Source of the DNA: Gammaproteobacteria bacterium
Lineage (GTDB): Bacteria; Pseudomonadota; Gammaproteobacteria; Ga0077554; Ga007554
DNA: 38,905 nucleotides
NCBI GenBank assembly: GCA_021731145.1
Contig: JAKFXX010000044.1
Coordinates: 1-38,905, forward strand
Direction of reading: 5' to 3'
Shown here: positions 1-38,905 of the stretch, in pieces
Layout: each line of letters begins with the position of its first letter
How positions within the stretch are numbered: the first letter of the stretch is position 1
Translations under genes and position numbers: made by a program
The notes under the pieces: model-generated
Told to the model about the DNA's origin: nothing
Seen by the model: only the letters and a program-made list of their open reading frames with translations
The model's database searches: none

Positions 1-3000
1 TGGCCCAGGCCTGGTCGATGAGGGCGGGCGTGCCGTTCTGGCTGAGGGTCAGGCGCTGGCCGACGGGGTTGCCGTTCGGGTCGAAGGTGTAGTCGCGCAG
101 GTTGCCGAGGGGGTCGGTGGCCTGGATAATGCGGTCGACGGCGTCGTACCGGTACTGGGTGGGGTGCCAGGCGGGGTCGATGCCCTGGGTGAGGCGGCCC
201 AGGGGGTCGTAGGCGAGCGTGGCGCTGTCAGTTTCGGTGGGCGCGATGAGGCCGTCGCCGTTCTTGTCGCCGCGGCGGGTGACGGTGGTGGCGTTGAGGC
301 CTTGGGCGTCGTAGCCGACTTCGAGGGTGGGGCCGGCCTGATTGGTGAAGTCGCGCACGCGCTTGCTACTGGTGCGGTTGCCGTAGGCGTCGTAGGTGTT
401 GATCGTCCAGGCCATCAGATCGGCGGGGGCGGGGGTGTAGGCGGCCGGGTCGAGACTGGCGCCCAGGCCCGTCTTGAGCCTGATCTCCTGCACCGGGTTG
501 CCCTGGGCGTCGTATTTCAGGAGCGTGTAATTGCCGCGCGCGTCTTTCACCTTGCCGGGCTGGTTGAAACCGGTGAAGTAGCTGAATTCGACGGTGGCGC
601 CGGAGGGATTCGTGATGCGGGTGACGTTGCCCTGGGTGTCGTAGGCATACTGGGTCTGATAGCCCTGCGGGCCGGTTTTGGTGAGGCGGTTGTAGGGGTT
701 GCTGGGGTCGTAGCTGTAGCGGCGCTCGGCGCCATTTTCTTCGATGATCCTGACGGGGTTGCCGTAGGGGTCGAAGAAGAAGCGCCGTTCATGGCCGCGC
801 GGGTTGGTCTGCACGGTCTCGCGGCGGAAGTCGTTGTAGGTGAAGGTGGTGGTCTCGCCCAGCGTGGTGGCGTGGCGGAAGACCTTGCCGTTGCTGTAGT
901 ACTCGAAGTTCATGCCGTTGCCGCGCGGCAGGGTGTAGCTCTTCATGGCGTGGTTGAGGTTGATGCCGTCGCCGGCGCCGTAGTAGCTGTAGCTGACGGG
1001 GGGCTGGCTGCCGGCCGCGGCGAGGGGGTTTTTGTAGGTGCTGAGGTTGCCGCTGGCGTCGTACTGGTACTGGTGGGCGCGGCCGGTCCAGTCGCTGATC
1101 TGGCTGATGCGGCTGCCTGCGTAGCTGAAGGTGAGGCTGCGGCCCAGGGCGTCGCTGACGCTGCTCAAGAGGCTGCCTGCGTAGCTGAGGGCGAGGGCGT
1201 TGCCGGTGCGGTCGGCGATGCCGAGCAGTTTGGCCTTCTGCCCCACGGTGCCGGCCACGGACTCGAAGGTGTAGGTGAGGCCGTTCTTCTCGCGCAGGGT
1301 GTAGCGGCCATCGCCCTGGCGGACGGTCTGGAAGAAAAAGCCTTGCGGTGCGGTGAAGGCGCTGCCCGCCCCTACCCCGCCCGCCGTGCCCGCCACGCGG
1401 ATGAAGCGCTGCGCGCCGCTGCCGTCGGTCCAGGTGACGCTGGAGGTGAGGCCGTCGCTGTCGGCGGGGTCGGTGATGCCATTGGCGTTGTCATCGCTGA
1501 AGGTGAAGGCGTGATTGAAGCTGTGCGTCCAGCCGTAGCCCAGCGGCCCGTCCTGTCCGGCGCGGCTGTTGTAGCTGCGCTCGAAGACGAAGGGCAGGCC
1601 GCCGCGGCCCTTGATGCTGAGGTCGCGCTCGGTGTGGTAGAGGTTGCCGGTGACCATGTGCACCGGGTCGCCGGCATAGGTGTTGTAGGCCGAATTCCCC
1701 AGCCCCACCCCGGAGGTGAGCGTCGAAAACGACCCCAACGGCACCTGGGACAGTGCATAGCCACTGTCGAGCGTGGGATTGAACAGCGAGGGCTGGACGG
1801 GGCCGGTGGTGAAACCGCCGGCGTACTGGTTGATGGCGTAGCCGGCACGTGCCTGGTTGTCCACGGCGAGGGTATTCTTTTCCGACACGAACACGGCGCC
1901 CTTCCAGTCCTGGTACTGGATCAGGCTGCGCGGGATGGTGAGGGTATAACCGGCGTCGATGTAGGCGGTCTTGATGGACGTGACATGGGCGGCGGAATAG
2001 TTGAGGGCGGCATTGGCGTTGCTGGTGAGCTTGGGGCTTTCCGCCGCCCAGTTGGCGGAGGTCAGGGTCAGCACTTCGATGCCGGTCTCGCGGGCATACT
2101 GGAGGCCGCGCACGGTGCTCACCGCATCCAGGCGCGCATTCTCCTGCCAGATATAGGCCTCGTAGGCCGAGGCGCTGTAACCGGACAGCAGGAAGGTTTT
2201 CCACACCGGATTGCCGGTGGTGAGGTCCACATTGCGCGACAGGCCGCCGGGCACGTCGACGAGCAGCCCCTGGCGGTACACCGCATACGGCAGGTCGAAC
2301 AGGTATTGCACCTTCATCTGCGTGGAGGTGAGGCCGATGTGGTTGCCGCTTTGGCCGGAGCCGCCGTCCAGCATGCCGATCTGCTGGCCGGCACCGGTGA
2401 GATAGCGCATGTATTTCAGGCCAACAAGGTGCAGGAATTCGCCTTCGATGCCGTCGGGATTGCTGTTGGGGTCGGCGGTGGTTTTGACGGTGTTGAGCAG
2501 CCCGGCGGCGCGCTCGGCCAGCAGGCGGTTGGAGGCCTGGAAGGCATAGCCCTGCAGGGCGTGGTGGTTGGCGGCGCCGATGTTTTTATAGGTCACCGTG
2601 TTGACGGAAGGCGCGGCCAGCTCAGGCAGGGTGATGGCCAGGGTCAGCTGGTTGTCCTTGGTGCACAGGCCGACGCCGGTGGCGCCTACCATCCTGTCAA
2701 CCCCCTCGACCTTGATCACCGGCACCACGTTCGCCGTGCACGGCAGGGCGGCGGCTATGTCGGGATTGGCCTTCCAGGCGTCCAGCACGGTCTGGTCGGA
2801 GGCGGTGGCGCCCTTGAAGGACAGGGTTATGCGGTTCAGGGCCACTTGCGGCAAAGGCAGGGTAAGCGCGGGGGCCAGCGCCGCGCCCGCGCCGTTATTC
2901 ACGGTGAGAGTGAATTGATAGCGGTGCGCGTCGGGCAGCGCTGCGGCCTCGGCGGAGGTGGAGCCCGGCCAGGCGGTGAAGGAGGTGACGGTATAGGGCA

Positions 3001-4486
3001 GCGTGGCGGGCAGAATGTCGACCACGCGCGGCACGGCCTTGCCGGCATAGCCCACATCCTGCAGGGTGTTGTTGGCGTAATTGGGCGCGACGCCCTTGAT
3101 GGCGGCCTCCACCTGCTGGGCGTATTTCTCCTGCGGCAGTTGGTTGCTGCGCGTGGCGAGGTAGCCGGCATAGTCGAAACTGACGCTGGTGGCGATGCCG
3201 GCCTGGTAGGTCTTGTCCTTGAAGCTGGGGTCGAGCGGTATCCAGCGGAAGCCGGTCTTGTCCACCCCGGTGCCGCGGTAATTGCCATAGGGGACGCAGG
3301 CCTCGACCCACACGTGCGCCAGCGCCACACCGGTCTTCTGGCTGGCGGCGTTGGTCACCGTACCCGCCGCCGGGTTCATGCCCTGGGCGAGGATGCTGGC
3401 AGCGGCGGCATAGCTCTTTGCCCCCAGCCAGCGCGGCCCGCGTCCGTTCTGGGCCAGCGGCGAGGCATCGTTGATCTGGATGCTGCCTTTGACATAACGC
3501 GCCGGGATGTTGGAGGCGCGCAGCAGGGCGATCAGCAGGGATGCCTGGTCGGTGGGGCCGCCCGCCTTGCTGTAGAGCGTGCCCAGCGCCCCTTTCAGGG
3601 AGCCGTAGTAGGGCTCGAGGGCGATCTCGTTGGCGACGTACTGGTAGATGCGCACCGGCGAGTAGCCGAGCTTTTCGGCCAGCGCCTGAATCTCGGGCGT
3701 GATCTGCACCTCCAGGGTCGGCGCCAGATCCGCTGCGGCGTAGCTGCAACTGCTCGCCTCGCCGGGGATGGGTGACGGGCCGGCAGCCAGCAGAATGTTG
3801 CCCAGAAAGGCATACTGGTTGGAGCCGGGGCCGTCCTTGTAGGACAGGTACTCCGGCACGCGATCCGCGGCGGGCTGCGGCTGGGGCGCGGCGGGGATGC
3901 CGGTGCGGAAGGTCGGCAGCGGTTCGCTGCCCAGCGACCCCTCGCGGTCTTTTACTTGTATATGCAGGGTATTCAGTTCGGCCTGGGCCTGACTCAGCGC
4001 GCCACTGCGTTCATGGGACGTGCGGCTGTCCTGCACGCCCGCCAGGGCGCGATCGAGACGGTCAAAACGGCTTTCCACCTGTTTGAGCAGCGCATCCCAG
4101 GCCGCGGCCTGGCCGCTCAGGCCCAGCTCCGCCAGGCGGATGCGGGTGGCGGCGAAGCGCGCCCGCGCCTCGCCGCGCAATACGCCCACCTCTTGCCGCT
4201 TGGCGGCGAATTGCGCGCGCAAGGTGGCGGGCAAGCCCGCCTGAGCCAGACCCTGGGGCGCGCCCTCTTCCGCCTCGGCCTGCCGCAGCAGCGCCCCCGC
4301 CTCGTCCAGATGGCGGCCCAATGCCTCGGGCAAGGGATCGGCCTGACCCGCCTGGAGATCGTGCAGCACCCGGCCCGCCACCTCCGCCGGCAGCGGCGCG
4401 GGATCGACATGCGCCGCGAACGCCGGCCCGCCCAGGGTGGCCGCCAGCAACAGCGGTAAAAGTCTATTCAGGCAATGGCGCAGCAT
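1..4486 (-). CDS. RHS/YD-repeat secreted protein with inactive-looking transglutaminase domain (C-terminus outside window)
   Basis: About 1495 residues are visible in one uninterrupted frame that runs off the left edge. The start ATG at 4486 has a GGGGAG ribosome site about 6 nt upstream and overlaps the end of the preceding gene by 23 nt, which suggests coupled translation. Residues 1-25 are a signal peptide (LLPLLLAATLGGPAFA). Residues 30-200 are Ala/Arg/Gln-rich and probably helical. A transglutaminase-like domain lies at about 285-425: it keeps the HVW motif (His391) and the PLDPSF motif (Asp419), but Pro311 sits where the catalytic Cys is expected. A DUF6531-type RHS entry motif (DPVHMVTGN) lies near residue 938, followed from about 1100 by YD repeats such as YDASGN, YDPLGR and FDPNGNPVG. 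Asp-rich loops (DKNGDG near 1405) may bind calcium. RHS proteins form shells around C-terminal toxins or act in surface adhesion; the variable tip is not visible, so a toxin role is undetermined. Family call is firm; function is inferred. Confidence 0.88.
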   Translation of the reverse strand, partial: MLRHCLNRLLPLLLAATLGGPAFAAHVDPAPLPAEVAGRVLHDLQAGQADPLPEALGRHLDEAGALLRQAEAEEGAPQGLAQAGLPATLRAQFAAKRQEVGVLRGEARARFAATRIRLAELGLSGQAAAWDALLKQVESRFDRLDRALAGVQDSRTSHERSGALSQAQAELNTLHIQVKDREGSLGSEPLPTFRTGIPAAPQPQPAADRVPEYLSYKDGPGSNQYAFLGNILLAAGPSPIPGEASSCSYAAADLAPTLEVQITPEIQALAEKLGYSPVRIYQYVANEIALEPYYGSLKGALGTLYSKAGGPTDQASLLIALLRASNIPARYVKGSIQINDASPLAQNGRGPRWLGAKSYAAAASILAQGMNPAAGTVTNAASQKTGVALAHVWVEACVPYGNYRGTGVDKTGFRWIPLDPSFKDKTYQAGIATSVSFDYAGYLATRSNQLPQEKYAQQVEAAIKGVAPNYANNTLQDVGYAGKAVPRVVDILPATLPYTVTSFTAWPGSTSAEAAALPDAHRYQFTLTVNNGAGAALAPALTLPLPQVALNRITLSFKGATASDQTVLDAWKANPDIAAALPCTANVVPVIKVEGVDRMVGATGVGLCTKDNQLTLAITLPELAAPSVNTVTYKNIGAANHHALQGYAFQASNRLLAERAAGLLNTVKTTADPNSNPDGIEGEFLHLVGLKYMRYLTGAGQQIGMLDGGSGQSGNHIGLTSTQMKVQYLFDLPYAVYRQGLLVDVPGGLSRNVDLTTGNPVWKTFLLSGYSASAYEAYIWQENARLDAVSTVRGLQYARETGIEVLTLTSANWAAESPKLTSNANAALNYSAAHVTSIKTAYIDAGYTLTIPRSLIQYQDWKGAVFVSEKNTLAVDNQARAGYAINQYAGGFTTGPVQPSLFNPTLDSGYALSQVPLGSFSTLTSGVGLGNSAYNTYAGDPVHMVTGNLYHTERDLSIKGRGGLPFVFERSYNSRAGQDGPLGYGWTHSFNHAFTFSDDNANGITDPADSDGLTSSVTWTDGSGAQRFIRVAGTAGGVGAGSAFTAPQGFFFQTVRQGDGRYTLREKNGLTYTFESVAGTVGQKAKLLGIADRTGNALALSYAGSLLSSVSDALGRSLTFSYAGSRISQISDWTGRAHQYQYDASGNLSTYKNPLAAAGSQPPVSYSYYGAGDGINLNHAMKSYTLPRGNGMNFEYYSNGKVFRHATTLGETTTFTYNDFRRETVQTNPRGHERRFFFDPYGNPVRIIEENGAERRYSYDPSNPYNRLTKTGPQGYQTQYAYDTQGNVTRITNPSGATVEFSYFTGFNQPGKVKDARGNYTLLKYDAQGNPVQEIRLKTGLGASLDPAAYTPAPADLMAWTINTYDAYGNRTSSKRVRDFTNQAGPTLEVGYDAQGLNATTVTRRGDKNGDGLIAPTETDSATLAYDPLGRLTQGIDPAWHPTQYRYDAVDRIIQATDPLGNLRDYTFDPNGNPVGQRLTLSQNGTPALIDQAWA

Positions 4487-5108
4487 GGCGATCTCCCCAG
4501 AAAATGTGTTTTTTCGAGTGAATATAACGGTAGGTGATGAGCGTCAACACAGCGGCAGACAAGGTCAGCGCCTGCCGTCCGCCCGCACTGAGAAAATTCA
4601 TCCAGTACACCAGAAATGAACCTGACAGGTGGTCGGGCGCCAGGGTATAAAGCAGTACATCCTGCACGCCGCCCAACAGCGCCAAAGGTATGTCTGCAAC
4701 CTCCACAACCACCAAAAAAGGCAGGCTGAGAAAAAGGAGTATGAAGCGCTCCCCCAATCTGATTTTTGGCCACGCGAGCAGGAAGGAAAACAGCAGAACG
4801 GGATGCAGCAACTGGTTGCCGATGATGGTCGATCCGGTCATCGGCAAATCCGCCGGGATGATCGTCCCGCCAATACGCACCGGACGAGCGGTTTCGATGA
4901 CACTCTCGACCACGCGTTGCTGCTGGCGCTCGACAATGTGCAGGGTGACCACCCGATAGTCCGGTGCAATATGTTCCATCTCCCACTGAAACAGCGGCAA
5001 CCAGAGATTGCCATACAACGGCCCCAGCCTTACCGACGCCGCGAGCAGCACTGCATAAGAGAGCGCCAGCATCATCACAAAACGGAAAATGGCCTTGTTA
5101 TCCAGCAC
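4464..5108 (-). CDS. Exosortase H-associated membrane protein (probable)
   Basis: A 214-residue membrane protein with a GTG start that overlaps the end of xrtH by 11 nt; GGAG lies about 8 nt upstream. Predicted membrane segments are residues 9-27, about 103-120, 123-145 and 180-195, with one soluble loop (about 30-100) between the first two containing IGGTIIPADLPMTGS. Size, topology and the position directly after XrtH match the small membrane protein that commonly accompanies exosortase H. No catalytic motif is visible. It probably assists XrtH or presents its substrate in the inner membrane, but this is inferred from context. The following RHS gene begins inside its last codons, so xrtH, this gene and the RHS gene form one translationally linked unit. 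Confidence 0.62.
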   Translation of the reverse strand: MLDNKAIFRFVMMLALSYAVLLAASVRLGPLYGNLWLPLFQWEMEHIAPDYRVVTLHIVERQQQRVVESVIETARPVRIGGTIIPADLPMTGSTIIGNQLLHPVLLFSFLLAWPKIRLGERFILLFLSLPFLVVVEVADIPLALLGGVQDVLLYTLAPDHLSGSFLVYWMNFLSAGGRQALTLSAAVLTLITYRYIHSKKHIFWGDRHAAPLPE

Positions 5109-5634
5109 GGGCCATACTCCGGTTCGCCCAGAATAAAAAGAACAGACAACCCAGGAGAATAATCACCGTCGACCCAACATACGCATGCGCGATGTCGAAC
5201 CAGTCGCGCTGATAGCGGAAGACGTAATACAGCCCCATGATCCTGAGCAAGTTCAATGCGTAGATGAATGCCCCGCCAACCGCCATACCCAGCAGCCGAT
5301 CCTTCCACGCCAGACGGAATGCACTCAAGGCGGCGACCAGCAGCAAAATACCCTCGATGCCCTCACAACCGCCCAGCACCGAGAGCGCGGCATACGGCGA
5401 TACCAGGCGATGGCCTTGCGCCATGACCTGCTCCAAGGGTGTGATGGCATTGATCAGTGCGACGGCGGGCTGGACGGTCAGAACATCCAGCACCACGCGC
5501 TCCACCTCACCGCCGCGGCCAAGGGTGTAGAGAAAATGCAGGGCAAGAAAGATCCCCAGAAACAACAGCACGAAACGCAGATCCTTGCCGGCGGGCGGCG
5601 CGGGGAATGCTGTGTTCGAGTTAGTGGGCAGCAT
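5098..5634 (-). CDS. xrtH: Exosortase H (IPTL-CTERM-specific transpeptidase/protease)
   Basis: A multi-pass inner-membrane cysteine protease of the exosortase family. In the longer reading (ATG at 5646) the catalytic residues are Cys94 in GGCEGIEG, Arg135 in LNLLRIMGLYY and His154 in FDIAHAYVGS; this is the Cys-Arg-His triad of exosortases and archaeosortases. Hydrophobic helices flank them, including a C-terminal segment ending ANRSMAR. I prefer the ATG at 5634 because AAGGA lies upstream at a usable distance, whereas for 5646 it abuts the start codon. The next gene upstream encodes a protein ending in IPTLSEWG plus a membrane segment and basic tail, which is the XrtH recognition signal; this supports subtype H. 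The expected role is cleavage of that tail during surface delivery. The gene follows its substrate by about 30 nt. Confidence 0.88.
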   Translation of the reverse strand: MLPTNSNTAFPAPPAGKDLRFVLLFLGIFLALHFLYTLGRGGEVERVVLDVLTVQPAVALINAITPLEQVMAQGHRLVSPYAALSVLGGCEGIEGILLLVAALSAFRLAWKDRLLGMAVGGAFIYALNLLRIMGLYYVFRYQRDWFDIAHAYVGSTVIILLGCLFFLFWANRSMARAG

Positions 5635-5663
5635 GGCGGTGATCATCCTTTATCACGGTCAGG

Positions 5664-7043
5664 TCAGCCTTGCCGTCTCTGCCGTTTTTTCTCCAGATGC
5701 GCCATGGAAACCACCAGCAACATCCCCATGACAATCACGCCCCATTCGGACAACGTGGGAATTTCGGCGGAACCGGGGACATCAACCACGGCGATTTGCG
5801 CGGCCACTACACGCACCTGACCGTTGGCATCCCTGGTCGCGTATTCAAAACTGGCCGGACCCAGCACGGTAGGCGTGCCGCCGACCACGCCATTGCCGGC
5901 GTTGAGGGTTAATCCTGCCGGCAAAGCACCGGAGGCGACAGACCAGGTAAACGGCGCTACGCCACCGTTCATCACCAATGTATACGTGTAAGGCTGACGA
6001 ATCACGGCCTCTGGCAAGGGTTGCGGCGCGGTAGTTCCAGCAATACTCTGGCCATTACCCGACGCCAGCCAGCGGCTGTCGGCCACAGTGGGATTGGTGT
6101 TGAGAACCACCTCCACACTGTCGGGGATGCCATCCTTATCCGTATCGGCCAACGCGGGCACCGGCGCCGGAAATGTTTGTAAAACCATGGCGGTCAAATA
6201 GGGATTGGCGGCCCAGCTTCCATCACCTGCCTGCTGCGCAACAAGAAAGTCTTGCGCCGCCAGCGCAGCGGCATCCGTAGCGCCGAGCGAAGCCACAACC
6301 GCCAGATAAGCCAGCGCCGTCTCATGCGCCGTACCTGCCGCCCCCTCACCAAAACCGCCACCCGCCTTCTGTTGCGCCTTCAGCCAGGTGATGCCGTTAT
6401 TGATATAGCTCTGGACTGCATAAATGGTTTTGTAACGGTTCAAGGTAAGCAGGTTGTAAGCCGAGGGAATAAGCCAGCTCTTGGGCGTGGCGGCGCCAGG
6501 CTCGCTTTTTGTATACGGCCAACCGCCATCGGCATTCTGCCGCGTGGCAATAAACCCTATGCCGTAGCCGGCGTCGGCATACGCCGTCGCGGAGATTATG
6601 AGCGCATCCATCGCCAACGACGTATCAGGAAAACTGCCCTCATACTCATCCAGCGCCCCCCAATTACGGCTCGCATCATTGCGCTGGGTGATCAGTCGCG
6701 CCGTCAAGGCGGACACATTTGTCCCGGCCTGGTACAGCGAAACAACCTGCCTGGCCAGGCTATCGTTGCTGATGGCGGTGGCATTACTCAGCCAGGACAA
6801 CCCGGCGGCATAAGGATAACTCTTCAAACCCGCCTTATTCAGGGCATCCAGCCCCGCCGTGGTGGCCAACACTTCAGTGCCCGGCGTGGTCTTCCAGTTG
6901 CCATCGCCGTTTTGCGTCTTGATCAACCAGGCCAGCGCCTTGTTGCGCGCAGTGTCGATTTGCGCCGGCGTTGCCGCAAACGCCGCCGGTGCCATGACCA
7001 ACAGCACAAACACAGACACAACACACCGCGCGAGGCCGTTCAT
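5664..7043 (-). CDS. IPTL-CTERM surface protein with alpha/alpha-toroid repeats and Ig-like domain
   Basis: 459 residues. Residues 1-23 are a signal peptide (ending APAAFA). Residues 30-290 carry four QW-like repeats (QNGDGNW at 44-50, QNADGGW at 169-175, QKAGGGF at 225-231, QAGDGSW at 271-277), typical of the prenyltransferase/terpene-cyclase alpha/alpha-toroid fold, but no DxDD or other cyclase catalytic motif is apparent. Residues 300-311 (DTDKDGIPDSVE) resemble a thrombospondin type-3 calcium loop. Residues 345-422 look like a putative Ig domain (He_PIG: ALPAGLTLNAGNGVVGGTP). The C-terminus has IPTLSEWG at 428-435, a hydrophobic stretch and KKRQRR, a textbook IPTL-CTERM sorting signal. 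It is therefore the likely substrate of the XrtH encoded next to it. AAGGAG at 7052-7057 supports the ATG at 7043. Ligand is unknown. Confidence 0.88.
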   Translation of the reverse strand: MNGLARCVVSVFVLLVMAPAAFAATPAQIDTARNKALAWLIKTQNGDGNWKTTPGTEVLATTAGLDALNKAGLKSYPYAAGLSWLSNATAISNDSLARQVVSLYQAGTNVSALTARLITQRNDASRNWGALDEYEGSFPDTSLAMDALIISATAYADAGYGIGFIATRQNADGGWPYTKSEPGAATPKSWLIPSAYNLLTLNRYKTIYAVQSYINNGITWLKAQQKAGGGFGEGAAGTAHETALAYLAVVASLGATDAAALAAQDFLVAQQAGDGSWAANPYLTAMVLQTFPAPVPALADTDKDGIPDSVEVVLNTNPTVADSRWLASGNGQSIAGTTAPQPLPEAVIRQPYTYTLVMNGGVAPFTWSVASGALPAGLTLNAGNGVVGGTPTVLGPASFEYATRDANGQVRVVAAQIAVVDVPGSAEIPTLSEWGVIVMGMLLVVSMAHLEKKRQRRQG

Positions 7044-7151
7044 ACAGGTGTCTCCTTGACGTTTTCGGAGGAAATCTCTGGAGCGATTTTAATTCTTGGT
7101 GACTGGCACTATGGCGCCGCAAGATGTCAGCAGGATGACGGGAGGGTGAAG

Positions 7152-7189
7152 TTTTTGTTACGGCGCTTTATCGGAAGCCGTGATAAAAA
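7152..7189. other. Imperfect palindrome in divergent intergenic region
   Basis: The arm at 7152-7164 (T-tract then TTACGGC) pairs with 7177-7189 (GCCGTGATAAAAA), giving a GC core flanked by T and A tracts. It has the shape of a bidirectional terminator but lies between two divergent genes (start codons 7043 and 7300), where a terminator is not expected. It could be a regulatory stem, an operator, or a relic. The rest of 7044-7299 shows only the ribosome sites of the two flanking genes. Confidence 0.4.
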
Positions 7190-7299
7190 AATGATATCTC
7201 CGTGACCAGTCCGTGAATACCTTGGTGCAAAGTATCCACCAGCGCAAACAACGCGCCTGCGATGATTCACCAACCGATACTTTCCCAAGGAGATTTAAA

Positions 7300-7965
7300 A
7301 TGCGTAATACAACATCTTTGTTTGTTGGATGCTTACTGTCCGCTTCCGTGCTGGCCGCTACCAATAGCTGGGCCGACGACATGGAAATGTACAAAATCAC
7401 CATCACCAACCTTACCCCTGGCCAACCGTTTGCACCTGCGCTGGCCACCAGCCATCGTTCGGGCATGTCGTTCTTTGAAGCGGGTCAAGCCCCAAGTGAT
7501 GAGTTGGCTATGTTGGCAGAGGCCGGCAATGGCAAGCCCATGGCCGCCAAACTGCTTACTACGCCAAGCGTCAGCGATGCGCAAGTCAGCACCACGGGAA
7601 CGCCTCCCGGCAAAACAACGACGGTCATGGTTTCCGCGAAGCACGGCATGGATCGCGTGAGCGTTGGTGCGATGCTCGGCGCCACCAATGATGCCTTTCT
7701 TGCCATTACCGACGTGATGCTGCCTAGAGGCCACCAGACTGCCACCTACATGGCGGATGCGTATGACGCGGGAAGTGAAACAAACGATGAATTGTGCGCT
7801 ACCGTGCCGGGCTGTGGTGGTGGGGCCGCAGGCTACTCACCGAATGATAAAGGCGAAGGCTTTGTGCATATTCACAACGGCATTCATGGCGTCGGCAATC
7901 TCAATGCCGCCAAAATGGACTGGCGCAATCCTGTCGCGGAAATTGTTATTGAGCGTGTAAAGTAA
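7300..7965 (+). CDS. Secreted spondin-domain protein
   Basis: 221 residues from the ATG at 7300, chosen over an upstream in-frame start because AAGGAG sits 7-8 nt before it and a signal peptide then begins at residue 1 (cleavage after NSWA, residue 25). The mature part resembles the Spondin_N domain of bacterial secreted proteins: YKITITNLTPGQPF at the start, a SxGAMLGATNDAFL core, ATYMADAYDAGSETNDE, and a GFVHIHNGIHG segment near the end. Two cysteines in ELCATVPGCGG may pair. Bacterial spondin proteins are poorly characterised; in animals the domain binds extracellular matrix. It is divergent from the IPTL-CTERM gene and followed by a strong hairpin. Family call is good; role is unknown. 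Confidence 0.85.
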   Translation: MRNTTSLFVGCLLSASVLAATNSWADDMEMYKITITNLTPGQPFAPALATSHRSGMSFFEAGQAPSDELAMLAEAGNGKPMAAKLLTTPSVSDAQVSTTGTPPGKTTTVMVSAKHGMDRVSVGAMLGATNDAFLAITDVMLPRGHQTATYMADAYDAGSETNDELCATVPGCGGGAAGYSPNDKGEGFVHIHNGIHGVGNLNAAKMDWRNPVAEIVIERVK

Positions 7966-7981
7966 CAATTACTAAATTCAG

Positions 7982-8017
7982 ACGGCGAATCGGTGCCTGA
8001 TGCCGGTTCGCCGTTTT
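7982..8017. terminator. Rho-independent terminator, probably bidirectional
   Basis: A 12-bp stem (7982-7993 with 8003-8014, one G-T pair) has a 9-nt loop and is followed by TTTT. It lies 16 nt after the spondin stop codon and also just after the mtiP stop codon on the other strand, so it can serve both convergent genes. Confidence 0.75.
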
Positions 8018-8022
8018 CAGGT

Positions 8023-8769
8023 TTAAATCAGCGGCAGCACATGCTCCAGCATGGTACGCACTTTATCCATGCCGGTTTTCACAGTGGCTTCGATATCTTC
8101 CATTTTAATGATATCCCCCTCGCCTCCCCGCCCGGCCGCCCAATTGACGACGACAGCGCAGGTTGCGTAGTGCAGGTCAAGTTCGCGCGCAAGCGCCGCC
8201 TCGGGCATGCCCGTCATGCCTACCATCGCGCAGCCGTCGCGCTCCATACGGTTGATTTCGGCAATTGTCTCAAGGCGTGGACCTTGGGTTACGCCATAGA
8301 CACCGTCCGTGCAGATATCGATTTTCCCGGATTTGCACCCTTGAATCAGAATGTTACGCAACGCTTCATCATAGGGATAGGTGAAGTCGATATGGGTAAC
8401 CTGGGTGAGCCCGTCTTCAAAGAAGGTGTTTTTGCGCGACCAGGTGTAGTCGATGATCTGATCGGGAATCGCCAGGCGGCCCGGCAGCATATCGTCACGG
8501 ATGCCGCCGACCGCCGCCACGGCGATCACTTTTTTGACGCCAGTATGCTGCAACGCCCACATATTGGCGCGATAATTGATTTTGTGGGGCGGGATGGTAT
8601 GGCCATAGCCATGCCGGGCAAGAAACACCACTTCCTTGCCGAACAATACGCCGTGGGTCAATGGGCCTGAGGCCTCGCCGTAGGGCGTGTGAACAACCTC
8701 ACGCCGGATGATTTCCAGGGATTTGATGGATGTTAATCCCGTGCCGCCAATGATCGCCAATTCAGTCAT
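8023..8769 (-). CDS. mtiP: S-methyl-5'-thioinosine phosphorylase
   Basis: 248 residues of the MTAP/PNP type-2 phosphorylase family. Phosphate- and ribose-site motifs are visible: GGTGL at the N-terminus, ARHGYGH, PPHKINYRAN and AAVGGI. Near the base site the sequence reads VVVNWAAG, with Asn where true methylthioadenosine phosphorylases have an Asp-rich DYD motif; Asn favours 6-oxopurines, so 5'-methylthioinosine (as in the Pseudomonas enzyme) is the more likely substrate. The reaction gives hypoxanthine and 5-methylthioribose-1-phosphate. The gene starts 18 nt after hpt, whose enzyme uses hypoxanthine, which fits this substrate choice. MTAP or PNP activity is the alternative. Confidence 0.85.
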   Translation of the reverse strand: MTELAIIGGTGLTSIKSLEIIRREVVHTPYGEASGPLTHGVLFGKEVVFLARHGYGHTIPPHKINYRANMWALQHTGVKKVIAVAAVGGIRDDMLPGRLAIPDQIIDYTWSRKNTFFEDGLTQVTHIDFTYPYDEALRNILIQGCKSGKIDICTDGVYGVTQGPRLETIAEINRMERDGCAMVGMTGMPEAALARELDLHYATCAVVVNWAAGRGGEGDIIKMEDIEATVKTGMDKVRTMLEHVLPLI

Positions 8770-8787
8770 GGGTATACGTTTACCAGT

Positions 8788-9345
8788 TTAAGAGTTATCA
8801 CCCGATACAGCATAGATGCCCGGGGCATTGCGAAAATAGCCCTTGTAATCCATGCCATACCCAAATACATAGCGGTCTTCCACATCAAGCCCTTTAAAAG
8901 TGGCTTGCAGTCCGTTCTTGCGGTCATGCAATTTTTCTACCAGTACCGCGGAATAAACCTCACGCGCGCCGGCGGCTTTACAAAAATCGATGATGGCGGC
9001 CAGTGTTACGCCCTCATCGAGGATATCGTCAATCAGCAGCACCACGCGATCTTCCAGCGAGCAGGAGGGTTTGACAATCCAGTGCAGTACGCCGCCCTGA
9101 GTGGCGCCACGATAGCGCGAGGCATGGATGTAGTCGATCTGCAAAGGGAAATCCAGACGCGGCAGCAACTCGCCCGCCGGAATCAACCCGCCTATCATTA
9201 CGCACAATGCCAAAGGATTGCTGTCTTTAAGTTTTGCAGTGATATCCGCAGCCATGCGATCAAGAGCGACGTCCACGTCATCACGTGACCAAAGCAGATC
9301 GGCCTTGGCGTACATCGCCTGCGCTTCTTGTAGAGTATTCGTCAT
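8788..9345 (-). CDS. hpt: Hypoxanthine-guanine phosphoribosyltransferase
   Basis: 185 residues from the ATG at 9345. This start is preferred to the longer reading from 9393 because the residues then begin MTNTLQEAQAMY as in the family and a TATAAT box at 9380-9385 would lie inside the longer version. The PRPP-binding motif LLIDDILDEGVTL is at residues 103-115, and YIHASRYRGAT is the flexible-loop region. The enzyme joins hypoxanthine or guanine to PRPP to give IMP or GMP in the cytoplasm. It sits directly upstream of mtiP, which supplies hypoxanthine, forming a two-gene salvage operon. The ribosome site is weak (GGGG about 13 nt upstream). Confidence 0.88.
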   Translation of the reverse strand: MTNTLQEAQAMYAKADLLWSRDDVDVALDRMAADITAKLKDSNPLALCVMIGGLIPAGELLPRLDFPLQIDYIHASRYRGATQGGVLHWIVKPSCSLEDRVVLLIDDILDEGVTLAAIIDFCKAAGAREVYSAVLVEKLHDRKNGLQATFKGLDVEDRYVFGYGMDYKGYFRNAPGIYAVSGDNS

Positions 9346-9379
9346 TATTAAAATTAAACCCCTGTTATTGTGACGGCGC

Positions 9380-9385
9380 ATTATA
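9380..9385 (-). promoter_or_regulatory. Candidate -10 box for hpt-mtiP
   Basis: A perfect TATAAT on the minus strand lies 35 nt upstream of the chosen hpt start. No convincing -35 hexamer is seen at 16-18 nt spacing (the region reads AT-poor with CGAATA nearest), so the call rests on the -10 alone. Confidence 0.4.
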
Positions 9386-9400
9386 GCGCGCAACCCGTTC

Positions 9401-10468
9401 CTATTCGATCACGCTGCTATTCGGCGTTGCAGGCAGCCTCGGCAACTCCTGTTTCGGAAATTCGCCGGTCAGGCTGTTGAGAAAGGCAGCAATGTCTTTC
9501 ACCTGCTGATCGGTAAGATCCTTATTCAATTGCGTCTTGCCCATCACGCGCACGGCCTCTTCCAGCGTTTTGACCGCACCGTTGTGAAAATAGGGCGCAG
9601 TTATGGCGACATTACGCAGGCCAGGCACGCGCCACATGCGCCGGTCGGTTTCGATACCCGTAACATTGTAACGGCCTATGTCGTCAGCGAGTTGATAGCG
9701 CTTTTCATATTCCGTGCCTGGATAATTGGGGAACAGCTCATAAAAACCCTCGCCCATCTGAAACGCCAATCCCGGCACCGGACCTGCAAGATTCACCCAA
9801 AAATGGCAGGAGACGCACTGCACTTTCTGAAACTCTTCCAGACCACGTTTGGCGTCCGGTGAAAGCGCTTTTTTATCACCACGCAGATAATGATCGTAGG
9901 CGCTATTGGGGGTTACCAAAGTACGTTCGTAACTGGAAATCGCCTTGGCGATATTGTCATAGGTGACCGGCTCCTTGCCGCCAAACACCCTGGAAAACTG
10001 GCTGCGATAACCAGGGATAACGGCGATGCGCGCCACGACGGTCTGCTCATCCGGCATTCCCATTTCGGTGGGACTCAGCAAGTGGCTTTTGACCTGCTCT
10101 TCCAGGCTGCGCGCGCGGCCATCACGGTATAGCACGGTGCTGAACGCCGCATTCCACACCGTGGGTGCCGAACGCGTTCCTGTCTTGCCGTTCACTCCCA
10201 CGGATACCGCGCGGCCATCATCACCGCCCGCCATCACGTTATGGCAGGCGTTGCAGGAGTGCGTACCCGTGAGCGACAAACGCACATCAAAATACAACTG
10301 TTTGCCCAGCGCCACCTTGGCGGGTGTCATGGGGTTGTCCTGCGGGATGGGCGGCTGTTTTGGCAAAGGCTGCAAGGCATTAAATGTGCCGGCCTGCGCG
10401 GACATGCCAACCAACATCATCAATCCGCCACCGGCCATCGCCGACAGCGCACGACGTACTACTTTCAT
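9401..10468 (-). CDS. Dihaem cytochrome c peroxidase
   Basis: 355 residues with a signal peptide (cleavage near SAQA, residue 26), so periplasmic. Two haem c sites are visible: CNACH at residues 72-76 (low-potential domain) and CVSCH at 218-222 (high-potential electron-accepting domain). Other family marks are the SAPTVWNAAF segment, SLEEQ, TEMGMP and the C-terminal WRVPGLRNVAITAPYFHNG. The enzyme reduces hydrogen peroxide with electrons from small cytochromes or cupredoxins. GAGGAG lies just upstream of the ATG at 10468. MauG-like relatives exist, but the SAPTVWNA region and length fit the CcpA/Ccp group better. It stands alone between hpt and prmB. Confidence 0.9.
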   Translation of the reverse strand: MKVVRRALSAMAGGGLMMLVGMSAQAGTFNALQPLPKQPPIPQDNPMTPAKVALGKQLYFDVRLSLTGTHSCNACHNVMAGGDDGRAVSVGVNGKTGTRSAPTVWNAAFSTVLYRDGRARSLEEQVKSHLLSPTEMGMPDEQTVVARIAVIPGYRSQFSRVFGGKEPVTYDNIAKAISSYERTLVTPNSAYDHYLRGDKKALSPDAKRGLEEFQKVQCVSCHFWVNLAGPVPGLAFQMGEGFYELFPNYPGTEYEKRYQLADDIGRYNVTGIETDRRMWRVPGLRNVAITAPYFHNGAVKTLEEAVRVMGKTQLNKDLTDQQVKDIAAFLNSLTGEFPKQELPRLPATPNSSVIE

Positions 10469-10522
10469 GGATACTCCTCTAGGTTTTTGGTCACAGGTTG
10501 AGTCAAGTGGAGCGGAGCCAGC

Positions 10523-11464
10523 CTACAATTCCAATCGCTTGCAGGCGGCGGAAAACACATCATGATATTGCCGCAGCATGTCGTACGTCAGCAGGAACAC
10601 GCCATGCCCGCCACGCTCAAACTCCAGCCACATGAACGGCACCTCGGGAAATGCCTGCGCCAGGGCTGTTTCAGCATTGCCAACTTCGACAACCAGGATG
10701 CCACCCGGCAGCAGGTAAGCTATCGCATCGCGCAGCAGGCGCACCACGATATCCAAGCCCTCCTCGCCCGCCACCAGCGCAAGCGCCGGTTCATGGTGAT
10801 ATTCCTCCGGCAATGCGGCCATTTCATGGACAGCGGCATAGGGGGGATTGCTGATAATCACCTCATATTTCCGGCCAGCCAGGGCGCTGAACAGGTCGGA
10901 TTCGATGGCGTGGACGCGCCCTTCCATGCCGTGACGATCAATATTGATATTAGCAACTTCCAAGGCATCCAGGGACACGTCCACGGCATCCACCTCGGCC
11001 TCCGGAAAGGCATGGGCGCAGGCGATGGCGATGCAGCCGCTGCCGGTACACAGGTCGAGAATACGCTCCACATGCGCGTGCTCCAGCCAGGGAGAAAAAC
11101 GCGCTTCAATCAACTCCGCCGTGGGCGAGCGGGGTATCAGCACCCGCTCGTCGACATAAAAACCCAGACCGGCAAACCAGGCCTCATGGGTAAGATACGG
11201 CGCGGGCAGGCGCTCGTTGACGCGCCGCCGCAGCAGATCGACAATGGTCCGCCTCTCCACCATGGTGAGATTGGATTGCATCAGTTCGGCGGGCAGCCCA
11301 TGCGGTAGATGCAGTGCGTGCAACACCAGAAAAAGGGCTTCGTCCACGGCATTGTCAGTACCATGCCCAAAAAACACGCCGGCCTCATTGAAAATGCTCG
11401 CCCCCCAGCGTACAAAATCCCGCAGGGTATGAAGTTGTTCGATTGCGTCGTGATCCGAATCCAT
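10523..11464 (-). CDS. prmB: Ribosomal protein uL3 N5-glutamine methyltransferase
   Basis: 313 residues. The SAM-binding motif [13 protein letters not shown] is at 136-148 and the N5-glutamine methyltransferase signature NPPY at 206-209. The PRSPTAELI segment at 111-119 distinguishes PrmB from PrmC, which usually reads PRPETE. It methylates a glutamine of ribosomal protein L3 during 50S assembly. Full length for the family. The 235-nt stretch to the divergent tamA has no further gene that I can support. Confidence 0.92.
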
Positions 11465-11672
11465 TGAAGATAGTACCCGCCGTTCAGTGAGTGCGCATGA
11501 TACCTGATTCGCAGGCCGTTGAAAAACAACCTGTGTGGGGGAAGGGAGCGCTGAAAAGGCAACAGGCGGCCTTTTACGGCATCCTTTTAGCGCCGCCCAT
11601 TGCGCTCACGGTATACTATCTGGGTAAACCAAAGAGCCATACCAAGAACGGATGCCCTGATAATTAGGGGCG

Positions 11673-11697
11673 ACAGATTACAATGAACGACTGCTTA
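11673..11697 (+). repeat. Dispersed 25-nt repeat, copy 1 (upstream of tamA)
   Basis: This stretch matches 26241-26265 with one mismatch (ACAGATTACAATGAACGAC, then T or G, then GCTTA). It ends just before the tamA ATG at 11700. It encodes a five-codon frame MNDCL whose TAA overlaps that ATG. The second copy is in the nuoJ-nuoK spacer, in the same orientation on the plus strand. Confidence 0.7.
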
Positions 11698-11699
11698 TA

Positions 11700-13460
11700 A
11701 TGCTGAAACGCATATTGATTATTCTGCTGATGATTTTCATCAGCTATGCAAGCGTAGTCCGTGCGGCGGAAACCATAGAGGTTAAAATCGACGGTGTAGA
11801 GGGCGCCGTGCTTGAGAATGTACGCAAATTCCTGGGTATCGAGCAGCAGAAAAGCGACCCGGAGCTTTTCGAGGCACGCATACGGCGCCTGCACCGCAAT
11901 GCCACTGCCGAAATCAAGCAGGCGCTGGAGCCCTTTGGCTATTATGATCCGCAGGTCCGTTCCGAGCTTGTGCAGCAGACTGGCGGCTGGCTGGCAACTT
12001 ATCACATCGACCCTGGCACGCCAGTGCATGTGGAGAAAATTGATATTCAATTACTGGGGGAGGGTACGAAAGACGAAGCGTTCCAGAAGCTCATCGCCGA
12101 CTTCCCCCTGCACAAGGGCGACGTTCTCGAACATGCCAAATATGAGGCGGGCAAACGCGCCCTCCAGGCCCTCGCCGCCGAGCGCGGCTATCTGAACGCA
12201 CAACTTTCAAGACACGAGGTCAACGTTCAGCCCGATCAACACTCGGCTACTGTGACCCTTCATTTTGACACCGGACCGCGTTACAGCTTCGGCAAGGTAA
12301 GCTTTATTCAGCCAAGCGATCACGAAAAAACTTATTTAGATCCAAAATTCCTCGCGCGCTTTGTCCCTTTTGAACAAGGTGAACCATTTTCAACAAGCCG
12401 CCTGTTTACCCTGCAAAACATACTCAGTGACAGCGACTACTTCAACAGCGTGGATGCCAAGATACGCCGCGACCTTATCGAGAACCGTGAAATCCCCGTG
12501 GAGGTCATGCTGGAACCCCGCAACAAACACCGTTATACCTCCGGCCTTGGTTATGGCACGGACACCGGGATGCGCGGCAGTCTGGCCTGGGAAAACCGCC
12601 ACATCAACGACCAGGGGCATCGCCTTAGAACTGAACTCAGGCTCTCTGAAATCAAAAACAGTTTCATCGCCCGCTATCGCATCCCCACCCGAAACCCACG
12701 CACCGACCGCATCGAACTCACTGCCGGCTGGCTGGAGAACAATCCTCAAACCAGCCGGAGCGAGATCGCCCTGATCGGCGCCAGCCACACGCTGCTCAGG
12801 GGCAGCGGCTGGCTTGAAACGGTATACGTCAATTATCAGGCCGAAGCCTACACTGTCGGTAGCGATAGCGGCCAGAGCAAATTATTGTTGCCGGGCATCA
12901 GTTGGGCGCGCGTCGATGCCGACAGCCGTATTTACACGCGGGACGGCACCCGGCTGTTGATCGATATCAGGGGAACTCATCCGGCATTGGGTTCGGATAC
13001 CCAGTTCTTGCAAATGCGGCTGCAAGGCAAGCTGATTCGCCCGCTCGGAGAAAATGGCCGTGTCATCCTGCGCGGTGATGCAGGTATCAGCCGCGTCGGT
13101 GATTTTGCCAAGCTGCCCGCCTCGCTACGCTTCTTCAGCGGCGGTGACCAAAGCGTGCGCGGTTACGGCTACAACACCCTGGGGCCACGGGATGCGGCCA
13201 GCAATCGGGTTATCGGTGGCGAACAACTGTTGGTTGGCAGTACCGAATATGAATATTCGTGGACAGACAAATGGAGCAGCGCTGCCTTTTTCGATATCGG
13301 AAACGCCCTGGATAATTGGGCAGACAAACTCAAACAAGGTGCGGGCGTGGGTGTGCGCTGGAAAACCCCTATTGGCCTGATCCGCTTTGATCTGGCCTGG
13401 GCGGTGAGCGAACCAAACAACCCCATGAAATTTCATCTTGTGATCGGCCCCGACCTATGA
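11700..13460 (+). CDS. tamA: TamA, outer-membrane assembly factor of the Omp85 family
   Basis: 586 residues. Residues 1-23 form a signal peptide (cleavage near VVRAA). Residues 25-270 form the POTRA domains (VKIDGVEGAVLENVRKFL; ALEPFGYYDPQV; LAAERGYLNAQL, all typical of TamA). Residues about 275-586 form the 16-strand barrel, with SGGDQSVRGYGY as the Omp85 lid motif (VRGY) and a C-terminal strand FHLVIGPDL. TamA works with TamB in inserting autotransporters and other proteins or in lipid transport across the periplasm. No clear Shine-Dalgarno precedes the ATG; a five-codon frame ends on it. tamB starts in its last codons (ATGA overlap). Confidence 0.93.
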   Translation: MLKRILIILLMIFISYASVVRAAETIEVKIDGVEGAVLENVRKFLGIEQQKSDPELFEARIRRLHRNATAEIKQALEPFGYYDPQVRSELVQQTGGWLATYHIDPGTPVHVEKIDIQLLGEGTKDEAFQKLIADFPLHKGDVLEHAKYEAGKRALQALAAERGYLNAQLSRHEVNVQPDQHSATVTLHFDTGPRYSFGKVSFIQPSDHEKTYLDPKFLARFVPFEQGEPFSTSRLFTLQNILSDSDYFNSVDAKIRRDLIENREIPVEVMLEPRNKHRYTSGLGYGTDTGMRGSLAWENRHINDQGHRLRTELRLSEIKNSFIARYRIPTRNPRTDRIELTAGWLENNPQTSRSEIALIGASHTLLRGSGWLETVYVNYQAEAYTVGSDSGQSKLLLPGISWARVDADSRIYTRDGTRLLIDIRGTHPALGSDTQFLQMRLQGKLIRPLGENGRVILRGDAGISRVGDFAKLPASLRFFSGGDQSVRGYGYNTLGPRDAASNRVIGGEQLLVGSTEYEYSWTDKWSSAAFFDIGNALDNWADKLKQGAGVGVRWKTPIGLIRFDLAWAVSEPNNPMKFHLVIGPDL

Positions 13461-16400
13461 GCGACGCTGAAAATTCCGGGGTGGATTCCACCTCTGAAAC
13501 CAAGCGGCGCAAACTGCCGTGGATCTTATTGCTGGCGCTGATAATCATTACCCTTGCCGGTACGGCAGCTTTCGTGGCCACCACCGAAACCGGATTGAAA
13601 TGGATGTTCGATCTGGCTGCGCGCAACATCCCTGGCGAATTACGGGTGGAGCGCCTTGAGGGACGGCTGATTGATTCCGTCTCCATGCATGGGCTGCGCT
13701 ATAAAACCAAAGATACCCGTACCACCGTAGCCATTGATGACATCAAGCTGGAGATACGGCCTGTTGCCTTGTTCTACGAACAACTGCATATCACCAGGCT
13801 GAATATCACAGGAGTAAAGTATACCCAGCTAAAAAGCCCGGAACCGCTGAAAAAACTGCCGGATATCCGGCTGCCACTTGGCATAACGCTGGACAAGGCA
13901 AGTATCAACAAAATCACGGTCAATCTGCCGGACAGCGGGCTCTCCTACCCCATTGAGAACATCACCCTGACCGCTAGATTCCGCCGCCAGCGCCTGCATA
14001 TCGACAACTTCGACATGCGATCCCCCCTCCTCCATGCCACCCTGCGCGGCACGGTAAAGCCGCAGGGTGATTACCCTCTGAATGCACGTATCCTGTGGGC
14101 GGCGACACCGAAGGAATACAGCGCCTTCTCGGGAGAAACCACCGTCAAAGGGAACATCCTCGATGAACTCAGCGCCACGACGGATATCGTCGCACCCTTC
14201 AAGGCAGCGCTGCACGGAACTGTCACCGGCCTGCTGGCGGAAATGCAGTGGCAAGTCGGCCTTGAGCTGGATGAATTTAACGCGCCGAATGTCAATTCAC
14301 GCTGGCCGCAACTGGATGTTGCCGGAAAGATCCGTGCCGACGGCGACCGCAGCCATGCCAACGTGCAAAGCACGCTGCGTATCAAACAAAACCAATACGC
14401 CGTGGACACCCATCTTCATGCACGCTATGAAGATAAAAAAATACAGATCCGCGAACTGACGCTAGCCCTGCTGGATCAGCCCGCCCGCATCATCGCCCAA
14501 GGCACTGTCACCGGCGACCTGATCAAAGATCCACGGCTTCGCCTGACAGGAAAGTGGCGCTCGCTCGCCTGGCCGTTATCTGGAGAAACAGCCATCGGCA
14601 GCGAATGGGGGAATTACACATTTTCCGGCAACCCTGAAAAATATAAGCTGACATTCGACGCGGTGCTGACAGGAAGGAATATCCCGCCAGGGCACTGGAT
14701 CGCGGCTGGAGAGGGCAACCGTACCAGTCTCAAGCTGGCTGACATACACGGCAACATCCTGGACGGCAAGGTCGCAGGCCACGGAGCGCTTGCATGGAAA
14801 CCGCAGATCGCATGGGACTTTGATGTCAGAGGCGGCGACCTGAATCCCGGGCAGCAGTGGCCACAATGGCCGGGACGGCTTGCTCTACAAACCCGGATCA
14901 GTGGCGCACGAACTGAGGGAGATATCGTCACTTCACTGGAAATCAACCGGCTTAATGGACAACTACGTGACATCCCGCTAGACGGTTCAGCGTTTCTGAT
15001 CGCAAGCAAGGATGGCTATGAATTGCCGCACCTTAATGTAACTTCCGGTTCGGCAATCCTCATAGCTTCAGGTCGACTGGACGATAAATGGGATCTGCGC
15101 TGGAAGCTGGATGTTCAGGATCTTGGAAGAGCGCTCGCCGCCCAAGGCATAACAAGCAGCGGCACAGCGCATGGCAGCGGTAGCCTATCCGGGCCACTGC
15201 ACACGCCGCGCATCGCTGCCGTTCTCAATGGAAAAGATCTGGCATTTAATGAACATCGCGCCGTCAGTCTGCATGTAAGCACGGATGTAGACATGCAGGA
15301 TCAACTGCCTTCGCAACTTAATCTGCGCGCCACCGGGCTGCGCATTGGCACTCAACTTATCGACTCCGTCATCATCGACGGCACTGGTCGGGCTACGCGA
15401 CACGAATTAAATGCCACACTCAACATGCCGCAAGAGTCGCTGGTTCTGCACGCCCAGGGTGGCCTTGTTTCCCAAGACATGGGGGAACAGAACATCGTCT
15501 GGAAGGGCATCCTCACCCGCGCCGACGCCTCGTCTCAAGCTTTCGGGCGCTGGAGCCTGGCCGCCCCCGGCCCCCTTACGGTTGCCAAAGACAACGCACA
15601 GCTTGGGCCATGGTGCTGGAATCAGACTGTGTCCCAAGTCTGCATCGATGCCAACCAGCAGAGCAACAGCGGCTGGCAAGGCAACGCACAGGGCAAAAAC
15701 CTGCCCATGGTCTGGTTCAAGCCTCTGCTCCCGCCCAATGCCGCACTGTCCGGCGCCTTCGACGCCTCCCTTTTGGGACATTACAGTCCCGCTGGCGATG
15801 CACATGGATGTGCGAGTGCCGCAGGCGCAGGATGCGCAGGAGCGGCCCTGCTGACCGGCGAGGGCAAATTCATCCCCACCCCAGGAAGCATCGTCTACCC
15901 GCTCGGTCCGGAGCAGGAGCTCGTCCTTGCCTATACCGACGGTAGCCTGGAAGCCAGCCTGGGGCCAGATACCTTGAACACACGGGCTAAATTAACACTG
16001 CTCGACAGGGGCACCGCAGAGGGCACGCTCACCCTGCCCCGCTCGGGCTTGCTTGGGGCACTCAAAAATCCAGCGTCGACCATATCCCAGCTCACCGGAC
16101 AAGTAAACGCGGAAATCCACCAGCTTGATTTGCTGCCCGACCTGCTGCCAGGAGTAGAAAACACCCAAGGCAAAGTCAGCATCGCGCTTGCTTTGACCGG
16201 CACGATGGATAAACCACGCTTCACAGGCGAAGCGAAACTCGAACAAGGTACGGCATTGGTACCACGCTTCGGCCTGCGCTTGCGCGACATCCAGATGTTC
16301 CTCACCGGCAATGACGAAAGCAGTCTCACGCTCAAAGGACAAGTCCGCTCCGGTGACGGCGTGCTGCAACTGGCTGGACAGGCGCAACCCGATGCGCAAC

Positions 16401-17455
16401 GAAAGTGGGGAGCGAATCTGACGGTTAAAGGTGAACATTTCGAAGCAGTCAGAACGCCGGAGATCAAGGCAAATGTCTCGCCCGATCTCACCATCAAGAT
16501 CGAACAACACAAAATTGACGTCAATGGCAACCTGCTCATCCCGGAAGCCAACATCGAGCTGCGTGACCTAAGCACTGCTGTGCGACCCTCGGAGGATGTC
16601 ATCGTCGAAAAGGCAGGCGAAGTGGAAACCCGCGCAAGCCGCTGGGAAATCAGCAGCCTGATTGGCCTCGAACTCGGCGACCAGGTGAAATTTAAGGGAT
16701 TCGGCCTCAGCGGACGCTTCACCGGTGATATCGCCCTGATAGACATCCCGCGACAGCTCACGACCGCCCTGGGCGAAATACGTATCGAAGACGGTGGCCA
16801 ATACAGCGCCTTTAACCAAAAGCTCATCGTACAAAAGGGAGGACGGCTCACATTCGCCGGTGGCCCACTCAACAATCCTGGGGTGGATGCACGCGCCATA
16901 CGCCAAATTCCGCAGATTGGCGTATCCACCCCCATCACCGTCGGACTCAACGTGCGCGGCACATTGCAAAGCCCAGTTTTATCCGCATTCTCCGAACCGG
17001 CCATGCCGGAGGCCGATGCCCTATCCTATTTATTATTAGGCCGCCCCATGAGACAAGCCTCCGCCGCCGAGGGTCAACAGCTATCAAGCGCCGCACTGGG
17101 ATTAGGGCTGGCCGGCGGTGAAATGCTTGCCCAGAAGATCGGCAAGGCCTTCGGCATCGAGGAGGTACGCATGGAGACAAGAGTCTCCCCCGTCGTCGGC
17201 TCCACCACACTTCCAGGCGCTCTTCCAAGCACTGTACCGGGAGCCGTACCAGGCGCCGCGTCAGCCACAGCAGGTGCCGCCCTCGTACTTGGCAAATATC
17301 TAACACCCAGGCTTTATATAAGCTATGGCGTCGGCGTAGTTGATAGACTCCAAACCCTGCGCCTGCGTTATCAACTCAGCCGCCGCTGGACACTTGAGGC
17401 AGAAAGCGGGTTATACAGCGGCGCCGACCTGCTCTACAACCTTGAGAGAAAATAA
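13457..17455 (+). CDS. tamB: TamB, translocation and assembly module (AsmA/DUF490 family)
   Basis: 1332 residues. A single N-terminal membrane anchor lies at about 19-44 (LPWILLLALIIITLAG), followed by a very long beta-rich periplasmic region and the conserved C-terminal TamB domain (DALSYLLLGRP, GLAGGEMLAQKIG, YISYGVGVVDRLQTLRLRYQL). Members of this family form a long hydrophobic groove bridging the inner membrane to TamA and are implicated in phospholipid transport. The start overlaps the tamA stop as ATGA, so the pair is co-translated. A cysteine-bearing insertion at about 770-790 (CASAAGAGCAGA) is unusual and Ala/Gly-rich. The stop at 17455 is followed by an imperfect hairpin at 17457-17491 facing the convergent methyltransferase gene. 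Confidence 0.93.
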   Translation: MSDAENSGVDSTSETKRRKLPWILLLALIIITLAGTAAFVATTETGLKWMFDLAARNIPGELRVERLEGRLIDSVSMHGLRYKTKDTRTTVAIDDIKLEIRPVALFYEQLHITRLNITGVKYTQLKSPEPLKKLPDIRLPLGITLDKASINKITVNLPDSGLSYPIENITLTARFRRQRLHIDNFDMRSPLLHATLRGTVKPQGDYPLNARILWAATPKEYSAFSGETTVKGNILDELSATTDIVAPFKAALHGTVTGLLAEMQWQVGLELDEFNAPNVNSRWPQLDVAGKIRADGDRSHANVQSTLRIKQNQYAVDTHLHARYEDKKIQIRELTLALLDQPARIIAQGTVTGDLIKDPRLRLTGKWRSLAWPLSGETAIGSEWGNYTFSGNPEKYKLTFDAVLTGRNIPPGHWIAAGEGNRTSLKLADIHGNILDGKVAGHGALAWKPQIAWDFDVRGGDLNPGQQWPQWPGRLALQTRISGARTEGDIVTSLEINRLNGQLRDIPLDGSAFLIASKDGYELPHLNVTSGSAILIASGRLDDKWDLRWKLDVQDLGRALAAQGITSSGTAHGSGSLSGPLHTPRIAAVLNGKDLAFNEHRAVSLHVSTDVDMQDQLPSQLNLRATGLRIGTQLIDSVIIDGTGRATRHELNATLNMPQESLVLHAQGGLVSQDMGEQNIVWKGILTRADASSQAFGRWSLAAPGPLTVAKDNAQLGPWCWNQTVSQVCIDANQQSNSGWQGNAQGKNLPMVWFKPLLPPNAALSGAFDASLLGHYSPAGDAHGCASAAGAGCAGAALLTGEGKFIPTPGSIVYPLGPEQELVLAYTDGSLEASLGPDTLNTRAKLTLLDRGTAEGTLTLPRSGLLGALKNPASTISQLTGQVNAEIHQLDLLPDLLPGVENTQGKVSIALALTGTMDKPRFTGEAKLEQGTALVPRFGLRLRDIQMFLTGNDESSLTLKGQVRSGDGVLQLAGQAQPDAQRKWGANLTVKGEHFEAVRTPEIKANVSPDLTIKIEQHKIDVNGNLLIPEANIELRDLSTAVRPSEDVIVEKAGEVETRASRWEISSLIGLELGDQVKFKGFGLSGRFTGDIALIDIPRQLTTALGEIRIEDGGQYSAFNQKLIVQKGGRLTFAGGPLNNPGVDARAIRQIPQIGVSTPITVGLNVRGTLQSPVLSAFSEPAMPEADALSYLLLGRPMRQASAAEGQQLSSAALGLGLAGGEMLAQKIGKAFGIEEVRMETRVSPVVGSTTLPGALPSTVPGAVPGAASATAGAALVLGKYLTPRLYISYGVGVVDRLQTLRLRYQLSRRWTLEAESGLYSGADLLYNLERK

Positions 17456-17484
17456 CCCGGTGCGAGCATAATGAAACACTCGGA

Positions 17485-18303
17485 CTACCGGCTCTTCACC
17501 GCCAACACCCCGTCGCCGCTCAACTCCGCGACGAAACCCGCGCGCCGCAAACGCTTCGCCACCTCATTGGGCACGTCACGGCCACTGGTTAATTTGTTCG
17601 GCGCACCCGTGTAGTGAAACAGCTTACCCTTGCGCTTCAACACCCTGGCAAGCTGGTCATAAAAAACCTGCGAGTAGAGTTCGCCGGCGATACCAAAGCG
17701 CGGAGGATCGTGCAAAATAGCGTCGACCGAGCCGCTGGGCAACGACACGATCTGCTCGCAAATGTCACCCAGCGTCAAGTTCAAAACATCATCCGCCTTG
17801 GGCGACCAGGGATTCAGTCCACGCAACCACACCACGTCGGGATTCTTCTCATAAGAAAGCACCTGCCTGGCCAGACCCCGCATACACCACGCGGCAAAAT
17901 AGCCGAGTCCGCCGCAGGTATCCAAAATCACCTTGCCGCGCGGTTGAATCAACGCGACCTTGCGTTCGGCGTCCGTATAGGGGGAGGTTTGTGCCGTGGG
18001 CAGCATCTTGATGCCATCGATCTCGAAAGTCGGTGGCCCCCAATGCGTCGGCACCAGCTTGATCAACGACGTCGTATACCGCGACACCGGCTGAAACGTC
18101 TCGTCAACCCAGCAGTAGATGGTTCTGTCATTGCAGGTTTCAAGATAGGGAAATAGCCGGCCTTGCCAAATCCAGCCTTCAACGCCCACCGCAACGGCCG
18201 CCGTCGACAACCCCAGATCCAGCGAACACTCGACATTCGACATGCCGGCCTGCACCGCCGTGCGTAATGTCTCGTGTTCTTTCAGGGTCAATAGCGGCCC
18301 CAT
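17485..18303 (-). CDS. SAM-dependent methyltransferase of the COG2521 type
   Basis: 272 residues from the ATG at 18303, chosen over 18357 because GGAGGGGG precedes it by a few nt. The Rossmann motif I is ILDTCGGLGYFA (126-137). The motif-IV equivalent is LHDPPRF (197-203), followed by GELYSQVFYDQLARVLK and LFHYTGAP; the HDPPRF/FHY combination is that of COG2521, a group described mainly from archaea. Residues 1-110 form an N-terminal domain of unknown role. Substrate is unknown; the DPPR motif resembles NPPY-type N-methyltransferases acting on amide or exocyclic nitrogens. Convergent to tamB and not in an obvious operon. Confidence 0.78.
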   Translation of the reverse strand: MGPLLTLKEHETLRTAVQAGMSNVECSLDLGLSTAAVAVGVEGWIWQGRLFPYLETCNDRTIYCWVDETFQPVSRYTTSLIKLVPTHWGPPTFEIDGIKMLPTAQTSPYTDAERKVALIQPRGKVILDTCGGLGYFAAWCMRGLARQVLSYEKNPDVVWLRGLNPWSPKADDVLNLTLGDICEQIVSLPSGSVDAILHDPPRFGIAGELYSQVFYDQLARVLKRKGKLFHYTGAPNKLTSGRDVPNEVAKRLRRAGFVAELSGDGVLAVKSR

Positions 18304-18678
18304 CGAACCCCCCTCCAGCCTAGCGGCTGTAGTACGATGGCACGCGTTGCCACTCAAAGCCTCTTCCCATCCATCGGCACCTTATTAGTTCGTGTCTCCA
18401 CCTTCAAATAACTCACCAGGTGTTACCCGCATGTAAAAACGATTTGGTAATTCCCATCCCTTGTCTCACTATTAGCGATATATATTCTGCCATAGAAGGG
18501 GCCACCTCAGAAAACGGAAAATAAAGCACGGCAAGGGTTATCGATAACCACAACCACAGCAGAAGTGGACAACTGTACGGATATTGTTCATATTCATAAA
18601 GCACTATAGACTAAGCTTCGAAAGCAGGCGGAGTTGTTGCTCAGAAACAATACTCCAAATCAAAGAGGTGCCCGACCG
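18304..18678. other. Intergenic stretch without a supported gene
   Basis: It lies between the divergent methyltransferase and Uma2 genes. A 63-codon frame on the minus strand (18413-18604) encodes a hydrophobic segment but has no ribosome site or recognisable domain. No repeat or RNA gene was recognised. Confidence 0.5.
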
Positions 18679-19269
18679 ATGTCTATCGCCAAAGAAAAGC
18701 CCGCACTAACCCCTGAGGCCTACCTGGAATGGGAAAAAACTAGTGAAATCAAACATGAATACCTCGATGGCGATATCTTCGCCATGGCCGGGGCCAAGGA
18801 TTCCCATGTTACAGTCTCGGGCAATCTATTCGCCTTACTAAAAAACCATCTGCGGGGAGGCCCCTGCCGCACGTATATCTCCGACATGAAGATACAGGCG
18901 GAACAGGCCAACGCCTTTTTTTATCCCGACGTGATGGTAACCTGCGACGAGCGCGACCGGCAGACGGACTACTTCAAGCGTTATCCCACTCTCATCGCCG
19001 AAGTCCTGTCGGAATCCACCGCCGCCTTCGACCGCGGCCGCAAGTTCGCCGCCTACCGTATGCTCGAAAACCTTCGGGAATACGTCATCACTGATCCCGA
19101 CACCCTCAGCGTGGAATGTTTCCGCCGCGACGCGAACGGCCATTGGGTACTCTACCCCTTTGGACCGGGCGAGACAGTGGAACTGGCCAGCGTGAACTTC
19201 AGCGCACCCATCGAGGTGCTTTATGAAGGCGTAGAAATGGATACTGCCCAAAACTCTCATCGCCAGTGA
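18679..19269 (+). CDS. Uma2 family (DUF820) PD-(D/E)xK endonuclease-like protein
   Basis: 196 residues from the ATG at 18679 (AGAGGTG upstream). Family motifs occur in order: YLEWEKTSEIKHEYLDGDIFAMAGA at the N-terminus (given here as landmark only: E-YLDG-F-M), YISDMKIQAE, FYPDVMVTCDERD, LIAEVLSESTAAFDRGRKFAAYR and YVITDP. The PDV, AEVLS and RGRKF motifs contain the presumed Asp, Glu and Lys of the nuclease fold. Uma2 proteins occur as many copies in cyanobacteria and scattered proteobacteria, often near mobile DNA. Function is not established. It stands immediately beside the IS remnants at 19298, which fits a mobile history. Confidence 0.85.
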   Translation: MSIAKEKPALTPEAYLEWEKTSEIKHEYLDGDIFAMAGAKDSHVTVSGNLFALLKNHLRGGPCRTYISDMKIQAEQANAFFYPDVMVTCDERDRQTDYFKRYPTLIAEVLSESTAAFDRGRKFAAYRMLENLREYVITDPDTLSVECFRRDANGHWVLYPFGPGETVELASVNFSAPIEVLYEGVEMDTAQNSHRQ

Positions 19270-19297
19270 AGAACGTCATGTCATTCGCCCCCCCGGC

Positions 19298-19334
19298 GTC
19301 AGACTAGTTGTCGCCTCTAAAATTAACTTTTAGA
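19298..19334 (+). repeat. Left end of a degraded IS, copy 1
   Basis: GTCAG..TAGTTGTC is followed by a 7-bp hairpin (TCTAAAA at 19316-19322 with TTTTAGA at 19328-19334). GGAGG and the GTG start of the transposase-like frame follow directly. The same arrangement recurs at 20486-20524. Confidence 0.5.
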
Positions 19335-19347
19335 AGTGGAGGCAATA

Positions 19348-19763
19348 GTGAAATCAAAGTATTCTGAGGCATTTATCGAACAGGCGTTAGTCAAGCTATA
19401 TTCTCGTGGAGACCGAACGGTGCGGTCGGTCGCGGAAGATTTGAACGTTAATTACCACACTGTAAAGAATTTGAATGAAAAGGAAAGTGGTGGGAAATCT
19501 CAGTGTATCGGCGACAAAAGAGAAACGGCCCCAGGACTGGAGTGCAGAGGAACAACTGGTGGCATTGCATGAAACTCATGGCTTGTCAGGAGAAACCTTG
19601 CATACGTGGTGTCGTGAAAGAGGTTTATTTGCCCATCATCTGACAAGCTGGAAATCGGCTTTTTGTGCCGACGGGAAGGCTGCGCCGGGCACCCGTGAAT
19701 TTCGGGTATTGAAAGACGAGAATGAGAATCTCAAACGTGAATTGGTGCGCAAAGAAAAGGCAT
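19348..19763 (+). pseudogene. Helix-turn-helix transposase gene, frameshifted and truncated
   Basis: The frame from GTG 19348 (GGAGG upstream) reads as an HTH transposase N-terminus (SVAEDLNVNYHTVKN). Near 19470 an extra base changes the expected TGG codon to TTGA, and the sequence continues in the next frame as MKRKVVGNLS..EKRPQDWSAEEQLVAL and WCRERGLFAHHLTSWK, up to ENLKRELVRKEKA. After about 19763 the match stops and the DNA turns into an antisense IS66 fragment. Both the frameshift and the truncation make it non-functional. Family placement below HTH transposase is uncertain. Confidence 0.75.
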
Positions 19764-19940
19764 CAGCGCGCGCTTCACCGCCCCTGCCGGTCCGCGCGCG
19801 AACTGTCCCTCTTCCAATCGCTTGCTCCACAGACAGTAACCGCCTTTATGCGAAAATGCCCGTACCAGCGCACGCCATTCGCTGGCGCTGCGCCTGCCTT
19901 GCTTGTTGCGGGTGGTCAGTGTCGATACCGCCGTTCTCAT
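19731..19940 (-). pseudogene. Chimeric IS66-type fragment (tnpA start fused to tnpB end)
   Basis: The ATG at 19940 has AGGAG upstream and begins like an IS66 accessory TnpA (TTRNKQGRRSASEWRALVRAF). After about 29 residues the text becomes GGYCLWSKRLEEGQF, which resembles the conserved TnpB segment (GLCLxxKRLExGRF). An internal deletion therefore joined the two genes in frame. The remaining residues match nothing that I recognise. Confidence 0.6.
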
Positions 19941-20024
19941 CGTCGCGTCTCCTCGCTGCTGGGTCATCACGCAATGAGTGTACGCAACCTCAGGGAATAT
20001 TAAAGAACGGCTTGGTTTGACCGG

Positions 20025-20072
20025 TTACATCGGTTCGACCACCAGCCAAACTTGTGCAGGCGCGGGGATCAT
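20025..20072 (-). pseudogene. IS66 tnpB remnant (first 15 codons)
   Basis: It starts in an ATGA overlap with the tnpA stop and reads MIPAPAQVWLVVEPM, the usual N-terminus of IS66 TnpB, then hits TAA. The rest of the gene is missing. Confidence 0.65.
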
Positions 20073-20371
20073 GGCAGTTGCCACAACAGGTCGGCCAGCC
20101 ACGGCGCGCCCTCTGCCGGCAGCTCGATTCTCCAGCCGCCCGGACTGTGGAGCCGTACGACGTTCTCCATTACCGGTGCGCTCACGCTGACCGGCACCAA
20201 GGTGAGGGATGACTTTGCCGATGCAACGGCTTCCCTCTCCTTGCGCCGCCAGCGATAAAACGCCTTCTCACCCAAGCCTTGGTTCGCACAGCATTCCCTC
20301 TGCGTCAGATCACTTCGACGCCAGGCTTCAAGATGCTCTCGCCAGAATTTCTGCCCATGCCTCTTCGCCAT
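20069..20371 (-). CDS. IS66 accessory protein TnpA-like
   Basis: 100 residues. The N-terminal HTH-type part (FWREHLEAWRRSDLTQREC, then GLGEKAFYRWRRKER) and the C-terminal WRIELPAEGAPWLADLL segment match the short TnpA of IS66-family elements. The frame looks intact, but tnpB is truncated and tnpC is absent, so the element cannot move by itself. Confidence 0.75.
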   Translation of the reverse strand: MAKRHGQKFWREHLEAWRRSDLTQRECCANQGLGEKAFYRWRRKEREAVASAKSSLTLVPVSVSAPVMENVVRLHSPGGWRIELPAEGAPWLADLLWQLP

Positions 20372-20427
20372 CTGGAGTCCCTCCGAAAAAGCAGCAAGAG
20401 TGCACGGGCTTCGCGGAAAACTACAGG

Positions 20428-20447
20428 TGGGGCGGCTGGCCGCTTAC
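20428..20447 (-). repeat. Outer terminal inverted repeat of an IS66 element
   Basis: Read on the minus strand the end begins GTAAGCGGCCAGCCGCCCC, and GTAAGCG is the typical outer end of IS66 family members. It lies about 75 nt upstream of the tnpA start. The matching right end is not present. Confidence 0.65.
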
Positions 20448-20485
20448 AATGATTTATCCATAAATAACATTCAATATCCCTCTAT

Positions 20486-20524
20486 GTCAGGATAGTTGTC
20501 CCGAGAGTCTGAATTAAAATTCAG
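20486..20524 (+). repeat. Solo IS end, copy 2
   Basis: GTCAGGATAGTTGTC is followed by a hairpin CTGAATT-AA-AATTCAG, similar in order and orientation to 19298-19334. A start-like ATGAAAAATCC follows at about 20548 and ends at TAA after five codons where the palindromic element begins. Confidence 0.45.
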
Positions 20525-20562
20525 GGTCGTGAGAAAGATGTGGATCATGAAAAATCCTGCTT

Positions 20563-20668
20563 AATTCCAATTCCATTTCAATCAGTGAATAAATATATCC
20601 CCTCCCCGCTTGCGGGGAGGGTCAGGGAGAGGGGGAGTAAATGCACTATTGAATTAGAAATGGAATAA
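20563..20668. repeat. MITE- or REP-like palindromic element downstream of nuoN
   Basis: Imperfect terminal repeats (ATTCCA..TTTCAAT near 20563-20580 and ATTGAA..AAATGGAAT near 20648-20666) enclose a GC-rich centre with a perfect hairpin CCTCCCCGC-TT-GCGGGGAGG (20601-20620) followed by GGGTCAGGGAGAGGGGG. Centres of this type are widespread intergenic repeats in proteobacteria. It may double as a transcription stop for the nuo operon, although no T-tract of normal quality follows. Confidence 0.6.
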
Positions 20669-20716
20669 GACGTTCAGTTAACTACCAAAAGAAGCAGTCA
20701 ACCGCCGTTTCCAAGG

Positions 20717-22162
20717 TCATTTCAATGCCGCAACACACAGTGCAGTGAGCGCGCTGGGGTAGATGCCAAGGGCGAATACAGCGAGGCCGTTGGCGCTCAT
20801 CACCACGCGCATGTCCAAGGCGGGTTTGATCGGACTGGTGTCCTCAGGCTTGTCGAAGTACATCAGCTTGACGATGCGCAGGTAGTAGTAGGCACCAATT
20901 ACGGAGAAGAGCACGGCCACCACTGCCAGCCAGGTCATATCGGCCCTGATAAGGGCCTGGAGCACGGCGAGTTTGGCCCAGAAGCCCACCGAGACGGGGA
21001 TGCCGGCCATGGAGATCATCAGGATCAGCATGATAAAGGCGAACCACGGGCTGCGTTGATTCAGACCCTTGAAGTCCTCCAGACGGTCCGCCTCGAAACC
21101 AGCGCGGCTGAGCAGCATCACCATACCGAAGCCACCCAATCCCATCAAGGCATAGACGAGGATGTAAAACATCGAGGAGGAATAGCCGTTTTCCGTGCCG
21201 GTCAGGATACCCAACAACAGGAATCCGACATGGGCTATGGTGGAATAGGCAAGCATGCGTTTGATGTTGCTTTGGGCAATGGCGATGATGTTACCCGCCG
21301 CCATCGAGGCAATGGCAAGCATAATGAGCATGCCCTGCCACTGCATATGCAAGTCACCCAAGCCCTCCACCAGCAGACGCATCACCATGGCAAAAGCGGC
21401 GATCTTTGGGGCGGTGCCGATATAAAGCGTCACGCTGGTTGGTGCACCGTGATAAACGTCCGGCACCCACATATGGAATGGCACCGCGCCCAGCTTGAAA
21501 GCGAGCCCCACCACCACAAACACCACGCCAAACGCCAGCACGATATTTTTGTCATGGCTCTGCGCAAGATAGGCGCTCACCTCGGTGATATCGAGACTAC
21601 CGGTCACGCCATAGAACATCGACATGCCATAGAGCAGCATGCCGGAGGCCAGCGAACCGAGCACAAAATATTTCATCGCCGCCTCGGTGGCGCCGATGGA
21701 GTCCCTTTGCAAGGCGACCATTGCATAGAGCGACAACGACAGCAGTTCCAAGCCAAGGTAGATGGTGAGGAAGCTGTGTGCGGAGACCATGACCATCATG
21801 CCCAACACGCCAAACAGCCCCAGCACAAAATATTCGCCGGTAAAAAGCTGGCGCACGCGCAGGTATTCGCGCGAGTACAAAAATACCACGGCGGTGACAA
21901 GGTAGATAAATACCTTGAGCACATCCCCCATGGTGTCGCTGATGAAGCTGCCGCCGAACGTCATCTGCGTCTCACCGGTATGCAGACCGACTGTCAAAAT
22001 CGCGGCGCCGACGAGGGTCGCCTGTGACATCAAATAGGTGACGACACGGTTACGCTCACCCACAAAGAGATCAGCCAGCAACACGACACAGGCCATGCAA
22101 AGCACAAAGATCTCCGGCAGGGCCAGCGCAAAATTGGGCATCTCGAAATTCATATTAGACAT
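20717..22162 (-). CDS. nuoN: NADH-quinone oxidoreductase subunit N
   Basis: 481 residues from the ATG at 22162, which is preceded by TTG. An antiporter-like membrane subunit of complex I with about 14 helices; family marks are FNMxxPNF-like N-terminus ([11 protein letters not shown]), [36 protein letters not shown] with the conserved Lys, and [16 protein letters not shown]. It carries one proton-translocation channel. Last gene of the operon; 123 nt, including a degraded repeat, separate it from nuoM. Confidence 0.96.
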
Positions 22163-22206
22163 CAATCTTCAATCCCAAGCTTCTTATCTTGATTTGTACT
22201 AAGTCG

Positions 22207-22271
22207 ACCACGAAGATACTGAGAACACAGGGCTTTTATAAAAAATTCAGAATTTCTCTGTGAACCCCGTG
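22207..22271. repeat. Degenerate inverted repeat in nuoM-nuoN spacer
   Basis: ACCACGAAGATACTGAGAACACAG (shown only as landmark: starts ACCACGAAG, ends ACACAG) faces CTCTGTGAACCCCGTG across an A/T-rich centre. It resembles a common proteobacterial repeat of the form ACCACGAAGxCAC...GTGTCTTCGTGG, in decayed form. Confidence 0.4.
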
Positions 22272-22288
22272 CCTCCGCAGCAAGAATC

Positions 22289-23800
22289 TTACAATTTTGA
22301 ACTCACTGCCTGTTCGAGCAAATGACCGACAGAGGAGTGCATTACCTCAACCAGGGGTGCGGGATAAACACCCAGCAACAGAACCAGCACGGCCAGCGTT
22401 CCCAGCACCAGCGCCTCACGGCCATTCAGGTCTTGCAATGCAGCGACGTTTTGGTTGCCAACCGGGCCGAAGATGACACGTTTCACCATCCACAGGGTAT
22501 AGGCCGCACCCAGCACCAGCGTGGTACTGGCAAGCAGTGCAATCCAGAAGTTCGCCTTGAACGCCGAGAGTATCACCATGAACTCGCCGACAAACCCGGA
22601 AGTACCTGGCAAACCGGCATTGGCCATGGCGAACAATACCATCAACGTGGCAAATACCGGCATGGTATTGGCCACGCCGCCGTAATCGCTGATGTTGCGG
22701 CTATGCACCCGGTCATACATGACACCCACGCACAAAAACATCGCCCCGGAGACAAAGCCATGCGAGACCATCTGCACCAGCGCGCCTTCCAGGCCCAACG
22801 CCGCCCCGGCGACGCTGTTGGTATTATCGTAGATGCTGAACACCAGAAAAAATCCCAGCGTGACAAAGCCCATGTGCGAAATCGACGAATACGCGATCAG
22901 CTTCTTCATGTCCTCCTGCACCAGCGCAACGAGCGCGATATAGACCACCGCGACCAGCGACATGGCAATCACCAGCCAATCCAGCTCATGACTGGCGTCA
23001 GGCACGATCGGCAGGATAAAGCGCACGAAGCCATACGCGCCGAGTTTGAGCATGATGGCGGCAAGGATCACCGAACCGCCTGTGGGCGCTTCGACGTGCG
23101 CATCCGGCAACCAGGTATGCACCGGCCACATCGGCACTTTGACAGCAAAGGCGATGAGAAACGCAAAAAACAGCAGCACCTGGGCCGTCATGCCGATGCG
23201 CAGGTCATGGAAGTCAAGGATCGAGAAACTATCGGACTGGAAATACAGGTACAGCACAGCGACCAACAGCAGCACTGAACCAAGGAAGGTATACAGGAAG
23301 AACTTGATAGCAGCATAGACGCGTCGCTGCCCACCCCAAATACCGATAATCAGAAACATCGGCACCAGCATGAATTCCCAGAACACATAGAACAGCACGG
23401 CATCGAGAGCGGCAAACACGCCGATCATGAGCCCTTCCATGATCAAAAAGGCTGCCATGTATTGCGACACTTTATTCTGGATAACCTCCCAGCTCGCGAT
23501 AATCACCAGCACCGTGGTGAAACTCGTCAGCAGGATGAGCGGCATGGAGATGCCGTCGATACCCAGCGAGTAATTGACGTTAAAGGTAGCGACCCACGGC
23601 ATCTGCTCGGCAAACTGCATCTGATACGTGCCACTGTCGAAACCTGTATACAACGGCAGGGATGCCACAAAGGTGAGGATCGAAAAAATCAGCGCCAACC
23701 AGCGCACCAACACATCGTTTTTACCGGCGGCAAGCACCACCAGTCCACCGATGATCGGCAGCCAGATAACCAGGCTCAGGAGTGGCAAATCAGAAAACAT
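22289..23800 (-). CDS. nuoM: NADH-quinone oxidoreductase subunit M
   Basis: 503 residues, multi-pass antiporter-like subunit of complex I. Conserved parts are SLGIDGISMPLILLT, ASWEVIQNKV, FYVFWEFMLVPMF (with the essential Glu), KVPMWPVHTWLPDAHVEAPT and DMKKLIAYSSISHMGF. It forms one of the proton channels between NuoL and NuoN. AGGAT lies about 9 nt upstream of the start, and the gap to nuoL is 24 nt. Confidence 0.97.
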   Translation of the reverse strand: MFSDLPLLSLVIWLPIIGGLVVLAAGKNDVLVRWLALIFSILTFVASLPLYTGFDSGTYQMQFAEQMPWVATFNVNYSLGIDGISMPLILLTSFTTVLVIIASWEVIQNKVSQYMAAFLIMEGLMIGVFAALDAVLFYVFWEFMLVPMFLIIGIWGGQRRVYAAIKFFLYTFLGSVLLLVAVLYLYFQSDSFSILDFHDLRIGMTAQVLLFFAFLIAFAVKVPMWPVHTWLPDAHVEAPTGGSVILAAIMLKLGAYGFVRFILPIVPDASHELDWLVIAMSLVAVVYIALVALVQEDMKKLIAYSSISHMGFVTLGFFLVFSIYDNTNSVAGAALGLEGALVQMVSHGFVSGAMFLCVGVMYDRVHSRNISDYGGVANTMPVFATLMVLFAMANAGLPGTSGFVGEFMVILSAFKANFWIALLASTTLVLGAAYTLWMVKRVIFGPVGNQNVAALQDLNGREALVLGTLAVLVLLLGVYPAPLVEVMHSSVGHLLEQAVSSKL

Positions 23801-23824
23801 GCAAAACTATCCTGTTTTTTGTTC

Positions 23825-25774
23825 TTAATACACAAAGAAGGTCAGCAACACCACAAGACCAATAATCATGGCGAAGGCATAATGATACATATAGCCCGAT
23901 TGGGCGCGGCGTACAACACCCGAGATCCAGCCTATACCATTTGCCGTGCCATTCACCATCACACCGTCGATCAGCTTGATGTCGCCAAAGCGCCAGAAGA
24001 GCCGCCCCACGCTACGCCCACCACCCGCGAATACAGCATCGTTGAAATCATCGAAGCCATACTTTTTATCAAGGATGTTGTATACCCAGGAGAAACGCTC
24101 CTTGATGCTCGCTGCGATGTCGGGACGCTTCAGATACAGGAACCAGGCGACGGCGACGCCGGCAGCGGACAGCCAAACCGCAGGGGCCATCAGACCATGC
24201 ACGATAAACTCAACCCATCCGTGGTACTCACCACGCAGTACACCCAGCACATCATGCTCAGGCAAGACATAGATGGCGCGACCGAAGAAATCGCCAAACT
24301 GGAGAGGGCCGATTGCAATAGCGCCAATCACCACCGAAGGGATAGCCAGCAGGATCAATGGCACGGTAACCACCGCCGGGGATTCGTGCAAGTGGCTGCG
24401 GGTGTGCTCGTCCATACGTTCCTTGCCGTGGAATACCAGGAAGAACATGCGGAAGGTATACAGTGCCGTGATAAACACGCCCAACAGCACGGCGAAATAG
24501 GCAAAGTCGGCACCCGGTACGGTCGAAATCTGAACAGCCTCAATAATGCTGTCCTTGGAAAAGAACCCGGAAAATCCGGGGAATCCGATCAAGGCCAGCG
24601 CGCCGATTAGCGATGTCCAATAAGTAATCGGCATGTATTTTTTCAGGCCGCCCATTTTTGTAATATCCTGCTCGTGATGCATGGCGATAATCACCGAGCC
24701 TGCCGCCAGGAACAGCAACGCCTTGAAGAAGGCATGGGTCATCAGATGAAAAATACCCGTCGCATAGGCCGATGCACCCAGCGCCACGGTCATATAACCC
24801 AGTTGCGAAAGCGTCGAATACGCCACAACGCGCTTGATGTCGTTCTGCACAAGGCCGAGGAAGCCCATAAACAACGCCGTGATCGCGCCGATGACGATCA
24901 CCACACTCAACGCAGTTTGCGACAATTCAAACAACGGCGACATGCGCGCCACCATGAAAATACCGGCGGTCACCATGGTAGCGGCGTGGATGAGGGCCGA
25001 AATCGGCGTCGGGCCTTCCATTGAATCCGGCAGCCACACATGCAACGGCACCTGCGCCGATTTGCCCATGGCGCCGATGAACAGCAGAATGCAGATCATT
25101 GTTATCACGGACCATTGCTGGTTCATGGCAACTTCGGCAGTGACATTCGCCATCGATGGGGCTGCGCTGAAAACATCCGCATAGTCCAGCGTATTAAAGT
25201 ACATCAGCACCGCCGCGATGCCGAGCAGGAAACCCAGGTCACCGACACGGTTGACCAAAAATGCCTTCAGGTTGGCATAGATCGCCGACTCTTTTTGATA
25301 CCAGAAACCGATCAGCAGATAAGACACCAGACCCACCGCTTCCCAGCCGAAAAACAACTGCATAAAGTTGTTGGCCATTACCAACATCAGCATGGAGAAA
25401 GTAAACAGCGAAATATAGCTGAAAAAACGCTGGTATCCGGGATCATCGCGCATGTAGCCAATGGTGTAGATATGCACCATCAGCGACACAAAGGTCACCA
25501 CCACCATCATCAATGCGGTGAGCTGGTCGATCAGGAAACCGACTTCGAATTTGATCCCGTCGCTGACCAACCAGGTATAGACCGCGCCATTATAGGGATC
25601 AGCACCATCCAGGATGATCTGTTTGAAGACCACCAGCGATAATCCAAAGGATATGGCAACCCCGATTATGGTCACCCAATGCGCCCCGGCGCGGCCTATG
25701 GCCTTGCCGAACAGGCCAGCGATAATCGCGCCGAACAGGGGCGCCAACACAATGGCGAGCGAAATATTCTGCAT
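23825..25774 (-). CDS. nuoL: NADH-quinone oxidoreductase subunit L
   Basis: 649 residues, the largest and most distal antiporter-like subunit of complex I, with the long lateral helix at the C-terminus. Motifs include DQLTALMMVVVTFVSLMVH, FFGWEAVGLVSYLLIGFW (essential Glu), GKSAQVPLHVWLPDSMEGPTP, HAATMVTAGIFM and DIKRVVAYSTLSQLGYM. Length matches the family. nuoK ends 12 nt upstream and AGGATAGGGA serves as ribosome site. Confidence 0.97.
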   Translation of the reverse strand: MQNISLAIVLAPLFGAIIAGLFGKAIGRAGAHWVTIIGVAISFGLSLVVFKQIILDGADPYNGAVYTWLVSDGIKFEVGFLIDQLTALMMVVVTFVSLMVHIYTIGYMRDDPGYQRFFSYISLFTFSMLMLVMANNFMQLFFGWEAVGLVSYLLIGFWYQKESAIYANLKAFLVNRVGDLGFLLGIAAVLMYFNTLDYADVFSAAPSMANVTAEVAMNQQWSVITMICILLFIGAMGKSAQVPLHVWLPDSMEGPTPISALIHAATMVTAGIFMVARMSPLFELSQTALSVVIVIGAITALFMGFLGLVQNDIKRVVAYSTLSQLGYMTVALGASAYATGIFHLMTHAFFKALLFLAAGSVIIAMHHEQDITKMGGLKKYMPITYWTSLIGALALIGFPGFSGFFSKDSIIEAVQISTVPGADFAYFAVLLGVFITALYTFRMFFLVFHGKERMDEHTRSHLHESPAVVTVPLILLAIPSVVIGAIAIGPLQFGDFFGRAIYVLPEHDVLGVLRGEYHGWVEFIVHGLMAPAVWLSAAGVAVAWFLYLKRPDIAASIKERFSWVYNILDKKYGFDDFNDAVFAGGGRSVGRLFWRFGDIKLIDGVMVNGTANGIGWISGVVRRAQSGYMYHYAFAMIIGLVVLLTFFVY

Positions 25775-25786
25775 GATTCGGCGTCC

Positions 25787-26092
25787 CTATCCTTTTAAGG
25801 TATCAAGATCTTCGACATTAATGGTGCGCTTGTTGCGGAACAGCACGACCAGAATGGCCAAGCCGATGGCCGCCTCGGCGGCAGCAACCGTAAGTATGAA
25901 AAAGACAAAGACCTGCCCGGCGCTATCGCCAAGATAGTGTGAAAAAGCGATGAAATTCATATTCACCGCCAGCAACATGAGCTCAATCGCCATGAGCAGA
26001 ATGATAACGTTCTTGCGATTGAGGAATATCCCGGCCAGGCTGACGCAGAACAACACAGCCCCCAGAATCAGAAAATCCGATAACGCGATCAT
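25787..26092 (-). CDS. nuoK: NADH-quinone oxidoreductase subunit K
   Basis: 101 residues with three membrane helices. The conserved buried Glu occurs in [19 protein letters not shown] and a second in [13 protein letters not shown]; both take part in proton transfer between the membrane subunits. It is separated from nuoJ by 187 nt, much longer than other gaps in this operon, because of a structured insertion. Confidence 0.96.
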
Positions 26093-26140
26093 TGCGTCCC
26101 CACCCTTTGTAAACTTTTATTGTAAATCCAAGAGCCTGCT

Positions 26141-26216
26141 TTAGGGGCCGTTAAGGAATAACCAGTGCTTTTCTGGTTAAGCCTCATTGTCACCTTACGG
26201 TGATTACGGCCCCTTA
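26141..26216. repeat. Palindromic structured element between nuoJ and nuoK
   Basis: Outer arms AGGGGCCGT (26143-26151) and ACGGCCCCT (26206-26214) pair perfectly and enclose two further hairpins: TAACCAG with CTGGTTA (26159-26165 and 26173-26179) and TCACC with GGTGA (26190-26194 and 26199-26203). The whole folds as a three-way junction. It lies inside the operon, where other intergenic gaps are 5-47 nt. It looks like a small non-coding insertion (MITE-like) or an RNA processing element. Confidence 0.65.
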
Positions 26217-26240
26217 TGCCGTTCCCACCATTTTAAATGT

Positions 26241-26265
26241 ACAGATTACAATGAACGACGGCTTA
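26241..26265 (+). repeat. Dispersed 25-nt repeat, copy 2 (nuoJ-nuoK spacer)
   Basis: It matches 11673-11697 with one mismatch. Here it lies 15 nt from the end of nuoJ and is antisense to the nuo transcript. Confidence 0.7.
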
Positions 26266-26279
26266 CCCAGCAAAGCAGA

Positions 26280-26888
26280 TCAACTTTCTTTTTTTTCCGT
26301 TTCCATTTTGACGATGCGCACGCGATCATTACGGCGCGTCGCAACCTGCCATCCCGCATTCTGGTACTTGGTGTGAGGCCGTCTGCGCAATGTCAGGGCA
26401 ATGGCGGCGACAATCGCCACCAGCAAAATCGCGGCGGCGATTTCAAACGGATATACATACACCGTATAAAGTATCCGCCCCAATTCCTTGGTATTGCTGT
26501 AATCCGCCATGTGTCTGGTGGGTTCGGCGAAATGCTCCAGACCAAAATACTTGGGGCCTACCGCAATCGTCATTTCCGCCACTACGACCAGCGCGACAAT
26601 GATCCCCACCGGAAGGTATCTGATGAAGCCCTCGCGCAATACTGTGATATTGATATCCAGCATCATGACCACGAACAGGAACAACACCATCACCGCGCCA
26701 ACATATACCAGCACCAGGGTAATGGCGAGGAACTCCGCTTCGAGCAGCATCCACAGCGCGGCACTGGTGAAGAAGGTCAGCACCAGAAAAAGCACGGCAT
26801 GTACCGGGTTGCGCACGGTAATCACCGCTACCGACGCAGCCACCAAAATTGCCGCAAAAGCGTAAAAAATTATCTGTTCGATGCTCAT
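26280..26888 (-). CDS. nuoJ: NADH-quinone oxidoreductase subunit J
   Basis: 202 residues with five membrane helices in the first 170 residues (NPVHAVLFLVLTFF, LEAEFLAITLVLVYVGAVMVLFLFVVMMLDI) and a charged tail ending METEKKES. The helix with VYVGAVMVLFLFV forms the pi-bulge region that takes part in coupling. It is membrane-embedded next to NuoK and NuoH. nuoI ends 33 nt upstream. Confidence 0.95.
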   Translation of the reverse strand: MSIEQIIFYAFAAILVAASVAVITVRNPVHAVLFLVLTFFTSAALWMLLEAEFLAITLVLVYVGAVMVLFLFVVMMLDINITVLREGFIRYLPVGIIVALVVVAEMTIAVGPKYFGLEHFAEPTRHMADYSNTKELGRILYTVYVYPFEIAAAILLVAIVAAIALTLRRRPHTKYQNAGWQVATRRNDRVRIVKMETEKKES

Positions 26889-26921
26889 AATATTGTGTGT
26901 AGCGCCTGCCTGGCTTGATAA

Positions 26922-27410
26922 TTAACGGTAAGCCGCATCATGGGTACGATCTGCGGCAATCTGTTTTTCGTAACGGTCACCCATTGCCAGCAGCTTGTCC
27001 TTGGTCATGACGGTACCTTCCCTGCTCTCAAAATGGTACTCGAAGAGGCGCGTCTCGACGATGGCGTCCACCGGGCACGCTTCCTCGCAAAAACCGCAGT
27101 AGATGCACTTGAACAGGTCGATATCATAGCGTGTGGTACGGCGTGTGCCATCATCACGCGGCGCGGAATCAATGGTAATGGCCAGCGCCGGACAGACCGC
27201 CTCGCACAACTTGCACGCAATGCAGCGCTCCTCGCCATTGGCGTAGCGGCGCAGCGCATGCAGCCCACGAAAACGGAATGACTGCGGGGTCTTTTCCTCG
27301 GGATACTGTACAGTAATCTTTGTTGCAAAAAAGTATCTGCCCGTGAGTTTCAGCCCAACAAAAAGCTCCCACAGCAGAAGACTTCTAAAATAATTTGTGA
27401 TTACGTTCAT
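26922..27410 (-). CDS. nuoI: NADH-quinone oxidoreductase subunit I
   Basis: 162 residues carrying two [4Fe-4S] clusters (N6a and N6b). The ligands are visible in [12 protein letters not shown] (Cys63, 66, 69, 73) and [12 protein letters not shown] (Cys102, 105, 108, 112), arranged 3+1 crosswise. It passes electrons from NuoG to cluster N2 in NuoB. The N-terminal amphipathic helix ([10 protein letters not shown]) attaches it to the membrane arm. GGAGA precedes the start by 7 nt. Confidence 0.97.
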
Positions 27411-27457
27411 CGGCGTTCTCCATCCAATGTGGGGCGCTTAATAGGCACCCTGCACTT

Positions 27458-28504
27458 CTAATCAAACCAGGGGCCTATTTCAGCCAATACCGCAGCGCCC
27501 ACCACCAACAACCAGACTATGGTAATAGGGATAAATATCTTCCATCCCAGGCGCATGATCTGGTCATAGCGGTAACGCGGAAACGTAGCGCGGAACCACA
27601 GGAACATAAACAGGAACACCGCCGTTTTGCCGAGCAGCCAGACTATACCCGGCACCCAGGCGAAGGCATCTGCAAGGAACGGAATACCTTCAAATGGGGA
27701 CAGCCAACCGCCCAGAAACATGACGGAGGTCAGCACCGACACCAGAATCATGGCGGCGTACTCGGCCAGGAAGAACAGCGCAAATGCTATTCCCGAATAT
27801 TCCACATGAAAACCGGCGACGATCTCGGATTCGCCTTCGGCCACGTCAAACGGCGCGCGGTTGGTCTCCGCCACACCGGAAATGAAATACACCAGAAACA
27901 ACGGCAGCAGCGGTAGCCAGAACCAATGCATCACGCTGCCTTGCTGGGCCAGCACGATCTCGCGCAAATTCAGGCTTCCGGCGGCGATCAGCACGCCAAC
28001 GAGGGCGAACCCCATGGCGATTTCATAGGACACCACCTGCGCGGCGGAACGCAGTGCGCCGAGGAATGCATACTTGGAGTTGGATGCCCAACCGGCAATG
28101 ATGATGCCGTAAACGCCCAGTGAGGTCATCGCCAGAATATACAACAAGCCTGCGTCGACGTTGGCAAGCACCAAATTACTGTCAAAAGGGATTACCGCCC
28201 ATGCGGCGAGCACCGGCGCAAGCGCCACGATTGGCCCAAGAAGAAACAGGAAACGGTTGGCATTGGTGGGAATAATGATTTCCTTGAGCACCAGTTTCAA
28301 ACCGTCCGCAATTGGCTGCAACAGCCCGAGCGGGCCGACGCGATTTGGTCCGATACGCACCTGGATATAACCGATCACCTTGCGCTCGGCCAAGGTGAGA
28401 TAAGCGACCGAGAGCATGATCGGCACCACAATCACCACAATCTTGAGCACAATCTGGAGAATTTCGGGGATCCCGCTCCACACGGTTTGCAGCATCTCAA
28501 GCAT
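27458..28504 (-). CDS. nuoH: NADH-quinone oxidoreductase subunit H
   Basis: 348 residues with eight or more membrane helices. The quinone-chamber signature ([19 protein letters not shown]) is at about residues 39-57, then [38 protein letters not shown] and the C-terminal [18 protein letters not shown]. It links quinone reduction to the proton channels. It starts inside the last codons of nuoG (8-nt overlap). Confidence 0.97.
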
Positions 28505-30752
28505 GGGCAGCCACCTTGCCGGACGGCGCCGTGCTCTCAGTACCTTGCAGCCCCAAACGCGCCTTTATGGCCTCGATCTCATTAAAATAATTCGCTGCCA
28601 CCTGGCCGTCCACAGTTTTTTGCAACGAGGTAGCACGGCGCACAATGGCGTCAACCGCATACATGGGTGTTTCAATCGTGCCCGATACTGCTTCAACACC
28701 CAGTTTGGACGGGCAAGACCACATCATTGCGTTGTCCGCCTTGATCTCCGTGGCCATGGCACGCAACTCGTCACGCACTTCTTCCGATGAAAAATAATCA
28801 AAACCATCAAGGCCGAACAGATTACCCAGCACGCGTAACACTTTCCAGCCTGGACGGGACTCGCCCAGCGGTGACACCACGCCCGCAAAGCTCTGCCAGC
28901 GGCCCTCGGCGTTGACAAATGTACCCGAGGTTTCGGTGAACGGACCGATGGGCAAAATGACATTCGCATAACACTGCATAAGCTCGCTTTTATAGGACGA
29001 CAGCGATACCACGAAATCGGCGCCAGTCAATGCCGTCAGCGCTGCCATGGGATCGGCGCAATCGAACTCGGGCTCGATACCGTGCAACAGGTAGGCTTTC
29101 AGCTTGGAATCCAGCATGGCCCGCGCATCCAGACCGGGGGTTGCTATGGATTTGCCGAAGGCACCACGATGCGGCAGCGCACCCGCCAACCAGCCTCCCA
29201 CGCTATTGCCCGCCTCCGGCAAGTAGCCGAACACCGCGTTACTCAACTGCGAGATCACACCCGCCAGTGCGCGCAGTGTGGACATGGCGGGATGAGCCAG
29301 TGCCTGACTACCCATCAGCACTGTGGCCTTGTTCGCCTGGTGCAACTGCTGGGCAATTAGCTTGTGGGTGTCATTCACGACCACGTCCGCCAGCAACGCA
29401 TCCAACCCCTCTGGTGCTTGTCCGCCAGTCAAATGCAGCAATGCCTTGACTATCCCGGCAAGGTCACGCTCCATACCACCAACGCCAGAGACCAAACTGG
29501 CCTTGACCGGAAAGTTGAATTCATGATCCGCAGCGTTGACAAACATCACGCCGGCACCGACCAGCGCCGCCATGCGCAAGCGGTGGGCAGCAATAGGCTG
29601 CTCTTTGCGCACATTGGAACCGACCAGCAACGCGGCATCAACATGTTCAAGATCCGCTATCGCCTGACCAACCCAGGGATAGAGAGGCGCGCGCTGCTGA
29701 TCGCTGAAATCGCGCTGACGCAGACGATGGTCGACATTGGAGCCGCCCAGACTGCGCACCAGTTTTTGGATGAGGTACATTTCTTCCGTGGTGGCAATCG
29801 GAGAGATTAAAGCGCCCAACTGGCTGGCCCCATGGCGGGTCAGCACGGATTTCAGCCCAGCCACGGTGAATTCAAACGCGGTGGTCCAATCGGTTTCCTG
29901 CCACTGACCGTCCTTTTTGATCATCGGCACACGTAGCCGGTCAGGACTGCTCAACCCTTCATAGCTAAAGCGGTCGCGGTCGGAGATCCAGGTTTCATTG
30001 ACCTCTTCATTCTCACGCGGCAGGAAACGCATAACCTGATTGCCGCGCACATCCACATGGAGATTGGAGCCAATGCAATCATGCGGCGCAACAGTATCGC
30101 GCCGCGCCAATTCCCACGCGCGGGCGGCATATCGGAACGGTTTCGAGGTCAGCGCGCCCACCGGGCACAAGTCGATGACGTTGCCGGACATCTCGGACGC
30201 CAGCGCCTTTTCGACATAGGTTCCGATTTCCATATGCTCGCCGCGCCCGGTAGCGCCCAGTTCCTTGATGCCGGCAATCTCCTCGCCAAAACGCACACAG
30301 CGGGTGCAATGGATGCAGCGAGTCATCTCCGTGGCAATCAGAGGGCCGATATCTTTATCTTTGACAACACGCTTGTTTTCCATGAAACGCGAATTGCTGG
30401 CGCCATAACCCAAGGCCATTTCCTGCAAATCACACTCGCCGCCCTGATCACAGATCGGGCAATCCAGCGGGTGATTGATCAACAGGAACTCCATCACGCC
30501 CTTCTGCGCATCCAGCGCACGGGGAGATTTGGTGTATATCTTCATCCCCTCAGTCACCGGCGTGGCGCAGGCGGGCAAGGGCTTGGCGGCTTTTTCAACC
30601 TCGACCAGACACATGCGGCAATTCGCCGCGATCGACAGTTTCTTGTGATAACAAAAGCGCGGGATAGGAATACCGGCGTCATCCGCAGCCTCGATAACCA
30701 TCGCGCCGTCTTTCGCCTCTACCAGCTTCCCATCAATCTCAATATTTACCAT
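28497..30752 (-). CDS. nuoG: NADH-quinone oxidoreductase subunit G
   Basis: 751 residues, the largest peripheral-arm subunit. N-terminal cluster ligands are [2Fe-2S] Cys34, 45, 48 and 62; [4Fe-4S] His94, Cys98, 101 and 107; [4Fe-4S] Cys146, 149, 152 and 196. The optional fourth cluster (N7) found in some enterobacteria is not apparent after residue 220. The remainder is a molybdopterin-oxidoreductase-like domain without a cofactor role in complex I. A 13-nt gap separates it from nuoF. Confidence 0.96.
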
Positions 30753-30765
30753 GGCTTCTTATCCG

Positions 30766-32058
30766 TCATGCCGCTGCGGCTGGCGCTGTCTTACCCACCA
30801 TACACTGACGGTGGTCGATGTGATACTGGAATTCATCGCGGAAATGCTTTATGAAACTAACCACCGGCATCGCTGCGGCATCGCCCAGTGCACAAATGGT
30901 ACGACCCTGAATTTTGTTGGAGACATCCACCAGCATATCCAGATCTTCCGGCTTGCCATGCCCATGCTCAATGCGGTGGAGTACGCGAGCCAGCCAGCCC
31001 GTCCCCTCGCGGCATGGCGTACACTGGCCGCACGATTCCTCATAATAAAAATGAGCAAGGCGCGCCAACGCGCGGACCATACAGGTAGTGTCATCCATAA
31101 CGATCACCGAGCCTGCGCCAAGCATCGAACCTGCCTTGGCGATAGAATCGTAATCCATATTAATATTCATCATCATGTCACCAGGCACCACCGGCACAGA
31201 AGAGCCACCCGGAATGACCGCTTTCAGCTTGCGTCCATCGCGCATTCCGCCCGCCATTTCCAGCAATTGCGAAAAAGGCGTGCCCATAGGCACTTCATAA
31301 TTGCCCGGCTTGTTTACATGGCCCGAAACGGAAAAAATCTTGGTGCCACCATTGTTGGGCTTGCCCAACTCCAGAAACCAGCGTCCGCTGTTGCGCATGA
31401 TGGCCGGTACTGAAGCCAAGGTTTCGGTGTTATTGATCGTTGTGGGCCGCCCGTACAAACCATAGCTGGCGGGAAACGGCGGCTTGAAACGCGGCTGGCC
31501 TTTTTTGCCTTCAAGGGATTCGAGCAATGCCGTCTCCTCACCGCAGATATAGGCACCCGCGCCCAGATGTGAGTACAACTCGAAATCGAAACCCGACCCC
31601 AGGATGTTCTTGCCTAACAATCCGGCAGCACGTGCCTCGGCCAACGCCGCCTCGAAGCGTTCATAGGGCTCCCAGAATTCACCGCGCATGTAGTTATAGC
31701 CCGCCGTGGCACCGATGGTATATGCAGCAATCGCCATTCCTTCGATCAGCGCATGGGGGTTGTAACGCAGGATATCGCGGTCCTTGAAGGTGCCCGGCTC
31801 GCCCTCGTCGGAATTACACACGATATATTTTTGGCCAGGAACATTGCGCGGCATGAAGCTCCACTTCAAGCCAGTGGGAAACCCCGCCCCGCCTCGCCCG
31901 CGCAAGGCCGAGGTTTTGAGTTCGGCAATAATTTCATCGGGCGGCGTCTTTTCCGCCAGGATCTTTTTCCATGCCTCATAACCACCCGCACTCTGGTAAG
32001 TCGCCAGAGTCCAGGGCCTGTCAAGGTGCAATGTATTGAAACAGACTTCGTTAGCCAT
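30766..32058 (-). CDS. nuoF: NADH-quinone oxidoreductase subunit F (NADH- and FMN-binding)
   Basis: 430 residues. The glycine-rich NADH site [10 protein letters not shown] is at about 54-63, the FMN region [19 protein letters not shown] at about 166-184, and the N3 [4Fe-4S] ligands are Cys343, 346, 349 ([12 protein letters not shown]) and Cys389. It oxidises NADH and hands electrons to the FeS chain. It starts 5 nt after nuoE and ends in an Ala-rich tail (APAAAA). Confidence 0.97.
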
Positions 32059-32063
32059 GGCCG

Positions 32064-32558
32064 TTACTCAAGATTATCGAGGATTGCGTCAATCTTCGAC
32101 GGGGTCAGATTCTCGTAGTATTGCTTGCCGATCTGAAACATCGGCGCGCCCGCGCATGCCCCCAGGCACTCCACCTCACGGAGGGTAAATTTGCCATCGG
32201 GGGTAGTCTCACCCATACGAGCACCCAATTTCTTCTCAAGATGCGTCACGATTTCATCCGAGCCGCACAGCATGCAGGAAATATTGGTGCAAACAGCTAT
32301 TTTGTGACGGCCAACGGGCTTCAGCGAATACATGGAGTAAAAGGTTGCCACCTCGTAAACCGAGATCGGCTCCATCTCCAGATAACCTGCCACGGCGTCC
32401 ATCAACTCCTTGGTCAACCAGCCACCGTTCGCATCCTGCACGATATGCAACGCAGGTATCACTGCGGACTGCTTGTGCTCGGATGGATATTGGGCGACCC
32501 ACTTGTCGATTCCGGCGCGCACTTCGCCAGAAAGCAGATTTAGGTTCGCTTGCGACAT
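32064..32558 (-). CDS. nuoE: NADH-quinone oxidoreductase subunit E
   Basis: 164 residues, thioredoxin-like [2Fe-2S] protein (cluster N1a). The ligands are Cys90, Cys95, Cys131 and Cys135 in VCTNISC and [10 protein letters not shown]. The start ATG at 32558 shares one base with the nuoD stop (TGATG); a TTG one codon earlier is an unlikely alternative. Confidence 0.96.
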
Positions 32559-33811
32559 CAACGATCAACCTCACCAAATACAATATCCTGGGTGCCGATA
32601 ATAGCCACCACGTCTGCGATCATGTGACCGCGCACCATCTCGTCCAGCCCGGCAATATGGGCAAACCCCGGCGCACGGATCTTCATGCGGTAGGGCTTGT
32701 TGGCGCCATCGGACACCAGATAAACTCCGAATTCACCCTTGGGATGTTCCACCGCCGCGTAGGCCTCACCCTCGGGCAGGCAAAAGCCTTCCGTAAACAA
32801 TTTGAAGTGGTGGATCAGCGCCTCCATGTCACCCTTCATCTGCACACGCGGCGGCGGCGCAATCTTGTGATTTTCGATCATCACAGGGCCGGGGTTCTTG
32901 CGCAGCCAGTCTATGCACTGGCGGATAATACGGTTGGACTGACGCATCTCTTCGACACGCACCAGGTAACGGTCATAGCAATCGCCCTGCACGCCCACTG
33001 GAATATCAAAATCCAGGCGGTCATATACCTCATACGGCTGTTTCTTGCGCAGATCCCAGGCGATGCCGGAACCACGCAGCATCGGGCCGGTAAAGCCTAG
33101 CTGCAAGGCACGCTCCGGCGATACCACGCCGATACCCACGGTACGCTGTTTCCAGATGCGATTATCTGTCAACAGGGTTTCATATTCATCGACATACGTC
33201 GGGAAACGCTCGGTGAAATCCTGGATGAAATCCAGCAGCGAACCCTGGCGATTGCGGTTGAGTTGATTCACTTCCTTCTGGTTATGCCACTTGGACGTCT
33301 GATAGTGCGGCATGGCATCCGGCAGATCCCGGTAGACACCGCCAGGACGGTAGTAGGCTGCGTGCATGCGCGCGCCGGACACTGCCTCGTAGCAATCCAG
33401 CAAGTCCTCGCGCTCGCGAAAGGCGTACAGGAACACCGTCATGGCTCCGATATCGAGCGCATGCGCGCCCAACCAGAGCAGATGATTCAGGATGCGCGTG
33501 ATTTCGTCGAACATCACGCGGATATACTGAGCACGCAATGGCGGCTCGACGCCCAGCAGCTTCTCCATGGACAACACATAGCCATGCTCGTTGCACATCA
33601 TGGACACGTAGTCGAGGCGATCCATATAGGGAACGCTCTGATTATACGGCTTGCTCTCCGCCAGCTTCTCGGTGGCCCGGTGCAACAGGCCGATATGCGC
33701 ATCGGCGCGCTCGATGACTTCGCCATCCAGCTCCAGCACCAAACGCAGTACGCCGTGCGCGGAGGGGTGCTGCGGCCCAAAATTCATTGTGTAATTGCGT
33801 ATCTCAGCCAC
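32558..33811 (-). CDS. nuoD: NADH-quinone oxidoreductase subunit D
   Basis: 417 residues from GTG at 33811, preferred over an ATG at 33850 because AAGGAGAG lies upstream and the protein then begins [20 protein letters not shown] as in the family. This 49-kDa subunit forms the quinone site with NuoB: His and Tyr residues occur in [12 protein letters not shown], and RYDRYLVR-like ([15 protein letters not shown]) and the [13 protein letters not shown] segment are conserved. It descends from the NiFe hydrogenase large subunit without metal ligands. It overlaps nuoC by 8 nt; nuoC and nuoD are separate, not fused. Confidence 0.96.
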
Positions 33812-34421
33812 GCCTGCTCTCCTTCGTACCCGCCTCATATCTGCTGTCATGACGGATCACGCGCGGCACAAGGGTGCGCGGCTCGATGCTCACTGGCTCA
33901 TATACCACACGCTTCTTCTCGGGATCGTAACGCATCTCGACGTTGCCGATGAGCGGGAAATCCTTGCGGAACGGGTGACCAATAAAGCCGTAATCAGTGA
34001 GCAAGCGGCGCAGGTCTGGATGGCCGTCGAACAGGATGCCGAACAGGTCAAATGCCTCACGCTCGAACCAGTTCGCCACGGCCCAGACATCAATGACAGA
34101 ATCCAACCGTGGCAGGTCATCGCCAAGAAACACCTTAAGGCGCAAGCGCTGATTGTTCTGAACAGACAATAAATGGTAAACCACAGCAAAGCGCGGGCCC
34201 TGCCAGCTTCCTTCGCCATACTCCAGATAGTCCACACCGCACAGGTCAATAAGCTGCTCGAAGCCGAACACGGGCTCATCACGCAATGCGGCGCACACCT
34301 CCAAAAGCTTTTCGCGGCGCACATCCACAGTCACTTCACCAACCGCCACGCGGCAATCGGCCAGCGCGTCACCGAAGCGCTCCTGGAGGCTCGCCGCCAG
34401 ATTCTGTTTTATATCAGACAT
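33804..34421 (-). CDS. nuoC: NADH-quinone oxidoreductase subunit C
   Basis: 205 residues from ATG 34421. It has the 30-kDa subunit signature [31 protein letters not shown] (landmark: [10 protein letters not shown] and GHPDLRRLL) near residues 115-145, followed by HPFRKDFPL. It is a peripheral-arm scaffold next to NuoD and NuoB. Length matches stand-alone NuoC. Confidence 0.96.
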
Positions 34422-34434
34422 CAATCAATACTCT

Positions 34435-34914
34435 TTAGCGGGCGATCGTATTGGTACGTTTGATTTTATTTTGCAACTGGATAATGCCGTACAACAGCGC
34501 CTCTGCGGTAGGCGGGCAACCGGGAACATAAATATCGACCGGCACAATGCGGTCGCAACCCCGCACTACCGAATAGGAATAGTGGTAATAGCCGCCGCCG
34601 TTGGCACAGGACCCCATCGAAATCACCCAACGCGGCTCGGACATCTGGTCATACACCTTGCGTAACGCCGGAGCCATTTTGTTGACCAGCGTTCCCGCCA
34701 CCACCATCACGTCGGACTGGCGCGGACTGGGACGGAACACCACGCCAAAACGATCCAAATCATAGCGCGCGGCACCTGCGTGCATCATTTCCACGGCACA
34801 GCAGGCCAAACCGAAAGTCATCGGCCACAATGAGCCGGTACGCGCCCAATTGATGAGTGAGTCGGCGGTAGTCGTAACCACCCCTTTTTCAAGAACGCCC
34901 TCTATTATTCCCAC
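34435..34914 (-). CDS. nuoB: NADH-quinone oxidoreductase subunit B
   Basis: 159 residues from GTG at 34914 with GAAGGGGG 7 nt upstream; an earlier in-frame GTG (34935) would add seven residues not usual in the family. Cluster N2 ligands are Cys38 and Cys39 (LACCAVEMM), Cys103 (MGSCANGGG) and Cys133 (PGCPPTAE). It passes electrons to quinone. The start overlaps the nuoA stop by 10 nt. Confidence 0.96.
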
Positions 34915-35261
34915 TCCAGGGCCCCCTTCTTCCACTCGTAGATAAATCCGATCACAAGGATGCCGAGAAACACCACCATGGCGATGTAACCAAACATGCC
35001 TATCTCACCCAGCACAGCGGCCCAGGGAAACAGAAAGGCAATCTCAAGATCGAAGACGATAAACAGGATGGCCACAAGGTAGTAGCGCACGTCGAACTTC
35101 ATGCGCGAATCTTCGAACGCCTCAAAGCCACACTCATAGGGAGAGAGCTTTTCGCTGTCAGGGCGGTTAGGCGACACCAGAAAGCCAGCGACAACCGGCG
35201 CCACCCCAAAAAAGACGCCAAGCCCGAGAAAAATCAAGATAGGCAAATAGTTTTCCAACAT
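34905..35261 (-). CDS. nuoA: NADH-quinone oxidoreductase subunit A
   Basis: 118 residues with three membrane helices. The conserved loop [22 protein letters not shown] carries the Cys of the quinone-site loop, and [11 protein letters not shown] is the second helix. It is the first gene of the operon, with a 5' leader of about 110 nt from the predicted promoter. Confidence 0.96.
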
Positions 35262-35379
35262 TGCCGCTATTCCCCCACCCTATAAAGACGAAACATATAC
35301 GGAAGCCCTCTTTGTGCCAGACAAAGGGACGTCATCAATTTTTGCTCGATTTACGATTTAAATATCGACTGAGTTTTTG

Positions 35380-35409
35380 AGTCTAGGCTAGGAAACAAGA
35401 TGCTGTCAA
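35380..35409 (-). promoter_or_regulatory. Predicted sigma70 promoter of the nuo operon
   Basis: A perfect -35 TTGACA (35404-35409) is followed by an 18-nt spacer and TAGACT (35380-35385) on the minus strand. Transcription would begin near 35373. The leader contains a short hairpin (CTTTGT-GCCAG-ACAAAG at 35310-35326) of unknown role. The rest of 35410-35662 has no supported gene; a 61-codon frame there is not convincing. Confidence 0.55.
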
Positions 35410-35662
35410 GCAGCTAATGCAAGCCTACCACCATACGATTCATATGGTTACGCAAGAAGCACAATGACTCGACTGAAAAAAAGTCAAATACTGCTTTTTC
35501 AAGACCTCCGCATGCACGCAAGGAACGCGCGACGGGAACATCGCACCCACAAAATAAAATACACTCACATTTGATTTTATTGCAAAAAAAAGCAGCCAAA
35601 ATCGTATTTTGACTGCTTTACCTAAAAAACCCGAAGAACAAGGTTATTGTTGTCTTTTTGTA

Positions 35663-35747
35663 TGGTACCGATGGCCGGACTCGAACCGGCACAGCTTGCG
35701 CCACTACCACCTCAAGGTAGCGTGTCTACCAATTCCACCACATCGGC
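35663..35747 (-). tRNA. leuU: tRNA-Leu (anticodon GAG)
   Basis: 85 nt including an encoded CCA end. The acceptor GCCGATG pairs with CATCGGT (with a first G-U pair). The D-arm reads TGGTGGAATTGGTAGACAC, the anticodon stem-loop CTACC-TTGAGGT-GGTAG gives anticodon GAG, there is a long class-II variable arm, and the T-arm is GCCGG-TTCGAGT-CCGGC. Close to E. coli leuU in the acceptor and anticodon parts. It follows secG by about 40 nt and is probably co-transcribed with it. Confidence 0.96.
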
Positions 35748-35786
35748 TTAAATTTTAAGGAACCCATGATGGGCGCCATTGCTCTC

Positions 35787-36167
35787 CTACTGCGCAGGCT
35801 TGGCCGGTACAACCGGTGACTGCTGAGCAGCGCCGCCAGGCGGCGCCATTGCAGGAACCATGGGCGTCGCCCCTACCGGCTGGGCAGGCGCAGGATTAGC
35901 CGGAACCGCTATATCCGTGACACTCTTCCGTTCCGTTCTATTACCAGACAGGTACGCCAGAGACAAGCAGATAATAAAAAACAACGCAGCAAGAACAGCA
36001 GTCGCTCGCGTCATAAACGATGCCGAACCGCGACTACCGAATACCGTCTGCGATGCGCCGCTACCAAACGCCGCGCCCATATCGGCGCCCTTGCCCTGCT
36101 GAATCAGCACCAGACTGACCAGGGCAACCGCCACAATCACAAGAACAATCGACAAAATAGTATACAT
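35787..36167 (-). CDS. secG: Preprotein translocase subunit SecG
   Basis: 126 residues. Two membrane helices (3-22 and about 54-72) flank the conserved loop LIQQGKGADMGAAFGSGASQTVFG-S (landmarks QQGKGADMG and SQTVFG). The C-terminal 45 residues are Pro/Ala-rich and longer than in E. coli. SecG assists SecYEG during SecA-driven export. The tpiA-secG-tRNA-Leu order is common in Gammaproteobacteria. Confidence 0.94.
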   Translation of the reverse strand: MYTILSIVLVIVAVALVSLVLIQQGKGADMGAAFGSGASQTVFGSRGSASFMTRATAVLAALFFIICLSLAYLSGNRTERKSVTDIAVPANPAPAQPVGATPMVPAMAPPGGAAQQSPVVPAKPAQ

Positions 36168-36214
36168 TTCAAATTACGCCAATAAAATCCAGGGAAATCC
36201 TACCCAACGACAGC

Positions 36215-36970
36215 TCATCCTGCTGCATGGCAGATCGTCAGAAACTCATTAGCATCCAGGGAAGCACCACCTATCAGGCCGCCATCAATATCCGGCTTGG
36301 CAAACAACTCCGCTGCATTGGAACCCTTCACGCTTCCACCGTAGAGAATCTGGATTTTACCCGCAATCTCCGCACTATGCGCAGCAATCTGCCGCCGGAT
36401 AAAGGCATGGACCTCCTGCGCCTGCTCAGGCGATGCAGTTTTCCCTGTGCCTATCGCCCATACCGGCTCGTAAGCAATCACCGCGCCTCCAAGGGCCGCC
36501 AGGCATTCCGGCGATTCCAGCACTGCATCGAGCTGACGCGCAACGACGGCCTCAGTCAGTTCGTTTTCACGGTCTTCAAGCATCTCTCCGACACAAAAAA
36601 TCGGCGTGAGTCCACACTTGCTTGCCGCGAGAAACTTGCGCGCCACTATTTTGTTGTCTTCGCCAAACAGCGCCCGCCGCTCCGAGTGGCCTACGATAGC
36701 ATAGGTACAACCGAAATCCAGGAGCATCGTCGCTGATATTTCGCCGGTATAGGCACCCGAAGAAGCGTAGCATAGATTCTGCGCGCCCAACGCCATAGAC
36801 GTGCCTTGCAGCATGGCCGCAACATCCGCAAGGTAGGCATGCGGAGGGCACAAGGCAATCTGCGTCTTGACGGTGCCAGCAATGCCCGCCTTGATACCCT
36901 CGACCAGCTCCTTGGCGCTCGCCCGGGAACCGTTCATTTTCCAATTTCCAGCGACTAAAGGCTGCCGCAT
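36215..36970 (-). CDS. tpiA: Triosephosphate isomerase
   Basis: 251 residues, TIM barrel. Catalytic Lys11 (GNWKMNG), His95 (VGHSERR) and Glu168 ([12 protein letters not shown]) are present, with the flexible loop-6 motif at 169-177 and the phosphate-binding [10 protein letters not shown] near 210. It interconverts glyceraldehyde-3-phosphate and dihydroxyacetone phosphate. Full length; secG follows after about 47 nt. Confidence 0.97.
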
Positions 36971-37005
36971 TGTTCTACCTCAAGACTGTGCAAACAAGGT
37001 GCCGA

Positions 37006-37034
37006 ATGTTACAGCGAGTAACGTAAGAAATCAA
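37006..37034 (-). promoter_or_regulatory. Candidate tpiA promoter
   Basis: TTGATT (37029-37034), a 17-nt spacer and TAACAT (37006-37011) on the minus strand, each hexamer matching four of six consensus bases; the start point would lie about 30 nt upstream of the tpiA ATG. Confidence 0.45.
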
Positions 37035-37070
37035 TTTTATTGGAGGAATCCCACACTATCTTCCATTCAA

Positions 37071-37631
37071 TCAGCCCTGCGGCAGCTTAAAAAAATGTTC
37101 CCGATAGTATTTCAACTCGCTGATGGAGTCGCGTATATCCTGCAGCGCCAGGTGGCTTGCCTCCTTGTTCTTGGCAAAACCGGCGGCGACAGTGGGCACC
37201 CAGCGCAATGCCAGCTCCTTGACCGTGCTGACATCCAGGTGACGATAGTGGAAATATTTTTCCAGATCGGGCATGGCACGATGCAGGAAGCGCCGGTCCT
37301 GGCATATGCTGTTGCCGCACATGGGTGACTTGCTGGGCGGAACATATTTTTTTAAAAATTCCAGCGTCTGCTGTTCGGCGTCGATTTCCGTCAAGGGGCT
37401 GGCGCGCACCCTGTCGATCAAGCCGGATTTGCCGTGCTGGGTGCGGTTCCAGGCATCCATGTTATTGAGCACCGTCGCATTCTGGTGTACCGCCAGCGCC
37501 GGGCCTTCAGCCAGAATATTCAGATGCGCATCGGTAACGATCGTAGCGATCTCGATGATATAATCCTGCTCTGTATCCAGACCTGTCATCTCCAGGTCGA
37601 TCCATATAAGGTTGGTGGGGTTTTGCGCCAT
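37071..37631 (-). CDS. orn: Oligoribonuclease
   Basis: 186 residues, DEDDh exonuclease. Motif I is Asp12 and Glu14 ([10 protein letters not shown]); further ligands are Asp112 (CQDRRFL), His160 and Asp165 ([13 protein letters not shown]). It degrades 2- to 5-nt RNA, including pGpG from cyclic di-GMP turnover. Length and motifs fit the family. Divergent from the M48 protease gene. Confidence 0.96.
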
Positions 37632-37722
37632 AAAGCCTTCTTGTCATAGCAATATCAATGTCCCGCATTCTAGCAGAGACAGATTCCCCAGAGCGGAAAA
37701 AAACCGGAGATTATTTTAGCTG

Positions 37723-38905
37723 ATGACCGTCTTCACCCTGATTTTTCTCTTTATGCTGACTCTCAGCGCCGCTACACGCTTGTGGCTGGCGCACCGCCAG
37801 CAGCGCCATGTTTTGGCCCGCCGCGAGCACGTGCCTGACGCCTTCCGCGACAAAATCCCCGAGCCTGCCCATCAGCGCGCGGCGGATTATACAGTCGCCA
37901 AGACCCGGCTGGAGACGGCGGAAATCTGCATCAGCACGCTCTTGTTAGTGGCTTGGACACTCGGCGGCGGGCTGGACCTCATGGATAATGCCTGGCGCAA
38001 TCTACATTTCACCCCGCTCACAACCGGCGTGGGCGTACTGATCAGCATATTTGTTCTGACGCAATTGCTTGATCTGCCGATGTCCGTCTACCAGACATTC
38101 CGGCTTGAACAACGCTTTGGGTTCAATCACACCACGCCCAAGCTGTTCATCATCGACCTCGCCAAGCAAAGCGTCCTGCTGCTCGTGCTGGGCGCGCCAC
38201 TGGCGTGGCTTATTCTATGGCTGCTGGGAAATAGCGGCGGTTTATGGTGGTTGTACACCTGGGCGGTGTGGATGGGATTTGTGTTGCTGATGATGTGGGC
38301 CTACCCTGCGGTTATCGCGCCGTTGTTCAACAAGTTCAAGCCGTTGCAGGACGGCGAGCTGCGGGATCGCGTAATGACTTTACTGAACCGCAACGGCTTC
38401 GCCAGCCAGGGCATTTTCGTCATGGACGGCTCGCGCCGCTCCGGGCATGGCAACGCCTATTTCACGGGGTTGGGCACAAATAAGCGCATCGTCTTTTTCG
38501 ATACCCTCATCAACACCCTAAGCCCGGATGAAATCGAGGCGGTGCTGGCCCATGAGCTCGGCCACTTCAAGCGCCACCACATCCACAAACGCATTGCTCT
38601 GACCGCTGTGACGGCGCTGGCCGGGCTTGCCCTGCTCGGCTGGCTGATAGATCAGACGTGGTTTTATGGCGGCTTGGGAGTAGCGCAGCCCTCCCCCTAT
38701 ATGGCGATGTGTCTGTTTTTGCTGGTGGCGCCGGCATTCAACTTCTTCATGCAGCCAGTGATGGCCTATTTCATGCGCAAACATGAATTCGAAGCCGACG
38801 ACTTCGCCGCCGCTCAATCCGACCCGAACGATTTGATCCGTGCCCTGGTCAAACTCTACAAAGAGAACGCCGCCACGCTGACACCCGATCCGCTCTATTC
38901 AGCGT
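37723..38905 (+). CDS. M48 (Ste24-type) membrane metalloprotease, C-terminus outside window
   Basis: 394 codons are visible before the window edge. Several membrane segments lie in residues 1-210 and 290-350. The zinc motif HELGH is at 277-281 (HELGHFKRHH) and the third ligand is likely Glu355 in EFEADDFA. GHGNAYFTG-LGTNKRIVFFDTLI ahead of the motif is typical of Ste24 rather than HtpX. In bacteria such proteases degrade or process membrane proteins. The start ATG at 37723 has GGAGA about 13 nt upstream, a long distance, so the start is moderately certain. The frame is open to the end. Confidence 0.92.
   Translation, partial: MTVFTLIFLFMLTLSAATRLWLAHRQQRHVLARREHVPDAFRDKIPEPAHQRAADYTVAKTRLETAEICISTLLLVAWTLGGGLDLMDNAWRNLHFTPLTTGVGVLISIFVLTQLLDLPMSVYQTFRLEQRFGFNHTTPKLFIIDLAKQSVLLLVLGAPLAWLILWLLGNSGGLWWLYTWAVWMGFVLLMMWAYPAVIAPLFNKFKPLQDGELRDRVMTLLNRNGFASQGIFVMDGSRRSGHGNAYFTGLGTNKRIVFFDTLINTLSPDEIEAVLAHELGHFKRHHIHKRIALTAVTALAGLALLGWLIDQTWFYGGLGVAQPSPYMAMCLFLLVAPAFNFFMQPVMAYFMRKHEFEADDFAAAQSDPNDLIRALVKLYKENAATLTPDPLYSA

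Follow-up and report, generated by a model that had tools for sequence, protein, structure and literature searches.

A dispersed palindromic element with a nested 19-nt hairpin unit in the nuoJ-nuoK spacer of a gammaproteobacterium

Palindrome-associated elements derived from IS200/IS605 carry hairpins near both ends and use a fixed target beside the left end, which resembles the last bases of the element; the empty site holds one copy of this target. Small palindromic repeats and MITEs are well known in general. Among repetitive extragenic palindromes (REPs), the GTAG and CGTC types form super-families (Di Nocera 2013, PMC3733652). REPs are mostly located near 3' ends, where the neighboring ORFs are unidirectional or convergent; those of the GTAG type often provide a stop codon, and in A. 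variabilis, T. roseum and H. neapolitanus some REPs are reported to sit within longer palindromes (PMC3733652). The Neisserial element comes mainly in two sizes, 107 and 155 bp (PMC2229807). The hairpin elements of mitochondrial genomes, LIMP (PMC4524435) and sponge RHE (PMC2800124), are small palindromes that spread and in some cases are located within other repeats. These four sources are cited here and below for selected passages.

The locus compared here lies in the complex I (nuo) operon of a gammaproteobacterium. Positions 26141-26265 of the analyzed stretch are a copy of a dispersed non-coding element and not an operon-specific device. Very probably, the insert arose through recent copying of a small non-autonomous mobile repeat, is tolerated between nuoJ and nuoK, and carries a separately mobile, nested hairpin unit of 19/20 nt.

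The nuoJ-nuoK spacer and the dispersed element

The window, a DNA stretch of 38,905 nt, is contig C28 of genome G000 (2,893,550 bases, 47 contigs, 99.99% complete). Eight of its proteins were profiled, namely NuoK, NuoJ, NuoL, NuoI, NuoG, TamA, TamB, and the L3 glutamine methyltransferase; the TamA and TamB matches both fall under the curated cutoff. Only nuoI, J, K, L, and G are identified by family, and further nuo genes are named from position. The genes nuoJ (26280..26888, minus strand; NF005164, 268.5 bits, cutoff 154) and nuoK (25787..26092, minus strand; NF004321, 179.4 bits, cutoff 91) are separated by a spacer at 26093-26279, whose length by ORF coordinates is exactly the 187 nt given in the original prediction. 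The neighboring nuoI-nuoJ and nuoK-nuoL spacers measure 33 and 12 nt. The remaining nuo genes overlap or lie less than 50 nt apart by ORF coordinates, as had been claimed for most of them, with the exception of nuoM-nuoN (~123 nt, the nuoN start being uncertain). Elsewhere, a 32-nt repeat occurs seven times at window positions 181-1064; read as its reverse complement it resembles, we presume, RHS/YD repeats. Because of this resemblance, the plus-strand ORF at 164-3775 is presumably the wrong strand of an RHS-type gene.

The predicted fold of the spacer consists of a left hairpin and a long stem enclosing two hairpins, in agreement with the three-hairpin junction that had been proposed. It reaches −53.8 kcal/mol on the plus strand (z −3.25; 1/200 shuffles equally good) and −61.7 kcal/mol on the minus strand, which is the mRNA sense (z −3.12; 0/200), and is thus better than shuffles on both. 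A 25-nt sequence said to be shared with another site was also recovered, at 26241-26265 and 11673-11697 (96% identical). The original prediction took the entire spacer as the feature; the gap is real, but the element proper is narrower (26141-26265, minus strand).

When the spacer is used as a query against its own genome, 48 places match. Thirty-nine of these were retrieved with flanks; the other nine comprise the window copy and partial matches that fall within or next to those copies. Thirty-seven of the retrieved places (L009-L045) are element copies, while L046 and L047 hold the sub-unit only. Together with two copies in the window, the genome has 39 recognized copies, so that the lack of similar elements elsewhere, named at the outset as a refutation, does not describe this genome. 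A script that allowed 4 changes at the left end and 2 at the right recognized both ends in 34/39 copies and in L069. The five copies failing this test are L019, L035, L036, L039, and the short window copy, the ends of which were read by eye. Typical ends are TAAGCC...CCCCTAA, with the left TAA present in 32/35 copies and the right TAA in 33/35. A purine occurs two bases ahead of the left TAA in 33/35, and the right TAA is followed by A or T in 31/35 and never by G. Copy lengths are 54-56 nt (six copies), 93-96 (two), 106-107 (eight), 125-126 (five), 135 (one), 145-146 (ten), and 165 (two). The window copy at 26141..26265 represents the 125-nt form and is closest to L009 (123/125 identical) and L010 (121/125), at 97-98%; L013 matches L014 at all 145 nt. 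Such near-identity of copies with different flanks argues for recent copying.

The second window copy is an internally deleted remnant of 34 nt that keeps both ends (11664..11697, minus strand), just upstream of the tamA ATG at 11700. The remnant ends two bases before this first ATG of the tamA ORF and occupies the usual place of a ribosome-binding site, which makes the true tamA start or leader doubtful.

The 145-nt form matches four of 144 genomes: G000, G001, G003, and, over just 23 nt, G043. In G001 and G003, the full-length copies observed have the 107-nt form, and one copy has the same flanks in G001 (L049) and in the record of Gammaproteobacteria bacterium Ga0074134 (L069). No match to the element was found in the plasmid collection and viral contigs. 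At L057 of G001 (about 1480-1530), the left part of the element is directly followed by a hairpin and a T run (AAGGGGCTTGTTTGAAAACAAGCCCCTTTTT), as though a terminator had taken over the place of the right palindrome.

The hairpin unit and its nesting

The left hairpin of the window copy (GCCGT...ACGGC; 26218..26262, minus strand) appears in the consensus fold of nine 107-nt copies. The right palindrome AGGGGCCGTAA...TTAACGGCCCCT (26143..26214, minus strand) folds as a junction enclosing two hairpins: an inner one, GGCTTAACCAG...CTGGTTATTCC (26155..26183, minus strand), and a nested 19-nt unit, TCACCGTAAGGTGACAATG (26185..26203, minus strand), which sits at CCGTAA^AGG of the palindrome and is absent from the aligned 107-nt copies. 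The size forms differ accordingly in exact steps. The 107-nt form comprises the left hairpin and one long palindrome in the consensus fold; the 125-nt form has in addition exactly the 19 nt of this unit; and the 145-nt form adds exactly 20 nt more, CATTGCGCCCTTCACGGGTG, within the 19-nt hairpin. Copy L022 has another 20-mer at a different position, and L027 and L028 have two additions each. Every addition fits the one-strand pattern NNNCCGTRAAGGN'N'N'CAATG, in which a 5-bp stem closes a GTRAA loop, shortened by one base in 19-mers, and is followed by the tail CAATG. The three-hairpin junction is an element with a second element inside.

The unit forms a family of its own. With up to one mismatch, CCGTRAAGGNNNCAATG occurs 49 times forward and 60 times reverse in G000 (109 matches, including units within element copies), compared with 0 and 1 for the reversed pattern. 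Exact matches in 369 genomes of the class number 74 in G000, 27 in G003, 14 in G001, four in G325, and one each in 17 others, while the reversed-pattern control gives one exact match in each of 13 genomes. With one mismatch allowed, there are 31 matches in G001, 17 in G002, 52 in G003, and nine in G325; other members of the family (G004-G007) have 2-7, as against 1-2 for the control. Judged by these matches, many copies of the unit are seen in this genus only. Some matches (e.g., L100, L137, and L138) may be chance or coding, as their flanks resemble other sequences by eye. In G325, which belongs to another family, TACCCGTAAAGGGCACAATG or a one-base variant is found at several places (L165, L182, and L183). 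The three distinct contexts share flanks and are not nested, and they were treated as a separate repeat rather than as the same family; they may represent a separate repeat that shares the hairpin by chance or a distant relative.

The search pattern fixes loop and tail but not the three outer positions of each arm. Across 60 distinct contexts, these read TCA/TGA (13), CAC/GCG (11), TGC/GCA (10), TCC/GGA (7), CCA/TGG (6), or otherwise (13), and 154/180 free arm positions are paired, whereas 10,000 shuffles give 84 on average and 113 at most. The covariation score for 21 distinct unit sequences is 0.316 versus 0.135 when shuffled (0/500), and does not exceed 0.076 with a slid partner. Two of the five covariation measures are not above shuffles (both-side pair changes, 305/500; further pair types, 378/500). 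If the tail is left free, CAATG still follows 36/38 perfect hairpins; if the loop is left free, GTRAA is found in 36/43 stems with the tail, and the other seven are one base off. These last two tests are not independent, as their loci were mostly chosen by the pattern. The sequences thus point to a unit whose stem varies while its pairing is kept and its loop and tail are conserved. For the entire element, nine 107-nt copies show compensatory changes in 0/32 predicted pairs, a weak test as the copies vary little, and selection on its RNA fold is not supported by covariation of this form.

By size and copy number, the 20-nt unit resembles a REP (a 20-40 bp palindrome in many copies). The tags differ: among the 60 contexts, the 6 nt on the 5' side of the stem contain GTAG in none and CGTC in two, and their complements lie within 6 nt 3' of the tail in 0/60. 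Assignment to the GTAG/CGTC-tagged REPs was rejected, since the unit has its own tag, CAATG, and those tags are lacking at the stem foot.

Exact excision of a unit restores an outer unit in 22/63 cases, whereas same-length cuts shifted by 1 to 10 bases (14 cuts) do so in only 1-6/63. Sixteen of the 22 nested units are in host orientation, 12 of these at NNNCCGTRA^AGGNNNCAATG. The other six are inverted; four of them, each of the CAC/GCG type, are placed between AGG and the 3' arm. Repeated excision with one mismatch allowed resolves 35 single, 21 double, five triple, and two fourfold cases; both fourfold nests (L129 and L136) are free of mismatches. In two of the 28 multi-unit cases (doubles at L028), the units are side by side rather than nested. 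Nesting is also present in congeners, with four doubles among 10 units examined in G003 and one triple among 10 in G001. Units are located within the loops of GTAGGGTGCG-type palindromes as well (L133, L098, L105, and L113), and hence nest in the element, in GTAG-type palindromes, and in their own kind, up to four deep. Another dispersed repeat, whose flanks resemble GTAGCGAGC...CCTGCCCTTGGGG, contains units too (L135 and L080 in G000, L199 in G003). L199 and L135 were considered as one orthologous unit site and rejected, as the near flanks alone align and belong to that other repeat. No two strains were found to differ in the presence of a unit at the same site.

The nested hairpins could in principle have been produced by DNA polymerase slippage or template switching in palindromes, with no discrete mobile unit involved. 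The 54-nt form of the element would fit a deletion between ACGGC repeats, and mitochondrial LIMP palindromes are thought to grow by such events (PMC4524435). However, slippage should copy the host's own stem, and the inserts are exact units of 19/20 nt, often with stems other than the host's and in both orientations; units are also found alone at many places. We therefore regard slippage as an unlikely source of the nests. In searches of open-licence papers, no description of self-nesting hairpin units was found, nor one of the CAATG tag, of exact insertion into a same-family loop, or of four-deep nesting. We rate the spacer itself as ordinary and regard the nested unit as the novel part.

Empty sites, placement, and function

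The NuoJ and NuoK proteins of three congeners (G001, G002, and G003) are 97-100% identical to those of the window. Their nuoJ-nuoK spacers measure 65, 76, and 66 nt, compared with 187 nt here, and the element is missing from all three; the check on relatives that accompanied the original prediction thus finds the site empty. The 14 nt from the nuoJ stop to the element (26266..26279, minus strand) and the 48 nt of nuoK leader downstream of it, with the AGGGTGGGG ribosome-binding region (26093..26140, minus strand), are largely conserved in the alignment of filled and empty sites, and AGGGTGGGGACGCAATG is identical in all four genomes. In place of TAA, the congeners have TAGT, TTGA, or a longer variant at the empty nuo site, and the exact target there is therefore one that we infer.

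L014, a copy placed on the stop codon of the gene upstream of it, provides a second empty site. The corresponding position in G001-G003 has a single TAA and no element, in contrast to the TAA at each end in G000; a further 12 bases are missing from G002. This arrangement is consistent with either a three-base duplication or an element that has its own terminal TAA. L027 was left out as a further empty site, as only its right flank was matched among the strong matches. At one orthologous site, the 107-nt form is present in G003 and the 54-nt form, with its apparent deletion, in G000. The presence of the element in several species suggests that the family is older than these species, and the two forms at one site suggest that copies decay in place. 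With dozens of copies elsewhere and empty sites at two loci, these comparisons give good support to the tolerated mobile element of the original prediction, namely a lineage-specific insertion of a non-autonomous mobile repeat. Its tolerance would be explained by the intact reading frames and nuoK leader and by the lack of a terminator in the insert.

No ORF called by a simple ORF caller spans any of the 37 copies. The one span that was flagged has a weak score and concerns L047, which is not among the element copies; some called ORFs enter an end of the element (e.g., L011 and L031). Neighboring genes are tandem in the same direction as the element for 16 copies, tandem in the opposite direction for 10, convergent for nine, and divergent for two (n = 37; a hand count on the same kind of calls, which are weak at L009, L013, and L019). 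The upstream gene's stop codon is where 8/37 copies begin, whereas 20/504 eligible TAA sites in the same loci are stop codons; this comparison is based on a similar simple ORF caller and a rough null. The placement is like that reported for REPs (PMC3733652).

The original prediction also allowed that the element now serves as an mRNA processing or stability site that adjusts the nuoA-J to nuoK-N ratio. An RNase III cut in the long hairpin, or a block to 3' exonucleases, would then shift the ratio of upstream to downstream subunits. The strong fold of the sense strand is in keeping with such a role; in addition, hairpins of the Neisserial MITE are proposed RNase III sites (PMC2229807), and REPs, mostly downstream of genes, are in many cases thought to be transcribed (PMC3733652). 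Nevertheless, the element is missing from the same spacer in the three congeners. Its copies lie in both orientations between tandem genes with no clear bias (16 vs. 10), a finding that speaks against their being there for a strand-specific RNA role. The lack of compensatory pairs noted above points the same way, weakly. Furthermore, no terminator-like site (GC-rich hairpin and T run; shuffles average 1.2) and no promoter-like site was found in 25700-26900. A processing or stability function appears improbable on these grounds.

Extra sequence is recurrent in this part of the operon within the family. The nuoI-nuoJ spacer of G003 is 177 nt long, versus 33 nt in G000-G002, and holds a different long palindrome; nuoJ-nuoK spacers in G004-G007 are 107-305 nt, that of G005 containing a pair of GTAGGGTGCG palindromes. 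The spacer with the G003 palindrome (L062) has a fold of about −79 kcal/mol. This recurrence adds to the reasons for reading the nuoJ-nuoK spacer as tolerated rather than selected. A complex I operon can evidently carry recent repeat insertions, at nuoJ-nuoK here and with another palindrome at nuoI-nuoJ in a sister species, with frames and leader intact, and a regulatory reading of the spacer would therefore call for RNA data.

A folded non-coding RNA within an essential operon might also suggest a conserved regulatory RNA (attenuator, riboswitch, or leader), but this is highly improbable, as the element is missing at the site in congeners and Rfam 15 has no family in the spacer at gathering score, its sole window match being a tRNA (35666-35747). 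The loci of four other copies give five weak Rfam matches, all far under gathering scores and outside the element, save an RNAI match (E 0.68) that touches the edge of the L024 copy. An assembly artefact of repeats, conceivable in a draft genome of 47 contigs, deserves next to no credence: the copy is internal to a contig, its flanks on either side are native and agree with those of three congeners, and the fetched copies have their own flanks.

Mobilization and comparison with known systems

The repeat family with its ends and empty sites, the exact size steps, the nesting, and the compensated stems suggest a history for the tolerated mobile repeat. The basic element of ~106 nt, mobilized in trans, would enter TAA sites in non-coding DNA, not rarely upon the stop codon of a gene, and leave or bring a second TAA at its other end. 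From the comparisons of copies and congeners, we infer that the basic element is old (three species) and that the 19-nt unit would have been inserted at CCGTAA^AGG in the G000 lineage. The 125-nt and 145-nt composites would then have been amplified, and one 125-nt copy would have landed between nuoJ and nuoK. The unit would be mobilized separately, by a putative enzyme, with a preference for hairpin loops with CCGTRA^AGG, both in its own kind and in other palindromes. In the 107-nt element, this motif lies in a stem, and sequence may therefore matter as much as the loop.

For the unit itself, we tentatively raise the possibility, which falls somewhat short of an even chance, that the 20-nt hairpin is a mobile DNA unit that targets hairpin loops, with a preference for its own kind (NNNCCGTRA^AGGNNNCAATG), and moves probably via a single-stranded or cruciform intermediate. 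The enzyme would read stem shape, GTRAA loop, and CAATG tail, not stem sequence. If mobile, the unit would, to our knowledge, rank among the smallest mobile DNA units. Self-nesting would then spare genes, with earlier copies acting as landing pads. Nested units with conserved loop and tail and compensated stems form a natural archive of the features that a hairpin-reading transposition enzyme would recognize, and dozens of pairs of host and insert can be read in one genus.

No autonomous partner was found by a search with the right-end motif or a scan of Y1 loci. With one mismatch, the motif TAAGGGGCCGTNA has 28 forward and 33 reverse matches in the genome versus 11 and 10 for the control; of the matches listed, six fall outside element copies, which is below the 21 control matches and at chance level. 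None of the ten Y1_Tnp loci in the genome contains a unit with up to one mismatch, and a unit-RAYT association is accordingly not seen at these loci; four of them (two overlapping) carry GTAGG-type palindromes. The element is short (106-165 nt), non-coding, multi-copy, and intergenic, as MITEs are. Its ends, TAAG-CCGT and TTAGGGGCCGT, are only loosely alike, and terminal inverted repeats in common with an autonomous transposon were not found. The MITE label is uncertain because these ends are not clean inverted repeats. TAA stands at both element ends and once at the empty L014 site, and the right TAA may be either a target-site duplication or part of the element.

Compared with IS200/IS605-derived elements, the present element shares the end hairpins, the fixed left target, and the single target copy when empty, but no TnpA gene with the element's ends is found among the ten Y1 loci. 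Correia/NEMIS and RUP, compared by description, are likewise about 100-155 nt, hairpin-forming, mostly intergenic, and non-autonomous, and the Neisserial one likewise comes in more than one size (PMC2229807). Unlike those elements as described there, its ends TAAGCC/CCCCTAA have no clear inverted repeats, no transposase with related ends was found, and good matches are confined to one genus in the searched genomes (PMC2229807). The unit, like the GTAG/CGTC REPs, is a short palindrome in many copies, mostly intergenic and near gene 3' ends (PMC3733652). It differs from the REPs of that account in its tag (CAATG, or CATTG on the other strand) and 5-bp stem, in nesting within itself to four deep and mostly at one loop position, and, with regard to GTAG REPs, in that no transposase gene flanked by the unit was found (PMC3733652). 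Nested insertion of exact units is not described in the cited passages on LIMP (PMC4524435) and RHE (PMC2800124), and LIMP stems are pentanucleotide repeats. The unit nevertheless resembles both in being small, in spreading, and in sitting within other repeats (PMC4524435, PMC2800124).
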